This document shows, in pieces, positions 1 to 64,000 of a DNA stretch of 64,000 bases. The DNA is from Limimaricola pyoseonensis (GTDB lineage: Bacteria; Pseudomonadota; Alphaproteobacteria; Rhodobacterales; Rhodobacteraceae), in NCBI RefSeq assembly GCF_900102015.1, contig NZ_FNAT01000002.1, positions 434,001 to 498,000 of the forward strand, written 5' to 3'. A program made the position numbers and the translations under genes. Position 1 is the first letter of the stretch. Each line of letters starts with the position of its first letter. The notes under the pieces were generated by a model. That model did not search any database and was not told the DNA's origin. It worked only from the letters and a program-made list of their open reading frames with translations.

Positions 1-522
1 CAGCGCGCAGCCGCGTCCGAGCGTCGCCCGGTCCGGCCGCCCGGCCAGCCGCGCCAGGCCGTCGGCGCGGGCATGCGGCAGCGCGTGCATGGGCCAAAGC
101 AGCGCCGCGCGGCTGGCCACCGCCGCCGCGACCAGCGCCAGGGGCCCCGCGACCGCGAGGGCCGACCAGCGGATCAGCAGCGACAGGCCGATCGCCAGCA
201 CGCCGTAGCTGCCGACCCGGCTGTCGCGCATGATCTCCAGCCGCCGCTCGCGCGTGTGCCCGCCCCAGAAGCCGTCGGCGCAATCCGCCAGCCCGTCCTC
301 GTGCAGCGCCCCGGTCAGCACGATCTGCGCCGCGAGGCCGAGCGCCGCGGCGGGGCCGGGCGGCAGCCCGAGCGCGGACGCGATCCAGAAGACCAGCGCG
401 GCGAGGCCGCCCACCGCCAGCCCGGCCAGTGGAAAGGCCCAGCCGTGATGCGGCAGCACCGGGCCGGGGCGCACCGGCAGCCGGGTCAGCAGCCCCAGGG
501 CCGCACGGATCGCCTCGCTCAT
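1..522 (-). CDS. cobS: Adenosylcobinamide-GDP ribazoletransferase (cobalamin synthase), partial
   Basis: Integral membrane enzyme joining adenosylcobinamide-GDP to alpha-ribazole, the last assembly step of vitamin B12. The first 174 codons are visible; the C-terminus lies beyond the left edge. The hallmark CobS region is readable at about residues 75-105: LHEDGLADCADGFWGG, then a basic stretch ending MRDSRVGSYG, with the acidic residues expected to bind Mg2+. Hydrophobic, Ala/Leu-rich segments flank it. The start at 522 gives MSEAIRAALGLLTRLPV, a typical family N-terminus. It is divergent from cobT with only 64 bases between the two starts, so both promoters must share that space. In Paracoccus/Pseudomonas denitrificans nomenclature this protein is called CobV. 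Confidence 0.93.
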   Translation of the reverse strand, partial: MSEAIRAALGLLTRLPVRPGPVLPHHGWAFPLAGLAVGGLAALVFWIASALGLPPGPAAALGLAAQIVLTGALHEDGLADCADGFWGGHTRERRLEIMRDSRVGSYGVLAIGLSLLIRWSALAVAGPLALVAAAVASRAALLWPMHALPHARADGLARLAGRPDRATLGRGCAL

Positions 523-586
523 CTCTCGCCTCTTCCCAAACCGGTCCCGCCTTGGGTAGGCAGGCCGGAGCCGCGATGCAACGAGG

Positions 587-1603
587 ATGCCCATGACCGC
601 CCCGAACGACCTTGCCGGGTTCCGCGCCCGCCTCACCGACCTGCCGGGCCCCGACGACGCGGCCATCGCCGCCGCCCGGGCCCGCGACGCGCAGCTGACC
701 AAGCCCTCAGGCGCGCTGGGGCGGCTCGAGGAGCTGGCGCTGTGGTATGCCGGCTGGCGCGGCGACGCGCGGCCGCGGATCGCGCGGCCGCAGGTTGCGG
801 TCTTCGCCGGCAATCACGGCGTGGTGGCGCGCGGCGTCTCGGCCTTCCCGGCGGCGGTGACGGCGCAGATGGTCGGCAATTTCGAGGCAAGCGGCGCGGC
901 GGTGAACCAGCTCGCCGCCTGCTTCGGGGCGCGGGTGACGGTGCGGGCGCTCGATCTCGACCGGCCGACCGCCGATTTCGTCGAAGGCCCGGCGATGAGC
1001 GAGGAGGAGCTGGTCGCGGCGCTCGTGACCGGCTGGGAGGCGGTCGATCCCGAGGCCGATCTCTTCGTCGCGGGCGAGATGGGCATCGGCAACACCTGCT
1101 CGGCCGCCGCCATCGCGCTGGCGCTGGAGGGCGGTGAGGCGGCCGACTGGACCGGCCGCGGCACCGGCGTCGACGCGGCCGGCCTCGCCCGCAAGACCGA
1201 GGCCGTGGCACAGGGGGCGGCGCGCATCGCGGGCGAGGCGGACCCGCTCGAGGTGCTGCGCCAGCTCGGCGGGCGCGAGGTCGCGGCGATGGCGGGCGCG
1301 ATCCTCGCGGCGCGGCAGCATCGCATCCCGGTGATCCTCGACGGCTTCATCTGCTCGGCCGCGGCGCTGGTGCTGCACCGCGCGGCGCCGGGCGCGCTCG
1401 ACCACGCCGTGGCCGGGCATCTGAGCGCCGAGGGCGGCCATCGGCGGCTTCTGGACGCGCTCGGCAAGGCGCCGCTCCTGTCGCTCGGCCTGCGGCTGGG
1501 CGAGGGTTCCGGCGCGGCGCTGGCGATCGGCGTGCTCAAGGGCGCGCTGGCCTGCCATTCGGGCATGGCGACCTTCGAGGAGGCCGGGGTCAGCGGCGGC
1601 TGA
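587..1603 (+). CDS. cobT: Nicotinate-nucleotide--dimethylbenzimidazole phosphoribosyltransferase
   Basis: Makes alpha-ribazole phosphate from nicotinate mononucleotide and dimethylbenzimidazole for the lower ligand of cobalamin. At 338 aa it matches the family (about 340-356). Family motifs are visible: AGNHGV near residue 73, [14 protein letters not shown] from residue 163, a Gly/Ala-rich phosphate loop, and the C-terminal [12 protein letters not shown] that carries the catalytic glutamate. The start at 587 gives MPMTAP; a second in-frame ATG two codons later (593) is equally plausible. It is divergent from cobS, so the two late B12 genes form one locus. The name cobU is used in some alphaproteobacterial literature. 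Confidence 0.95.
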
Positions 1604-1632
1604 GGTCTGCGCCGGGTCTGCGCATGCCCGCG

Positions 1633-3570
1633 TCAGGCCCGGTCCTTGCTGCGGTAGCCGCTCTGGTAGTCGGCCTCCTCGGCCTCCTCCCGCGCCTCCG
1701 CGTTGCGCTCGAGCCGTTCGAGGATCGTGGTTTCGAGATCCTTGTTCAGCTCGCGCGCGCGCTTCACGTAGTCCTCGTTGCGGGCCACCGGCACCTCGGG
1801 GTCCCAGAGCTGCGCCAGCTCGCGCACACCGGCCCGGTCCTGATGGTAATAGGCCATCTCGACCTCCGAGGCCTCGAACTGCGACAGCCCCATGTGCTCG
1901 AGCACGTAGCGCCCGGCGCGCAGGCTCGAGTCGAACATCTCGCGCACGATGTCGTTCGCCCCGGCCTGGTAGAGCTGGTAGACATGCTCGCGGTCATAGG
2001 CGCGCGCGACGATGTGCAGGTCGGGCCGCACGGCGCGGGCATGGCGCACCAGCCGCAGCGCCGATTGCCGGTTGTCGAGCGCCACCACCAGCACCTTGGC
2101 CTTCTCGATGCCCGCCGCGTGCAGGATGTCGGGCCGGGTTGGGTCGCCGAAGAAGCCGGCGAAGCCGAAGCGGCGCATCGTGTCGATCATCTCCATGTCG
2201 TGGTCGAGCACCACCGTCTCGAAGCCCGCGCCCTGCACCAGCCGGCTGATCACCTGTCCGAAGCGGCCGATCCCGGCGATGATGATTGGCGCGTGGCGGT
2301 CGATCTCGTCGGGCTCTGGCTCGGCCTCGGCGGCGGCCGCGGCGGCGCGGCGGGTGAGCTGCTCGTAGAGGATGAACAGGAGCGGCGTGACCAGCATCGA
2401 CATGCCGATCACCAGCCGGATCGTCTCGGCATCGCCGCGCGCCAGCACGCCCTGCTGCAGCGAGAAGGAGGCCAGCACGAAGCCGAATTCCCCGGCCTGC
2501 GCCAGCGCCAGCGTGAACAGCCAGCGGTCGCGGGTGCGCATCTGCGCCATCCGCGCCAGCAGGTAGAGCACGCCGCCCTTGATCGCGATCACCGCCGCGG
2601 TCAGCCCGACGATCTGCATCGGCTTGTCGAACAGCACGCCGAAGTCGATGCCGGCGCCGACGGTGATGAAGAACAGGCCCAGCAGCAGCCCCTTGAAGGG
2701 CTCGAGGTCGCTTTCCAGCTCGTGGCGGAACTCGGAGTTGGCCAGCACCACGCCCGCGAGGAAGGTGCCGAGCGCGGGCGAAAGACCCACGAGCTCCATC
2801 AGCACCGCGATCGAGACCACCATCAGCAGGCCGAGCGCGGTGTAGAGTTCGCGCAGCCGGGCGTGGTGGATGTAGCGGAAGACCGGGCGGGTCAGGTAGA
2901 TCCCGGCAAGGACCACCACCGCCACCGCGCCTAGCGTCACCAGCGTCACCGCCCAGCCGGGCAGCCCCTCGATCAGCGTGCGCGCCGCCTCGATCTCCTT
3001 CTGGCCCGGCGTGTCGTGCAGGGCCTCCGCGCCATGCCCTTCCTCGCCGCCATGCCCGCCGATCGCCAGAAGCGGCAGGAGCGCCAGCATCGGGATCACC
3101 GCGATGTCCTGCGTCAGCAGCACCGAGAAGACCGATCGCCCGCCCTGCGTCTGCATCAGCCCCTTTTCCGAGAGGGTCTGCAGCACGATCGCGGTCGAGG
3201 AGAGCGCGAAGATCAGGCCGGTGGCCAGCGCCACGTTGGTGTCGAGCCCGAGCGCGGTGCCGGCGGCGAAGAGCGCGCCGGTGGTCAGCAGGATCTGCAT
3301 CCCGCCAAGCCCGATCAGCCTCTGTCGCATGTTCCAAAGTGCCCGCGGCTCCAGCTCGAGGCCGATCAGGAACAGCATCATCACCACGCCGAACTCGGCG
3401 AAGTGCTGCACGTTCTCGGTCTCGGAGCCGACGAGGCCGGTCACCGGTCCGATGATGATGCCGGCCGCGAGGTAGCCCAGCACCGAGCCGAGACCGAGCC
3501 GCGCCGCGAGCGGCACCGCGATGACCGCGGCGCCGAGATAGATCGTCGCCTGAAGGAGAAAGCCCTGCAT
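1633..3570 (-). CDS. Kef/CPA2-type monovalent cation:proton antiporter with TrkA-N domain
   Basis: Inner-membrane K+/H+ or Na+/H+ exchanger of the CPA2 family. The first 380 or so residues hold about 12 hydrophobic segments beginning MQGFLLQATIYLGAAVIAVPLA, with the family pattern GSVLGYLAAGIIIGP near residue 30. From about residue 425 comes a RossmannTrkA-N domain with GIGRFGQ (nucleotide-binding GxGxxG) and a later acidic residue in VLDHD. The tail is charged and probably cytoplasmic. Length of 645 aa fits KefB/KefC/YbaL. No KefF/KefG ancillary gene is adjacent, so glutathione gating is not supported by context. It converges on cobT, with 29 bases between the stops. Substrate is inferred from the family only. 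Confidence 0.9.
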   Translation of the reverse strand: MQGFLLQATIYLGAAVIAVPLAARLGLGSVLGYLAAGIIIGPVTGLVGSETENVQHFAEFGVVMMLFLIGLELEPRALWNMRQRLIGLGGMQILLTTGALFAAGTALGLDTNVALATGLIFALSSTAIVLQTLSEKGLMQTQGGRSVFSVLLTQDIAVIPMLALLPLLAIGGHGGEEGHGAEALHDTPGQKEIEAARTLIEGLPGWAVTLVTLGAVAVVVLAGIYLTRPVFRYIHHARLRELYTALGLLMVVSIAVLMELVGLSPALGTFLAGVVLANSEFRHELESDLEPFKGLLLGLFFITVGAGIDFGVLFDKPMQIVGLTAAVIAIKGGVLYLLARMAQMRTRDRWLFTLALAQAGEFGFVLASFSLQQGVLARGDAETIRLVIGMSMLVTPLLFILYEQLTRRAAAAAAEAEPEPDEIDRHAPIIIAGIGRFGQVISRLVQGAGFETVVLDHDMEMIDTMRRFGFAGFFGDPTRPDILHAAGIEKAKVLVVALDNRQSALRLVRHARAVRPDLHIVARAYDREHVYQLYQAGANDIVREMFDSSLRAGRYVLEHMGLSQFEASEVEMAYYHQDRAGVRELAQLWDPEVPVARNEDYVKRARELNKDLETTILERLERNAEAREEAEEADYQSGYRSKDRA

Positions 3571-3613
3571 GTCTTAGCTATCGCCCTTCAGCGTCGCGAA
3601 GGCAACGTGCCGA

Positions 3614-6514
3614 TCAGTCAGGAATTTTCAGAACCTGCGTGCGGCCGCGCTTGACGTAGTTCAGAACGTCGCCGCCGATCGCGGTCACCCGGCCGCCGTC
3701 GAGGCTGTCGCCGATGCCGACCCGCAGGTAGCGGCCATTGGCCAGCCGGACGAGGGCGCGGCGGTCGCCGGGGCGGCCATAGACACCGATCAGATTGATG
3801 TCGTTGAGGTTGATCGCGTTCGGGCTGGTCGCGGTGCGCGCCACGTTGCCCGGCACCGGACCGGTCGGCGCGACCGCGGCGTTGGCGACCTCGCGCGGGG
3901 CGGCGGCCTGGCCCTGCGGGCTGGGCGGGGAGCGGCGCAGCTGCTGGGCCACGACGCGGTCGAAGTTGCGCGGGCGGGTGCCGGGGCGGGGGGTCTGCGC
4001 GACGGCCTGCGGCGTGGCGTTGGCCAGCGGGTCGGGCGCGTCGCGCATGATCGAGGCCAGCGCGTCGGCCACGGAGGTGGCGCGCACCGGCGGCGTGGCC
4101 TCGGCCACCGCCTCGGCCAGCGCCTCGGATTGCGGATCGCGGCTGAGCCGCGCGGTCATCGGCGCGAGGTTCTCGGGCCGGCCGGGCGGGCGGGGCCCGG
4201 CGAAGGCCGGCAGCGGCGCGGCCTCGGCGACCGTCTCCTCGTCGGGGCGCTGGCTGGGGCGCAGCCCGTCCAATGCCACGCCGCCGGGCATGATCCCGGC
4301 CTGCGCGCCGGGGCGCGGGCCGGGGGCGGCGCTGCCCGGGCGGTTGGGCGGGTTCACCGGCGGCGGCCCCTCGATCACGGTCACGGCCGGGGCCTGCACC
4401 GGCAGCAGCTCGGCCTCCTGCGCCGGCGCGGCCGGGTCGTCACCGGCCTCGTCACCGGTCTGCGGCGGGCCGGTCTGCGCGGAGGTCGCGGCGACGGCAG
4501 GCTGGATCTCTGCGCCGGGGCGAGCCGGCGGGATCAGCGCCGGCGCACCGGCATAGACCACGAGCCCTTGCGGCGTGAGCGTGCCGTCCGGCGTGGCGGC
4601 GATGAAGCCGCGCGCGTCGCGCTCGTAGCGCGTTCCCGGTCCGGGCGGCACGGGCTGCGGCGCGGGCGCGATCTCGGGGGCGGCGGCGGCGAGGCGCAGC
4701 CCTTCGGGCTGGCGCGGCGCCGCGGCGGCCGGGTCGGGATGCGCGATGGCAAGCTCTTCCGAGCGCGGCACCAGCGGCAGGCGCGGGGCGCGCAGCCACA
4801 CCCCGGTCGCGGCATAGACGCGGTCGGCCTCGGCCGGGCTGATCGCGCGGCCGCTGGCCGGCTCCGGCTCGGGGTAGTCGGTGTAGTCTACGGCCGGGGC
4901 GGGCGCGGCGGCGGCGGGCTCCTCGGCTTCGGTCGGGGCAGCCGGGGCGCTTGCGTCGTCCGCCGGGTTGGGCCGGGCCGCGACCGGCATCTGCAACTCC
5001 TGCGCGGAGCCGCCGCGCAGCAGGTTCGCCACCGGCTCGCGGGCGGCGCTGCCCAGCCAGACGGCCCCCATGGTCAGAGCGGCGAGCAGGATCAGCGCCA
5101 GCGCGATGTAGAGCCAGTGCGGCCCGGAGCGCGACCGGCTCTCGCGCGCGCCGAAGACGGTCATGCGCTCGCGCTCGCGGGCGCGGGCTTCGGCCGCGGC
5201 GGCACGCGGGCTGCGGCGGATGGCGGCGTCGCCTTCGGCGGCCGGCTCGGCCGGGCGCAGCGACTCGGCGGCGGCAAGGGCTGCGGCCTCGGCCTGCTCG
5301 GGATCGGCGGGCGTGTCGGTCGCGCTCGGCACCGGGGGCATCGCCGCGGGCGGGGCGCCGGGGCGCGGCACGGCGGGCGGCATGATCCGCGGGCCCGGCT
5401 CCTCGGCCGGATCGGCGCGCGGGGCCTCCTCGCGCCGGCCCGGTGGCAGGGGGGCGGTCGGTGGCGGCGGTGCCGGCCGGGCCGGGCCGGTCGCGGGCTC
5501 GGCCGGTTCGGCGGGCTCGGTCGCGGTCGCGTCGTCCGGCGCGGCGTCCTCGGTTTGCGGCCGCGCGGACGCGGCGGGGGCGTGCTCCGGAGCGAGCAGG
5601 TCGTCGTCGGTGTCCTGTGTCGCCGCCATGTCGGCCTTGTCGGGCGCAGGCGCGGCGGGCTCTTCCATCGCCGGGGTCGCCGGCTCTTCAGGCACCGGCG
5701 CGGCATCGGGGGCGGTCACTGGTGCCTGTGGAAGCGACTGTTCCGCCTCCAGCTCGTCATGGGGCGCGTCCGGCGCGTCCGTGTTCTGCGCCACATCGGG
5801 GGCCGGGTCTTCCGGCTCCGCGGTGGCAGGCACGTCGGCCTCTTCGGCGGCCATCTCCTCGGGTGCTGCGCCTTGCGCAAGGGTCTCGACCTCGCGCTCC
5901 GCGACGAGCGTGACCGGGCTGGCCGTTTCCGGCTCGGGCGCGGGGGCAGGGCTTGAGGCCTCGACCTCCGGTGCGGTGTCAGGGCTCGCGGGTTCGGCTT
6001 CGGGGGCAGGTTCAAGCTCGCGCACCGGATCGCGCTCGAGCGGCGTCGCGACACCGGTGGCCGTGCCGAAGACCGGCTCGGTCGGGAACTCCCCGTCATC
6101 GGGCAGGGCTGCGAAGCCGACCGGGCCCATCTGATGATCGCTGGCGAAGAGCTCGGCCTCCTGCAGCGTTTCGCGGGCGACGGCGGCCACGTGGGTGCGC
6201 CCGTCCTCGAAGACGTGGTCGTAGACGAGGTCGGCGACCGGGTAGGGCGTCGCGCCCTCCAGCGCGGCGGCGACCGCCTCTGGGCCGAGCTCGCCTTCGA
6301 GCGTCAGGTAGCGGATCTGGTCGCTCGGAATGATCAGCTTGCTGTCGATCCCGGCGGGCGAGATCCTGAGGGCGCGCGCCCGCAGGCGCGCCAGGTCGCC
6401 GGCAAGGTCCGGGCTGTCGAGCGGCACCTCGCCCAGCCGGACCCAGCCATCGGCCTCGCGATGCAGGAGACGGATGCCCTCGACCGAGAGCGACAGGGCG
6501 AAATTCGGTTTCAT
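3614..6514 (-). CDS. Large Ala/Pro-rich membrane protein with PilM/GspL-like head and PilP/GspC-like tail
   Basis: 966 aa. Residues 1-150 resemble the actin-like PilM/GspL fold: an SVEGIRLL strand, LIIPSDQIRYLTL, a proline-bearing EGATPYPVADLVYD segment and a later HVAAVARETLQEAELFA strand. A long Ala/Pro/Glu-rich low-complexity region follows, then a single membrane segment at about 467-488 (WLYIALALILLAALTMGAVWLG). A second Pro/Ala-rich linker leads to a compact C-terminal domain at about 905-966 (LIGVYGRPGDRRALVRLANG, a VGIGDSLDGG turn and VLKIP) that looks like the PilP/GspC homology region. The start at 6514 is chosen because upstream codons are not conserved-looking and this Met begins the recognisable domain. 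No other pilus or secretion gene is nearby. Such AP-rich proteins are easily misnamed IF-2. Function unknown; a role in an envelope-spanning assembly is an inference. Confidence 0.7.
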   Translation of the reverse strand: MKPNFALSLSVEGIRLLHREADGWVRLGEVPLDSPDLAGDLARLRARALRISPAGIDSKLIIPSDQIRYLTLEGELGPEAVAAALEGATPYPVADLVYDHVFEDGRTHVAAVARETLQEAELFASDHQMGPVGFAALPDDGEFPTEPVFGTATGVATPLERDPVRELEPAPEAEPASPDTAPEVEASSPAPAPEPETASPVTLVAEREVETLAQGAAPEEMAAEEADVPATAEPEDPAPDVAQNTDAPDAPHDELEAEQSLPQAPVTAPDAAPVPEEPATPAMEEPAAPAPDKADMAATQDTDDDLLAPEHAPAASARPQTEDAAPDDATATEPAEPAEPATGPARPAPPPPTAPLPPGRREEAPRADPAEEPGPRIMPPAVPRPGAPPAAMPPVPSATDTPADPEQAEAAALAAAESLRPAEPAAEGDAAIRRSPRAAAAEARARERERMTVFGARESRSRSGPHWLYIALALILLAALTMGAVWLGSAAREPVANLLRGGSAQELQMPVAARPNPADDASAPAAPTEAEEPAAAAPAPAVDYTDYPEPEPASGRAISPAEADRVYAATGVWLRAPRLPLVPRSEELAIAHPDPAAAAPRQPEGLRLAAAAPEIAPAPQPVPPGPGTRYERDARGFIAATPDGTLTPQGLVVYAGAPALIPPARPGAEIQPAVAATSAQTGPPQTGDEAGDDPAAPAQEAELLPVQAPAVTVIEGPPPVNPPNRPGSAAPGPRPGAQAGIMPGGVALDGLRPSQRPDEETVAEAAPLPAFAGPRPPGRPENLAPMTARLSRDPQSEALAEAVAEATPPVRATSVADALASIMRDAPDPLANATPQAVAQTPRPGTRPRNFDRVVAQQLRRSPPSPQGQAAAPREVANAAVAPTGPVPGNVARTATSPNAINLNDINLIGVYGRPGDRRALVRLANGRYLRVGIGDSLDGGRVTAIGGDVLNYVKRGRTQVLKIPD

Positions 6515-6684
6515 GGGCTCGGCCTTAGCACCGCTGGCGAGGGGGAGGAACTGATCCGCCGGATCGCCGCCATTTTGACGGCAGCTTTCCGCGCGCGCAA
6601 GGCATGGGGACCAACGCGGCACAAGCTGTGCTTGCACCATCGCCCGGCCGGGGCTTCTGTGGCGCCAGACCCACGGAGGACAAG

Positions 6685-7401
6685 ATGAAATTCACCCGCA
6701 TGCCGGCCTTCGCCCTGGCCGCCCTTCTCGCCCAGCCGCTCGCCGCGCAACAGGCCGCTGACCCGGCCGGGCCGGTCCAGACCGTTCAGCGCAGCCTGAC
6801 CGTCAGCGGCGAGGGCCGCGTCGCCGCCGCCCCCGACCTCGCCCATGTCTCGATCGGCGTCAGCGAAAGCGCCGAGACGGCCCGCGCCGCGCTCGACGCG
6901 ATGAACGCCGCCATGGCCAAGGTGCTGGAGCGGCTGACCGCCGCGGGCGTGCCCGAGGAGGACATCCGCACCGGGCAGCTGACGCTCGATCGCGACTACG
7001 CCCGCCGGACCGATGGCGCGCCTGAGCCGCAGGGCTTCGTCGCGACCACGCTGGTCGAGGTCGAGACGGCCGATCTCGACGGGCTGGGGATGCTGCTCGA
7101 CGCGGCCGTAGGCGAGGGGGCGAACCGGCTGCACGGGCTGCGCTTCGAGCTGGCCGACCCGGCCGCCGCGCGCGACGAGGCGCGGCGCAAGGCGGTGGCC
7201 GACGCGCAAGCGCGTGCCGCGCTCTATGCCGAGGCGGCGGGGGTCGAGCTGGCCGAGCTGACCAGCCTGTCGGAGAACGGCTTCGGCGGCGGGCCGCAGC
7301 CGATGATGGAGATGCGCATGGCCGCCGATGCCGGCGTGCCGGTCGCGCCCGGGCAGGTCGAGATCACCGCGAACGTGACCATGGTCTACGCGATCGAGTG
7401 A
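6685..7401 (+). CDS. SIMPL domain (DUF541, YggE-like) periplasmic protein
   Basis: 238 aa secreted protein. The start at 6685 has a good ribosome site (ACGGAGGA) and gives a signal peptide, MKFTRMPAFALAALLAQPLAAQQ. The mature part begins with the SIMPL pattern LTVSGEGRVAAAPDLAHVSIGV and contains alternating beta strands, the GVPEEDIRTGQLTL segment and a C-terminal GQVEITANVTMVYAIE. E. coli YggE of this family lowers oxidative stress when expressed and forms ring-like oligomers; the biochemical role is not settled. Divergent from the PilM/PilP-like gene, with a 170-base intergenic stretch that must hold both promoters. It runs to within one base of the convergent YetF-family gene. Confidence 0.88.
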   Translation: MKFTRMPAFALAALLAQPLAAQQAADPAGPVQTVQRSLTVSGEGRVAAAPDLAHVSIGVSESAETARAALDAMNAAMAKVLERLTAAGVPEEDIRTGQLTLDRDYARRTDGAPEPQGFVATTLVEVETADLDGLGMLLDAAVGEGANRLHGLRFELADPAAARDEARRKAVADAQARAALYAEAAGVELAELTSLSENGFGGGPQPMMEMRMAADAGVPVAPGQVEITANVTMVYAIE

Positions 7402-7402
7402 A

Positions 7403-7936
7403 CTAGCCATGGGGCTTCGGCAGGTCGGCGCTGGCATAGTCCGCGCCGCCGCCGTCCCCGGGCTTCGGGATCACGCTGAACGAGCCGTCGCTCTCCAGCA
7501 CCACCGCCGCGACGTCCTTGCGCGCCGCGCCGCTGTTGGTGCGGATCGCGCTGATCAGCTCCTCCTCGGTGATCCGCTCGCGCCTGAGCGCGCCCTGCAG
7601 CACCCGGCCCTCATGCATCAGGAGGGTCGGTTCGGACCGCACGAGACGGGCGAAGCCGTCGCTTGCGACCGAGAGCTTCGCCACGAGATATTGCAGCGCG
7701 ATCAGCGTCACGAAGGCGGTCAGCCCCTCGGCCAGCGCCACGCTTTCCGAGAGCAGGATCGTCGCCAGCGTCGAGCCCAGCGCCACCGTGACCACGAGGT
7801 CGAAGGCGTTGAGCTTGGCGAGCGTGCGCTTGCCCGAAATGCGCAGGAAGGCGACCAAGCCGGCATAGGCCAGCGTCCCCACCAGCAGCGTGCGCAGGAT
7901 GCCCGACCAGCTCTGGAACAGCATCTCCTCGATCAT
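7403..7936 (-). CDS. YetF/DUF421 family membrane protein
   Basis: 177 aa. Three N-terminal hydrophobic helices (from residue 10, VLRTLLVGTLAYAGLVAFLR-like, then around FDLVVTVALGSTLATILL and LTAFVTLIALQYLVAKL) are followed by the soluble YetF domain with SGKRTLAKLNAFD, PTLLMHEGRVLQGAL, RITEEELISAIR and VLESDGSFSVI, all usual for DUF421. The family occurs across bacteria without an agreed function. It lies 15 bases downstream of the glycosyltransferase-like gene on the same strand and probably shares its transcript. Confidence 0.9.
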   Translation of the reverse strand: MIEEMLFQSWSGILRTLLVGTLAYAGLVAFLRISGKRTLAKLNAFDLVVTVALGSTLATILLSESVALAEGLTAFVTLIALQYLVAKLSVASDGFARLVRSEPTLLMHEGRVLQGALRRERITEEELISAIRTNSGAARKDVAAVVLESDGSFSVIPKPGDGGGADYASADLPKPHG

Positions 7937-7951
7937 CGCGGCCCTCCGGTC

Positions 7952-8926
7952 TCATCTCATCCAGAACCCGTGGCTGCGCAGGATGTTTCTGATCTCCTTC
8001 TCCGCGGCGGGCAGGGCGGCGCGGTCGAACAGCGCCCGGACCCGTCTGCCCCGGCCCTGGTAGACCATCCGCAGGATCGGTTCGTGCCGCTTGAGCAGGC
8101 GCTTGAGCTGGTTCGGGGCGGCGACTTCCTCCAGCGCCGCGACCACCGCGTCGCTTTCGCGCGCGTAGAGCAGAGGGAAGGTGCGGTAGTGGCAGGTGGC
8201 CGGCCCGTCGAGTCCGGAGAGACCGGCACCGGGGCGGCCGCCGCCGAAGGCCGCCACGACGAGCGGCAGCACCGCCTGGTCGAGCCACGGGTGCAGCACC
8301 TGCCCGTCGAGTGCCGGTGGCGGGTCGTCGAGCACCGCGCAAGCCCACTCGCCCCAACGCGCGCCGAACGCGCGGGCGTCGGGGCCGCAGACCCAGCCTG
8401 CGTTGAAGTAGAGGTAGCGCTGCCAGTCCTCGGCGGAGCGGGCGGGGTCGAGGGTGGGCTCGATCTCGAGGCCGAAGCGCTCGTGGAGCGCGCGCCAGAC
8501 CGCCTCGTATCCCGGCCAGCCGGGGCGCGGCACCGGCCATGTCGCCTCGCGCCGCATCGAGGCCGAAGGCCTTTCGAGCGGCAGCGCGCCGATCTCGGCC
8601 GTGACCAGCGTGTCGCTGTCGAGGAACAGGAAGGGCCGGGGCGGCATCGCCGCGAGCGCCTCGATCTTGTTGCCATGCGGGTAGGCGGCGCCGAAGCGGC
8701 GGCTCTCGAAGGGCAGGAGCGTGGCGCCCAGCTCCACGAGCATATCGCGGCCCTCGGGCGTGAGGCGCGGGTCGTCGGGCCAGAGCGGCCCGGGCTGCGG
8801 CTCGGCCACCACGAGGCGGCCGGCGAAACCGGGCGAAAAGCGCCGCAGCGAGGCCGCCAGAAGCAGCGCCTCGGCCTCCAGCCGACCGGCCTGCGCCACG
8901 ATGACGATGTCGAAATCGGCCTGCAT
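7952..8926 (-). CDS. Glycosyltransferase-like (GT-A fold) protein
   Basis: 324 aa from the start at 8926, preceded by a purine-rich GGGGGCGGG. A longer reading to 8983 would run into the sequence just behind tRNA-Tyr and adds no recognisable residues. The N-terminus MQADFDIVIVAQAG starts a Rossmann-like fold. PFLFLDSDTLV near residue 110 is a DxD metal/nucleotide-sugar site typical of GT-A enzymes, and LYFNAGWVCGPDA around residue 185 fits the acceptor region of such proteins. The sugar and acceptor cannot be told. The gene is followed by the YetF-family gene. Confidence 0.7.
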   Translation of the reverse strand: MQADFDIVIVAQAGRLEAEALLLAASLRRFSPGFAGRLVVAEPQPGPLWPDDPRLTPEGRDMLVELGATLLPFESRRFGAAYPHGNKIEALAAMPPRPFLFLDSDTLVTAEIGALPLERPSASMRREATWPVPRPGWPGYEAVWRALHERFGLEIEPTLDPARSAEDWQRYLYFNAGWVCGPDARAFGARWGEWACAVLDDPPPALDGQVLHPWLDQAVLPLVVAAFGGGRPGAGLSGLDGPATCHYRTFPLLYARESDAVVAALEEVAAPNQLKRLLKRHEPILRMVYQGRGRRVRALFDRAALPAAEKEIRNILRSHGFWMR

Positions 8927-8999
8927 CCCGCCCCCGGTGTTCCGCGCGAGACTATCGCCCCGGCAGGGCCGGTCAAACGTCATGGAAAGGGGAGGGGGG

Positions 9000-9083
9000 T
9001 GGTGGGCGACCCTGGAATCGAACCAGGCGTGGGTCTCCCCGGCGGAGTTACAGTCCGCTGCCGCACCTTGCAGCTCGTCGCCC
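9000..9083 (-). tRNA. tRNA-Tyr (GTA)
   Basis: The minus strand reads GGGCGAC at the 5' end and GTCGCCC before the discriminator A and an encoded CCA. The anticodon loop is CTGTAAC (GTA), flanked by a 5-bp stem GCGGA/TCCGC, and a long class II variable arm (GCCGGGGAGACCC) follows. The T arm contains GGTTCGATTCC. Length is 84 nt including CCA. Confidence 0.96.
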
Positions 9084-9114
9084 GCATCGGACCGTCTGGC
9101 CCGCTGCGAGGTGG

Positions 9115-9143
9115 GGAATACGCGCCGGGCCCAGAACCGTCAA
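9115..9143 (-). promoter_or_regulatory. Sigma-70-type promoter of tRNA-Tyr
   Basis: On the minus strand a TTGACG -35 box (9138-9143) is followed by a 17-base spacer and a TATTCC -10 box (9115-9120). Transcription would start near 9108, about 25 bases before the tRNA 5' end. Seen directly in sequence; not tested. Confidence 0.7.
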
Positions 9144-9237
9144 CCGGAAAATCCCGCGCCTTCCGCCAAGTCGGCCCGGCTGGACTTCGCGCCCCGTTCC
9201 GCGCAATCAGGCGGCAGCGGACGGACCGGAGGACGCG

Positions 9238-10017
9238 ATGAAGAAGCCGAAGTGGGTGATCGAGAAGGAGCAGGCCAAGCGCGCCGCCGCGGCCGAGACG
9301 GTCTGGCTGTTCGGCCTGCACGCGGTGCGAGACGCGCTGGTGAATCCGCGCCGCGAACGCCTGCGGCTGGTCGTCACCAGGAACGCCGAGACCAAGCTCG
9401 CCGACGCCATCGCCGAGAGCGGCATGACGCCCGAGATCTCGGACCCGCGCAGGTTCGCGGCCCCCATCGATCCCGATTCGGTGCATCAGGGCGCGGCGCT
9501 CGAGGTGAAGCCGCTCGACTGGGGCACGCTCGACGACGTCGCGCTGGGCGGCGAGCGGGCGGGGCCGCCGCGGCTTCTGCTGCTCGACCGGGTGACCGAC
9601 CCGCACAATGTGGGCGCGATCCTGCGTTCGTCGGAGGTGTTCGGCGCGCGCGCGGTGATCGGCGTGCAGCGCCATTCCGCGCCCGAGACCGGGGCGCTGG
9701 CCAAGACCGCCTCCGGCGCGCTCGAGCGCCAGCCCTACCTGCGGGTACGCAACCTCGCCGAGACGATGGAGCGGCTGAAGGAGATGGGCTACCTCGTGCT
9801 GGGCCTCGCGGGCGAGGCCGAGACCACCATCGAGGCGGCGGTCGAAGGCAAGCGCGACCGGCCGGTGGCATTGGTGCTCGGGGCCGAGGGGCCGGGGCTG
9901 CGCGAGCGGACCCGCGAGACCTGCGACGCGCTGGTGCGGATCGACGCGGCGGGCGGGTTCGGTTCGCTCAACGTGTCGAACGCGGCCGCCGTGGCGCTTT
10001 ACGCAGCCCGGGGTTGA
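9238..10017 (+). CDS. rlmB: 23S rRNA (guanosine-2251-2'-O)-methyltransferase RlmB, TrmH/SpoU family
   Basis: 259 aa SPOUT methyltransferase that uses SAM to 2'-O-methylate a 23S rRNA guanosine in the peptidyl-transferase region. The N-terminal substrate-binding domain starts at VWLFGLHAVRDAL (about residue 22). The three SpoU motifs are all present: LLDRVTDPHNVGAILRSSEVF (motif 1, Asn/Arg catalytic), ALVLGAEGPGLRE (motif 2) and GSLNVSNAAAVALY (motif 3, SAM knot). The start at 9238 follows ACCGGAGGACGCG, a good ribosome site. It is divergent from tRNA-Tyr. The 5' region is lysine-rich (MKKPKW), as in other Rhodobacterales. Confidence 0.94.
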   Translation: MKKPKWVIEKEQAKRAAAAETVWLFGLHAVRDALVNPRRERLRLVVTRNAETKLADAIAESGMTPEISDPRRFAAPIDPDSVHQGAALEVKPLDWGTLDDVALGGERAGPPRLLLLDRVTDPHNVGAILRSSEVFGARAVIGVQRHSAPETGALAKTASGALERQPYLRVRNLAETMERLKEMGYLVLGLAGEAETTIEAAVEGKRDRPVALVLGAEGPGLRERTRETCDALVRIDAAGGFGSLNVSNAAAVALYAARG

Positions 10018-10099
10018 TCACGAATCCGGGTTTTCTCGTTCACAAGTTGATGACAGCGGCTTCTGGCGGAACCAATCTGTGTTTAGATGGTTTCATGGG

Positions 10100-10183
10100 A
10101 GCGCATATCTGGAACATGTGCGTTTCATTTCACTGTCCCTCGTTCCACACCTTTAAGCCCGGGCCCCGTCCCGGGCTTTTTTT
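10100..10183 (+). ncRNA. Candidate small RNA ending in an intrinsic terminator
   Basis: The 164 bases between rlmB and hisE are clearly less GC-rich than their surroundings and hold no convincing reading frame. GGAAC at 10068-10072, 17 bases, then GTT at 10090-10092 resembles an ECF/general-stress-type promoter and would start transcription near 10100. The predicted transcript has a stem-loop at about 10101-10123 (GCGCATAT pairing with ATGTGCGT, wobbles included), a single-stranded stretch rich in U and C, and the strong terminator at 10155-10183. Alternatively this is only the untranslated tail of rlmB with its terminator. Inference from structure alone. Confidence 0.35.
10155..10183 (+). 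terminator. Intrinsic terminator downstream of rlmB
   Basis: Perfect 9-bp stem AAGCCCGGG / CCCGGGCTT with loop CCCCGT followed by a run of seven T (10177-10183). It is the clearest rho-independent terminator in the window. Its T tract ends on the hisE stop codon (TAA on the minus strand). Confidence 0.88.
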
Positions 10184-10496
10184 ATGACCCCTTGCGCGCC
10201 GCCTTCTCGGCGATGCCCGAGCGGCCCTCGCGCCGCGCCAGCTCGGCCTCGATGTCGTCGAGGCTGACGTTACGCGCGGCGCACATCACCAGCAGGTGAT
10301 AGAGCGCGTCGGCGGCCTCGGAGGTCAGCCGCTCGCGGTCGCCCTTCACCGCCTCGATCACCGCCTCGATCGCCTCCTCGCCGAACTTCTCGGCGCATTT
10401 CTCCGGGCCCTTGGCCAGCAGCTTGGCGGTCCAGCTGGTCTCGGGGTCGGCGCCGCGGCGCGCGAGGATCGTATCTGAAAGGGCCTTCAGGCTCAT
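10182..10496 (-). CDS. hisE: Phosphoribosyl-ATP pyrophosphatase
   Basis: 104 aa enzyme hydrolysing phosphoribosyl-ATP to phosphoribosyl-AMP, the second step of histidine synthesis. The MazG-like all-alpha fold is recognisable: [26 protein letters not shown] carries the metal-binding EExxE-type residues, followed by [16 protein letters not shown] with the second acidic motif (EAADxxYH). The ATG overlaps the hisF stop (ATGA), so it is translationally coupled to hisF. It is the last gene of the his run and ends inside the T tract of the opposite-strand terminator. No hisI is fused or adjacent. Confidence 0.96.
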
Positions 10497-11254
10497 GTCA
10501 GCCTCATCGGGATGCCGGCCGCCTGCATGTGCGCCTTGGCCTCGGCGATGCTGTAGGTGCCGAAATGGAAGATCGACGCCGCGAGCACGGCGCTCGCGCC
10601 GCCCTCGGTCACGCCCTCGACGAGGTGGTCGAGCGTGCCGACGCCACCAGATGCGATCACCGGGATGTCGACTGCGTCCGAGATGGCGCGCGTGAGCGGC
10701 AGGTTGAAGCCCTGCCGCGTGCCGTCGCGGTCCATCGAGGTCAGCAGGATCTCGCCCGCGCCGCGCGCCTGCATGTCCACCGCGAACTCGACAGCGTCGA
10801 TGCCGGTGGGCTTGCGGCCGCCATGGGTGAAGATCTCCCAGCGGCCGGGCTCCACGGTCTTGGCGTCGATCGCCACTACGATGCACTGCGCGCCGAAGCG
10901 CTGCGCGGCCTCCGTCACCACGCTGCGGTCGGCCACGGCGGCCGAGTTGAAGCTGACCTTGTCGGCGCCGGCCAGGAGCAGCGCCCGCACGTCGTGATGG
11001 CTGCGCACGCCGCCGCCCACGGTGAGCGGGATGTAGCAGCTCTCGGCGGTGCGCCGGACAAGGTCGAACATCGTGCCGCGATTCTCGTGCGTGGCGTGGA
11101 TGTCGAGGAAGCACAGCTCGTCAGCGCCCGCCGCGTCATAGGCGCGCGCCGCGTCCACCGGGTCGCCGGCGTCGCGCAGGTCGACGAAGTTCACGCCCTT
11201 CACCACGCGGCCGTCGGCCACGTCGAGACAGGGGATGATGCGGGTCTTGAGCAT
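10493..11254 (-). CDS. hisF: Imidazole glycerol phosphate synthase, cyclase subunit
   Basis: 253 aa (beta/alpha)8 barrel. It uses ammonia from the HisH glutaminase to turn PRFAR into imidazole glycerol phosphate and AICAR. Diagnostic segments are the N-terminal [20 protein letters not shown] with the catalytic Asp (LDV), GGGVRS and ASGGVGT phosphate loops, and LTSMDRDGT with the second catalytic Asp. The start at 11254 is preceded by AGGAGGCCCCC on the minus strand. It overlaps hisE by four bases. Its glutaminase partner hisH lies about 3 kb upstream. Confidence 0.97.
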
Positions 11255-11377
11255 GGGGGCCTCCTGCAATCGCTGCCCTTCTAGCGCCCATGGCCGCGCG
11301 GGGCCAGTGCCGGAACGGGCCCGGAACGACAGAGCGGGTGCGGGTGTTGAGGGGCCGGACAACCGGAGGCATTCGAC

Positions 11378-11824
11378 ATGAAACGCATCATCGCCGCGGC
11401 GCTCGCCGCCACCGCGCTCGCCGGGCCCGCGCTGGCCGACATTGAGACCCGCGAGGCGCAGGGCAGCGTCGCCGAGGTCATGGACCGGCTCGAGGCCGCC
11501 GTCACCGAGGCCGGCGCCACCGTCTTCGCCCGCGTCGACCATGGCGGCGGCGCCGAACAGGCCGGCATGACGCTGGCCGACAGTCAGCTTCTGATCTTCG
11601 GCAACCCGCAGCTCGGCACGCCGGTGATGCAGGAAGACCCGCAGGCCGGGCTCTACCTGCCGCTGAAGATGCTCGCCTATGACGACGGGTCCGGGCAGGT
11701 CTTCGTTGCCTGGGAAGAGCCGGAGGAGACCTTCGACGACCTCGCCGTCGACGACGATCTCGAGGCGATCGAGAAGATGGAGGACGCGCTCGAGAACTTT
11801 GCCAAGGCCGCGGCGGGGAGCTGA
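11378..11824 (+). CDS. DUF302 domain periplasmic protein
   Basis: 148 aa. Signal peptide [20 protein letters not shown], then a DUF302 domain: a helix with [22 protein letters not shown] and the conserved strands [28 protein letters not shown] and GQVFVAW. The EEP... region and a helical acidic tail follow. DUF302 proteins are small sensors or binding proteins of unknown function. The gene sits on the plus strand between hisF and hisA, which both run on the minus strand, so it interrupts the his run. It is followed by a hairpin and a repeated 21-nt motif. Confidence 0.88.
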
Positions 11825-11842
11825 CCGGCGCGGGCGCGCCGG
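11825..11842 (+). terminator. GC-rich hairpin after the DUF302 gene
   Basis: Seven-base stem CCGGCGC / GCGCCGG with a four-base loop, starting one base after the stop codon of the DUF302 gene. It lacks a T tract. The motif ATGAGTATTTGAAGAGTGAAG follows at 11859-11879; a near copy follows a hairpin at 54121-54141. Probably a 3'-end element. Confidence 0.45.
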
Positions 11843-11858
11843 GCGGAACCGGCGGGCC

Positions 11859-11879
11859 ATGAGTATTTGAAGAGTGAAG
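11859..11879 (+). repeat. 21-nt 3'-end motif, copy 1
   Basis: ATGAGTATTTGAAGAGTGAAG just downstream of the DUF302 gene hairpin. It agrees at 19 of 21 positions with the minus-strand copy at 54086-54106, which also lies just past a hairpin behind a stop codon. Striking because the surrounding DNA is about 70% GC. Confidence 0.6.
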
Positions 11880-11921
11880 TGGCAGGGCGCCGCGCGGGGG
11901 ACCCGGCGGCGCCTTCGCCTG

Positions 11922-12644
11922 TCAGCCTTTCAGCAGCTTGAGCGCCTCGGCGAGGTCGATCGCGCCGTCATAGAGCGCGCGGCCCGAGATCGCCCCGGCG
12001 ATCACGCCGGTGGCCTTCAGCGCCTTCAGGTCGTCGAGCGACGACACGCCGCCGCTCGCGATCACCGGGATCGAGACGGCGCGGGCGAGGTCCTCGGTCG
12101 CCGCGACGTTCGGGCCGGCCATCGCGCCGTCGCGGGCGATGTCGGTGTAGATGATCGCCGCCACCCCGGCATCCTCGAAGCTCTTCGCGAGATCGGTGAC
12201 CATCACGTTGGTCTCCTCGGCCCAGCCGCGCGTCGCCACGCGCCCCTCGCGCGCGTCGAGGCCCACGGCCACCTGGCCCGGGAACGCCTTGGCCGCCTCG
12301 CGCACGAGGTCGGGGTTCTCGACCGCGACCGTGCCGAGGATCACCCGCGCGAGGCCCTTGTCGAGCCAGGTCTCGATCGTCTTCATGTCGCGGATGCCGC
12401 CGCCCAGCTGCGCCGGCGTGCCGGGGCAGGCCGCGAGGATCGCCTCGACCGCGGCGCCGTTCACCGGCTCGCCCGCGAAGGCGCCGTTCAGATCGACGAG
12501 GTGCAGCCACTCGGTCCCGGCCTCGACGAAGGCGCGCGCCTGCGCCGCCGGGTCGTCGTTGAACACCGTGGCCTTGTCCATCTCGCCGCGCAGCAGACGC
12601 ACGGCCTGGCCGTCCTTGAGGTCGATGGCGGGGTAGAGGATCAT
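11922..12644 (-). CDS. hisA: ProFAR isomerase, 1-(5-phosphoribosyl)-5-[(5-phosphoribosylamino)methylideneamino]imidazole-4-carboxamide isomerase
   Basis: 240 aa (beta/alpha)8 barrel doing the Amadori rearrangement in histidine synthesis. [20 protein letters not shown] contains the catalytic Asp of the AIDLKDG motif. AQLGGGIRD and ASGGVSS are the two phosphate loops, and [16 protein letters not shown] holds the second catalytic Asp. Same strand as hisF and hisE, but separated from them by the DUF302 gene. The start at 12644 matches the family N-terminus exactly. A long minus-strand reading frame extends upstream but carries no HisA sequence there. Confidence 0.97.
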
Positions 12645-12785
12645 CGCGCTGTCTCCGAAGGTGTTGCGCGCGCCTCGTGGCACGGGGCGGCGGCGGATGC
12701 AACGCCACGTCAGCCTTGCCAGCCGGGGTGACGCCGGGGTCAGCTTCGCCTCGTGATTGAGCCCGTGATTGAGGAGGAGACGATC

Positions 12786-13175
12786 ATGCGGAAACTGGCC
12801 TGGGCCGCCCTGGCGCTCGTGGCACTGGCGGGGACGGCCGCCGCCGACCCGCTGGAAGGGGTCTGGCGCACCGCGCCCGACGACAACGGCAACAGCGGCC
12901 TGATCCAGGTCGCGCCCTGCGGCGCGCAACTCTGCGGCCAGCTGGTCAAGGCCTTCGGCCCCGACGGCTCCGAGATCGGCTCGCCCAATCTCGGGCGCAA
13001 CATCATCTCCGAGACCGTCGCCAAGGGCGGCGGCGAGTATCGCGGCAAGGTCTTCGCCCCCGACAACGGCAAGACCTACAGCTCCAAGCTGGTCCTGTCG
13101 GGCGACAGGCTGTCGGTGTCGGGCTGCGTGCTGGGCTTCTGCCGCGAGGGCGGCGTCTGGCAGAAGGTCCAGTAG
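12786..13175 (+). CDS. DUF2147 family secreted protein
   Basis: 129 aa. The start at 12786 follows GAGGAGGAGACGATC, a strong ribosome site, and gives the signal peptide [20 protein letters not shown]. The mature chain has the DUF2147 signature: [22 protein letters not shown], a conserved Cys pair in [11 protein letters not shown], and strands ending [15 protein letters not shown], with a second Cys pair. These are lipocalin-like small beta proteins of unknown role. An earlier in-frame ATG at 12753 would spoil the signal peptide and is rejected. Confidence 0.9.
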
Positions 13176-13178
13176 GCC

Positions 13179-13206
13179 GGAACAGCCACGGGGGCGTGGC
13201 GGTTCC
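13179..13206 (+). terminator. Hairpin between the DUF2147 gene and the hydrolase gene
   Basis: GGAAC-A-GCCAC pairs with GTGGC-G-GTTCC (ten base pairs around one A/G mismatch, loop GGGGGC), starting four bases after the DUF2147 stop. There is no T run, so it may act as a 3' stabiliser or a partial terminator. Confidence 0.45.
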
Positions 13207-13240
13207 CCTTCCCGGAATTCTCAAAGGGAAGGACAAGGCC

Positions 13241-14047
13241 ATGCCCCTCGTGACCACCAAGGACGGCACCCAGCTCTACGTGAAGGACTGGGGCGAGGGC
13301 CGGCCGGTCGTGCTGATTCACGGCTGGCCGCTCAACTCCGACAGCTGGGAGACCGTCGCGCTGCGCCTGGCCGAGAGCGGCCATCGCGTCATCGCCTATG
13401 ACCGCCGCGGCTTCGGCCGTTCGGGCCAGCCCTATGGCGGCTACGACTACGACACCCTGGCCGACGATCTCGGCACGGTGATCTCGGAGCTGGGGCTGAC
13501 CGATGCCGCCATCGCCGGCTTCTCGATGGGCGGCGGCGAGGTCGCCCGCTACATGTCGCGTCACGATGGAAGGGGCGTGAAGCAGGCCGCCCTCATCGCC
13601 TCGGTCGCGCCGGGGATGCTGAAATCCGGGCACAACCCCGACGGCGTCACGGAGGACGTCTTCGCCGGGATGAGGGCGGGGCTGCGCAAGGATCGCCCGG
13701 CCTTCCTGCAGGACTTCGCCCGGACATTCTACGGCAACAAGGTCAGCGACGGCGTGCTGCAATGGACGCTGATGATGGCGATGCAGGCCAGCCCCAAGGC
13801 GACGCTCGACTGCGTCGACGCCTTCGGCACCACCGATTTCACCGAGGACGTGAAGGGGATCGACGTGCCGACCTTGGTGATTCACGGCACCGGCGACGAG
13901 ATCGTGCCGATCGCTCTCTCGGGACGTCGCGCCGCGAAGCTCGCGAAGCAGGCCGAGCTGAAGGAATACGAGGGCCGGCCGCACGGGCTTCTGGCGACGG
14001 ATGGCGACCGGGTCGCGGACGACCTGATCGCCTTCCTGAAGGGCTGA
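13241..14047 (+). CDS. Alpha/beta hydrolase, non-haem chloroperoxidase/arylesterase type
   Basis: 268 aa cofactor-free alpha/beta hydrolase. VVLIHGWPLNSDSWE supplies the HGWP oxyanion region. AGFSMGGGEVARY has the nucleophile serine in GFSMGG, a pattern typical of the bacterial chloroperoxidase/perhydrolase group. Near the C-terminus are TLVIHGTGDEIVPI (catalytic Asp) and GRPHGLLAT (catalytic His). The start at 13241 follows AAGGGAAGGACAAGGCC. Substrate unknown; family members hydrolyse esters and can make peracids. With the DUF2147 gene it forms a plus-strand pair inserted between hisA and hisH. Confidence 0.88.
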   Translation: MPLVTTKDGTQLYVKDWGEGRPVVLIHGWPLNSDSWETVALRLAESGHRVIAYDRRGFGRSGQPYGGYDYDTLADDLGTVISELGLTDAAIAGFSMGGGEVARYMSRHDGRGVKQAALIASVAPGMLKSGHNPDGVTEDVFAGMRAGLRKDRPAFLQDFARTFYGNKVSDGVLQWTLMMAMQASPKATLDCVDAFGTTDFTEDVKGIDVPTLVIHGTGDEIVPIALSGRRAAKLAKQAELKEYEGRPHGLLATDGDRVADDLIAFLKG

Positions 14048-14056
14048 GCGAGCAGG

Positions 14057-14078
14057 GGCCCGCGCCGCGGCGCGGGCC
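14057..14078. terminator. Bidirectional hairpin between convergent hydrolase gene and hisH
   Basis: Perfect ten-base stem GGCCCGCGCC / GGCGCGGGCC with a two-base loop in the 37-base gap between the two stop codons. It can serve both strands; only short pyrimidine stretches follow. Confidence 0.55.
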
Positions 14079-14084
14079 TTCGCC

Positions 14085-14726
14085 TCAGGGCTTCCAGCCG
14101 AGGAAGTTCGAGATCAGCCTGAGCCCCGCGGCCTGGCTCTTCTCGGGGTGGAACTGCGCGCCCACGACGTTGTCGCGGCCCACCACCGCCGTCACCGGCC
14201 CGCCATAGTCGACATGCGCGAGCAGCGTCTCGGGGTCGCTGGGGCGGAACTGCCAGCTATGAACGAAATAGGCGTGATCGCCGGTCGAGACGCCCTCGAG
14301 CACCGGGTGCGGGCGGTCGATGACCAGATCGTTCCAGCCCATGTGCGGCACCTTCAGCGCCGGGTCCGAGGGCTCGATCTTCACGATCTCGCCCGGCACC
14401 CAGCCGAGACCCTCGGTGCGCTCGTATTCGTGGCCCACTTCGGCCAGAAGCTGCATGCCGACGCAGATGCCGAGGAAGGGGCGGCCCTTGACCTCGACCG
14501 CCTCGACCAGCGCCTCGTGCAGGCCCGGCTGGGCCGAGAGCGCGCCCCTGCAATGCGGGAAGGCCCCGTCGCCGGGCAGCACGATCCGATCGGCGCGGGC
14601 CACGTCCTCGGGGCGCGAGGTGACGATCACCTCACCCGCATTGGTCTCGCGCGCCATGCGCTCGAACGCCTTCTGGGCCGAGTGCAGGTTGCCGCTCTCG
14701 TAGTCGATCAGCGCGGTCAGGCTCAT
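14085..14726 (-). CDS. hisH: Imidazole glycerol phosphate synthase, glutamine amidotransferase subunit
   Basis: 213 aa class I glutaminase that feeds ammonia to His[16 protein letters not shown] near residue 85 contains the nucleophile Cys in GICVGMQ. The C-terminal part has the His and Glu of the triad in [11 protein letters not shown]. The N-terminus [17 protein letters not shown] is typical of the family. Its start codon overlaps the hisB stop (ATGA), so hisB and hisH are coupled. HisF is encoded about 3 kb away beyond hisA. Confidence 0.97.
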
Positions 14727-15310
14727 AGCGCCCCCTTGGTCGACGGAATCGCGTCCGAGCGGCGCGGGTCGGGCTCGACCGCGTGGCGCAGCGCGCGGGC
14801 CACCGCCTTGAAGGCGGCCTCGGCGACGTGGTGCGCGTTGTGGCCGTGGATGCGGTCGACATGCAGCGTGATGCCGCCATGGGTGGCGAGCGCCTGGAAG
14901 AATTCCTGCACCAGCTCGGTGTCGAAGCTGCCGATCTTGGGCGCGCGGAAGTCGAGATTGCAGATCAGGAAGGGCCGGCCCGACAGGTCGAGCGCGCAGC
15001 GCACCTGCGCGTCGTCCATGGCGAGGTGGCATTCGCCGTAGCGGCGGATGCCTCGCTTGTCGCCCAGCGCCTGGCGCAGCGCCTGGCCCAGCGCGATGCC
15101 GGTGTCCTCGACCGTGTGGTGGTCGTCGATATGAAGATCGCCCTCGGTGCGGATCTTCATGTCGATCAGCGCGTGGCGCGACAGCTGGTCGAGCATGTGG
15201 TCGAAGAAGCCGACGCCGGTCTTGTTGTCGTAGCTTCCGGTGCCGTCGAGGTCGATCTCGACCTCGATGTCGGTCTCGGCGGTCTTGCGGCTGATCTTGG
15301 CGGTGCGCAT
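14723..15310 (-). CDS. hisB: Imidazoleglycerol-phosphate dehydratase
   Basis: 195 aa monofunctional enzyme; no phosphatase domain is fused. The two Mn-binding repeats are seen: [14 protein letters not shown] and [21 protein letters not shown] (HHxxE), then [20 protein letters not shown]. The start at 15310 follows GAGGGATGCG and gives [15 protein letters not shown], the usual N-terminus. Another ATG four codons upstream (15322, MRDA) is possible but overlaps the ribosome site. First gene of the his run in this window. Confidence 0.97.
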
Positions 15311-15376
15311 CGCATCCCTCATTCCCGTGTCGCCGCCGTCTATAGGGCGCGCGAGGGCCGGGGCCAAGAGAGGCTG

Positions 15377-15507
15377 CCTGCGATGTCGGGGAGGATCGAA
15401 ACTGGAGCGGGCGATGAGATTCGAACTCACGACCCTTACCTTGGCAAGGTAATGCTCTACCCCTGAGCTACGCCCGCTTCCGTTTCGTGGGGCGGATTTA
15501 GCCAAGC
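15377..15507. repeat. 131-bp direct repeat with tRNA-Gly, copy 1
   Basis: Identical to 15838-15968 except for one base. The unit contains the whole tRNA-Gly gene, about 26 bases on its 3' side and about 30 bases on its 5' side including the -10 box. The single difference (T at 15498 against G at 15959) lies in the -10 element. Confidence 0.95.
15403..15477 (-). tRNA. tRNA-Gly (GCC), copy 1
   Basis: The minus strand reads GCGGGCGTAGCTCAGGGGTA at the 5' end, with anticodon loop TTGCCAA (GCC), T arm GAGTTCGAATC and encoded CCA. 75 nt including CCA. Identical to the copy at 15864-15938. Confidence 0.97.
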
Positions 15508-15523
15508 CGGCGGGCGACCGCAA
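15495..15523 (-). promoter_or_regulatory. Promoter of tRNA-Gly copy 1
   Basis: Minus strand: TTGCGG (15518-15523), 17-base spacer, TAAATC (15495-15500). The tRNA starts 18 bases beyond the -10 box. The -10 box is inside the duplicated unit and the -35 box is outside it. Confidence 0.6.
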
Positions 15524-15595
15524 GAGGGGGCGGCAAGAAAATTCGGCCGACCTCGCGGAAGCCTGCCGGCCACGGTTTCGTGCTATGATGCCGCC

Positions 15596-15790
15596 ATGAC
15601 CGCGAACATGATCGCCGTGATCGGACTGCTCCTGGTCCTCGCCGTGGCGGTGAGCTGGGCGTGGCGCGAAAGGCGGCGGCGCAGGCGGCTGGAGGCGGAG
15701 CGGCGGCACGCGCCGCACGCCCCCGGCGACGGCCGCGATCCGTCCGCCATGGCGCGCAGCACGCTCGAGGGGCATGCCGGCACCCGCTGA
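15596..15790 (+). CDS. Small single-pass membrane protein, hypothetical
   Basis: 64 aa reading frame between the two tRNA-Gly genes. Residues 4-23 ([20 protein letters not shown]) form one membrane helix, followed by a strongly basic stretch ([14 protein letters not shown]) and a polar tail, which predicts N-out/C-in topology. No ribosome site is visible. Instead TATGAT at 15584-15589 lies just the right distance to start transcription at the ATG itself, so a leaderless mRNA is possible. I do not recognise a family. It could also be a chance frame. Confidence 0.45.
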
Positions 15791-15837
15791 GACCGGCGGG
15801 TCGGAAAGACGAACACCGCGCCTGCGCGGTGGGTCGT

Positions 15838-15968
15838 CCTGCGATGTCGGGGAGGATCGAAACTGGAGCGGGCGATGAGATTCGAACTCACGACCCTTAC
15901 CTTGGCAAGGTAATGCTCTACCCCTGAGCTACGCCCGCTTCCGTTTCGTGGGGCGGATGTAGCCAAGC
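15838..15968. repeat. 131-bp direct repeat with tRNA-Gly, copy 2
   Basis: Second copy of the unit at 15377-15507, 130 of 131 bases identical. The two copies are 330 bases apart. Confidence 0.95.
15864..15938 (-). tRNA. tRNA-Gly (GCC), copy 2
   Basis: Same 75-nt sequence as copy 1, with anticodon GCC and encoded CCA. Confidence 0.97.
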
Positions 15969-15984
15969 GCGCCGGGGCCTGCAA
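15956..15984 (-). promoter_or_regulatory. Promoter of tRNA-Gly copy 2
   Basis: Minus strand: TTGCAG (15979-15984), 17-base spacer, TACATC (15956-15961). The -10 box differs by one base from copy 1 and is a poorer match to TATAAT. The -35 region is not part of the duplication but has the same spacing. Confidence 0.55.
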
Positions 15985-16046
15985 GCGGAAAAACGACGCC
16001 CCGCGCGGATTTCTCCGGCGGGGCGCGCATGCCGTGGCGGCAGGTC

Positions 16047-16829
16047 TCAGTGCTGGTGCAGCACGCCGGCCCGCTCGCCCTCGGTGGCGAGCACCCTGTC
16101 GGCGGCGGCGCGGATCCGCATCCGCCGCTTCTGCCGCCACAGGTTCAGCACCTCGACGCCGCCGGCGAAGACCATGGCCGCGTAGATGAAGCCGCGCTCG
16201 ATGTGGAAGCCGAGGCCCTCGGCGCCGAGCGACATGCCGACCATCACGAGGAAGGCCAGCGCCAGCATCTTGGTCGAGGGGTGATGCTCGACGAAGTTGG
16301 CGATCGGCGTCGCGGCGACCATCATCAGCAGGATCGCGATGGTGATCGCGGCGACCATCACCTCGATGTGGTCGGCGATGCCCACCGCGGTGATCACGCT
16401 GTCGATCGAGAAGACGAGGTCGAGCAGTATGATCTGGGTGATCACGCCGAAGAAGGTGACCTTCACAGTCTCGGCGGTGCCGTGGTGGCTGTCGCCCTCG
16501 ACCTCGGCGAAGATCTCGGTCGCGGCCTTGTAGATCAGGAAGCCGCCACCGACGAGCAGGATCACGTCGCGCCACGACACCGGGTGGCCGAGGATCTCGG
16601 TGAAGGGTTCGGACAGTCCGACGATCCAGGCGATCGAGAACAGCAGCAGGATCCGCAGGATCAACGCGCCGGCGAGGCCGAGGATCCGCGCGCGGCGGCG
16701 CTGCGCCTCGGGCAGGCGGCCCGCGGCGATCGAGATGAAGATGACGTTGTCCACGCCCAGCACGATCTCGAGGATGGTGAGGGTGAGGAACGACGCCCAG
16801 ACGGCGGGGTCGGAGAAGAGTTCAAGCAT
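16047..16829 (-). CDS. TerC family integral membrane protein
   Basis: 260 aa, with about seven hydrophobic helices. The family signature is clear: TLTILEIVLGVDNVIFISI near residue 20, with the acidic residues of the ExxLGxDNxxF motif, and its repeat LLDLVFSIDSVITAVGI near residue 135. A central acidic/His stretch (AEVEGDSHHG) and a basic C-terminus (RQKRRMRIR) follow. TerC/YoaE/YgdQ proteins are linked to tellurite resistance and to metal-ion (Mn2+) export. No ter genes are nearby, so general metal export is the safer inference. Confidence 0.9.
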   Translation of the reverse strand: MLELFSDPAVWASFLTLTILEIVLGVDNVIFISIAAGRLPEAQRRRARILGLAGALILRILLLFSIAWIVGLSEPFTEILGHPVSWRDVILLVGGGFLIYKAATEIFAEVEGDSHHGTAETVKVTFFGVITQIILLDLVFSIDSVITAVGIADHIEVMVAAITIAILLMMVAATPIANFVEHHPSTKMLALAFLVMVGMSLGAEGLGFHIERGFIYAAMVFAGGVEVLNLWRQKRRMRIRAAADRVLATEGERAGVLHQH

Positions 16830-16902
16830 GGCGGTCCATCAGGTCAGGTCGCTGCGACCATGGCGCGCGGCCCCCGCGCTGCCAAGATGTCGCATGACAA
16901 CC

Positions 16903-16919
16903 CGCCACGCGCCGTGGCG
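16903..16919. terminator. Hairpin downstream of the pyc-VOC pair
   Basis: Seven-base stem CGCCACG / CGTGGCG with a CGC loop in the 131-base gap between the TerC start and the VOC stop. No T tract. The rest of the gap shows no gene and must hold the TerC promoter. Confidence 0.35.
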
Positions 16920-16960
16920 TTCCCGGCGCAGCCGCCGGGCAGCACCCGGTCAGTCCCCGA

Positions 16961-17347
16961 TCAGCGTTCGCCCGGCTCGATCAGGTCCCAGCGGTTGCCC
17001 CAGGGGTCGCGAAACACCGCCACGGTGCCATAGGGCTCGTGGCGCGGCGCCTCCTCGAACACCACGCCGGCGTCGCGCATCCGCGCGTGGTCGCCGGCGA
17101 AATCCGCGGTCTCGAGGAACAGCCAGACCCGGCCGCCGCCCTGCGCGCCGATCGCGGCGCGCTGCTCGGCGGTGTCGGCGCGGGCGAGGATCAGGCCGGT
17201 GCCGCCCGAAGACGGCACCACCCGGACCCAGCGCTTGTCGCCCATGGCCACGTCCTCGGCCAGCTCGAAGCCCATCGGCCCGGTGAAGAAGGCGATCGCC
17301 TCGTCGTAATCGGGCACGACGAGGCTGACATTGCCGAGCCGGCTCAT
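16961..17347 (-). CDS. VOC (glyoxalase/bleomycin-resistance fold) family protein
   Basis: 128 aa with one VOC module pair: MSRLGNVSLVVPDYDEAIAFFTGPMGFELAEDV begins the first beta-alpha-beta unit, and VFRDPWGNRWDLIEP closes the second with the terminal acidic residue often used for metal binding. The first position where glyoxalases have His is replaced by Asn-Val-Ser context, so metal binding is uncertain. The start codon overlaps the pyc stop (ATGA), so it is translated behind pyruvate carboxylase. Substrate unknown. Confidence 0.85.
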   Translation of the reverse strand: MSRLGNVSLVVPDYDEAIAFFTGPMGFELAEDVAMGDKRWVRVVPSSGGTGLILARADTAEQRAAIGAQGGGRVWLFLETADFAGDHARMRDAGVVFEEAPRHEPYGTVAVFRDPWGNRWDLIEPGER

Positions 17348-20300
17348 TCCAGCTCGACCAGCAGGTCCTTGGCGTCGATCTGCGCGCCGGGCGTGACATG
17401 CACCGCCTTGACCGTGCCGTCGCGCTCGGCATGCAGGCCGGTCTCCATCTTCATCGCCTCGATGGTCAGCAGCATGTCGCCCTGCTTCACCTTTCGGCCG
17501 GGCTGGGCGATCACGGTGGAGACCACGCCGGGCATCGGCGCGCCGACATGGGCCGGGTTGCCGATCTCGGCCTTGGGGCGCTTGGCGCTGGTGGCCGCGG
17601 CCTTGCGGTTCGGCACCCGGATCGTGCGCGGCTGGCCGTTCAGCTCGAAGAACACCCGCACCTCGCCGTCCTCGCCGGTCTCGCCCACCGCCTGCAGCCG
17701 GATCTCCAGCGTCTTGCCGGGGTCGATCTCGGCCGAGACCTCCTCGCCGGGCTCCATCCCGTAGAAGAAGTTGCGGGTGGGCAGGGTGCGCACCGGGCCG
17801 TACTGGGCATGCCGGCGGGCGTAGTCGGTGAAGACCTTGGGATACATCAGGTAGCCCTGCAGATCCTCGTCGTCGATCTCCATGCCGCCGCAGGCCTGCG
17901 AGGCCTCGGCCCGCGCCGCCTCGAAATCCACCGGCTTCAGGTGCTTGCCGGGGCGGTCCTTCAGCGGCTTCTCGCCCTTCAGCACCTTCTTCTGCAGCGA
18001 GGTGGGCCAGCCGCCCGGCGGCTGGCCGAGATTGCCCTTCATCATGTCGATGACGCTGTCGGGGAAGGAGACGTCGTGGGACGGATCCTCGACCTGCGCG
18101 CGGGTCAGCCCCTGGCTCACCATCATCAGCGCCATGTCGCCCACCACCTTCGAGGACGGCGTGACCTTCACGATGTCGCCGAACATCATGTTCACCTCGG
18201 CATAGGTCTTGGCGACCTCGTGCCAGCGCTCCTCGAGGCCGAGCGAACGCGCCTGCGCCTTGAGGTTGGTGAACTGCCCGCCGGGCATCTCGTGCAGGTA
18301 GACCTCGGAGGCCGGGGCCTGCAGGCCGCTTTCGAAGGCGGCGTAATGCGCGCGCACCGTCTCGAAGTAGTTCGAGATCTCGCGGATCGCGTCGATGTCG
18401 AGATGGGTGTCGCGCTCGGTGCCCGAGAGCGCCTCGACGATCGAGCCCAGCGTCGGCTGCGAGGTGTTGCCCGAGAAGCTGTCCATCGCCGCGTCGATCG
18501 CGTCGACGCCGGCCGCCGCCGCCGCCATCACGGTCGAGATCGCGGCGCCGGAGGTGTCGTGGGTGTGGAAGTGGATCGGCAGGCCCACCTCCTGCTTCAG
18601 CGCGGTGAAGAGCTTGGTCGCGGCCGGCGCCTTCAGCAGGCCCGCCATGTCCTTCAGGCCCAGCACATGCGCGCCGGCCTTCTCGAGATCCTTGGCCATC
18701 GCGACGTAGTAGTCGAGGTCGTACTTGTCGCGCTTGGCGTCGAGCAGGTTGCCGGTGTAGCAGATCGTGCCCTCGCAGAGCTTGCCGGCATCGATCACCG
18801 CGTCCATCGCGACGCGCATGTTCTCGGTCCAGTTCAGGCTGTCGAAGACCCGGAACACGTCGACGCCGCTTTCGGCCGCCTGCTTCACGAAGCCCTGCAC
18901 CACGTTGTCGGGGTAGTTGGTGTAGCCCACCCCGTTCGAGGCCCTGAGCAGCATCTGCGTCATGATGTTGGGCATCTTGGCGCGGATGTCGCGCAGCCGC
19001 TGCCACGGGCATTCCTGCAGGAAGCGGTAGGCCACGTCGAAGGTGGCGCCGCCCCAGCACTCGACCGAGAACAGCTCGGGCAGGTTGGCCGCGTAGGAGG
19101 GCGCGACGCGGACCATGTCGATCGAGCGCATCCGGGTCGCCAGAAGCGACTGGTGGCCGTCGCGCATGGTGGTGTCGGTGATCAGCAACCGCTCCTGCGC
19201 CTTCATCCAGTCGGCGACGGCCTGCGGGCCCTTCTCCTCGAGGATCTGGCGGGTGCCGGCGACGGGCTGCTCGACCCGCGGGGCGGGGGCGCGCGGCGGC
19301 CGGGCCTCGGCGCCGGGGCGCTGGCGGCCCTCGGTCTCGGGATGGCCGTTTACCGTGATGTCGGCGATGTAGGTCAGCAGCCGGGTCGCGCGGTCGCGGC
19401 GGCTGTCGAACTTGAACAGGTCCGGCGTCGTGTCGATGAACTTGGTGGTGTACTCGTTCGACAGGAAGGTCGGGTGCTTCAGCAGGTTGATGACGAAGTC
19501 GATGTTGGTGCTCACGCCGCGAATCCGGAACTCGCGCAGCGCGCGGTCCATGCGGGCGATCGCCATCTCGGGCGTCGGCGCGCGCGCCGTCACCTTGGTC
19601 AGCAGCGAATCGTAGAAGCGGGTGATCACCGCGCCGGAATAGGCGGTGCCGCCGTCGAGCCGGATGCCCGGGCCGGTGGCCGAGCGGTAGGTCTGGATCC
19701 GACCGTAATCGGGGATGAAGCTGTTCTGCGGGTCCTCGGTGGTGACCCGGCACTGCAGCGCGTGGCCGTCGAGCTTGACGTCGTACTGGCTGGCGCAGCC
19801 GGTCGCCTCGACGATCGACTTGCCCTCGGCGATCATGATCTGCGCGCGCACGATGTCGATGCCTGTGACCTCCTCGGTCACCGTGTGCTCGACCTGCACG
19901 CGGGGGTTCACCTCGATGAAGTAGAACTCGCCCGAATCCATGTCCATCAGGAACTCGACCGTGCCGGCGCACTCGTAGTTCACGTGCTGGCAGATCTTCT
20001 TGCCGAGATTGCACAGCTGTTCGCGCTGGGTGCCCGAGAGGTAGGGGGCGGGGGCGCGCTCGACCACTTTCTGGTTGCGGCGCTGGACCGAGCAGTCGCG
20101 CTCCCACAGGTGGTAGATCTGGCCCATCTGGTCGCCGAGGATCTGTACCTCGACGTGGCGGGCGCGGGTGATCATCTTCTCGAGGTAGCCCTCGCCGTTG
20201 CCGAAGGCGGCCTCGGCCTCGCGCCGGCCCTCGCGCACCTTCTCGGCCAGCTCGTCCTCGGACTGGATCGGCCGCATGCCGCGGCCGCCGCCGCCCCAGC

Positions 20301-20787
20301 TGGCCTTGAGCATCAGCGGGTAGCCGATCTCGGCGGCCTCCTTGCGGATCGCCTCCATGTCGTCGCCCAGCACCTCGGTGGCCGGGATCACCGGCACGCC
20401 GGCCTCGATCGCCACCTTGCGGGCCGAGGCCTTGTCGCCGAGCTTGCGCATGGTCTCGGCCTTGGGGCCGATGAAGGTGATGCCGGCGGCCGCGCAGGCG
20501 TCGACGAATTCGGGGTTCTCCGAGAGCAGGCCGTAGCCCGGGTGGATCGCGTCGGCGCCCGACATCTTGGCCACCCGGATGATCTCGGGGATCGAGAGGT
20601 AGGCCTGAACGGGGCCGAGCCCCTCGCCGATGCGATAGGCCTCGTCCGCCTTGAAGCGGTGCAGGCCGAGCTTGTCCTCCTCGGCATAGACCGCCACGGT
20701 CTTCTTGCCCATCTCGTTGGCCGCGCGCATCACGCGGATCGCGATCTCGCCCCGGTTGGCGATCAGGATCTTCTGGAATTCCGCCAT
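17344..20787 (-). CDS. pyc: Pyruvate carboxylase
   Basis: 1147 aa single-chain biotin enzyme making oxaloacetate from pyruvate, bicarbonate and ATP; it refills the TCA cycle. Domains in order: biotin carboxylase (about 1-450, starting ILIANRGEIAIRVMRAA; ATP loop with GGGGRGM; EVNPRVQVEHTVTEE), carboxyltransferase (about 540-810, starting LLITDTTMRDGHQSLLATRM, with metal-binding HTHDTSG), the PYC_OADA linker domain, and a biotinyl domain with EAMKMET (biotin Lys at about 1113). The start at 20787 is set by GGAGGGGTAGTT just upstream and the conserved AEFQKILIANRG. A longer frame to 20883 adds only unrelated residues. A LacI-type palindrome lies about 105 bases upstream. Confidence 0.98.
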   Translation of the reverse strand: MAEFQKILIANRGEIAIRVMRAANEMGKKTVAVYAEEDKLGLHRFKADEAYRIGEGLGPVQAYLSIPEIIRVAKMSGADAIHPGYGLLSENPEFVDACAAAGITFIGPKAETMRKLGDKASARKVAIEAGVPVIPATEVLGDDMEAIRKEAAEIGYPLMLKASWGGGGRGMRPIQSEDELAEKVREGRREAEAAFGNGEGYLEKMITRARHVEVQILGDQMGQIYHLWERDCSVQRRNQKVVERAPAPYLSGTQREQLCNLGKKICQHVNYECAGTVEFLMDMDSGEFYFIEVNPRVQVEHTVTEEVTGIDIVRAQIMIAEGKSIVEATGCASQYDVKLDGHALQCRVTTEDPQNSFIPDYGRIQTYRSATGPGIRLDGGTAYSGAVITRFYDSLLTKVTARAPTPEMAIARMDRALREFRIRGVSTNIDFVINLLKHPTFLSNEYTTKFIDTTPDLFKFDSRRDRATRLLTYIADITVNGHPETEGRQRPGAEARPPRAPAPRVEQPVAGTRQILEEKGPQAVADWMKAQERLLITDTTMRDGHQSLLATRMRSIDMVRVAPSYAANLPELFSVECWGGATFDVAYRFLQECPWQRLRDIRAKMPNIMTQMLLRASNGVGYTNYPDNVVQGFVKQAAESGVDVFRVFDSLNWTENMRVAMDAVIDAGKLCEGTICYTGNLLDAKRDKYDLDYYVAMAKDLEKAGAHVLGLKDMAGLLKAPAATKLFTALKQEVGLPIHFHTHDTSGAAISTVMAAAAAGVDAIDAAMDSFSGNTSQPTLGSIVEALSGTERDTHLDIDAIREISNYFETVRAHYAAFESGLQAPASEVYLHEMPGGQFTNLKAQARSLGLEERWHEVAKTYAEVNMMFGDIVKVTPSSKVVGDMALMMVSQGLTRAQVEDPSHDVSFPDSVIDMMKGNLGQPPGGWPTSLQKKVLKGEKPLKDRPGKHLKPVDFEAARAEASQACGGMEIDDEDLQGYLMYPKVFTDYARRHAQYGPVRTLPTRNFFYGMEPGEEVSAEIDPGKTLEIRLQAVGETGEDGEVRVFFELNGQPRTIRVPNRKAAATSAKRPKAEIGNPAHVGAPMPGVVSTVIAQPGRKVKQGDMLLTIEAMKMETGLHAERDGTVKAVHVTPGAQIDAKDLLVELE

Positions 20788-20891
20788 AACTACCCCTCCG
20801 TCGGTCGGCGGCAGTCTAGAAGTTTCTGCGGTGCAGTATAGCCCCGACATGATGTGTCTCGCGCGGCGTCGGGACCTATGCATTGTATGCG

Positions 20892-20905
20892 CGTTAGCGC
20901 TAACG
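20892..20905. promoter_or_regulatory. Perfect 14-bp palindrome, LacI-family-type operator, between pyc and uvrD
   Basis: CGTTAGCGCTAACG reads the same on both strands and has the central CG (here within AGCGCT) typical of LacI/GalR-family operators. It lies 105 bases upstream of the pyc start and 129 bases upstream of the helicase start, in a 246-base intergenic region that is less GC-rich than the flanks. No LacI regulator is encoded in the window. I infer control of pyc by a central-carbon regulator. Confidence 0.55.
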
Positions 20906-21033
20906 AATAGGTTGCGCCGGGCGGTGCCGGCACGCCTCGCTGCCGCGTCCGGCGGTTTCGTGATCCGGAAGCGGACGGAACATTAACCGAACGCCGCTTT
21001 CATTCCGAACGGCGCGGCGCTAGATTGCCGCGC

Positions 21034-23430
21034 ATGAGCAGCTTCTCCGACGACGAGGCCTTCGAGGCCGCCGCCCAACCCCTGTCGCGCCGCGCCATGG
21101 CCCAGCCCGGCGGCGCGCCCTATCTCGACGGTCTCAACCCCGCCCAGAGGCAGGCGGTCGAGACGCTCGACGGACCGGTGCTGATGCTGGCGGGGGCGGG
21201 CACCGGCAAGACCCGGGCGCTGACCGCGCGGATCGTGCACCTGATGCGGACGGGCCGGGCGCGGCCGAACGAGATCCTCGCCGTGACCTTCACCAACAAG
21301 GCCGCGCGCGAGATGAAGGAGCGGATCGGCCGGATGCTGGGTGAGGCGGTCGAGGGCATGCCCTGGCTCGGCACCTTCCATGCGATCTGCGTCAAGCTCT
21401 TGCGCCGCCATGCCGAGCTGGTCGGGCTGAAGTCGAACTTCACCATCCTCGACACCGACGACCAGATCCGCCTCCTGAAGCAGCTGGTCGCGGCCGAGAA
21501 CATCGACGACAAGCGCTGGCCGGCGCGGATGCTGGCCGGCATCATCGACGACTGGAAGAACCGCGCGCTCACGCCCGAGGCGGTGCCGACCGCCGACGCC
21601 TCGGCCTATGACGGCAAGGGCCGCAAGCTCTACGCCGCCTACCAGCAGCGGCTGAAGGAACTGAACGCCGTCGATTTCGGCGACCTGCTGCTGCACATGG
21701 TCACGATCTTCCAGACCCGCGACGACGTGCTCGACCAGTATCGCCGCTGGTTCCGCTACATCCTCGTCGACGAGTACCAGGACACCAACGTCGCGCAGTA
21801 TCTCTGGCTGCGGCTTCTGGCCGGCGGCCACAAGAACATCTGCTGCGTCGGCGACGACGACCAGTCGATCTATGGCTGGCGCGGCGCCGAAGTGGGCAAC
21901 ATCCTGCGCTTCGAGAAGGACTTTCCCGGCGCCGAAGTGATCCGGCTCGAGCAGAACTACCGCTCGACCCCGCATATCCTCGGCGCGGCCTCGGGCCTCA
22001 TCACCGCCAACAAGGGCCGGCTCGGCAAGACGCTCTGGACCGAGGAAGAGGAGGGCGAGAAGCTGCGCCTGATCGGCCACTGGGACGGCGACGAGGAGGC
22101 GCGCTGGGTCGGGGAGGAGATCGAGGCGGCGCAGAAGGGCACGCGCGGCATGCAGCCCTTCGGCCTCGATTCCATGGCCATTCTCGTGCGCGCCTCGCAC
22201 CAGATGCGCGCCTTCGAAGACCGCTTCCTGACCATCGGCCTGCCGTATCGCGTGATCGGCGGCCCGCGCTTCTACGAGCGGCTCGAGATCCGCGACGCGA
22301 TGGCCTATTTCCGCCTCGCCGTCTCGCTCGACGACGACCTCGCCTTCGAGCGGATCGTCAACACGCCGAAGCGGGGCTTGGGCAACAAGGCGGTGCAGAC
22401 GATCCAGCGCACCGCGCGCTCGAACGGCGTGAGCCTCGTCGAGGGCGCGCGGCTCGTGGTGCAGGGCCGGCTGCTGGGCGGCAAGGGCCTGAAGGAGCTG
22501 ACCATCCTCGTCGACGCGCTCGACCGCTGGCATGCGCAGGTCGTGGGCGAGAGCGACACCCATGTCGAGCTCGCCGAGATGATCCTCGACGAGAGCGGCT
22601 ACACGACGATGTGGCAGAACGACAAGACGCCCGAGGCGCCGGGCCGGCTCGAGAACCTCAAGGAGCTGGTGAAGGCGCTCGAGAGCTTCGACAGCCTGCA
22701 GGGCTTCCTCGAGCACGTCGCGCTGATCATGGACAACGAGCAGGCCGAGGAGGGCGAGAAGGTGTCGATCATGACGCTGCACGCCGCCAAGGGCCTCGAG
22801 TTCCCGATGGTGTTCCTGCCGGGCTGGGAGGACGGGCTGTTCCCCTCGCAGCGCTCTATGGACGAAAGCGGGCTGCGGGGCCTCGAGGAGGAGCGGCGGC
22901 TGGCCTATGTCGGCATCACCCGCGCCGAGGCGGTCTGCACGATTTCCTTCGCCGCCAACCGCCGGGTCTACGGCCAGTGGCAGAGCCAGCTGCCCTCGCG
23001 CTTCATCGACGAGCTGCCCGAGGGGCATGTCGAGGTGCTGACCCCGCCGGGCCTTTATGGCGGCGGCTACGGCGCGGCGGGCATGGCGGCCAGCGCCTCG
23101 CCTGCGATCATGGAAAGCCAGGGCTCGCACCTGCACGACCGTGCCGCCAAGGCCGACGTCTACAACAGCCCCGGCTGGAAGCGGCTGCAGGCGCGCGGCC
23201 AGCAGCGGCAGATGCGCCAGCCGGCCGAGGCCAAGAACATCACCATCGACATGACGGCGATGTCCTCCTTCACGGAAGGCGACCGGGTGTTCCACCAGAA
23301 GTTCGGCTACGGCACGATCCGCGGCGTCGAGGGCGACAAGCTCGACGTGGCCTTCGACAAGGCGGGCGAGAAGAAGGTGGTGGCGCGCTTCGTGGTGGCC
23401 GCCGATCAGGCCGACGACGTGCCGTTCTGA
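21034..23430 (+). CDS. uvrD: ATP-dependent DNA helicase UvrD/PcrA (superfamily 1A)
   Basis: 798 aa 3'-5' helicase for nucleotide excision and mismatch repair and for fork rescue. Motifs in order: Q motif LNPAQRQAV, Walker A MLAGAGTGKTRAL, TFTNKAAREM (Ia), VDEYQDTN (II), VGDDDQSIYGWRGA (III), QNYRST (IV), MTLHAAKGLEF (V) and AYVGITRAE (VI). A C-terminal tudor-like domain of the PcrA/UvrD type (GDRVFHQKFGYGTIRGVEG) is present after a Gln/Arg-rich linker. The ATG at 21034 is preferred to the TTG at 21025. The 3' end overlaps the convergent argP gene by 25 bases. Confidence 0.95.
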   Translation: MSSFSDDEAFEAAAQPLSRRAMAQPGGAPYLDGLNPAQRQAVETLDGPVLMLAGAGTGKTRALTARIVHLMRTGRARPNEILAVTFTNKAAREMKERIGRMLGEAVEGMPWLGTFHAICVKLLRRHAELVGLKSNFTILDTDDQIRLLKQLVAAENIDDKRWPARMLAGIIDDWKNRALTPEAVPTADASAYDGKGRKLYAAYQQRLKELNAVDFGDLLLHMVTIFQTRDDVLDQYRRWFRYILVDEYQDTNVAQYLWLRLLAGGHKNICCVGDDDQSIYGWRGAEVGNILRFEKDFPGAEVIRLEQNYRSTPHILGAASGLITANKGRLGKTLWTEEEEGEKLRLIGHWDGDEEARWVGEEIEAAQKGTRGMQPFGLDSMAILVRASHQMRAFEDRFLTIGLPYRVIGGPRFYERLEIRDAMAYFRLAVSLDDDLAFERIVNTPKRGLGNKAVQTIQRTARSNGVSLVEGARLVVQGRLLGGKGLKELTILVDALDRWHAQVVGESDTHVELAEMILDESGYTTMWQNDKTPEAPGRLENLKELVKALESFDSLQGFLEHVALIMDNEQAEEGEKVSIMTLHAAKGLEFPMVFLPGWEDGLFPSQRSMDESGLRGLEEERRLAYVGITRAEAVCTISFAANRRVYGQWQSQLPSRFIDELPEGHVEVLTPPGLYGGGYGAAGMAASASPAIMESQGSHLHDRAAKADVYNSPGWKRLQARGQQRQMRQPAEAKNITIDMTAMSSFTEGDRVFHQKFGYGTIRGVEGDKLDVAFDKAGEKKVVARFVVAADQADDVPF

Positions 23431-24284
23431 ACCAGCGCCGCGCGCGCGGCGCGCCTGACCGCCCGCGTCAGCGCTTCGAGCGGCCCGGCCATGCCGCGCG
23501 CCACCTGCCAGTGCAGCGGCGTGTCCAGCGGGACAGGCGACAGTTCGACCAGGTCGCGATCCTCGGGCAGCATGACCTCAGGGATCATCGCCCAGCCGAG
23601 CCCGAGCCGCACCGCGTCGAGAAACCCTTGGGTCGAGGCGATCCGGTGCGCGGGCAGGGCGACCGGGCGGCCCGAGACGCGCTCGGCCCAGTCCGCCTGC
23701 AGCCTGTCGCGCGCATCATAGACCAGCGACGGTGCGGCGGCGAGCGCGGTGGCGTCGACCCCCTCCGGAAACCAGCGCTCCGCCACGTCTCGCCGGGCCA
23801 TGGCGCGGTAGCGTAGCGCGCCCAGCGGCTCTGAATCGCAGCCCTGCACCGGCCCCGACCGGGAAGTGACGGCGGCGCTGACGGCGCCGCGCCGCAGCTG
23901 GTCGGCGCTGTGCTCCTGGTCGTCGATCGATAGGTCGAACAGCATCTCGTGCCCCGCCAGCGCGGGCAGGAACCACGTGGCCAAGCTGTCGGCGTTCACC
24001 GCCAGATGGACGGTCGGCCAGCCGCTGTCCGCCACGCCGATCTCGCGGTCGAGCCCGGCCTCCAGCAGGCGCACTTCGTCGTGGTGCCGCAACAGTCGCG
24101 CCCCGGCGGCGGTGGCGCGGCAGGGGCGGCCGCGTTCGACCAGCACGGCGCCCAGCCGCTCCTCGAGACCGCGCACCCTTTGCGACACGGCGGACGGCGT
24201 CACCGCGAGCGCGCTCGCGGCCAGATCGAAACTGCCGGTGCGAAGCACCGCGGCCAAGGCGGCGAGCGCGGGGTAGTCCATCAT
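23406..24284 (-). CDS. argP: LysR-family transcriptional regulator ArgP
   Basis: 292 aa. The N-terminal winged helix-turn-helix is typical of LysR proteins: ALAAVLRTGSFDLAASALAVTPSAVSQRVRGLEERLG. It resembles ArgP/LysG/IciA in the AVSQRVRxLE recognition helix and the effector domain. It is divergent from an argO/lysE exporter gene with only 68 bases between the starts, the classic arrangement in which ArgP senses lysine or arginine and activates export. The first two codons are both ATG (24284 and 24281). Its 3' end overlaps the helicase gene on the other strand. Confidence 0.9.
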   Translation of the reverse strand: MMDYPALAALAAVLRTGSFDLAASALAVTPSAVSQRVRGLEERLGAVLVERGRPCRATAAGARLLRHHDEVRLLEAGLDREIGVADSGWPTVHLAVNADSLATWFLPALAGHEMLFDLSIDDQEHSADQLRRGAVSAAVTSRSGPVQGCDSEPLGALRYRAMARRDVAERWFPEGVDATALAAAPSLVYDARDRLQADWAERVSGRPVALPAHRIASTQGFLDAVRLGLGWAMIPEVMLPEDRDLVELSPVPLDTPLHWQVARGMAGPLEALTRAVRRAARAALVQNGTSSA

Positions 24285-24288
24285 GAGC

Positions 24289-24328
24289 TTGGCTTAATCG
24301 AGCGCAGTTCTTTTAATTTGGCTAATCC
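24289..24328. promoter_or_regulatory. argP-argO intergenic operator region with direct repeats
   Basis: TTGGCTTAATC (24289-24299) and TTGGCTAATCC (24318-24328) form imperfect direct repeats in the 68-base A+T-enriched gap between the divergent starts. Candidate ArgP binding or promoter elements; the first copy sits five bases from the argP start, which would allow autorepression. Confidence 0.4.
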
Positions 24329-24352
24329 GGTATCCGGCCTTAGTCAAACGCG

Positions 24353-24964
24353 ATGACCTTCGCCTCCGCCTATCTCGCCGGCGTCGCGCTCGGGCTGTCC
24401 CTCATCCTCGCCATCGGCGCGCAGAACGCCTTCGTGCTGCGACAGGGGCTCAGGGGCGAGCATGTGCTGGCCGTGGTGCTGACCTGCGCGCTGTCGGACG
24501 CGGTGCTGATTACGGCCGGGGTCTCGGGCTTCGCGGCGCTGGCGCAGGCCGCGCCCTGGATCGCGCCCGTGCTGCGATGGGGCGGGGCCGCTTTCCTGGT
24601 GATCTATGGCGCGAAGGCGCTGTTGGCCGCCTGGCGCGGCGGCGAGGCGCTGCGCGCCGCCGATGACGGCGCGGCCGGGCTGCGCCGTGCGGTGCTGACC
24701 TGCCTCGCGCTGACTTGGCTCAACCCGCATGTCTACCTCGACACTCTGGTGCTGCTGGGCTCGATCGCCTCGCGCTTCGTAGGGGTCGAGGCGGCTTTCG
24801 GCGTGGGCGCGGTCTCGGCCTCCTTCCTGTTCTTCTTCGCGCTGGGCTACGGCGCGCGGCTCTTGCGCCCGGTCTTCGCCAAGCCCGCCGCCTGGCGCGT
24901 GCTCGATGCCGGCATCGCGGTGGTGATGTGGAGCATCGCCGCCGGGCTGGTCTGGGGCGGCTGA
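24353..24964 (+). CDS. argO: LysE/ArgO family basic amino acid exporter
   Basis: 203 aa with about six membrane helices. The LysE-family signature LGLSLILAIGAQNAFVLRQG is at the N-terminus (about residues 13-32), and LTCLALTWLNPHVYLDTLVLLG in the middle matches the conserved NPHVYLDT segment. It exports arginine and/or lysine; with the divergent argP this is the expected regulator/exporter pair. Which amino acid is preferred cannot be read from sequence. Confidence 0.93.
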   Translation: MTFASAYLAGVALGLSLILAIGAQNAFVLRQGLRGEHVLAVVLTCALSDAVLITAGVSGFAALAQAAPWIAPVLRWGGAAFLVIYGAKALLAAWRGGEALRAADDGAAGLRRAVLTCLALTWLNPHVYLDTLVLLGSIASRFVGVEAAFGVGAVSASFLFFFALGYGARLLRPVFAKPAAWRVLDAGIAVVMWSIAAGLVWGG

Positions 24965-25068
24965 GGCCCGCTTCCTTCTCTTGATCAGCATGCCCTATCC
25001 CCGGCCTGCACCTTGGCCGGGCTTGCATCCCGGCCGGCTTTGCCCTCAGGTGACGCGAGGAGATTTGC

Positions 25069-26031
25069 ATGACGACAGCATCCATCGCGCGTTCGGAAGG
25101 CTCGCCCATCGCCGGGATCGGCTGGATGGTGGCGGCCGGGCTGTGCTTCGTCGGCATGACGGTGCTGATCAAGGCGGTGGGCCCGGCGCTGCCGGCGGCG
25201 CAGACGGCGCTGCTGCGCTTCGCGCTGGGGCTGCCCTTCCTCTTGCCGATGTTGCCGGCGCTGCGCCGGGCGCGGATCACGCCGCGGCTCTGGCGGCTTC
25301 TGGGCCTGCGCGCGGTGCTGCACAGCTGCGGGGTGGGGCTGTGGTTCTTCGCGATCGCTCGCATCCCGCTGGGCGACGTGACGGCGATCAACTACCTCAA
25401 CCCGATCTGGGTGACGGTGGGGGCGGCGCTGCTGATGGGCGAGCCGCTGCCGCCGCGCCGTCTCGCGGCGGTGGGGGCGGCTTTCGTCGGCGCCTTCGTG
25501 GTGCTGCGCCCCGGCCTGCGCGAGATCGACCCCGGCCACATCGCGATGATGGGCACGGCGATGCTGATCGCCTCGGGCTACCTCGTGGTGAAGCGGCTGT
25601 CGGACGACCTCGCGCCCGAGGTGATCGTGGCGATGCTGTCGCTGATGGTGCCGCTGGGCCTTCTTCCCTTCGCGCTGCCGGTCTGGCAGGCGCCGGGGGC
25701 GGAGGCGCTGGTGTACCTGTTTCTCGCCGCCGGTCTCGGCACCGGCGGGCATTACGCGATGACGCGCGCCTTCGCGGCGGCGCCGCTGACGGTCACGCAG
25801 CCGGTCACCTTCCTGCAGCTGGTCTGGGCGGTGGCGATCGGCGCGCTCCTGTTCGGGGAGCCGGTGGACCCGTTCACCCTGCTGGGCGGCGCGATCATCA
25901 TGGGCGCGGTGCTGTTCATCACTTGGCGCGAGGCGCGGGCGCGGCGGGCGGCGACCGCCGCCACGCCCGACGCGGTGCCGGTCAGTCGGAAGGCAGCTCG
26001 CCCAGACGCTCGAGGATCGAGCCGGGGCTGA
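25069..26031 (+). CDS. DMT superfamily (EamA) transporter
   Basis: 320 aa with ten hydrophobic helices in two EamA repeats (about 18-150 and 165-285). Each repeat ends with the typical glutamate-proline motif: LLMGEPLPPRR and LLFGEPVDPFTLLGG. The conserved RFALGLPFLLP and TAINYLNPIWV segments fit metabolite exporters of this family. The last 20 or so residues (after RRAATAATPD) are hydrophilic, do not look like EamA and lie antisense to the end of choV: the two genes overlap tail to tail by 50 bases. Substrate unknown. Confidence 0.9.
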   Translation: MTTASIARSEGSPIAGIGWMVAAGLCFVGMTVLIKAVGPALPAAQTALLRFALGLPFLLPMLPALRRARITPRLWRLLGLRAVLHSCGVGLWFFAIARIPLGDVTAINYLNPIWVTVGAALLMGEPLPPRRLAAVGAAFVGAFVVLRPGLREIDPGHIAMMGTAMLIASGYLVVKRLSDDLAPEVIVAMLSLMVPLGLLPFALPVWQAPGAEALVYLFLAAGLGTGGHYAMTRAFAAAPLTVTQPVTFLQLVWAVAIGALLFGEPVDPFTLLGGAIIMGAVLFITWREARARRAATAATPDAVPVSRKAARPDARGSSRG

Positions 26032-27037
26032 CCTGGCCGATCACCTGGCCGTTCTCGAGCACGTCGAGCGGCGCGGGCGTGGCGTGGATCCGCGCCATCA
26101 CCTCGCGGATCGGCGTCGAGGCCTCGCACTGGCCCTCGGCCGCGAGTTGGGCGTTCTCGTCCATCACGTCGCGGGCGCAGAGCACGCCGAGCGGGTTCAT
26201 GTGGGCGACGAAATCCTGCACGTAGCCGTTGGCGGGCTTGGTGAAGATCTGCCGCGGCGTGCCGGCCTGCACGATCCGGCCGCCCTCCATGATGGCGATG
26301 CGGTTGCCGAGCTTGAACGCCTCGTCGAGGTCGTGGCTGACGAAGATGATGGTGCGCTTCTTGCGCGCCTGCAGGTCGAGAAGCTCGTCCTGCAGCCGGG
26401 CGCGGATCAGCGGGTCGAGCGCCGAGAAGGGCTCGTCCATCAGCAGGATCGGCGCGTCGGTGGCGAAGGCGCGGGCGAGGCCCACGCGCTGCTGCATGCC
26501 GCCCGAAAGCTCGCCCACCAGCGCGTCGGCCCGGTCGGCGAGGCCGACCATTTCCAGCTCGGTCTCGACCCGCTCGCGCCGCTCGGCGCGGTTCATGCCG
26601 CCGAGCTCGAGGCCGAGCCCGACATTGTCGCGCACCGTGCGCCAAGGCAGCAGGCCGAACTGCTGGAACACCATGGCGACATGGTGCAGCCGAATCTCGC
26701 GCAGCGTCTTCTTCGGCGCGCCGGTGACCGAGACCATCTCGTCGCCCATGCGCACGCGCACGTCGCCGCGCACCACCGGGTTGAGGCCGTTCACCGCGCG
26801 CAGGAGCGTCGACTTGCCCGAGCCCGACAGGCCCATCAGCACGAGGATCTCGCCCTCGGGGACGTCGAGCGTGCAGTTGTGCACGCCGAGCACCTGGTCG
26901 GTCCTCTCGGTGATCTCGTGGCGTTCGAGGCCCTCGTCCATCAGCGGCAGCGCTTCGTGCGGCTTGTCGCCGAAGACGATGTTGACGGCGTCGAACTCGA
27001 CGGCGGGGCGGGGTTGGTTCTGTTCGTTCATGCTCAT
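25982..27037 (-). CDS. choV: Choline ABC transporter, ATP-binding protein
   Basis: 351 aa ATPase of the OpuA/ProV class. Walker A GLSGSGKST, Q-loop FQQFGLLPWRTV, signature ELSGGMQQRVGLARA, Walker B PILLMDEPFSALDPL and the H-loop FVSHDLDEA are all present. A CBS-like C-terminal part with VMARIHATPAPLDVLENGQVIGQV follows. The start at 27037 overlaps the choW stop (ATGA). Last gene of choX-choW-choV. Choline specificity is inferred from ChoX and the neighbouring bet genes. Confidence 0.95.
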   Translation of the reverse strand: MSMNEQNQPRPAVEFDAVNIVFGDKPHEALPLMDEGLERHEITERTDQVLGVHNCTLDVPEGEILVLMGLSGSGKSTLLRAVNGLNPVVRGDVRVRMGDEMVSVTGAPKKTLREIRLHHVAMVFQQFGLLPWRTVRDNVGLGLELGGMNRAERRERVETELEMVGLADRADALVGELSGGMQQRVGLARAFATDAPILLMDEPFSALDPLIRARLQDELLDLQARKKRTIIFVSHDLDEAFKLGNRIAIMEGGRIVQAGTPRQIFTKPANGYVQDFVAHMNPLGVLCARDVMDENAQLAAEGQCEASTPIREVMARIHATPAPLDVLENGQVIGQVSPGSILERLGELPSD

Positions 27038-27861
27038 TTCCGTGTCACCCGCAGCGCGCGGTCCAGCATGATCGCGACGACCACGATCACGAAGCCGCTC
27101 TCGAAGCCGAGCGAGGTGTTGACCGAGTTGAGGGCGCGCACCACCGGTACGCCAAGCCCGTCGGCGCCGACCAGCGCGGCGATCACGACCATCGACAGCG
27201 ACAGCATGATGGTCTGGTTCAGGCCGGTCATGATCTGCGGGAAGGCGGAGGGCAGCTCGACCTTCCACAGAAGCTGGCGCGGCGTCGCGCCGAAGGCCTG
27301 CGCCGCCTCGATCAGCGCGGTGGGCGTGTTGGAGATGCCGAGCTGCGTCAGCCGGATCGGCGCCGGCAGCACGAAGATCACCGTGGCGATCAGACCCGGC
27401 ACCATGCCGATGCCGAAGAAGACGATGGCCGGGATCAGGTAGACGAAGGTCGGCAGGGTCTGCATCAGGTCGAGCACCGGCGCGACCCAGGCGTAGAGGC
27501 GGGGCCGGTGCGCCACGGCGATGCCGATCGGCACGCCGATCCCCATGCAGACCACGCAGGCCGAAAGCACCAGCGTCAGGCTCTCGGTGGTCTCTTCCCA
27601 GTAGCCCTGGTTCAGCACGAAGAGGAAGCCCAGCGCCACAAGAAGCGCCGGCTGCCAGCGCCGCTGCAGCGCGTAGGTGAGGCCGACGAAGACCGCGACC
27701 ACCAGCAGCGAGGGCGGCTCCTGCAGCAGCCACAGGATGCCGTCGATCATCGCTTCGAGCAGGGTCGAGAGCGTGTCGAACAGGATCGCGAGGTTGATCT
27801 CGAGCCATTCGAATGCGGTGGCCGACCAGTCTCCGACCGGGATCTTGGGGATCATCTCCAT
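27034..27861 (-). CDS. choW: Choline ABC transporter, permease
   Basis: 275 aa with about six membrane helices. The permease EAA-type loop is seen in EAAQAFGATPRQLLWKVELPSAFPQIMTGL. PKIPVGDWSATAFEWLEINL at the N-terminus is typical of ProW/ChoW. The start at 27861 (MEMIPKI) is chosen because codons further upstream encode a basic, proline-rich sequence unlike any permease. A second Met two codons later (27855) is possible. Overlaps choV by four bases; a large hairpin separates it from choX. Confidence 0.95.
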   Translation of the reverse strand: MEMIPKIPVGDWSATAFEWLEINLAILFDTLSTLLEAMIDGILWLLQEPPSLLVVAVFVGLTYALQRRWQPALLVALGFLFVLNQGYWEETTESLTLVLSACVVCMGIGVPIGIAVAHRPRLYAWVAPVLDLMQTLPTFVYLIPAIVFFGIGMVPGLIATVIFVLPAPIRLTQLGISNTPTALIEAAQAFGATPRQLLWKVELPSAFPQIMTGLNQTIMLSLSMVVIAALVGADGLGVPVVRALNSVNTSLGFESGFVIVVVAIMLDRALRVTRK

Positions 27862-28062
27862 GCGCGGGGGCCTCCGATGCGGTGCTGCGGTCGTCCGGCT
27901 GTCATCATCTCGTCTCCGTGTCCGTGGGGGATCGCGGGCGCGCGGCGCGGCTCGGCTGAGCGGGGCCTCGCGGCGATCCGGATGTCGGCGGCGGGGGGCC
28001 GGATCGCTCCGGCCGAAAAGAAGGCGGCCCGCGCGGCCATGCGGCCGGGGCCGGAAAGGGCA

Positions 28063-28089
28063 GGGCGCGGCGGTCGTCCCGCCGCGCCC
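28063..28089 (-). terminator. Strong hairpin between choX and choW
   Basis: Perfect 11-bp stem GGGCGCGGCGG / CCGCCGCGCCC with a five-base loop, ten bases past the choX stop. No T run follows, so full termination is unlikely. It probably protects the choX 3' end or limits read-through, giving more binding protein than permease. The rest of the 237-base choX-choW gap shows no gene. Confidence 0.6.
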
Positions 28090-28098
28090 CAAGGGGCG

Positions 28099-29040
28099 TC
28101 AGCCCGCGATCGCGCTCTCGACGGCGGGCATCGCTTCGCCGCCATCCATCGTGGTCACGCCCTCGAGCCAGGGGCCGAGCGCGTCCATGTTCTGCGACAG
28201 CCAGGCACGCGCGGCGTCGCGCGGCTGCTCGCCGTCGTTCAGGATCGCGCCCATGATCTCGTTCTCCATCTCGAGGCTGAACTCGAGGTTCTGGAGCAGC
28301 TGGCCCACGTTCGGGCATTCCGCGACGAAGCCGGCGCGGGTGTTGGTGTTGACCTCGGCGCCGCCGAGGTTCGGTCCGAACCAGTCGTCGCCGCCCTCGA
28401 GATAGGTCATGTCGAAGCTGGCGTTCATCGGGTGGGGCTCCCAGCCGAGGAAGATCACCGGCTCGTCGCGGCGCGAGGCGCGGTCGACCTGCGCCAGCAT
28501 GCCCTGCTCGGAGCTTTCGACCAGCTCGAACTCGCTCAGCCCGAAGGCGCCGGCCTCGATCATGTCGAGGATCAGGCGGTTGCCGTCATTGCCCGGCTCG
28601 ATGCCGTAGATCTCGGCGTCGAGCGCATCGGCATTGGCGGCGATGTCGTCGAAGCTGTCGATGCCCAGCGCGGCGCCCGCGGCGTTGGTGGCCAGCGTGT
28701 ACTTCGCGCCGGTCAGGTTGGTGCGGACGGTCTCGACCGTGCCGGCCTCGCGGTAGGGGGCGATGTCGCCCTCCATGGTCGGCATCCAGTTTCCGAGGAA
28801 CACGTCGATGTCGCCATCGGCCATCGAGGTATAGGTCACCGGCACCGACAGGATCTTCACGTCGGTCTCGTAGCCCAGCGCCTCGAGGATCTCCGTGGTC
28901 ACCGCGGTGGTGGCGGTGATGTCGGTCCAGCCGACGTCGGAGAAGGTGATCTGGCCGCAGCTTTCTGCCTCCTGCGCCGCGGCGCCGGTTGCCGCGGCGG
29001 CGGTCAGCGCCAGCGCGCTGATCGTGGTGCGAAGCATCAT
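28099..29040 (-). CDS. choX: Choline ABC transporter, periplasmic substrate-binding protein
   Basis: 313 aa. Signal peptide MMLRTTISALALTAAAATGAAAQ. The mature part follows the OpuAC/ChoX fold: SCGQITFSDVGWTDITATTAV supplies the aromatic Trp of the ligand box, DVFLGNWMPTMEGDI and FLGWEPHPMNASFD supply further aromatics for the quaternary ammonium group. AGFVAECPNVGQLL pairs with the N-terminal Cys for the ChoX disulphide. The start at 29040 follows AGAGAGGACC. Divergent from betI across a BetI-type operator. Confidence 0.96.
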   Translation of the reverse strand: MMLRTTISALALTAAAATGAAAQEAESCGQITFSDVGWTDITATTAVTTEILEALGYETDVKILSVPVTYTSMADGDIDVFLGNWMPTMEGDIAPYREAGTVETVRTNLTGAKYTLATNAAGAALGIDSFDDIAANADALDAEIYGIEPGNDGNRLILDMIEAGAFGLSEFELVESSEQGMLAQVDRASRRDEPVIFLGWEPHPMNASFDMTYLEGGDDWFGPNLGGAEVNTNTRAGFVAECPNVGQLLQNLEFSLEMENEIMGAILNDGEQPRDAARAWLSQNMDALGPWLEGVTTMDGGEAMPAVESAIAG

Positions 29041-29070
29041 CTTTTTGGTCCTCTCTGTGGTTCCGGGTTC

Positions 29071-29090
29071 TTGATTGACGCGTCAATAAA
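29071..29090. promoter_or_regulatory. BetI operator between choX and betI
   Basis: TTGATTGACGCGTCAATAAA contains the perfect palindrome ATTGACGCGTCAAT (29074-29087). It resembles known BetI/TetR sites of the form TTGATTGnnCGTnCAAT. It lies in the 111-base divergent region, so one site can repress both choXWV and betICBA until choline is present. Seen in sequence; the binding is inferred. Confidence 0.75.
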
Positions 29091-29151
29091 AACCCGATTA
29101 AGGTCGCGGATGCAACCCGGTCGCCCGACCGGGCCGGAGCGGAGACCCTTT

Positions 29152-29727
29152 ATGCCCAAGCTCGGAATGGAGCCTATACGCCGCGCTGCACTGGTCAAAG
29201 CGACGATCGAGGAGATCGGCGTGCAGGGCTCGCTCGACGTCACGGTGGCCCAGATCGCCCGTCGGGCCGGCATGTCCTCGGCGCTGGCGCATCACTATTT
29301 CGGCAACAAGGACCAGATCTTCCTGGCCGCGATGCGCTACCTCCTGGCGGTCTATTCGGCCGAGGTGCGCGAGGCTCTGGTGGCCGCAAGGGGCGACCCG
29401 CGCGCCCGGGTGGCGGCGATCCTGCGGACCAACTTCGCGCCGAGCAATTTCCGTCCCGAGGTGGTGGCGGCCTGGATGAACTTCTACGTGCTGGCGCGCA
29501 CCTCGCCGCGCGCGGCGCGGCTGCTGCGCATCTACCACGCCCGGCTGCGCTCCAACCTCGCCCACGACCTGCGCCCGCTGCTCGGGCGCGGCGCCGGCGA
29601 CGCGGCCGAGCGGCTCGCGGCGCTGATCGACGGGCTGTATCTCAAGCAGGGGCTGACCGGCGGCGCGCCCGACGGCCCCGGCGCCGTCAGGCAGCTGCTC
29701 GCCGCGCTCGAGCTGGAGCTGAAATGA
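29152..29727 (+). CDS. betI: Transcriptional repressor BetI (TetR family)
   Basis: 191 aa. MPKLGMEPIRRAALVKATIEEIGVQGSLDVTV leads into the helix-turn-helix IARRAGMSSALAHHYFGNKDQIFLAAMR, which is nearly diagnostic for BetI. The C-terminal domain has the conserved NFYVLARTSPRAARLLRIYHARLRSNL and the ALIDGLYLKQGL segment. It represses the bet genes and responds to choline. The start at 29152 is the usual MPK; an upstream ATG at 29110 would add 14 basic residues. Overlaps betC by four bases. Confidence 0.96.
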   Translation: MPKLGMEPIRRAALVKATIEEIGVQGSLDVTVAQIARRAGMSSALAHHYFGNKDQIFLAAMRYLLAVYSAEVREALVAARGDPRARVAAILRTNFAPSNFRPEVVAAWMNFYVLARTSPRAARLLRIYHARLRSNLAHDLRPLLGRGAGDAAERLAALIDGLYLKQGLTGGAPDGPGAVRQLLAALELELK

Positions 29728-31235
29728 CCGCCCGGCCGAACATCCTCGTGCTGATGGTGGACCAGCTCACCGGCACGCTGTTTCCCGACGGCCCGGCCGA
29801 CTGGCTGCACGCCCCCAATCTCAGGCGGCTGGCCGCGCGCTCGGCGCGTTTCGCCAACGCCTATACCGCAAGCCCGCTCTGCGCGCCGGGCCGGGCGTCC
29901 TTCATGTCGGGCCGGCTGCCCTTCCGCACCGGCGTCTACGACAACGCGGCCGAGTTTGCCTCGGACATGCCGACCTTCGCGCATCACCTGCGCCGCGCCG
30001 GCTGGCAGACCTGCCTGTCGGGCAAGATGCATTTCGTCGGTCCCGACCAGCTGCACGGCTTCGAGGAGCGGCTGACCACAGACATCTACCCCGCCGATTT
30101 CGGCTGGACCCCCGACTGGCGCCGCCCCGACGAGCGGATCGACTGGTGGTACCACAATCTCGGTTCTGTCACCGGCGCCGGCGTGGCCGAGATCACCAAC
30201 CAGCTGGAATACGACGACGACGTCGCCCACCAGGCCAAGACCCGGCTCTACGACCTCGCGCGCGGCCATGACGCGCGGCCCTGGTGCCTGACGGTGAGCT
30301 TCACCCATCCGCACGATCCCTACGTCGCGCGGCGCAAGTACTGGGATCTCTACGAGGGCTGCGCGCATCTCGACCCGGCCAGCCCGGCGATCCCCTTCGA
30401 GGCGCAGGATCCGCATTCGCGGCGGCTGATGGAGGCCAGCGATTTCCGCGCCTTCGACATCTCGCCCGAAGAGGTGCGCCGGGCGCGCCAGGGCTACTTT
30501 GCCAACATCTCCTACGTGGACGACAAGATCGGCGAGATCCTGCAGGTGCTCGAGGACACGCGCCAGGAGGCGATCGTGGTCTTCGTCTCGGACCATGGCG
30601 ACATGCTCGGCGAGCGCGGGCTGTGGTTCAAGATGAGCTTCTTCGAGGGCTCGGCCCGTGTGCCGCTGATGATCGCCGCGCCGGGGCTGGAGCCGGGCCG
30701 GATCGACGACCCGGTCTCGACCGTCGACGTGACGCCGACGCTGTGCGACCTCGCCGGCGTCGACCTCGCCGAGGTCATGCCCTGGACCGATGGCGAGAGC
30801 CTCGTGCCGCTGGGGCAGGGTGGTCGGCGCAGCACGCCGGTGGCGATGGAATACGCCGCCGAAGGCTCGATCGCGCCGATGATCGCCCTGCGCGAGGGGC
30901 GGTACAAGTACACGGCCTGCCCGGCCGATCCCGACCAGCTCTTCGACCTCGAGGCCGACCCGCAGGAGCGGGCGGATCTCGCGGGCGATCCCGACCACGC
31001 CGACATCCTGGCGCGGTTCCGCGCCATGGCGGCCGAACGCTGGGATCTCGACGCGGTGGACGCCGAGGTGCGCGCCAGCCAGGCGCGCCGCCACGTGGTC
31101 TACGAGGCGCTCCGGCAGGGCGGCTACTACCCCTGGGACCACCAGCCGCTCCGCGCCGCCTCCGAACGCTACATGCGCAATCACATGGACCTGAACATCC
31201 TCGAGGAAAGCCAGCGCTTTCCGCGCGGGGAATGA
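29724..31235 (+). CDS. betC: Choline-sulfatase
   Basis: 503 aa arylsulfatase-fold enzyme hydrolysing choline-O-sulfate to choline and sulfate. [21 protein letters not shown] carries the sulfatase signature CxPxR with Cys53, to be oxidised to formylglycine. [13 protein letters not shown] supplies metal-binding Asp, and [15 protein letters not shown] the second metal site. The C-terminal extension ([13 protein letters not shown]) is typical of BetC. No signal peptide, so it acts in the cytoplasm. No formylglycine-generating enzyme is encoded in this window. Order betI-betC-betB-betA matches Sinorhizobium. Confidence 0.96.
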
Positions 31236-31254
31236 GACGAACAGAGGACCCGAC

Positions 31255-32712
31255 ATGAGCTACGACACCCAGCCCGAGGCCAGCCACTTCATCGACGGCG
31301 CCTATGTCGAGGACGAGGCCGGCGCCGCGCTGCCGGTGATCTACCCGGCGACCGGCGCCACCGTGGCCAACCTCCACGCCGCGACCCCGGCGCTGGTCGA
31401 CCGCGCCATCGCCGCCGCCAAGCGCGCCCAGCCTGCCTGGGCGGCGATGACCGGCACCGAGCGCGGCCGCATCCTGCGCCGCGCCGCCGACATCATGCGC
31501 GAACGCAATCGCGAGCTGTCGGAGCTGGAGACCTACGACACCGGCAAGCCGCTGCAGGAGACGCTGGTGGCCGACGCCACCTCGGGCGCCGACGCGCTCG
31601 AGTATTTCGGCGGCATCGCGGCGACGCTGGCGGGCGAGCACATCCAGCTGGGCGAGGATTTCATCTACACCCGGCGCGAGCCGCTCGGCGTCACCGTCGG
31701 CATCGGCGCCTGGAACTACCCGACCCAGATCGCCTGCTGGAAGGCCGCCCCGGCGCTGGCCTGCGGCAACACCATGGTGTTCAAGCCCTCCGAGACCACG
31801 CCGCTCTGCGCGCTGAAGGTGGCCGAGATCCTCAAGGAGGCGGGCCTGCCCGACGGCGTGTTCAACGTGGTGCAGGGCTATGGCGAGGTCGGCGCGGGGC
31901 TGGTCGGCGACGACCGGGTCTCCAAGGTCTCGCTCACCGGCTCGGTGCCCACGGGCCGCAAGGTCTATGCCGCCGCCGCCGCCGACATGAAGTCGGTGAC
32001 GATGGAGCTCGGCGGCAAGTCGCCGCTGGTGATCTTCGACGACGCCAGCCTCGAGGACGCGGTCTCGGCGGCGATCAACGCCAATTTCTACTCGACCGGG
32101 CAGGTCTGCTCGAACGGCACCCGCGTCTTCGTGCAGGACGGCATCCGCGACGCCTTCATCGAGCGGCTCTCCGAGCGGCTGAAGGGCGTGAAGATGGGCG
32201 ACCCGATGGACCAGAGCGTCAATTTCGGGCCGATGGTGTCCGAGCGCCAGCGCGAGATCGTCGAGGGCTTCATCTCCCAGGGCGTGGCCGAGGGCGCGCG
32301 GCTGGTCACCGGCGGCGGCCGGCCCGAGCGCGAGGGGTTCTGGATCGAGCCCACCGTTTTCGCCGACGTGAAGGACGACATGACCATCGCGCGCGAGGAG
32401 ATCTTTGGCCCCGTGATGTCGGTGTTCGGCTTCGCCACCGAGGAGGAGGCGCTCGAGCGCGCCAACGCCACGGTCTACGGCCTCTCGGCCGGGGTCTTCA
32501 CCCGCGACCTCGCCCGCGCGCACCGCTTCGTGGCGGGGCTGCAGGCCGGGTCGTGCTGGATCAACACCTACAACCTGACGCCCGTCGAGGCGCCCTTCGG
32601 CGGCATGAAGATGTCCGGCGTCGGCCGCGAGAACGGGCAGGTGGCGATCGAGCACTGGAGCCAGCTCAAGACCGTCTACGTCGCGATGGGCGAGGTCGAG
32701 GCGCCGTTCTGA
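31255..32712 (+). CDS. betB: Betaine aldehyde dehydrogenase
   Basis: 485 aa NAD-dependent aldehyde dehydrogenase making glycine betaine from betaine aldehyde. [20 protein letters not shown] is typical of the BADH group. [12 protein letters not shown] is the cofactor loop. The general base Glu251 lies in TMELGGKSP and the nucleophile Cys285 in [22 protein letters not shown] and [21 protein letters not shown] complete the family pattern. The start at 31255 lies 20 bases past betC and follows ACAGAGGACCCGAC. Confidence 0.97.
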
Positions 32713-32741
32713 GCCGCGCGAGGCGCTGAAACGCAAGGACA

Positions 32742-32763
32742 GGGGCGGCCGGCCGGCCGCCCC
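32742..32763. repeat. Perfect 22-bp palindrome between betB and betA
   Basis: GGGGCGGCCGGCCGGCCGCCCC folds into a nine-base stem with a GGCC loop. It sits 12 bases before the betA start, with the AGAAG ribosome-site region right behind it. It could attenuate betA expression or mark an mRNA processing point. Confidence 0.6.
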
Positions 32764-32775
32764 GACAGAAGATGG

Positions 32776-34443
32776 ATGGCAGAAATGGAAGCGGATTATG
32801 TGATCGTCGGGGCCGGCAGCGCCGGCTGCGCCATGGCCTACCGGCTGTCGGAGGCCGGCCGGAGCGTGATCGTCATCGAGTATGGCGGCACCGATGCCGG
32901 GCCGTTCATCCAGATGCCCGGCGCGCTGAGCTACCCGATGAACATGGCGCGCTACGACTGGGGCTACAAGTCCGAGCCCGAGCCGCATCTCGGCGGCCGG
33001 CAGCTGGTGACGCCGCGCGGCAAGGTGATCGGCGGCTCCTCCTCGATCAACGGCATGGTCTATGTGCGCGGCCATGCGCGCGACTTCGACACCTGGTCGG
33101 AGATGGGCGCGCAAGGCTGGGACTACGCCTCGGTGCTGCCCTACTTCAAGCGGATGGAGAACTGGCACGATGGCGGCCATGGCGGCGACCCGGCGCGCCG
33201 CGGCCATGACGGCCCGCTGCACGTCACCCGCGGGCCGCGCGACAACCCGCTGACCCGCGCCTTCGTCGAGGCCGGGGCGCAGGCGGGCTACCAGCTCACC
33301 GACGACTACAACGGCGAGAAGCAGGAAGGCTTCGGCCCGATGGAGGCGACGATCTGGCAGGGCACCCGCTGGTCGGCCGCCAACGCCTATCTGCGCCCGG
33401 CGCTCAAGCGCGACAATTGCACGCTGGTGCGCGGGCTGGCGCATCGCGTGGTGATCGAGGAGGGCCGGGCCACCGGCGTCGAGATCAGCCGCGGCGACGC
33501 GCGCCCCGAGATCGTCAAGGCGCGCCGCGAGGTGATCCTCGCCGCCTCCTCGATCAACTCGCCCAAGATCCTGATGCTGTCGGGCATCGGCCCGGCCGCG
33601 CATCTGGCCGAGCACGGCATCGATGTGAAGGCCGACCGCCCCGGCGTCGGCCAGAACCTGCAGGACCATCTCGAGATGTACGTCCAGATGGCCGCGACCC
33701 AGCCGGTGTCGCTCTACAGCCACTGGAACCTGTGGGGGAAGGGCAAGGCCGGCACGCAGTGGATGCTGTCGCGCACCGGCCTCGGCGCCTCGAACCAGTT
33801 CGAGAGCGCGGGCTTCATCCGCTCGCGCGCGGGCGTCGAGTATCCCGACATCCAGTACCACTTCCTGCCGATGGCGGTGCGCTACGACGGCCAGGCCCCG
33901 GCCGAGGGGCACGGCTTCCAGGTGCATGTCGGGCCGATGCGCTCGGAATCGCGCGGGCAGGTCACGCTGGCCTCGGCCGACCCGGCGCGGGCGCCGAAGA
34001 TCCTGTTCAACTACATGTCGACCGAGAAGGACTGGGCCGAGTTCCGGACCTGCATCCGGCTGACGCGCGAGATCTTCGCCCAGCCGGCCTTCGCGCCCTA
34101 TCGCGGCCACGAGATCCAGCCCGGCGAGAAGGTGCAGAGCGACGAGGAGCTGAACGAGGCGATCCGCGAACATGCCGAGAGCGCCTATCACCCCTGCGGC
34201 ACCTGCCGGATGGGCGCGGCCGACGATGCCGGGGCGGTGGTCGACCCCGAATGCCGGGTGATCGGGGTCGAGGGGCTGCGGCTGGCCGACAGTTCGATCT
34301 TCCCGCGCATCACCAACGGCAATCTCAACGCGCCGTCGATCATGGTGGGCGAGAAGGCCTCCGACCACATTCTCGGCCGTCATCTCGCGCCGCTCAACGA
34401 GCAGCCCTGGATCCACCCGAACTGGCGGGTCTCGCAGCGCTAG
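32776..34443 (+). CDS. betA: Choline dehydrogenase
   Basis: 555 aa FAD-dependent GMC oxidoreductase oxidising choline to betaine aldehyde. The ADP-binding motif is [19 protein letters not shown] at the N-terminus. GMC signature 1 is [24 protein letters not shown]. Signature 2 lies in [21 protein letters not shown]. The active-site region [10 protein letters not shown] has the His of the catalytic pair, followed by [20 protein letters not shown] with its Asn. The start at 32776 (MAEMEADY) follows GACAGAAG; MEADY at 32785 is an alternative. Last gene of betICBA. Confidence 0.97.
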
Positions 34444-34466
34444 AATCGGCGGTTGGGCACAAATTG

Positions 34467-34483
34467 CTTAACCAAAAGTTAAG
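34467..34483. promoter_or_regulatory. CtrA-type box upstream of the SNase gene
   Basis: CTTAACCAAAAGTTAAG contains TTAA-N7-TTAA, the full CtrA recognition pattern of alphaproteobacteria, and is itself a six-base inverted repeat. It lies 43 bases upstream of the SNase ATG. I found no other TTAA-N7-TTAA in the intergenic regions I read here, and such AT-rich sequence stands out in about 70% GC DNA. Confidence 0.6.
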
Positions 34484-34492
34484 ATCGGCCTT

Positions 34493-34525
34493 GCCGGGGC
34501 GGGCGTTTCGCCCGACATCCCCGGC
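34493..34525 (+). promoter_or_regulatory. Nested hairpin abutting the SNase start codon
   Basis: Outer stem GCCGGGG / CCCCGGC and inner stem CGGGCG / CGCCCG with a TTT loop; only a four-base bulge breaks the 13 pairs. The outer stem ends at the base before the ATG. No separate ribosome site is visible, so folding could occlude initiation. Confidence 0.5.
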
Positions 34526-35191
34526 ATGGCCTGCTTCGCGCTTCTCGCCCTGGTCGGCCTTTGCGCCGCCGCGCCCGACCCGACCGGCCCCGCCGGCCGG
34601 CTGGTCGTGGTCGACGGCGACACCTTCGACGTGGGCGGAGAGCGGGTGCGGCTGCACGGGGTCGACGCGCCCGAGGCGGCGCAGCGCTGCGAGACGCCGG
34701 GCGGGGCCGACTGGGCCTGCGGCGACTGGGTCACGCAGGAGGTGACGCTGCGATTCGCGGGGCGCGAGGCGGTCTGCGCCGAGGTCGACACCGACCGCTA
34801 CGGCCGGATCGTGGCGCGCTGCGCCATCGAGGGGCGCGATCTCGGCGAGGCGATCGTCTCGGCCGGGCTGGCGCTGGCCTACGAGGAATATTCCGACGCC
34901 TATGTGAACCACGAGCGCGAGGCCCGCGACGACGGGCGCGGCATCTGGCGCGGCACGGTCCAGGACCCGGCCGACTGGCGCCGCGGCCGGCGCGAGGCCC
35001 GCGCCGAGGCCAACGCGCCCGCGCCGGGCGAATGCACGATCAAGGGCAACGTCTCGGGCGGCGGGCGGATCTACCACCTGCCGCAGGACCCGTTCTACGG
35101 CCGCACGAAGATCGACACCGGCAAGGGCGAGCGCTGGTTCTGCTCGGAGGCCGAGGCGCGCCGCGCCGGCTGGCGTCACGCCGGCAGCTGA
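34526..35191 (+). CDS. Thermonuclease (SNase-like) family protein with C-terminal sunset-type domain
   Basis: 221 aa. A short hydrophobic N-terminus (MACFALLALVGLCAAA) looks like a signal peptide. The SNase fold follows: VVVDGDTFDVGGERVRLHGVDAPE with the metal-binding Asp and Arg, DRYGRIVARC with the second Arg, and GLALAYEEYSDAY. The C-terminal 45 residues (CTIKGNVSGGGRIYHLPQDPFYG, WFCSEAEARRAGWR) match the small 'sunset' domain often joined to secreted nucleases. Probably a periplasmic or secreted nuclease. A CtrA-type box and a hairpin precede it. It is downstream of betA but has its own promoter features. Confidence 0.88.
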   Translation: MACFALLALVGLCAAAPDPTGPAGRLVVVDGDTFDVGGERVRLHGVDAPEAAQRCETPGGADWACGDWVTQEVTLRFAGREAVCAEVDTDRYGRIVARCAIEGRDLGEAIVSAGLALAYEEYSDAYVNHEREARDDGRGIWRGTVQDPADWRRGRREARAEANAPAPGECTIKGNVSGGGRIYHLPQDPFYGRTKIDTGKGERWFCSEAEARRAGWRHAGS

Positions 35192-35279
35192 CCCGGCTGG
35201 CCGGGGCGGGGCGGCCGCGCTATCACGGGGGCCCGAAGGGCCGCGCCGCGGCCGAGACAGCCCCGTGAGGACCGACAGA

Positions 35280-35672
35280 ATGGAAAAGCACCGCGGCTTT
35301 CCCAGCCGGCTGCCCGGCACCGACTACCAGTTCACCATCCGCCGTGCCTCGAAGGAGGGGCCGACCAAGATCATCCGGCGCGAGCGCTTCCGCGACCGCC
35401 GCCCGCCCGACAAGCGCGCCGACGAGGGCTTCATGGCCGCGCTCTGGGCGCAGTTCGGCGAGGAGCCCTTCGTGCGGGGCAATCTCGACGCCGGGCGGCT
35501 GAGCTGGCTGTTCGGCCGCGAGGTGGTGCCCGCCGAGGACCCCTTCGACCCGCAGGACTACGACGCGCTGCTCAGGATCGACCTCGCCGAGGCGCGCCGC
35601 AGCTTCCCGGACGTCTTCGCCGGCACCGGCGAGGCGGAGGACTGGGACGAGGTCGACGACGAAGACCGGTAG
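35280..35672 (+). CDS. Hypothetical protein, acidic C-terminus
   Basis: 130 aa from the ATG at 35280 (ribosome site GAGG about ten bases upstream); a GTG at 35265 is an alternative. The N-terminal 50 residues are basic (IIRRERFRDRRPPDKRADE), and the tail is strongly acidic (EDWDEVDDEDR). The middle has DYDALLRIDLAEARRSFPDVFAG. No signal peptide or membrane helix. I do not recognise a family. Codon use looks like the surrounding genes, so it is probably real. Confidence 0.6.
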   Translation: MEKHRGFPSRLPGTDYQFTIRRASKEGPTKIIRRERFRDRRPPDKRADEGFMAALWAQFGEEPFVRGNLDAGRLSWLFGREVVPAEDPFDPQDYDALLRIDLAEARRSFPDVFAGTGEAEDWDEVDDEDR

Positions 35673-35827
35673 GCGGAAGGGCCGGCGGGCGGCGGGATGC
35701 CGCCGACCGGCGTGGCATGGCGGCCCGTCACCTGTTGCAGCGATGCGCAAGTATCTTGCACCTCGCAGTGGCGCATGGCAGTGACGGCTCTATCTGGGGC
35801 ACAACAGACCACCTTCGGAGACCTTCC

Positions 35828-36046
35828 ATGGCATCCATGTTCAAACTCTTCGGCGCGCTCGGCGTCGCCGTGACCCTCGCCGCCTGCGGCGCCTCGCCGG
35901 GCGAGCGCGCTGCCACCGGCGCCCTTGCCGGCGCTGCCGCTGCCGAACTGACCGGCGAAGACGCCGTGACCGGCGCGCTGGTCGGCGGTGCGATCGGCGG
36001 CATCGCGCCCTGCGTGACCAACCCGAACGCCCGCGGCTGCTACTAA
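35828..36046 (+). CDS. Small glycine-zipper lipoprotein
   Basis: 72 aa. MASMFKLFGALGVAVTLAAC is a lipoprotein signal ending in the lipobox LAAC, so Cys20 would be lipidated. The mature part is an alternating Ala/Gly pattern (ATGALAGAAAAELTGED, GALVGGAIGGIAPC), a glycine zipper as in many small outer-membrane lipoproteins, ending with a CVTNPNARGCY cysteine pair. The ATG at 35828 follows CGGAGACC. The 155 bases upstream contain nothing else recognisable and are AT-richer before the gene, as expected of a promoter. Confidence 0.78.
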   Translation: MASMFKLFGALGVAVTLAACGASPGERAATGALAGAAAAELTGEDAVTGALVGGAIGGIAPCVTNPNARGCY

Positions 36047-36086
36047 GCCTGCGGGCCGCTTCGGCCTGGCCGGGGCGGCGCATTGG

Positions 36087-36118
36087 AAGGGCCGTCGGGA
36101 GCGATCCCGGCGGCCCTT
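36087..36118. terminator. Bidirectional terminator between convergent lipoprotein and DUF4174 genes
   Basis: 14-pair stem AAGGGCCGTCGGGA / TCCCGGCGGCCCTT with a GCGA tetraloop and one G-T pair, flanked by short A/T runs on each side. It lies between the stop at 36046 and the stop at 36126. Confidence 0.75.
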
Positions 36119-36125
36119 TCGCATG

Positions 36126-36662
36126 TCAGCGGATCTGCGGCGGCGTCATCTCGGTCGTGTCGCGGGCGGCGCCGGGGGCGCGGTTGGCGTCGCGGATCTC
36201 CTGCTGGCGCAAGGGCAGCTTGTCGATCGCGCGGATCAGCTCGCGCCCCGAGAAGGGCGCCGGCTTGCGCTGGGCGATGCGGCCGTCCTTGCCGATCAGA
36301 AGCAGCGCGAAGCCGCGCGGGCGCAGCGATCTGCGGATCGGGCTGCGCGCATCGGGATCGGTGTCGATCAGGATGATCACGTCGCGCGCCACCAGCTCGT
36401 CCACCAGCTCGCCCAGAAGCGCGATCTGGCGGCGGAACTGCGGGTCGTCCGGGCTGTCGGCAAAGACGATCACCGGCCTGAGCCGGTATTCGAACTGCTC
36501 GAGCTCGGCTTCGCCCACGGGGTAGGCGGCGGCCGGCTGATCCTGCCAGCGCGAGATCAGCGCTTCGGCCGGCTCCTGCGCGGCGGCGGCCTGTCCTACC
36601 GCGATGATCGCGGCCAGACATGCCGCGGGCAGCGTGAAAACTTGTCCCATGATCCTGAACAT
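36126..36662 (-). CDS. DUF4174 domain secreted protein
   Basis: 178 aa from the ATG at 36662 (other possible starts 36668 GTG and 36650 ATG). A signal peptide runs to about AVGQAAAAQ. The mature part has the thioredoxin-like DUF4174 pattern: RPVIVFADSPDDPQFRRQIALL, ARDVIILIDTDP, GFALLLIGKDGRIAQRKPAPFSGRELIRAIDKLPLRQQE. The redox Cys pair of thioredoxins is absent. Function unknown. Confidence 0.85.
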   Translation of the reverse strand: MFRIMGQVFTLPAACLAAIIAVGQAAAAQEPAEALISRWQDQPAAAYPVGEAELEQFEYRLRPVIVFADSPDDPQFRRQIALLGELVDELVARDVIILIDTDPDARSPIRRSLRPRGFALLLIGKDGRIAQRKPAPFSGRELIRAIDKLPLRQQEIRDANRAPGAARDTTEMTPPQIR

Positions 36663-36812
36663 AGGCACGAATTCGCTCGCCGCGAAGACCGTCGCAACGT
36701 CGCACCCGGATTTTTGTCGCCGATGCGGGGCGCGGGGCGGGCGCCCCCTTGCGCCACGGGCGTTTCCACGAGAGGTAGCACCGCTCGCCGTTCACGACCG
36801 CAGGAGTATCGG

Positions 36813-37601
36813 ATGCAAAGCGCCGTCTATCTCGTCAATCTCGATCGCCGCGCCGATCGGCTGGCGGAGATGCGCGCGCAGCTCGACCGGATCGGGCTGA
36901 CGGGCTGGACCCGGATCCCGGCGCTCGACGCGCGCGCCGTGCCGGCCGGCCGGGTGCATCCGCGCGTGGCCGATCGCGGCCACCGCGTGCGGATGGGCCG
37001 CGGCAGCCAGTGCTACGCGGCCTCCTTCCTCGCGGCGCTCGAGATCTTCCTCGCCGATGGCCGCGACAGCGCGATCTTCCTGCAGGACGACGTGCGGCTG
37101 TCCCCGGCTCTGGCGCCGATGGCGCGCGACGCGTCCTTCGTGCCCGAGGGCATCGGCCTCGTGCAGCTCGAGCAGTTCGGATCGGGGCAGGGCAAGGTGC
37201 TGCTCGGCCCAGAACTCGCCCGCGCGCCCTTCGACCCGCAGCGAAAGCTGCACCGGCTGCATTCGCGCCGGGCCGGCGCGGCCTGCTTCTGGCTCAGGCG
37301 TGAGGCGGCCCGCGCGATCCTCGAAGGCGATTTCGAGATCGACATGCCGACCGACCACCTGCTGTTCAGCCCCAACGTCTCGCCTGTCTTCGACCGCCTC
37401 GACGTGGCGCTGATGACGCCGGCCATGGCGCGGCAGGACATGGCGGGCACCGCCTCGGACCTGTCGGCCGAGCGGCGGCGCAAGAAACACCCGGTCGAGC
37501 GGCTGCGGCGCCTGCATCACGAGATCAACCTGCTGCCGCGGCAGGCCGCGCTCAGCCTGACCGGCCGGGCCAGCTGGCAACGTCCGGAGCTGCAGCTCTA
37601 G
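36813..37601 (+). CDS. Glycosyltransferase family 25 (LPS-type)
   Basis: 262 aa. The N-terminus QSAVYLVNLDRRADRLAEMRAQL is the GT25 signature (VINLxRRxDR). AASFLAALEIFLADGRDSAIFLQDDVRL has the SHxxAw-like helix and the acidic EDD-type metal site, here LQDDV. Later SRRAGAACFWLRREAARAI and DMPTDHLLF match the second half of the family. It would add a hexose to a lipopolysaccharide or glycan. Start at 36813 after GCAGGAGTATCGG. No other surface polysaccharide gene is adjacent. Confidence 0.82.
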   Translation: MQSAVYLVNLDRRADRLAEMRAQLDRIGLTGWTRIPALDARAVPAGRVHPRVADRGHRVRMGRGSQCYAASFLAALEIFLADGRDSAIFLQDDVRLSPALAPMARDASFVPEGIGLVQLEQFGSGQGKVLLGPELARAPFDPQRKLHRLHSRRAGAACFWLRREAARAILEGDFEIDMPTDHLLFSPNVSPVFDRLDVALMTPAMARQDMAGTASDLSAERRRKKHPVERLRRLHHEINLLPRQAALSLTGRASWQRPELQL

Positions 37602-37675
37602 ACGCGGCCGGGCCGGGGGTTGCGCTCCGCCCGAGGATCGGCGCATGTCGCGGCGAGACCGAAAAGGACCGCGCC

Positions 37676-38149
37676 ATGATCCGATCCGCCACCCCCGACG
37701 ACGCGCCCGCGCTCGCGACGCTGTGGAACCGGGTGATCCGCGACACCACCACCATCTTCAACGCGACCGAGCGCAGCGAGGCCGAGGTGGCGCAGCTGAT
37801 CACGGCGGGCGATCCGTTTCTCGTCTGGGACGAGGGGCGGGGCGCGCGCGGCCTGGCACGCTGGTTTCCCTTCCGCGGCACCGACGGCTACCGCCACACG
37901 GTCGAGCACACCATCCTGCTGGGCGAGGATCTGCACGGCCGCGGCGTCGGCCGGGCGATGATGGCGCAGCTGTTCGAGACCGCGCGCGCCGCCGATAAGC
38001 ACGTGATGGTGGCCTGCGTCACCGCCGAGAACCGCGCCGGGCTCGCCTTCCACGAGCGGCTGGGCTTCGAGCGGACCGGCCTCATGCCCGAGGTGGGGCG
38101 CAAGTTCGGCCGCTGGCTCGATCTTGCCATCCTGCAGAAACGTCTCTGA
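37676..38149 (+). CDS. GNAT family N-acetyltransferase, phosphinothricin acetyltransferase-like
   Basis: 157 aa with a single GNAT domain. MIRSATPDDAPALATLWN opens the fold, and VEHTILLGEDLHGRGVGRAMMAQL contains the acetyl-CoA loop RGVGRA (R/QxxGxG/A). The C-terminal GLAFHERLGFERTGLMPEVGRKFGRWLDLAILQKRL is typical of the Pat/YncA group, which acetylates methionine sulphone or sulphoximine-like amines. Exact substrate unknown. Confidence 0.87.
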   Translation: MIRSATPDDAPALATLWNRVIRDTTTIFNATERSEAEVAQLITAGDPFLVWDEGRGARGLARWFPFRGTDGYRHTVEHTILLGEDLHGRGVGRAMMAQLFETARAADKHVMVACVTAENRAGLAFHERLGFERTGLMPEVGRKFGRWLDLAILQKRL

Positions 38150-38180
38150 CAACGCCGCGCTGCGGCGCTAAGGTGTGCCC

Positions 38181-38918
38181 ATGTCGATCTGGACCCGCAT
38201 AGCCCAGGCCATCGCCGCGCTCCGCCAGGGCGAAAGCCTGTCGGCGGTGTTCGACCTGCTGCGCGCCCCGCCCGAACGCTCGGTCGCCTTTGCGATCGCG
38301 GTGATCGCGCTGGGCGCCAAGATGGCCAAGGCCGACGGGCAGGTGACCCGCAACGAGGTCGCGGCCTTCCGCGAGGTCTTCACCATCCCGCCCGAGGAGG
38401 AGAAGAACGCCGCGCGCGTGTTCAACATGGCCCGCACCGACGTCGCGGGCTTCGAGGATTACGCGCGGCGCATCGCGCGCATGTTCCGCAACGAGCGCGG
38501 CCCGCTTTGCGACCTGATGGAGGGGCTCTTCCACATCGCGCTGGCCGATGGCGACTACCACCCCGACGAGAACGCCTTCCTGCAGGAGGTGGCGCGGATC
38601 TTCGAGATCGACGAGCGCAGCTTCGCGCGGCTCAGGGCGCGCTTCGTGCCCGATGCCGAGCCCGACCCCTACGACGTTCTCGGGGTCGAGCCGGACGACG
38701 ATCTGGGCACGATCCGCGGCGCCTGGCGGGCGGTGGTGCGCGAGACCCATCCCGACCGGCTGGCCGCGCGCGGCCTGCCGGAGGAGGCGATGCAGATGGC
38801 CGAGAAGCGCCTGATCGCCGCCAACCGGGCCTGGGAGCGGATCAACGAGCTGCGCGACGCGGCGGAGACGGTCGCGATGCCGGGGCCGGGCGGGAACGGA
38901 GCCGGGGACCGCGCCTGA
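38181..38918 (+). CDS. DjlA-like protein with TerB and J domains
   Basis: 245 aa. An all-helical TerB domain (about 25-150: SVAFAIAVIALGAKMAKADGQVTRNEV and FHIALADGDYHPDENAFLQEVARIF, with repeated acidic metal-like motifs KADG and ADGD) precedes a C-terminal J domain (about 165-235) with PYDVLGVEPDDDLGTIRGAWR and the HPD motif in ETHPDRLAARG. It should stimulate DnaK. Unlike E. coli DjlA there is no clear N-terminal membrane anchor. The ATG at 38181 is chosen over a GTG at 38175. Its stop overlaps the next start (TGATG). Confidence 0.9.
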   Translation: MSIWTRIAQAIAALRQGESLSAVFDLLRAPPERSVAFAIAVIALGAKMAKADGQVTRNEVAAFREVFTIPPEEEKNAARVFNMARTDVAGFEDYARRIARMFRNERGPLCDLMEGLFHIALADGDYHPDENAFLQEVARIFEIDERSFARLRARFVPDAEPDPYDVLGVEPDDDLGTIRGAWRAVVRETHPDRLAARGLPEEAMQMAEKRLIAANRAWERINELRDAAETVAMPGPGGNGAGDRA

Positions 38919-39940
38919 TGCGGCTGGCGACGTGGAACGTCGCCTGGTTCGACCGGCTGTTCGACGCGTCCGGCCGCCCGCTGCGCGATGACGGCGATTC
39001 GGGCCGCCACGGCGTCTCCCGCGGGGCGCAGATCGAGGCGATCGCCCGGGTGCTGCGCGCGATCGACGCCGACGGGGTGATGCTGATCGAGGCGCCCGAC
39101 ACCGGCGGACGGCGCAGCGGCGTGCGCGCGCTCGAACGCTTCGCCGCCGAGGAACGGCTGCGGACCCGCGAGGCCGTGATCGGCTTTCCCAGCCATACCC
39201 AGCAGGAGATCGCCTTCCTGCACGACGCCGCGGTGCTGTCGGCCCGCCACGACCCGCGCGCCGCGCCGGGGGCGCCGCGCTTCGACGCGCCATCGGGGCC
39301 CGCGCGGATCGAGGGGCCGCCGGTCGCCTGGTCGAAGCCGCCGCTCGAGCTTGAGGTGCGGGCCGAGGGGCGGGCGCTGCGGCTGATCGGCGTGCACGCG
39401 AAATCCAAGGCGCCGCATGGCGCGGAGACGCCCGGCGAGGCCCGGCGCATCGCCATAGAGAACCGGCGCAAGCAGCTGGCGCAATGCGCCTGGCTGCGGG
39501 CGCGGATCGAGGATCATCTCGAGGCGGGCGACAGCCTCGTGGTGCTGGGCGATTTCAACGACGGGCCCGGCCTCGACGCCGAAGAGCGGCTGTTCGGCCG
39601 CTCGGGCGTCGAGGTGGCGATGGGCGAGGGCGGGCCAGAGGCGCTGCGCCTCTTCGATCCGCATGCCCGGGCGGCGCTTGCGCGGCCCGCTGGCGCGGGG
39701 CCGGCGACGGCGCGCTTCGCGGTGCCGCCCGACTGGCATATCCTCTCGGCGCTGCTCGACTACGTGATGGTCTCGCCGGATCTCATGGCCTGCCGCCCCC
39801 GCTGGCGGATCTGGCACCCGCTCGACGACCCCGCGATCCGCGACGATCCCGCCCTGCGCGAGGCGCTGCTGACCGCCTCGGACCATTTCCCGGTCACGCT
39901 CGATCTCGACCTGTCTGGACAGGGCGCGACCTCCGGCTAG
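38918..39940 (+). CDS. Endonuclease/exonuclease/phosphatase family protein
   Basis: 340 aa. RLATWNVAWFDRLF is the first EEP motif. The catalytic centre is read in GVMLIEAPDTG, LIGVHAKSKAPHG, VVLGDFNDGPG (general-acid Asp/Asn pair) and the terminal TASDHFPVTLDLDL (SDH motif). LLDYVMVSPDL supplies another conserved segment. It is a Mg-dependent phosphodiesterase or nuclease; the substrate is open. Translationally coupled to the DjlA-like gene by a one-base overlap. Confidence 0.88.
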   Translation: MRLATWNVAWFDRLFDASGRPLRDDGDSGRHGVSRGAQIEAIARVLRAIDADGVMLIEAPDTGGRRSGVRALERFAAEERLRTREAVIGFPSHTQQEIAFLHDAAVLSARHDPRAAPGAPRFDAPSGPARIEGPPVAWSKPPLELEVRAEGRALRLIGVHAKSKAPHGAETPGEARRIAIENRRKQLAQCAWLRARIEDHLEAGDSLVVLGDFNDGPGLDAEERLFGRSGVEVAMGEGGPEALRLFDPHARAALARPAGAGPATARFAVPPDWHILSALLDYVMVSPDLMACRPRWRIWHPLDDPAIRDDPALREALLTASDHFPVTLDLDLSGQGATSG

Positions 39941-39950
39941 ATCCCCGGCC

Positions 39951-40340
39951 ATGACACGCATCGCCACCGCCGCCGCCATCGCCTTGCTCAGCGCCGCCCC
40001 TGCCATGGCACAGCTCGAGGCCACGCCCGAGACCCCCGAGACCGAGGAGTCCGAGGGGTTCGGGCTGATGCAGGAGGGGGCGGATCTGTTCTTCGAGGGT
40101 CTGCTCGGCGAGATGGAGCCGGCGATCGAGGATTTCAGGGGCTTCGCCGCGAAGGCCGGGCCGCATCTGCGGGCGCTGCTGTCGGAGATGGGGCCGGCGC
40201 TGATGGCGGTGCTCGACCGGATCGACGACATCGCCAATTACGAGCCGCCCGAGATCCTGCCCAATGGCGACATCATCATCCGCCGCCGGCCCGAGGCGCC
40301 GCCGTTCCGGCCCGATCCCGCGCCCGAGATCGAACTCTAG
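39951..40340 (+). CDS. Hypothetical periplasmic protein
   Basis: 129 aa. Signal peptide MTRIATAAAIALLSAAPAMA, then an acidic Pro/Thr/Glu-rich stretch (LEATPETPETEESEG) and an amphipathic helical part (LMQEGADLFFEGLLGEMEPAIEDFRGFA, LLSEMGPALMAVLDRIDDI). The end (NYEPPEILPNGDIIIRRRPEAPP) is conserved-looking. I do not know a named family. It follows the EEP gene by ten bases and probably shares its transcript. Confidence 0.7.
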   Translation: MTRIATAAAIALLSAAPAMAQLEATPETPETEESEGFGLMQEGADLFFEGLLGEMEPAIEDFRGFAAKAGPHLRALLSEMGPALMAVLDRIDDIANYEPPEILPNGDIIIRRRPEAPPFRPDPAPEIEL

Positions 40341-40416
40341 GCCCGCGCGCCCGCCCACCATTGCAGTGTCCCGCGCAGCCGCCTAACGTAAGGGGCAGGA
40401 GATGCGGGGGAGGCGG

Positions 40417-41091
40417 ATGATAACAGGCGCGAATCCGGGGGAGCCGGTGATCCGCACCGCCATTTTCGATCTCGACGGCACGCTGCTCGACAGCACGCCC
40501 GACATCGCCCACGCGGTCAATCGCGTCTTCGCCCGGCACGGGCTCGACCGGACCGAACCCTCGCTGATCGCCGAAATGGTCGGCAACGGCGCGCAGCGGC
40601 TGGTCGGCGACCTCCTGATCCGCCAGCGCATCCCGGCCGCGCCGTCCGACATCGACTATCTGACCGCGGCCTATCTCGAGGCCTATGCCGAGGAGCCGCT
40701 GCGCGAGGGCCGGCTCTATCCGCATGTCGCAGAGGACCTGGCGCGGCTGCAGGCGCTGGGCTGGCGGCTCGGGGTCTGCACCAACAAGCCGCAGGCGCTG
40801 ACGCTCTCGATCCTCGAGGCGACGGGGCTCGGATCCTACTTCTTGGCGGTGCGAGGCGCCGATTCCGTGCCGGCGCGCAAGCCCGATCCCGGGCATCTCC
40901 TGGCGGTGCTCGAGGATCTCGGCGGCGGCACCGCGCTCTATGTGGGCGACACCGAGGTGGACGAGGCCACGGCCCAGGCGGCCGGGGTGGCGTTTCGCGG
41001 CGTCGCCTGGGCGGCGCCGGGCCGGCTCTCGGTGCCCGAGGCCGCCCGGCTGTCGCGGATCGCCGATCTGGCGGCCTCGTCGGTGGCCTGA
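40417..41091 (+). CDS. gph: HAD-family phosphatase, phosphoglycolate phosphatase type
   Basis: 224 aa. TAIFDLDGTLLDSTPDIAHAVN is HAD motif I with the nucleophile Asp. GVCTNKPQ is motif II. RKPDPGHLL carries the motif III Lys. ALYVGDTEVDEATAQAAG is motif IV. The cap is of the alpha-helical type, as in Gph. It would remove phosphoglycolate formed from DNA repair or RuBisCO. The ATG at 40417 follows GGGGGAGGCGG; a GTG at 40447, just before the first strand and also behind a GGGGGAG, is an equally good start. Confidence 0.85.
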   Translation: MITGANPGEPVIRTAIFDLDGTLLDSTPDIAHAVNRVFARHGLDRTEPSLIAEMVGNGAQRLVGDLLIRQRIPAAPSDIDYLTAAYLEAYAEEPLREGRLYPHVAEDLARLQALGWRLGVCTNKPQALTLSILEATGLGSYFLAVRGADSVPARKPDPGHLLAVLEDLGGGTALYVGDTEVDEATAQAAGVAFRGVAWAAPGRLSVPEAARLSRIADLAASSVA

Positions 41092-41098
41092 ACCGGCC

Positions 41099-42436
41099 TC
41101 AGAGATAGGCGTAGATGCGGGCGATCTTCTCCACCGCCTGCTCGGGCGGCAGCTCCTCGCTCTCGCCGGTGCGGCGCGAGACCAGCTCGACCACGCCGTT
41201 CTTCAGACCCTTCGGGCCGACGGTGATCCGCCACGGCAGGCCGATCAGGTCCATCGTGGCGAACTTGGCGCCGGCGCGCTCGTTGCGGTCGTCGTAGAGC
41301 GGGTCGAGGCCCAGCGCCTGAAGACCGGCATAGATGCCGGCGCAGGCCGCGTCGGTCTCGGCGTCGCCCTGGCGCAGGTTGACGATGCCCACGTGGAACG
41401 GCGTCACGCCTTCGGGCCAGATGATGCCCTTCTCGTCGTGGCTCGCCTCGATGATCGCGCCGACGAGGCGGCTGACGCCGATGCCGTGGGAGCCCATCTC
41501 GACCGGCACGCGCTGCCCTTCGGCATTGGTCACGGTCGCGCCCATCGCCTCGGAATACTTGGTGCCGAAGTAGAAGATCTGGCCGACCTCGATCCCGCGC
41601 GAGGAGCGGCGGCGCTCCTCGGGGACCGCGTCGAACAGCGCCGGGTCGTGCGTCTCGTCGGTGCGCGCGTAGGGCGTCGTCCACTCCGAGACGATCTCCT
41701 TGAGCTGGTTCGGGTCCTCGTAGTTCACCACGCGGTCCGCCAGCTGCAGGTCGAGGATCGCGCTGTCGTAGAACACCTCGCTCTCGCCGGTCTCGGCCAG
41801 CACCAGGAACTCGTGCGTGTTCTCGCCGCCGATCGGGCCGCTGTCGGCGCGCATCGGGATCGCCTTCAGGCCCATCCGCTCGTAGGTGCGCAGGTAGCTC
41901 ACCATGTGGCGGTCATAGGCCTCGAGCGCGCTCGCCTTGTCGACGTCGAAGTTGTAGCCGTCCTTCATCAGGAACTCGCGGCCGCGCATCACGCCGAAGC
42001 GGGGGCGCATCTCGTCGCGGAACTTCCACTGGATGTGGTAGAGCGTCTTGGGCAGGTCGCGGTAGGACGAGATGTAGCTGCGGAAGATGTCGGTGATCAT
42101 CTCCTCGTTGGTGGGACCGTAGAGCAGGTCGCGGCCGTGCCGGTCCTTGATCCGCAGCATTTCCTCGCCATAGGCCTCGTAGCGCCCGCTCTCGCGCCAT
42201 AGGTCGGCCGATTGCAGCGTCGGCATCAGGAGCGGGATGTGCCCGGCCTTCTGCTGCTCCTCGTCGACGATGCGCTCGATGTTGCGCAGCACCTTCAGGC
42301 CCAGCGGCAGCCACGAGTAGATGCCGACCGCCGCCTGCTTGATCAGGCCGGCGCGCAGCATGTAGCGGTGGCTGACGATCTGCGCCTCGGCGGGCGTCTC
42401 CTTCAGCACGGGCAGGAAATAGCGGGTCAGGCGCAT
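41099..42436 (-). CDS. proS: Prolyl-tRNA synthetase, short form without editing insertion
   Basis: 445 aa class II synthetase. Motif 1 is around [23 protein letters not shown], motif 2 in [29 protein letters not shown] and motif 3 in [14 protein letters not shown]. Bacterial ProRS is usually about 570 aa, with an editing (INS) domain between motifs 2 and 3; here the DGYNFD part runs straight on, so the domain is missing. That is normal in alphaproteobacteria, where free-standing ProX-type enzymes edit Ala-tRNA(Pro). A HGTP anticodon domain ends the chain. Converges on gph. Confidence 0.97.
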
Positions 42437-42611
42437 GCGGAGATCCTCGGGCTGGGGCTGCGGGCAAACGAATCCCCTCTAGGCCAGCGGGGCCGACCTG
42501 ACAAGCGATGTCGCGCCGCCGCAGGCCCGCGCGAGCGCCCTCGCGGGGCTTGCGCCGTGGCGGGCGAGCGGCGACATAGTTGCGGACCCGACCTCCCGAG
42601 GAGCGTGCCGC

Positions 42612-43724
42612 GTGGCCCTACCCGTTCAGAAACAGGCCCGGATCTGGGCGATCGCCGCCGCCGTGACCTTCGCGCTGCTGTGGCTTCTGGGCGACGTGAT
42701 CCTGCCCTTCCTGCTGGGCGGCGCGGTGGCCTACCTGCTCGACCCGGTGGCCGACCGTCTGGAGCGGCTCGGCTTCAGCCGTGTCATGGCGGTGACGGTG
42801 ATCTCGCTGGTCGCGCTGCTGGTGCTGGTCGTGGCCGTGCTCTTGGTGATCCCGACGCTGATCCGCCAGACCAGCCAGCTGGTGGAGACCGCGCCCCTTC
42901 TCTTCGCGCAGCTGCGCGAGGGGCTTTCCTCCCGCTTTCCCGAGCTGATGGACGAGACCTCGACCATCCGCGGCCAGCTCGACGCCATCGGCGAGGGCAT
43001 CCGCGCCCGCGGCGGCGAGATCCTCAACAGCGTGCTGAGCGCCGGTCTCGGAGTGATCAACCTCCTTGTGCTGCTTCTGGTCGTGCCGGTGGTGGCGATC
43101 TACCTGCTGGTCGACTGGGACCGCATGGTGGCCCGCGTCGACGAGCTCTTGCCGCGCGAGCACGCGCCCACCATCCGCCGCCTCGCGGCCGAGATCGACC
43201 GCACGCTCGCCTCCTTCATCCGCGGCCAGGGTACGGTCTGCCTGATTCTCGGCACCTACTACGCGGTGGCGCTGGCGCTGGTCGGGCTGAACTTCGGCCT
43301 CGTGGTCGGCGCGGTGGCGGGGCTGATCACCTTCATACCTTACGTCGGCGCGCTGGTCGGCGGCGCGCTCGCCATCGGGCTGGCGCTGTTCCAGTTCTGG
43401 GGCGAATGGGTCTGGATCGGCGCGGTGGCGGGGATCTTCGTCGCCGGCCAGATGATCGAGGGCAACATTCTCACGCCGCGGCTCGTCGGCTCCTCGGTCG
43501 GGCTGCACCCGGTGTGGCTCTTGTTCGCGCTGGCGGTGTTCGGCACGCTGTTCGGCTTCGTCGGCATGCTGGTCGCGGTGCCCTTCGCGGCGATGCTGGG
43601 CGTGCTCGCCCGCTTCGCGATCCAGCGTTACCAGGACAGCGCGCTCTATCGCGGCCCGGCGCCGATGCCGCCCGAGGCCGCGGCACCGCCGCCCGCGCGG
43701 GACGCCGAATGGCCTGGCAGCTGA
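42612..43724 (+). CDS. AI-2E family (PerM/TqsA-like) transporter
   Basis: 370 aa with about eight membrane helices. DVILPFLLGGAVAYLLDPVADRLERLGFSR is the usual N-terminal signature, and LITFIPYVGALVGGALAIGLALFQF plus GQMIEGNILTPRLVGSSVGLHPVWLLFALAVFG is the conserved C-terminal core. The family name reflects TqsA (AI-2 export), but most members act as ion antiporters or have unknown substrates. The start at 42612 is GTG. The gene overlaps the HdaA-like gene by 16 bases. Confidence 0.9.
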   Translation: MALPVQKQARIWAIAAAVTFALLWLLGDVILPFLLGGAVAYLLDPVADRLERLGFSRVMAVTVISLVALLVLVVAVLLVIPTLIRQTSQLVETAPLLFAQLREGLSSRFPELMDETSTIRGQLDAIGEGIRARGGEILNSVLSAGLGVINLLVLLLVVPVVAIYLLVDWDRMVARVDELLPREHAPTIRRLAAEIDRTLASFIRGQGTVCLILGTYYAVALALVGLNFGLVVGAVAGLITFIPYVGALVGGALAIGLALFQFWGEWVWIGAVAGIFVAGQMIEGNILTPRLVGSSVGLHPVWLLFALAVFGTLFGFVGMLVAVPFAAMLGVLARFAIQRYQDSALYRGPAPMPPEAAAPPPARDAEWPGS

Positions 43725-44404
43725 GCCTCGACCTGCCGCTGGCGGTGGCGCTGGGGCCGGGGGACTACATCCTGTCGGACGCCAACCGCGCCGCCCATGC
43801 CATGGTGATGGCCGAACAGGGCTGGCCCGAGCGCAAGCTGGCGCTGATCGGCGCCCCGGGGTCCGGCAAGAGCCACCTTGCCCGGCTCTGGCAGGCCGAG
43901 AGCGAGGCGATGGTGCTGCAGGCCCGCGCGCTCGGTCCCGCGCTGCCGCCGCCCGCGCCGGGCGCCGCGATCGTGGTCGAGGATGTCGACCGGCTGCCGC
44001 GCGAGGCCGAGGAGACGCTGTTTCATCTGCACAACCGCCTCGCGGCCTCGGGCGGGCGGCTGCTGCTGACCGCCGACCGGCCGCCGGCGCGGCTCGACAT
44101 CCGGCTGCCGGATCTTGCCAGCCGGCTGCAGGCCACGGCAGTGGTGCGGATCGAGGATCCCGACGACCGGCTGCTCGCGGCGGTGCTGGCCAAGCATTTC
44201 GCCGACCGCCAGCTGGTGCCCGCCGCCGACGTGATCCCCTATCTCGCGGCGCGGATCGAGCGCAGCTTCGCCGCCGCCGCTTGGGCGGTCGAGCGGCTCG
44301 ACCGCATGGCGCTGGCCGAGGGCCGCCCGGTGACGCGGGCGCTGGCGCGGCGGATGCTCGGGGGGCGGGCACGGCTGGACAATCGGCCCGGCGGGACGAG
44401 ATAG
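43709..44404 (+). CDS. hdaA: DnaA regulatory inactivator HdaA-like AAA+ protein
   Basis: 231 aa DnaA-like ATPase without a DNA-binding domain IV. The N-terminus [21 protein letters not shown] fits the beta-clamp-binding motif (QLxLDLP) seen in Hda proteins. Walker A is [15 protein letters not shown], the Walker B-like strand is [12 protein letters not shown] (with Glu/Asp), followed by [23 protein letters not shown] (sensor 1 and box VII). It would promote hydrolysis of DnaA-ATP at the clamp and so limit re-initiation. Order perM-hda-ppk is common in this group. Confidence 0.85.
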
Positions 44405-44435
44405 TGGGACCGACCGTCACCCGGACGTTGCACAG

Positions 44436-46622
44436 ATGCGCCACACCGCCCCCATGACCCAAGCCGATTTCCTCGCCGCCGATTTCCCCGCGCCGGTCGC
44501 GCTCGACGCCGACCTCACCGGCCCGGCGCGTTTCGTCAACCGCGAGCTGAGCTGGCTCGGCTTCAACTTCCGGGTGCTGGAAGAGGCCGAGAATCCGCGC
44601 GTGCCGCTGCTCGAGCGGCTGCGCTTCCTGTCGATCTCGGCCACCAATCTCGACGAGTTCTACACCGTGCGCGTGGCCGGCCTGCGCGAGCTGGCCCAGG
44701 CCGGCAACACCACGCCGGCCGCCGATGGCCTCACCCCGGCCGAGCAGCTGCGCCAGATCGACATCGAGGCGCGCGAGCTGATGCGCCGCCAGCAGGAGAT
44801 CTTCGCCACGCTGTGCCAGCAGATGGCGCGCGAGGGCATCCAGATCCTGAACCGCTCCGACATCACCAAGGCCGACCGGGCCTTCCTGACCGACGCCTTC
44901 CTCAACCGGGTCTTCCCGGTGCTCTCGCCGCTGGCGATCGACCCGGCGCATCCCTTTCCCTTCATCCCGAACGAGGGGCTGGCGCTGGCGCTCGCGCTGG
45001 AGCGGACCTCGGACCGCAAGCCGCTCAGGGCGCTCCTGCCGGTGCCGGCGCAGATCGACCGCTTCGTCTCGCTGCCCTCGAGCGAGGGGCAGCGCTACCT
45101 GCCGCTCGAGGAGCTTCTGCTGCTCAATCTCGACCAGCTCTTCCCGGGCTACCGGATGAAGGGCCACTGCACCTTCCGGGTGCTGCGCGACAGCGATCTC
45201 GAGGTCGAGGAGGAGGCCGAGGACCTCGTGCGCGAATTCGAGGTGGCGCTGAAGCGCCGCCGCCGCGGCGAGGTGGTGCGGATGAAGCTCTCGGCCGGCG
45301 CGCCGTCCGCGCTGAAGTCCACCATCATGGAAGAGCTGCACATCCGCGACGCCGAGGTGGTGGAGGTCGAGGGGCTGATCGGCATCGGCAACCTCAAGGA
45401 GCTTGTCACCGACGCCCGGCCCGACCTGCTCTGGCCGCCCTTCACCCCGCGGGTCCCTGAGCGGGTGCAGGACCATGACGGCGACATGTTCGCGGCGATC
45501 CGCCAGAAGGACATGCTGCTGCACCACCCCTACGAGACCTTCGACATGGTCAACCGCTTCCTGCAGCAGGCGGCGACCGACCCGGACGTGGTGGCGATCA
45601 AGCAGACGCTCTATCGCACCTCGCGCAATTCGCCGATCGTCGAGGCGCTGTGCGAGGCGGCCGAGGACGGCAAGTCGGTGACCGCGCTGGTGGAGCTGAA
45701 GGCCCGCTTCGACGAGGCCGCCAACATCCGCCAGAGCCGCCGGCTGGAGCGCGCCGGCGCGCATGTCGTCTACGGCTTCACCCAGTACAAGACCCACGCC
45801 AAGATCTCGACGGTGGTGCGACGCGAGGGCGACCAGCTCGTCACCTACACGCATTTCGGCACCGGCAACTACCACCCGATCACGGCTCGGATCTACACCG
45901 ACCTGAGCTTCTTCACCTGCGATGCGGCGCTGGGCCGCGACGCGACCAAGGTGTTCAACTTCATCGGCGGATCGGCCGAGCCGCTGGGGCTCGAGAACCT
46001 CGCCATCTCGCCGCTGACGCTGAAATCGCGGCTTCTGGAGATGATCGCCGCCGAGGCCGACCACGCCCGCGCCGGGCGGCCGGCCGAGATCTGGGCCAAG
46101 ATGAACAGCCTCGTCGAGGCCGAGGTGATCGATGCGCTCTACGAGGCGAGCCGGGCGGGCGTGAAGATCAGCCTCGTGATCCGCGGCATCTGCGGGCTGA
46201 GGCCCGGCATCGAGGGGATGTCCGAGAACATCCGCGTGAAGTCGATCGTCGGGCGGTTCCTCGAGCACAGCCGCATCGTCTGCTTCGGGGCGGGGCGCGG
46301 CCTGCCGTCGAAGAAGGCGCGGGTCTTCATTTCCTCGGCCGACTGGATGGGCCGCAACCTCAGCCGCCGGGTCGAGACGCTGGCCGAGATCACCAACCCG
46401 ACGGTGAAGGCGCAGATCACCGACCAGATTATGGCCGCCAACCTCGCCGACGTGGCGCAGAGCTGGGTGATGGGCCCCGATGGCCGCTTTTCCCGCGCCG
46501 ACTGGCCCGAGGACGGGCGCGCCTTCTCCTGCCACCGCTTCTTCATGGAGAACCCGTCGCTGTCGGGCCGCGGCACGGCCGGGGCGGGCGACGTGCCGCA
46601 GCTCACCCACGCGCATGACTGA
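44436..46622 (+). CDS. ppk1: Polyphosphate kinase 1
   Basis: 728 aa (722 if the ATG at 44454, MTQADF, is used). It makes polyphosphate from ATP. The N domain has [19 protein letters not shown] and [21 protein letters not shown]. The core has [15 protein letters not shown] and [15 protein letters not shown]. The autophosphorylated His is in [13 protein letters not shown] (about residue 454), and the second catalytic part is THFGTGNYH. The conserved end [27 protein letters not shown] is present. 149 bases separate it from ppx. Confidence 0.98.
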
Positions 46623-46656
46623 GCTGCCGCAGGGAGATTGACCCGCCGATCAATTT

Positions 46657-46684
46657 CCGGCCCGATTTGACTTTGCCGGGCCGG
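46657..46684. repeat. Inverted repeat between ppk1 and ppx
   Basis: CCGGCCC (46657-46663) and GGGCCGG (46678-46684) are separated by an AT-richer loop of 14 bases. A second, smaller inverted repeat ATTGA-N8-TCAAT lies at 46637-46654. They may separate ppk1 and ppx expression. No T tract. Confidence 0.35.
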
Positions 46685-46770
46685 ATCGAGGGGTTATGAC
46701 CCGCCCCGACGCGCGGCGTTGACTCGCACTCGGCCCGCGCCACATGCTGCCGAAGGATCATGGGGGCTTC

Positions 46771-48318
46771 ATGAACGAAAACAGCGACGCCTCAAGCGGC
46801 GACTGGGGGCCTTTCGGACGGCCGCTGTTCAACGATCCGGAAAGCCGCGCGCTGAGCCGGGTCGGCGTGGTCGACGTGGGCTCGAACTCGGTCCGCCTCG
46901 TGGTGTTCGACGGCGCGGCGCGCAGCCCGGCCTACTTCTACAACGAGAAGATCATGTGCGGCCTCGGCGCCGGGCTGTCGGAGACCGGCAAGCTCAGCCC
47001 CGAGGGGCGCGAGCGCGCGCTCAAGGCGCTCAAGCGCTTCGCGACGCTGGCCGAGGGCATGAACATCGTGCCGCTCACCGCCGTCGCCACCGCAGCGGTG
47101 CGCGAGGCCGAGGACGGGCCGGAGTTCTGCGAGCAGGTGCTGCGCGAGACCGGGATCGAGGTGCACACCATCTCCGGCGACGAGGAGGCCCGGCTTTCGG
47201 CGCAGGGCGTGCTGCTGGGCTGGCCCGGCTCCTACGGCCTCGTCTGCGACATCGGCGGCTCGTCGATGGAGCTGGCCGACATCGCCGAGGGCCGCGTCGG
47301 GCGCCGTCTCACCTCGGCGCTGGGCCCGCTGAAGCTCAAGGAGGTGAAGGGCGGCGACGAGGGGCTCGAAGAGTACATCGAGACCACCATTGCCCGGATC
47401 CACGAGGAGATGGGCGGCGAGACCGGGATGCGGCTGTTCCTTGTGGGCGGCTCGTGGCGGGCCATCGCGCGCTGCGACATGACCCGGCGCGACTACCCGC
47501 TCACCGTGCTGCACGAGTACCGGATGACCGTGGAGGACGTGGCCGAGACCCGCAAATACATCGAGACCGAGGATCCCGACGACCTGCGCAAACGCGCCGG
47601 TGTGTCGTCGGACCGGATGGCGCTGGTGCCGCTGGCGATCCGCGTGCTCGACCGTCTGGTCAAGGTGTTCCAGCCCAAGGACATCGCGATCTCGTCCTAC
47701 GGCATCCGCGAGGGCATGCTCTATGAGCAGATGCCGGCGCAGCTGCGCGATCGCGACCCGCTGATCGAGGCCTGCCGCTTCGCCGAGGCCAAGGATGCGC
47801 GTCTGCCCGGCTTCGGCCCTGTGCTTTACGATTTCGTCCGGCCGCTGTTTCCCCATGCCGACTGGCAGCGCAAGCGGATCATCAAGGCCGCCTGCCTGCT
47901 GCACGACGTCAGCTGGCGCGCCCATCCCGACTACCGCCCGCAGGTCTGCTTCGACAACGCCACCCGCGCCAATCTCGGTGGTCTGAAGCATTCCGAGCGG
48001 GTGTTCCTCGGGCTGGCGCTGATGCACCGCTACTCGAACAAGCGCGAGGGCGCGCGCTACGAGCAGATGTTCACGCTGGTCCGCGACGAGGACAAGCGCG
48101 AGGCGGAGGTGCTGGGCAAGGCGATGCGGCTTGGCGCGATGCTGTGGCTCGGCACCGAGACGATGCCCGGCTCGCTGGCGTGGAACGCCGTGGACCGGGT
48201 GCTGAAGATCGAGCTCGACCCGCGCGCCCGCAACCTCTTCGGCGAGGTGGCCGAGCAGCGGTTCAACTCGCTGGTCTCGGCGCTCGACGCGACCGGCGAA
48301 GTGGCCGTCCGCGACTGA
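46771..48318 (+). CDS. ppx: Exopolyphosphatase (Ppx/GppA family)
   Basis: 515 aa from the ATG at 46771, or 524 from the ATG at 46744. It trims phosphate from polyphosphate and/or hydrolyses pppGpp. The ASKHA fold is clear: VGVVDVGSNSVRLVVFDG (phosphate 1 loop), ATAAVREAEDG, GLVCDIGGSSMELADI (phosphate 2 loop) and LFLVGGSWRAIA. A C-terminal HD-like helical domain with KAACLLHDVSWRAHPDYR follows. Pairing with ppk1 fits joint control of the polyphosphate pool. Confidence 0.95.
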   Translation: MNENSDASSGDWGPFGRPLFNDPESRALSRVGVVDVGSNSVRLVVFDGAARSPAYFYNEKIMCGLGAGLSETGKLSPEGRERALKALKRFATLAEGMNIVPLTAVATAAVREAEDGPEFCEQVLRETGIEVHTISGDEEARLSAQGVLLGWPGSYGLVCDIGGSSMELADIAEGRVGRRLTSALGPLKLKEVKGGDEGLEEYIETTIARIHEEMGGETGMRLFLVGGSWRAIARCDMTRRDYPLTVLHEYRMTVEDVAETRKYIETEDPDDLRKRAGVSSDRMALVPLAIRVLDRLVKVFQPKDIAISSYGIREGMLYEQMPAQLRDRDPLIEACRFAEAKDARLPGFGPVLYDFVRPLFPHADWQRKRIIKAACLLHDVSWRAHPDYRPQVCFDNATRANLGGLKHSERVFLGLALMHRYSNKREGARYEQMFTLVRDEDKREAEVLGKAMRLGAMLWLGTETMPGSLAWNAVDRVLKIELDPRARNLFGEVAEQRFNSLVSALDATGEVAVRD

Positions 48319-48322
48319 CGGC

Positions 48323-49303
48323 CTAGACGTCGTCGGGCAGCAGCACCACCGCGCCGCGCTTGCGCCCCGTGGCGACGCGATCATAGGCGGCGGCGATCTC
48401 CGACAGCCGGTAGCGGCTGTCGATCACCGCGCGCAGGTCGCCCGCCTCGGCGAGCCGGGCGATCTCCTCCATGTCTGCATGGCTCTCCTGCGCGATGCCG
48501 TCCCGCGCCCGCCGCCCGCCGCGCCCGGCGAAGCGCGCGGCGATCTGGGTGCCGAGCCCCGCATAGACCAGCAAGAGCCGCCCGCGGCGGCGCAGCGCCC
48601 GCATCCGCCGCTTCAGCGGTGCCTGTCCGACCGCGTCGAAGATCACGTCGAAGCGGTTCTCCTCCTCGAAGGGATCCTCGCCCTCGTCATACGCGATCAC
48701 CTCGCGCGCGCCGAGATCGCGCACCAGGTCGGCATTGGCGGCCGAGCAGACGGCGGTCACATGCGCGCCCATGGCCCGGCCGATCTGCACCGCCGCCGTG
48801 CCCACCGCGCCCGAGGCGCCGACCACGCAGAGCCTCTCCTTCGCCCTGAGCCGGCCGCGGTCGCGCAGGAACTGCAGCGCCGTGGTCGCGCCGAAGGGCA
48901 GGGCGGCGGCCTGGCTGTGCATCAGCACGTGCGGCTTGTGGACCACCGCGCCGTCCTCCTTCACCACCACCGCCTCGGCATGCGCGCCCATGTTCATGCC
49001 GGTCGAGCCGAACACCTCGTCGCCCGGCCCGAAGCGCGTCACGTCCGCGCCCACCGCCTCGACCACGCCGGAAAAGGCGGTGCCCAGCACCGGCTGGCGC
49101 GGCCCGCCCCAGCCCATGGCGGCGCGCACCGCCAGCCCGTAGCCCGGCGGCACGGTGAGCGAGCGGATGCGCCAGTCGGCGGCGCTGACCGTGCCGGCGC
49201 AGAGCCCGACCCGGATCTCGCCCGGACCCGGCCGGGGCAGCTCGCGCTCGACGATCTCCAGATGCTCGGTGCCGCCATAGGCGCGGCAGATCACGGCGCG
49301 CAT
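48323..49303 (-). CDS. NAD(P)-dependent medium-chain alcohol dehydrogenase/quinone oxidoreductase
   Basis: 326 aa from the start at 49303, after GGGAGGAGCGCC; a longer frame to 49363 adds unrelated residues. The N-terminal GroES-like domain has AYGGTEHLEIVERELPRPGPGEI, and GTAFSGVVEAVGADVTRFGPGDEVFG is the MDR signature. The Rossmann motif is VVGASGAVGTAAVQIGRAMGA. It lacks the Cys/His zinc ligands of classical ADH, so it belongs to the quinone-oxidoreductase side of the family. Converges on ppx with four bases between. Substrate unknown. Confidence 0.88.
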   Translation of the reverse strand: MRAVICRAYGGTEHLEIVERELPRPGPGEIRVGLCAGTVSAADWRIRSLTVPPGYGLAVRAAMGWGGPRQPVLGTAFSGVVEAVGADVTRFGPGDEVFGSTGMNMGAHAEAVVVKEDGAVVHKPHVLMHSQAAALPFGATTALQFLRDRGRLRAKERLCVVGASGAVGTAAVQIGRAMGAHVTAVCSAANADLVRDLGAREVIAYDEGEDPFEEENRFDVIFDAVGQAPLKRRMRALRRRGRLLLVYAGLGTQIAARFAGRGGRRARDGIAQESHADMEEIARLAEAGDLRAVIDSRYRLSEIAAAYDRVATGRKRGAVVLLPDDV

Positions 49304-49497
49304 CGGCGCTCCTCCCTCGTTCCCCGGTCGGGCTGGCGCGCCGATGCGGCGCGGGCACGACATCCCCCGCGAAATGCTGGCCCGCTGGCGGCTTCGGCGT
49401 CAAGCCGCCACACGGGTGCGCGAGGGACGGTCGGGTCGCGCTTGACCCTCGCGACCCGCGCCCCCAAGGTCCGCGCGCAACCCGACCGGAGCCCCGC

Positions 49498-50784
49498 ATG
49501 GCCAATCGCACCGCCCCGTTTTCCGCCTTCGAGTGGATGATCGCCTGGCGTTACATCCGCGCGCGCCGCGCCGAGGGCGGCGTCAGCGTGATGACCTGGA
49601 TCAGCCTCGTCGGCGTCACGCTGGCGGTGTTCGCGCTGATCGCGACGCTGGCGGTGCGGGCGGGCTTCAGGGCCGAGTTCATCGACACCATCCTCGGCGC
49701 CAATGCCCATGTCACGGTCTACCAGGACAGCGTGATCCCGAACACCGACATCACCCGCCGGGTGATCACCGACCACGAGGCGCTGGCCGAGCGGTTGGAG
49801 GCGATCCCGGGCGTCACCCGCGCGGCACCGCTGGTGCGCGGTCAGGTGATGGCCAATGCCGGCAACGAGAACGCGGGCGTCGAGGTCTACGGCATCGCGC
49901 CCGAGGACCTCGCCACCATCCCGCGCGTCGCCGACCCCGAGACCGCGATGGGCGATATCGGCCGCTTCGGCGAAGGCATCGCCATCGGCTCTGGCGTGGC
50001 GCGTGAGCTGGGGGTGGGCGTGGGCGACAAGCTCCGGATCATCTCGCCCAACGGCGCGCGCACGCCGATGGGGCAGAGCCCGCGCGTCTCGGCCTACGAG
50101 ATCACCTATGTCTTCACCGCCGGGCGCTACGACATCGACCGCACGCGCGCCTACCTGCCGCTTTCGGAGGCGCAGTTGTTCTTCAACCGCGACGGCGTGG
50201 CCGACGAGATCGAGGTGATGGTCGAGGATCCCGACCGGGTGGACGAGCTTGTCGGCGAGATCCTCGAGGCGGCGGGACCCACGGCCTTCACCTGGACCTG
50301 GCGCGACAGCGCGGGCTCGTTCCTGCGGGCGCTCGACGTCGAGGACAACGTGATGTTCGTGATCCTGTCGATCCTCGTGCTGATCGCCTCGATGAACATC
50401 ATCTCCGGCCTGATCATGCTGGTGAAGAACAAGGGCGGCGACATCGGCATCCTGCGCACGATGGGGCTGACCGAGGGCTCGGTGCTGCGGGTCTTCTTCA
50501 TCTGCGGCGCGGGCATCGGCACGCTGGGGACGATCTTCGGCGTGGTGCTGGGCTGCGCCTTCGCGATCTGGATCGACCCGATCTTCTCCTTCGTGAACTA
50601 CGTCGCCGGCGGCGGCGTCTGGGACCCCTCGATCCGCGGCATCTACGCGCTGCCGGCCAAGCTGCAGCTCGTGGACGTGCTCTCGGCGGTGTCGCTGTCG
50701 CTGGCGCTCTCCTGGGGCGTCACCTATTTCCCGGCCCGCCGCGCGGCCCGCATGAACCCGGTGGAGGCGCTGCGCTATGAGTGA
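49498..50784 (+). CDS. lolC: Lipoprotein-releasing ABC transporter permease LolC/LolE
   Basis: 428 aa. One N-terminal membrane helix, a large periplasmic domain of about 240 residues, and three C-terminal helices. [37 protein letters not shown] is the LolC/E N-terminus; the FtsX-type core follows in [45 protein letters not shown] single permease gene, as here, is the LolF-like arrangement in which one protein forms a homodimer; lolC is used for convenience. Overlaps lolD by eight bases. Confidence 0.93.
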
Positions 50785-51454
50785 GACCGTCCTGAAGCTC
50801 TCGGGCATCCAGAAGGCCTACAACCACGGCAAACCCAACGAGGTGAGCGTGCTGCGCGGGGCGGACCTCGCGATCGTGCCGGGCGAGGTGGTGGCGCTGG
50901 TCGCACCTTCCGGGGCGGGCAAATCGACGCTCCTGCACATCGCGGGGCTTCTCGACACGCCCGACAAGGGCCAAGTGGAAATCGCCGGGCAGGAGATGAC
51001 CCGGCTTTCGGACCGCCGCCGCACGCTGGCGCGCCGCGCCGATGTCGGCTTCATCTACCAGTTCCACCACCTGCTGCCCGAGTTCACCGCGCTTGAGAAC
51101 ATCACCCTGCCGCAGCTTGCCGCCGGCAAGCCGCGCGCCGAGGCCGAGGCGCGGGCGCGCGAGCTCTTGGGGCAGGTGGGGGTGGAAAAGCGCGCCGATC
51201 ACCGCCCTGCGGCGCTGTCGGGCGGAGAGCAGCAGCGGGTGGCCTTCTGCCGGGCGCTCGCCAACGCGCCGCGTCTATTGCTGGCCGACGAGCCCACCGG
51301 CAACCTCGACCCCGACACGTCGGACCGGGTGTTCGACGCGCTGATGGCGCTGGTGCGCGGTACGGGCCTCTCGGCGCTGATCGCGACGCACAACCTCGAG
51401 CTGGCGGCGCGGATGGACCGGGTGGTCCGGATGGATCACGGGGTGGTGGCGTAG
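50777..51454 (+). CDS. lolD: Lipoprotein-releasing ABC transporter ATP-binding protein
   Basis: 225 aa ATPase powering release of lipoproteins from the inner membrane to LolA. Walker [32 protein letters not shown] (Q-loop with the LolD-typical [13 protein letters not shown]), signature [17 protein letters not shown], Walker [14 protein letters not shown] and the H-loop IATHNLELA. Coupled to the permease by an eight-base overlap. Confidence 0.96.
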
Positions 51455-51466
51455 GTCCGGCAGCAC

Positions 51467-51994
51467 TCAGTAGTCATCGATCACAGAGTCGTCGGACGGC
51501 GCGCTGTATGCCAGACGAGCTGGTCTGTTCGATTTCCTGAGGGGCTCGTCATTGCGGCGCACCACGACTTGCGGCTTGGCCGGTGCAGGCTTTTCGGCGG
51601 TCAGTGCATCGCAAGCCCTCAAGATCACCGGAAGATCGTTGAGTATGGACGGGTGGCGCCACGCCGAGTCGGGGGACAGAAGCTTGCCGGTCACCGGATG
51701 TCGTCCCATCAGGACGCGGCGCAAGGGATGATCTTTATCCGGCACGTCACCGGGCCGTTTGCGAACCGCCGGATCTAGCAATCGCTTCAAACGGTAGCGG
51801 ATCGCCCCGGGCGCCCGGCTCAGATGCCGGGAAATCCCTTCGGTGGATAGCCGCATGTCCTGATGCAGCTGCAGGAGCACACGCTCCTCTGTCTCGGTCC
51901 AAGGCTCGCTTGCCCGGAAATATCCATCCTGAACGAGTTCATTCAGTGGATATGCGCCTGTTTCGCTGAGGATTTCTTCATCGTCATCGGGCAT
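51467..51994 (-). CDS. Hypothetical protein with a possible helix-turn-helix, lower GC
   Basis: 175 aa with a strong ribosome site (CGGAGGTT) before the ATG at 51994, nine bases downstream of the parE stop. Residues about 30-72 ([21 protein letters not shown], then [22 protein letters not shown]) look like a SANT/Myb- or sigma-4-like helix-turn-helix. A region with [24 protein letters not shown] and a basic, disordered tail follow. Base composition is visibly lower in GC (near 47-57% in parts) than the 70% flanks, suggesting later arrival. No family recognised. Confidence 0.7.
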
Positions 51995-52003
51995 AACCTC
52001 CGA

Positions 52004-53959
<1,956 letters not shown>

Positions 53960-54085
53960 GGGCTCACTGCTCGTGGACTGGAGGTGCCGGCCATATAACC
54001 CGATGGGCGGGCCGGGGGCAACGGCGCGGCGCGCGCGCCGTGTTCACTTTACGTACCTGCGGCGTCGAAGCGTGCAGCCCGCCTA

Positions 54086-54106
54086 CTTTACTCTCCAAAT
54101 ACTCAT
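54086..54106 (-). repeat. 21-nt 3'-end motif, copy 2
   Basis: The minus strand reads ATGAGTATTTGGAGAGTAAAG, 19 of 21 bases as in the copy at 11859-11879. It lies downstream (minus strand) of the hydrolase stop and its hairpin. The remainder of the 189-base gap to parE holds GC-rich inverted bases near 54030 but no gene. Confidence 0.6.
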
Positions 54107-54120
54107 CGCCCGCAGGGAGG

Positions 54121-54141
54121 CCGCGCGCCATGGGCGCGCGG
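54121..54141 (-). terminator. Hairpin behind the alpha/beta hydrolase gene
   Basis: Perfect nine-base stem CCGCGCGCC / GGCGCGCGG with a three-base loop, seven bases past the hydrolase stop on the minus strand. Instead of a T tract, the 21-nt ATGAGTATTTG-type motif follows. Confidence 0.55.
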
Positions 54142-54148
54142 CACCGGG

Positions 54149-55432
54149 TCAGTTGCCCGACGGCAGGGTCTCGAAGCGCAGCCCGACGGCGGTGCGGTTC
54201 GGAAAGCCCGCCCAGTAGCTGTCGCCCGCGTTCGGGGTGCCGTCCTCGGCGCGGTCCCAGACGGCGTCGGCGCTGTCGGGCACGAGGTCGAGATAGTCGG
54301 CCTTGGCGTCCTCGCCCTTCAGATGCAGGTCGAGGAAGGCGGTGACGAAGTGCTGGGTGACGTTGTTCATCCGCGTCGTGTCCCAGACCGGGTCGGCGTA
54401 GTGCTCGAAGGGCGCCCAGCCGAGAGCCTCGGACACCTCGTAGCTCTCGGCCGGGGCGGGCATCGGCGCGGCGGCGTTGTGGTTGGCGTCCTCGAAGGTC
54501 AGCAGGTGCCGCTCGGTGCCGGTGGTCTCCTCGAAGATCGAGCGGATCGCGTCGTAGCCCGAGACGTCGTCCACCCCGCCCGCGATCAGCATCAGCGGCG
54601 TGTCGATGGCGGAAAGACCCTCGGCGTTCCAGGCGTCGCGGTTGCGGCCCCAGGGGCCGATCGCCACCACCGCCTTCACGCGCGCATCCGGCAGGTCGGC
54701 CATGCTGTCGGAGCCCGGCGCGTTGATCTCCAGCAGGTCCCGCGGCGGGGCGTAGCGCGAGCCGCGGAAGTCTTCGGTCAGGCCCGCGCCCGAGAAGATC
54801 AGCGCGCCGTAGCCGCCCATCGAGTAGCCGATCACGGCGGCGGTGTCGCCGTCGGTGATCGCGCCGATGCCGTCCTCGAGCGCGGCCATCCGGTCGAGCA
54901 CGAAGGCCTGGTCGTGCGGGCGGTTCACCAGCGTCGAGCCGAAGGCGCCCATGTCGTCATAGGTCGAATCCGGGTGATCGATGGAGGCCACGACGTAGCC
55001 CTTGGAGGCGATGTTCTCGGCGAGGTGGCTCATCAGGAAGCGGTTGCCCGGGTAGCCATGCGAGACGACGACCAGCGGGAAGTCCCCCTCGGCGGCCGGT
55101 TCGGCGTCGCGTGCGGCGCGGCCGGTCAGATCCACTTCCGTGGTGCCGTCGCGCAAGAGCGCGGTGTAGCTGCCGCCGGCTTCGGTGCCCTCGGCCGCCG
55201 GGTACCAGACCTCGACGGTGATCTCGCGGTCGTAGTCCTCGACGCCTTCCTCGGTGGCGCGGGCGATGTCGGGCACCTGCTCGCGGGTGAAGCTCATGGT
55301 GGTGACGCCGATGGCGTGGTCGCCATAGGCGGCGAGTTCGGGGGCGTCGGGGCGGACAATGTCGATGCGGTTCTCGGCCCCAGCGGGCGCGGCGACCAGC
55401 GCGGCCGTCGCGGCCATGACGAGTCTGTTCAT
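54149..55432 (-). CDS. Secreted alpha/beta hydrolase (PAF-acetylhydrolase/dienelactone hydrolase-like)
   Basis: 427 aa from the start at 55432 (ribosome site GGAGGAGAAAGA). Signal peptide MNRLVMAATAALVAAPAGAE. FPLVVVSHGYPGNRFLMSHLAENIASKGYVVASIDHPDSTYDDM is the oxyanion region, AAVIGYSMGGYGALIFSG contains the nucleophile Ser, TPLMLIAGGVDDVSGYD the acidic residue and FEDANHNAAAP the His. Length and the AENIASKGYVVASIDH segment resemble bacterial PAF-AH-like or chlorophyllase-like esterases. Periplasmic; substrate unknown. Confidence 0.83.
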   Translation of the reverse strand: MNRLVMAATAALVAAPAGAENRIDIVRPDAPELAAYGDHAIGVTTMSFTREQVPDIARATEEGVEDYDREITVEVWYPAAEGTEAGGSYTALLRDGTTEVDLTGRAARDAEPAAEGDFPLVVVSHGYPGNRFLMSHLAENIASKGYVVASIDHPDSTYDDMGAFGSTLVNRPHDQAFVLDRMAALEDGIGAITDGDTAAVIGYSMGGYGALIFSGAGLTEDFRGSRYAPPRDLLEINAPGSDSMADLPDARVKAVVAIGPWGRNRDAWNAEGLSAIDTPLMLIAGGVDDVSGYDAIRSIFEETTGTERHLLTFEDANHNAAAPMPAPAESYEVSEALGWAPFEHYADPVWDTTRMNNVTQHFVTAFLDLHLKGEDAKADYLDLVPDSADAVWDRAEDGTPNAGDSYWAGFPNRTAVGLRFETLPSGN

Positions 55433-55561
55433 TCTTTCTCCTCCGGGTTGCGCGGCGATGTCGCCACATTCGGGCGCGGCGGGCAACCCGCAGGGTGCCG
55501 AACGCGCACGCCCGTGCCGCCGCATCTGGACGGGGGCGGGCGCGGCGCGTAGGCAGGTTCA

Positions 55562-56962
55562 ATGACTCTGGCAACCAGCGCCGCCGGCTCCGGCGAGATG
55601 ACCTACCTGCAGCACGCGCGGCGCTTCCTGGCGCTGGGGCTGCCGCTGATCGGCTCGAACCTCGCCCAGATGGCGATGAACGTCACCGACACGCTGATGC
55701 TCGGCTGGTACGACGTGACCGCGCTGGCGGCGGCGACGCTGGCCACCTCGATGTTCTTCCTGCTGTTCATCGTCGGCGCGGGCTTCGCCTGGGCGGTGAT
55801 GCCGGTGGTGGCGGCGGCCGCCGAGGCGGGTGACGAGGTGCAGGTGCGCCGGGTCACGCGGATGGGGTTCTGGCTGGGGCTCTGCTACTCGGCGGTGTTC
55901 CTGCCGCCGATGCTGTGGTCGGGGCAGCTGTTCCTGTGGATGGGGCAGGAGGAGGAGGTCGCGCTGCTGGCGCAGTCCTACCTGCGCATCGCGGCGTGGT
56001 CGATGGTGCCGGGGCTGATGCTTCTGGTGCTGCGCTCCTTCTTGTCGGCGCTCGAGCATATCGGCGTGCTGCTCTGGGGCACGCTGGCCGGGGTCGGGCT
56101 GAACGCGGCGATGAACTACGCGCTGATCTTCGGCAACTGGGGCGCGCCGGAGCTGGGCGTGCGCGGCGCGGCGATCGCCACGCTGGTCAACATGATCCTC
56201 GGCACCATCCTGCTCGGCGTCTACGCCGCGTGGAAGATGCCGCAATACGCGCTGTTCCAGCGGCTGTGGCGCAGCGACTGGGAGGCGTTCTGGCGGGTGG
56301 CGCGGCTCGGCGCGCCGATCGGGCTGACCAGCCTCGCCGAGGGCGGGCTGTTCTCGGCCTCGGCGGTGATGGTGGGCTGGATCGGCGCGGTGCCGCTGGC
56401 GGCGCATGGCATCGCGATCCAGATCACCTCGGTCGCCTTCATGGTGCAGGTGGGGCTGAGCCAGGCCGCCACGGTGCGCGCGGGCCGGGCGCTGGGCCGG
56501 GTCGACGAGGAGGCGCTACGGCGTATCGCCCGCACCGGGATCGTGCTCGCGGTGCTCACCTCCGGTCTCGCGGGGCTGGTGTTCCTGCTGCTGCCCGAGC
56601 CGCTGATCAAGATCTTCATCGATCCCAACGATCCGGCCCGCGGCGCGGTGATCGCGATCGGCATCGGCCTGCTGGCCGTGGCGGCGCTGTTCCAGGTGGT
56701 CGACGCGCTGCAGGTGATGGCGCTGGGCCTGCTGCGCGGGGTGCAGGACACCACCATGCCGATGGTCTTCGCCGCGATCAGCTACTGGGGCATCGGCATG
56801 CCGGTCGGCTGGGTGCTGGGGTTCCCGCTGGGGCTGGGGGCAACCGGCGTCTGGCTCGGCCTCGTGGTGGGTCTCAGCCTCGCCGCGGTGTTCCTGCTGT
56901 GGCGGTTCTGGCGCCGTTCGGTGCGGATCGGGCAGGAACCGGGGCGCGCGTCCGCCGGTTAG
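55562..56962 (+). CDS. MATE family multidrug/cation efflux protein
   Basis: 466 aa with twelve membrane helices. The N-terminal half has LGLPLIGSNLAQMAMNVTDTLMLGWYDVTALAAATLATSMFF, the MATE signature with the conserved polar residues, and the second half repeats it in LGAPIGLTSLAEGGLFSASAVMVGWIGAVPLAAHGIAIQI. NorM-type, probably Na+- or H+-coupled. Six bases before the DedA gene, so they are likely cotranscribed. Confidence 0.93.
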   Translation: MTLATSAAGSGEMTYLQHARRFLALGLPLIGSNLAQMAMNVTDTLMLGWYDVTALAAATLATSMFFLLFIVGAGFAWAVMPVVAAAAEAGDEVQVRRVTRMGFWLGLCYSAVFLPPMLWSGQLFLWMGQEEEVALLAQSYLRIAAWSMVPGLMLLVLRSFLSALEHIGVLLWGTLAGVGLNAAMNYALIFGNWGAPELGVRGAAIATLVNMILGTILLGVYAAWKMPQYALFQRLWRSDWEAFWRVARLGAPIGLTSLAEGGLFSASAVMVGWIGAVPLAAHGIAIQITSVAFMVQVGLSQAATVRAGRALGRVDEEALRRIARTGIVLAVLTSGLAGLVFLLLPEPLIKIFIDPNDPARGAVIAIGIGLLAVAALFQVVDALQVMALGLLRGVQDTTMPMVFAAISYWGIGMPVGWVLGFPLGLGATGVWLGLVVGLSLAAVFLLWRFWRRSVRIGQEPGRASAG

Positions 56963-56968
56963 GCCGGC

Positions 56969-57580
56969 ATGTTCGACTTCATCACCAGCTGGATCGCCGC
57001 CGGGGGCGCCTTTGCCGTGGCGGCGCTCATGTTTCTCGAGAACGTCTTCCCTCCGATCCCGTCCGAGCTGGTGATGCCGCTGGCAGGCTACAACGCCGCG
57101 CGCGGCGTCTCGGGGCCGGTGCTGGTCTTCATCGGCGGGGTCGTGGGGTCGGTGGCCGGGGCCTGGATCTGGTACGAGCTGGGCCGCAGGCTCGGGCGGG
57201 AGCGGCTGATGGAATGGGTTGACCGGCACGGGCGCTGGCTGACGCTCGACCGGCACAGCATCGAGCAGGCGCTCGACTGGTTCGACCGGCACGGCGCGGC
57301 GGCGGTGTTCTTCGGCCGGATGATCCCGACCGTGCGCACGCTGATCTCGGTGCCGGCGGGGCTGCAGGGCATGCCGCTCGGCCGGTTTCTCGCCTACACC
57401 ACCGCGGGCAGCGTGATCTGGGTCGGCGGTCTCTTCGCTGCGGGCTACGTGCTTGAGGCGCAATACGAGCGGGTGCAGAACTGGCTCGACCCGGTGACCA
57501 CCGGCATCGTCGGGCTGATCGTGCTGCTCTATCTCTACCGCGTGCTCAAGGGGCGGGGGCGCAAGCCGCGCGAGGGCTGA
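56969..57580 (+). CDS. DedA family membrane protein
   Basis: 203 aa. FLENVFPPIPSELVMPLAGYNAARG is the DedA signature E-x-x-FPPIPSE. FFGRMIPTVRTLISVPAGLQGMPLGRFLAYTTAGSVIWV contains the conserved [FY]-x-R-x-x-P-x-x-R motif. The family (DedA/SNARE-associated) flips undecaprenyl phosphate or other lipids in characterised members. The stop is immediately followed by the stop of the minus-strand gene. Confidence 0.93.
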   Translation: MFDFITSWIAAGGAFAVAALMFLENVFPPIPSELVMPLAGYNAARGVSGPVLVFIGGVVGSVAGAWIWYELGRRLGRERLMEWVDRHGRWLTLDRHSIEQALDWFDRHGAAAVFFGRMIPTVRTLISVPAGLQGMPLGRFLAYTTAGSVIWVGGLFAAGYVLEAQYERVQNWLDPVTTGIVGLIVLLYLYRVLKGRGRKPREG

Positions 57581-57991
57581 TCAGGCCTCGGTGTCGGGCC
57601 GCTCGGCCCGCTCCGCCAGCTTGCGCACCAGAACCGTCCGCAGATCGTGCATCGCCATCAGCAAGGGCTCGGTGACGGCGTCGAGCTGCTCGGGCGTGGC
57701 GCGCGACAGCGCCCATTGGGCGCCGAGGTTGAGCTGGTCGGCCAGTCGCGCGATGTCGTCGATCTCGCGCTGTGCCAGCAGCGCCTGCCGCCCGGCGATC
57801 CATTCCTCCGCGGCGGCGCGGTCCTCGGGCGACAGCTCGCGCCCGCCGATGCCGCGGATCTCGCCGCTGCGGGTGTTCAGCGCCGCGATCTGCTCCATCT
57901 CGACCCGGCGCTGGCGGTTCTCCTCGCCGAGCCGGAACATCAACGCGCCGTTCTCGCGGATGCGGAAGTAGTAGCCGGGCAGGTCGGTCAT
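57581..57991 (-). CDS. Hypothetical protein
   Basis: 136 aa soluble, largely helical protein. MTDLPGYYFRIRENGALMFRLGEENRQRRVEM leads into IAALNTRSGEIRGIGGRELSPEDRAAAEEWIAGRQ and a helical tail ending RAERPDTEA. No signal or membrane segment and no known motif. It is 12 bases downstream of the aminotransferase gene and likely in the same transcript. Conserved-looking in codon use; I cannot give a function. Confidence 0.7.
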   Translation of the reverse strand: MTDLPGYYFRIRENGALMFRLGEENRQRRVEMEQIAALNTRSGEIRGIGGRELSPEDRAAAEEWIAGRQALLAQREIDDIARLADQLNLGAQWALSRATPEQLDAVTEPLLMAMHDLRTVLVRKLAERAERPDTEA

Positions 57992-58003
57992 CGCGGGTCT
58001 CCC

Positions 58004-59714
<1,711 letters not shown>

Positions 59715-59718
<4 letters not shown>

Positions 59719-60020
59719 GCGGGCTGCCGGTCGAGCCCGCCGCGCCCGCGGACGAGCCGCGCGAGATCCGCGAGCGGCGGCTCGCGATGCGCTCGATGCG
59801 GCGCGGAATCAAGGAGATGGACCTGATCCTGCAGGCCTTCGCGACGGCGCGGATGCGGGATCTCGATGATGCCGAGCTGGCGCTCTACGACCGGCTCCTG
59901 TCGGAGAACGACCACGATCTCTACGCCTGGGTTGCCGGCGCGCAGCCGGCGCCCGAGCGCTACGAGGCGCTGGTAGCCGAGATCGCCAAGGGGGCCGAGG
60001 GCGTCACCCGGCCGCGCTGA
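59715..60020 (+). CDS. sdhE: Succinate dehydrogenase assembly factor 2 (SdhE)
   Basis: 101 aa. It attaches FAD to the flavoprotein of succinate dehydrogenase. RRLAMRSMRRGIKEMDLILQAF contains the RGxxE motif that touches the flavoprotein, and the rest (LDDAELALYDRLLSENDHDLYAWVAGAQPAPERY) is the Sdh5/YgfY/CptB fold with the conserved DxDLYxWxxG. Coupled to the XRE gene. Confidence 0.92.
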
Positions 60021-60093
60021 GCGCCGGCCTTAATCCTTTGTTTCCAATTTTCCCTCATTGCTGGCCGGCGGGCGGGCAAGAGGGAGAATTGAG

Positions 60094-60603
60094 ATGAGCG
60101 TTCATTCCAGCCTCGAACCGGCCCTGACGGGCCCGCGCGGGGCGGCCTTCATGGCGAGTTACCTCGACGGGCTGATCCTGATCGAGCGGCTGCACAGGTT
60201 GCTGCTCGACGTCATCAAGGACGAGTTCGAGCGGGTCGGCGTGATCGAGATCAACGCGGTGCAGGCGCTGCTGCTGTTCAACATCGGCGACCACGAGGTC
60301 ACGGCGGGCGAGCTGCGCAGCCGCGGCTACTACCAGGGCAGCAATGTCAGCTACAACCTCAAGAAGCTGGTCGAGGCGGGCTACATGCATCACCAGCGCT
60401 GCCGGGTCGACCGACGCTCGGTGCGGGTGCGCCTGACCGAGAAGGGGCACCGCGTCCGCGACATCGTCCAGAAGCTGTTCGAGGGGCACGCGCAGGGCCT
60501 GTCGTCCCGCGGCGTTCTCGACCAGGTCGCGATCGAGGACGTGACGATGTCGCTGCGCCGGCTCGAGCGGTACTGGGCCGACCAGATCCGCTACATCTAC
60601 TAG
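60094..60603 (+). CDS. ldtR: MarR-type winged-helix regulator, LdtR-like
   Basis: 169 aa. ASYLDGLILIERLHRLLLDVIKDEFERVGVIEINAVQALLLFNIGDHEVTAGELRSRGYYQGSNVSYNLKKLVEAGYMHHQRC carries the wHTH; the GYYQGSNVSYNLKKL recognition helix and YLDGLxLIERLHRLLLDVIKDEFER segment match LdtR of Rhizobiales, which controls an L,D-transpeptidase gene. DRRSVRVRLTEKG is the wing. Start at 60094 after AGAGGGAGAATTGAG. The 73 bases before it are AT-rich and probably contain its promoter. No ldt gene is in view. Confidence 0.88.
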   Translation: MSVHSSLEPALTGPRGAAFMASYLDGLILIERLHRLLLDVIKDEFERVGVIEINAVQALLLFNIGDHEVTAGELRSRGYYQGSNVSYNLKKLVEAGYMHHQRCRVDRRSVRVRLTEKGHRVRDIVQKLFEGHAQGLSSRGVLDQVAIEDVTMSLRRLERYWADQIRYIY

Positions 60604-61307
60604 CCGCGGCGCGCCGGGACGGGCCGGGCGCCGATCGCCAGTGCGCGCAGCTCGCGCAGGAGCTTGCGGCGCATCGCCGCCTCGTAGTCGTCGAACCCGA
60701 TCGCGGTCTCGACGAAGGCGTCGGCGCCGCGGATGACATAGGCCCGGAAATAATCGACCAGCGGCGCGGCGCGGCCGGGCGCCTCGGGCGCGACCAGCAG
60801 CGCGTTGACGGTCACGCCGGGCGGCGCGGCGCCGGTGTCCTGCGGACGCGGCCCGGCATTCGACGTGCCATCGGCCGAAAGGTCGAGCGTGTGCCTGTCG
60901 CAGTCGGGCTGGGCGGCCAGGAGGGCGTATCCCTCCCCCATGGCGCCGCCGAGCGCGGTGGTGGGGCCGAACCCGGCCCGCCGGGCCGAGCGGATCTGCC
61001 GGGCGGCGGCGGAGAGCGCCGCCGCGCCGTCGATCCCGGTCCATGGCAGAATCAGCCGGGTCTCGCCCGGCCCGCTCCATTCGAACACCGCCAGCCGGAC
61101 CGGCGGCATGGCCGGGTCGAGTAGCGCGGCCGCGACATCGGGCGCCGTGAGCGCCGCCGCCACGCCGTCGCGCTGCAGCGCGTATTCCCGCGCGTCGACC
61201 GAGCCCGAAACGTCGAGCCCCAGCACCAGCGCCTGCCGGCAGCCTTGGGCGGCCACGCCATCGGCCAGCCCGGCCAGAAGCAGCGCGCCGCAGATCGCCC
61301 GGATCAT
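60600..61307 (-). CDS. DUF1194 (von Willebrand A-like) secreted protein
   Basis: 235 aa. Signal peptide MIRAICGALLLAGLADGVAAQ. LVLGLDVSGSVDAREYALQRDGVAAAL is the MIDAS-like DxSxS. AVFEWSG, GFGPTTALGGAMGEGYALLA (Thr of the MIDAS) and TLDLSADGTSNAG complete the DUF1194 pattern. The end (AYVIRGADAFVETAIGFDDYEAAMRRKLLREL) is typical. Role unknown; likely metal-dependent adhesion in the periplasm. It overlaps the ldtR-like gene end by four bases, tail to tail. Confidence 0.9.
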   Translation of the reverse strand: MIRAICGALLLAGLADGVAAQGCRQALVLGLDVSGSVDAREYALQRDGVAAALTAPDVAAALLDPAMPPVRLAVFEWSGPGETRLILPWTGIDGAAALSAAARQIRSARRAGFGPTTALGGAMGEGYALLAAQPDCDRHTLDLSADGTSNAGPRPQDTGAAPPGVTVNALLVAPEAPGRAAPLVDYFRAYVIRGADAFVETAIGFDDYEAAMRRKLLRELRALAIGARPVPARRG

Positions 61308-61311
61308 CCCG

Positions 61312-61740
61312 TTACCAGTGGCCGGTGTTCTCCATGCTGGCCCAGGGCTCCTGCTTGGGCAGCGCGTCGCCGGCCTGCAGCAGCTCGACCGAGATGTTGT
61401 CGGGCGAGCGGACGAAGGCCATGTGGCCGTCGCGCGGCGGGCGGTTGATCGTGACACCGTTCTCCTGCAGGTGCCGGCAGGTCTCGTAGATGTCGTCGAC
61501 CCGGTAGGCGAGATGCCCGAAATGCCGGCTGTCGGAGGGCAGCGCATCGTCGCCGTCCCAGTTCCAGGTCAGCTCGACCGGCGTCTCCTCCTGGCCCGGG
61601 GGCGCCATGAAGACCAGCGTGAAGCGGCCGCCCTCGTTCTCGATGCGGCGGGTCTCCTTCAACCCGAGCAGCTCGTAGAAGGCCATGCTCTTCTCGAGAT
61701 CCTTCACCCGGACCATGGTGTGCAGATAGGTCAATGCCAT
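61312..61740 (-). CDS. gloA: Lactoylglutathione lyase (glyoxalase I)
   Basis: 142 aa. It converts the methylglyoxal-glutathione adduct to S-lactoylglutathione. YLHTMVRVKDLEKSMAFYELLGLKE holds the first His ligand, VELTWNWD a Glu, FGHLAYRVDDIYETC the second His and NISVELLQAG the second Glu, all four metal ligands expected of GloA. The start at 61740 follows GAAAGGGAACACGCG. It lies just upstream of the DUF1194 gene on the same strand. Confidence 0.95.
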   Translation of the reverse strand: MALTYLHTMVRVKDLEKSMAFYELLGLKETRRIENEGGRFTLVFMAPPGQEETPVELTWNWDGDDALPSDSRHFGHLAYRVDDIYETCRHLQENGVTINRPPRDGHMAFVRSPDNISVELLQAGDALPKQEPWASMENTGHW

Positions 61741-61804
61741 CGCGTGTTCCCTTTCTCGCGGTTCGGGTCGGAGATTAGCACGCGCCGCCGGCGGGGCCAG
61801 CGGT

Positions 61805-63163
61805 TCAGAAGCTCGAGACGACGCCGAGATCGAGGCTGAGCACCTCTTCGTCGTAGAGGTCCGCGTTCGACCAGTTCCGCCCGGCCTCGAGCCGGATCTC
61901 GGGGTGAAAGCCCCAGCGTTCCGCCCGCGGCATGCCGATCCGCGCCTCGGCCGTGAGGCGCCGGTCCTCCCGCTCCTCCAGCACGTAGCGGCTGCTTTGG
62001 TAGTCGCGCCATTCGGCCGTGAGGCCGACCCCCAGATCGGCCGGCCCGAACCGCCGCCCGAAATCGTAATCCGCGGCGAGGGTCAGCCCCTCGTAGCCGA
62101 GATCCGGGCGGTCGGTGCGGGCCTCGCGCCAGTCCAGCGACAGGCTCGCCCGGTCGCGCCCCAGGGCGCGCGTCACCCCGACCCCGAGGCCCGGTTTCCA
62201 CCATCCGTCGTCGAGATCGAGCCGCTCGACCCGGGTCGTCTCGGCCGAGAGGCTCAGATCCGTGTCGCCATCGATCGCGAAGCTGCGGCGCAAAGCCAAG
62301 CGCAGCCGGTTGGAGAGCGGCGCGTCGTCATAGGCGTCGCGCGCCAGCTGCAGCGACAGCTCGGCCGGGCCGCTCCAGCCCTCCTGGCGCCAGGCATGCC
62401 GCAGCCCGACCGAGGCGCTGGCCTGCGCGTAGTCGCTGCCGCGGGCCTCGGGCGCCTGCCGGCGCGCCGCGTCGCTCAGGAAATGGGTGCGGCCGGAAAG
62501 ATGCAGGTCGGCCGAGGTCATCGAGCTGCGGTCGGCGCGCAGCCGGTAGCGCAGCGCGACACCGGCCGAGACGGTCGCGCCCGACAGCGCCCGCGCGTCC
62601 CCCGACAGCGTGAAGTCATAGGGCAGGCCGGGCAGGCGCAGGGTTTCGGTGTCGCTGCCGCCATTGACGTTCGAGGAGGGCGCCACGCCGAAGGTGAACT
62701 GCATCGAAAGGGGGTTGCGGGCACGGACCGCCTGGTAATCGCGGCGCAGTTCGGCCCGCGCGTTCGGGCTCGGCGCGTCGGGCAGGGCCCGCCGCAGCCA
62801 GAACTGCGACCGGGTGTAGGCGCCGCTCCTCGCATGCGCCAGGGCGACGATGCGGGCGGCGCGGAACCGGGCCGGCCCCTCGAGCCGCGGATGCGCCCGC
62901 GCAGCGAAGCCCTGAGCGGCGTCGAGGTCGCCGCGCCGCAGGGCCGCCTCGGCGGAGATCATCAGCCCCGTCGGCTCGTCGGGGGCGTATTGCAGCAGGC
63001 GGCGCGAAAGCGCCTCGGCCTCATCCAGCCGGTTCTCGCTAAGCGCGGTCACGGCGAGGCCGCGCAGCCGCTCGACGGAGAGGCTGGCGGGCGCGGCCGG
63101 CGCGGCAAGGGGCAGCGCCAGCAGCAGCGCCGCCGCCGCCAGGGCGGTGATCGTCGATCGCAT
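61805..63163 (-). CDS. Slam-like outer-membrane translocator (TPR plus DUF560 barrel)
   Basis: 452 aa. Signal peptide MRSTITALAAAALLLALPLAAPAAPA. Residues about 30-155 are TPR-like helices: LRGLAVTALSENRLDEAEALSRRLLQYAPDEPTGLM, SAEAALRRGDLDAAQGFAARAHPRL. From about residue 160 there are alternating beta strands of a barrel (FGVAPSSNVNGGSD, ASASVGLRHAW, LSLSAETTRVERLDLDDG, GVTRALGRDRASLSLDW), ending LDLGVVSSF with the C-terminal Phe of BAM substrates. A TPR domain plus a DUF560 barrel is the Slam/type XI secretion architecture. The start is coupled to the upstream cargo gene (TGATG). A barrel without Slam activity is the alternative. Confidence 0.75.
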   Translation of the reverse strand: MRSTITALAAAALLLALPLAAPAAPASLSVERLRGLAVTALSENRLDEAEALSRRLLQYAPDEPTGLMISAEAALRRGDLDAAQGFAARAHPRLEGPARFRAARIVALAHARSGAYTRSQFWLRRALPDAPSPNARAELRRDYQAVRARNPLSMQFTFGVAPSSNVNGGSDTETLRLPGLPYDFTLSGDARALSGATVSAGVALRYRLRADRSSMTSADLHLSGRTHFLSDAARRQAPEARGSDYAQASASVGLRHAWRQEGWSGPAELSLQLARDAYDDAPLSNRLRLALRRSFAIDGDTDLSLSAETTRVERLDLDDGWWKPGLGVGVTRALGRDRASLSLDWREARTDRPDLGYEGLTLAADYDFGRRFGPADLGVGLTAEWRDYQSSRYVLEEREDRRLTAEARIGMPRAERWGFHPEIRLEAGRNWSNADLYDEEVLSLDLGVVSSF

Positions 63164-64000
63164 CAGTCGCGATACGCCGTGAAGCCGCCGGTTTCCTGCA
63201 CCCGGATGTCTTCCAGCCGCGGATCCTCGGATTCGAAGACCAGAATGCCCGTGACCTCGCCGCCGGTTTCGAGGTCGCCGCTCAGCACCCCGAAATACTC
63301 GCCGGCCTCATAAGGCTCGGCCTTGCCGTCGACCACCACCAGGTTGTTCAGCTGGCCCACGATCTCGCCGTTCGGGGTGGAGGCCGCGTCCGTCAGCACG
63401 AAGCGGACCGTCGGCAGGTCGAGGATCGCCCGGTCCGACAGGTCGGTCCGGCGCACGCCGCTGGTGTTGGTCTCGATCTCGAGCCCGTCCTCGTCGAAGG
63501 CGCGGCGGTTGGAGAGCGTGCCGCGCACGCCGTCGGAGGCGTTGAAGTCGTCGAAGTCGACCAGCACCTCGATGTCGCCGGTGGTGAACTCATGCCGCGA
63601 GATGGTGTCGAACACCCGAATGCCCGCGTAATCGCCGCGGAAGGCGGCCTGCCCGCGGGCCGGGATCTCGACCCCGCCATTGCGCTCGTAGAGGAAGCCG
63701 CCGAAGCCGAAGTTCGAGAAATCGCCGGTGCGCACCACCGCGAAGCGGGTGCGGGGCAGCCGTTCGCCATCGACCCGAACGGTATTGATGCTCTCGCCGT
63801 AGATGGCGCGGTAGTCGAGCTGGTCGATCGGCTCGGAGCCGCCGGTCTCGACCTCGGCCGCGCTCTGGAACACGGCATAGCCGTTGAGCGTGCTCGGCCC
63901 GCGATAGTCGCTGCGATAAGGTTCGGTGCCGTCGAAGGCGAGGTTGTCGACCTCCAGCCGCGCGCCGGACAACAGCGTGACGCGGCGCACGAAGCCGCCA
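63163..64000 (-). CDS. TbpB-like beta-barrel surface protein, Slam cargo candidate, partial
   Basis: The last 279 or so codons; the N-terminus, including any signal or lipobox, lies beyond the right edge. The frame is open to 64000, and the GTG at 63990 is internal. Beta-rich, with patterns seen in the TbpB barrel: FGGFLYERNGGVEIPARG, AAFRGDYAGIRVFD, TGDIEVLVDFDDFNASDGVRGTLSNR, then GEIVGQLNNLVVVDG and AGEYFGVLSGDLETGGEVTGILVFESED. No long low-complexity. A TbpB/HphA-like fold next to a Slam-like gene suggests the exported cargo. The ligand is unknown. Confidence 0.6.
   Translation of the reverse strand, partial: GGFVRRVTLLSGARLEVDNLAFDGTEPYRSDYRGPSTLNGYAVFQSAAEVETGGSEPIDQLDYRAIYGESINTVRVDGERLPRTRFAVVRTGDFSNFGFGGFLYERNGGVEIPARGQAAFRGDYAGIRVFDTISRHEFTTGDIEVLVDFDDFNASDGVRGTLSNRRAFDEDGLEIETNTSGVRRTDLSDRAILDLPTVRFVLTDAASTPNGEIVGQLNNLVVVDGKAEPYEAGEYFGVLSGDLETGGEVTGILVFESEDPRLEDIRVQETGGFTAYRD

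Follow-up and report, generated by a model that had tools for sequence, protein, structure and literature searches.

Among the closest described systems, Slam1 of Neisseria combines a TPR domain with a 14-strand barrel, according to the available part of PMC5449769, and the Slam1/TbpB pathway has been reconstituted with components that include Skp and LolA, according to that of PMC9090332. A nearer class of locus, the marine cluster 3 locus of the type XI secretion system (T11SS), was published in 2025 on the basis of bioinformatics (PMC12282271). As far as the available text of that paper goes, the only proteins with verified type XI secretion were seven of cluster 1 from animal-associated bacteria, the cargo lipoproteins of marine cluster 3 measure 282-375 aa and 0.21 predicted cargo was counted per translocator by the method used there. 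In the same text, the cargo was said to be missing in 1 of 11 strains, Pseudooceanicola marinus LMG 23705, and below-threshold similarity was one explanation offered by the paper itself. Among the literature matches listed, we recognised no experimental work on a pair from cluster 3.

We analyzed a window of 64,000 nucleotides from Limimaricola pyoseonensis, at one end of which a translocator gene adjoins the gene of a lipoprotein, called the cargo below. The gene order is thyX - cargo - translocator - glyoxalase - DUF1194 (positions from the cargo onwards in Table 1), so that thyX, the glyoxalase, the DUF1194 protein and the cargo lipoprotein, the features of marine cluster 3 membership, were all present around the translocator. 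The cargo stop and the ATG of the translocator overlap by 1 base (TGATG), a junction that the first-pass annotation had already read in the sequence. The cargo gene is truncated by the end of the window, and the GTG start listed for it at 63990 is an artefact of that edge. The sequence beyond 64000, which the same annotation had proposed to inspect, was found in the genomic contig and gave both the true cargo start, 257 nt further out (L002 8258), and the lipobox. Aminotransferase, HTH and Sdh5-family genes were also detected near the pair by a Pfam scan of the neighbours; we take CptB, a gene kind in the published marine cluster 3 list, to be the Sdh5 family. The DUF1194 protein has a signal-peptide-like start and a DVSGS (MIDAS-like) motif, both read by eye. 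No promoter- or terminator-like sites were found in L002 5700-8500, a result that is uninformative. Since the pair is conserved across relatives, it does not represent a chance ORF. Overall, the two genes very probably form a one-translocator type XI secretion pair, in which the translocator would display the lipoprotein on the cell surface. The lipobox, the folds, the family membership, the pairing, the correlated divergence and the presence of LolA and Skp-like genes were computed, as described below.

Table 1. Position and main features of the pair and of its neighbours in the window.
Feature	Position	Strand	Details
T11SS/Slam-type outer-membrane translocator	61805..63163	-	452 aa; signal peptide ~1-26, TPR helices 30-149, 14 predicted long strands 152-450, C-terminal Phe
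Cargo, TbpB/fHbp-fold lipoprotein	63163..64000	-	Window holds residues 87-364 of 364: handle domain and C-terminal 8-strand barrel
Glyoxalase / lactoylglutathione-lyase-like protein, conserved neighbour	61312..61740	-	142 aa; PF00903 E 3.7e-20
DUF1194 protein, neighbour in many relatives	60600..61307	-	235 aa; PF06707 E 2.3e-60

The translocator had been assigned a Slam (DUF560) architecture from its letters alone, and the signal peptide, the TPR helices, a predicted 14-strand barrel and the C-terminal Phe were all found. Its N-terminus (MRSTITALAAAALLLALPLAAPAAPA) appeared signal-peptide-like by eye and its C-terminus reads ...SSF, the final Phe being present in 88 of 94 translocator relatives. 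The AlphaFold2 model (pLDDT 94.1, pTM 0.83) placed seven helices in residues 30-149 and 14 long strands in residues 152-450. The nearest solved folds among the matches listed were PelB, BcsC and porins, and no solved Slam structure was present among the 50 PDB fold matches listed. At the sequence level, the protein gave just two weak, unrelated matches in the PDB (E 0.7) and only weak TPR-type matches in NCBIfam, and its profile matched TPR and designed helical proteins of the PDB on the TPR part (best 60 of 103). The DUF560 search proposed in the first-pass annotation gave a divided outcome. The protein alone stayed below the threshold of PF04575 SlipAM (19.2 bits against a cut-off of 22, E 9.5e-4, confined to residues 382-439), whereas 33 of 48 translocator relatives matched this family at E<=0.01, with a best value of 4.2e-11. 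A profile of 70 translocator sequences aligned by hhalign with 17 SlipAM-positive proteins of other families at E 7.1e-38 over 404 columns, in a comparison run without a control barrel family, and both profiles had in common SN(V/I)N at the barrel start and a C-terminal SN..LYD region. The absence of a SlipAM match in a search of the own genome is uninformative, as 0 of 14 controls matched either. Overall, the 452-aa protein very probably belongs to the outer-membrane proteins of the type XI (T11SS/Slam) kind.

Translocator homologues were present in 107 of 198 family genomes, and among named relatives the nearest was that of Limimaricola hongkongensis (best segment 69%, with very near records possibly left out). 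The translocator set kept 94 of 101 sequences, after removal of those that were truncated at the end or had no start close to the aligned one; alignment A1 comprises 48 of the 94, and A4 the window protein with 69 of 75 named translocators. At G038:C11:930320-931672 and G184:C1:1071557-1074075, translocator or cargo copies had an internal stop or were matched in pieces, and are possibly decaying copies or assembly errors.

The full-length cargo of 364 aa begins with MIRLLSTAALLALLAGC, continues with GDGQPFDF and carries the lipobox LLAGC at residues 13-17 within an SPII-type signal peptide, as detected by our own pattern search. A cytoplasmic N-terminus, which the first-pass annotation had named as the outcome that would speak against its reading, was thus not observed, and all the cargo motifs it quoted were present in the translation. 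An acidic, low-complexity linker precedes the folded part, whose model (residues 87-364; pLDDT 91.5, pTM 0.89) shows a handle of short strands and eight C-terminal barrel strands at 117-277 of the model. The structure predictions suggested at the outset for both proteins gave TPR plus 14 strands for the translocator and a C-terminal 8-strand barrel for the cargo. NHBA and hemophilin belong to the T11SS cargos or are related to them. Among the structural PDB matches of the cargo model at E<=0.001, 28 of 29 were fHbp (some of them chimeras), TbpB, NHBA, hemophilin or HpuA, the odd one being PsbO; TM-scores against known cargos were modest (TMq 0.33-0.41). By sequence, the cargo itself had no significant match in Pfam, TbpB_B_D and FHBP_C included (one match at E 0.06 fell below its cut-off), and no match in NCBIfam or among PDB sequences. 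Its relatives (n=83) matched TbpB_B_D in 15 cases (best 2.7e-9) and FHBP_C in 14. The best PDB matches of the cargo profile were TbpB, fHbp and the uncharacterized 146-aa protein 2pma, none of them significant (E 0.096-0.15). As the cargo has no TbpB_B_D or FHBP_C match of its own, it is a distant relative by fold and family and not a member of these Pfam families. The term TbpB-like, used in the first-pass annotation, consequently holds for the fold and the distant family, and does not extend to the transferrin-binding TbpB group. With a single-sequence search, cargo homologues were detected in 49 of 198 family genomes. Alignment A2 comprises 83 of 85 cargos (L113 and L150 were left out), and profile A5 the window part with 57 of 69 named cargos, from source genomes that partly overlap the other survey genomes. 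Besides a complete pair, genome G165 has a second cargo homologue at G165:C79:3395-4291, on a contig without a listed translocator match.

We surveyed the pairing at 101 translocator loci (our own and 100 fetched, the weakest partial places being left out), and counted a locus as paired if, in the same orientation and no more than 500 nt upstream of the translocator, it had either a cargo homologue or an ORF of 150 aa or more with a lipobox. At least 1 kb of upstream sequence was available at 96 of the 101 loci, and 90 of these 96 had such an ORF. Neither a lipobox ORF nor a cargo homologue was found upstream at 11 of the 101 loci, 5 of which have less than 1 kb upstream. Our lipobox pattern was present in 88 of the 90 upstream ORFs, cargo profile A5 (E<=1e-3) confirmed 88 of them (the exceptions being L106 and L113), and 49 were found by the window cargo as a single query. 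For comparison, 419 control ORFs with lengths of 400-700 aa were taken from 800 kb of family DNA, and the same lipobox rule retained 16 of them. A cargo was present in 88 of the 91 loci where thyX or the glyoxalase is conserved, and all 49 cargo-positive genomes also possess the translocator, G115 having the two genes on separate contigs. In the named survey, a lipobox ORF or cargo homologue was observed upstream at 74 of 80 loci (69 by lipobox and another 5 by homology alone); of the six remaining loci, L251 is a true miss and the other five have less than 1 kb upstream. For P. marinus LMG 23705, we detected a 342-aa cargo homologue without internal stop between thyX and the translocator (L242:3851-4879, NZ_PGTC01000010.1); another assembly or annotation of this strain may have been used in PMC12282271. 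Three translocator homologues (L100, L135 and L153, from genomes G140, G163 and G129) had neither thyX nor the glyoxalase nearby nor a cargo upstream, and represent either paralogues with another task or translocators whose cargo lies elsewhere.

Over 66 loci, the mean identity was 30% for the translocator and 33% for the cargo, compared to 80% for thyX and 75% for the glyoxalase. The distances of translocator and cargo were correlated (rho 0.464), with a partial correlation reached by 0 of 500 permutations, whereas those of either partner with thyX or the glyoxalase gave rho of -0.006 to 0.055. At the 46 loci with DUF1194, the correlation within the pair was rho 0.505 (0 of 300 permutations); considering both sets, either partner against thyX, the glyoxalase or DUF1194 stayed between -0.05 and 0.07. 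The correlation between thyX and the glyoxalase is itself weak (rho 0.17-0.24), so noise or saturation may partly account for the lack of correlation of the pair with these two genes. The comparison is further limited by saturation at low identity and by the paralogues that occur in the DUF1194 family, of which the best match per locus was used. A6 left out two wrong ORFs (L289 and L299) and the near-duplicate L292. When cargo and translocator were split into domains, the co-varying parts could not be told. Within Limimaricola, identities ranged over 45-95% for the translocator, 43-97% for the cargo and 88-98% for thyX. Surface proteins usually evolve fast; therefore, we did not count this within-genus divergence as strong evidence.

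These data bear on the identity of the substrate. As raised in the available part of PMC12282271, the true substrate could be the DUF1194 protein or another neighbour, the upstream lipoprotein being incidental or a second substrate. DUF1194 indeed lies near the translocator at 56 of our 83 loci with long flanks and at 102 of 145 loci in that paper. The same 83 loci have thyX in 67 cases, the glyoxalase in 75 and a lipoprotein or cargo homologue in 79, the DUF1194 count, by homology alone, being possibly low. In contrast to the pair, translocator and DUF1194 distances were uncorrelated (rho 0.018, reached by 110 of 300 permutations), as were those of cargo and DUF1194 (-0.047), so that the translocator correlates with the lipoprotein and not with DUF1194, which points to the lipoprotein as its partner. 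Moreover, six other Limimaricola loci (L182, L183, L184, L186, L187 and L188) keep the pair with no DUF1194 match at E<1e-10 in the fetched flanks, and the DUF1194 fold is described in the available text of PMC12282271 as mixed alpha/beta, not as an 8-strand barrel. We consequently regard a neighbour as the true substrate as improbable. The best PDB folds of the translocator, PelB and BcsC, would also fit a TPR-porin that exports a polysaccharide. However, no polysaccharide synthesis family was found among the eight neighbours scanned (one of them without any match), the PelB and BcsC families were absent from the 18 Pfam families matched by the 48 relatives that include the SlipAM-positive ones, and the partner of the translocator is a lipoprotein with a Slam-cargo fold. 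Polysaccharide export is the least probable of the explanations considered, and barely credible.

Because the cargo shares its fold with TbpB, HpuA and hemophilin, we also considered a co-receptor role like that of TbpB for TbpA, in which the cargo could hand a nutrient (haem, iron or cobalamin) to a TonB-dependent receptor. The first-pass annotation had noted no TonB receptor in view, and this now extends to the whole genome (99.99% complete), in which searches for PF07715 Plug, PF00593 TonB_dep_Rec and PF03544 TonB_C gave no match, with 3 of 14 controls matched per search. Across the 198 family genomes, the translocator was not associated with Plug (both in 60, translocator only in 47, Plug only in 50, neither in 41; p 0.89), and a Plug match was thus absent in 47 of the 107 translocator-bearing genomes. 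As neither a TonB receptor nor a TonB C-terminal domain was found, a hand-off to such a receptor is unlikely, and we give the co-receptor explanation very little weight. Most likely, the cargo acts on its own as a surface binder or adhesin, rather than as the co-receptor of a TonB transporter. Going further, and with less than even confidence, we suggest that a TbpB-fold lipoprotein without TonB receptor could serve a TonB-independent task (adhesin, decoy or shield), and that translocator and lipoprotein could diversify together as a single, rapidly evolving surface pair whose place between slow core genes is fixed.

Returning to the type XI secretion pair, its translocation steps and the surface location of the lipoprotein can be proposed by analogy with the Neisseria system. 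The lipoprotein would be exported by Sec and lipidated at Cys17, then carried by LolA and probably kept unfolded by a Skp-like holdase; Skp-like and LolA genes were both found in the own genome. Once received by the TPR domain of the outer-membrane protein, the lipoprotein would be moved by the barrel across the outer membrane, and its own C-terminal 8-strand barrel would fold outside. The cargo would finally hang on the surface by its lipid and its long acidic linker, with the handle domain outward. A motif behind the lipidated Cys could contribute to this export. The pattern C-(1-5 small or polar residues)-[NQ]PF was observed in 46 of 88 cargos and in 0 of 40 control lipobox ORFs under the same filter, and a looser pattern in 64 of 88 and 2 of 40, respectively. 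In L002, the site corresponds to cargo residues 17-22, just past the window, and the linker behind it is variable. Earlier controls, which either were too small or had been filtered differently, gave 0 of 18 among other lipobox ORFs from these loci (DUF1194 in many cases), 2 of 8 for the looser pattern within 400 kb of the own genome, and 0 or 2 of 24. The motif may be an added N-terminal export signal, or may be explained by the common ancestry of the cargos with no function needed.

Compared to the Neisseria pairs Slam1/TbpB, Slam1/fHbp and Slam2/HpuA, the translocator has the same TPR and 14-strand organization, and the cargo is likewise a lipoprotein with an N-terminal handle and a C-terminal 8-strand barrel. 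In contrast, cargo identity is only ~10-15% in the structural alignments, the cargo consists of a single handle-barrel lobe and searches of the genome revealed no TonB receptor. The structural matches of the cargo also include hemophilin (HphA) of Acinetobacter baumannii (7re4). Hemophilin is not known to be lipidated, whereas the cargo described here has a predicted lipidation.

The closest likeness is to marine cluster 3, which in the available text of PMC12282271 has the same thyX, cargo lipoprotein with a C-terminal 8-strand barrel, T11SS outer-membrane protein, lactoylglutathione lyase and DUF1194, as well as neighbours of the same kinds (aspartate aminotransferase, HigA-1 and CptB). Since this locus class is already described there, the pair is not new as a kind. 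Its particularities are the Limimaricola-like strain and the one-base overlap of cargo and translocator. At the level of the survey, the cargo is near-universal upstream of the translocator here, whereas the ratio given in the available part of that paper is low. Our results thus add to the published description the near-universal upstream cargo, the P. marinus cargo, the correlation of translocator and lipoprotein and a TonB-free genome, and they correct the impression left in print that a cargo is rarely found beside these translocators. The TonB-free setting of the pair is unusual and separates the TbpB-like lipoprotein fold from TonB-coupled nutrient uptake. Overall, compared to the cluster 1 systems, the pair and its relatives offer a compact test case for type XI secretion outside that cluster.
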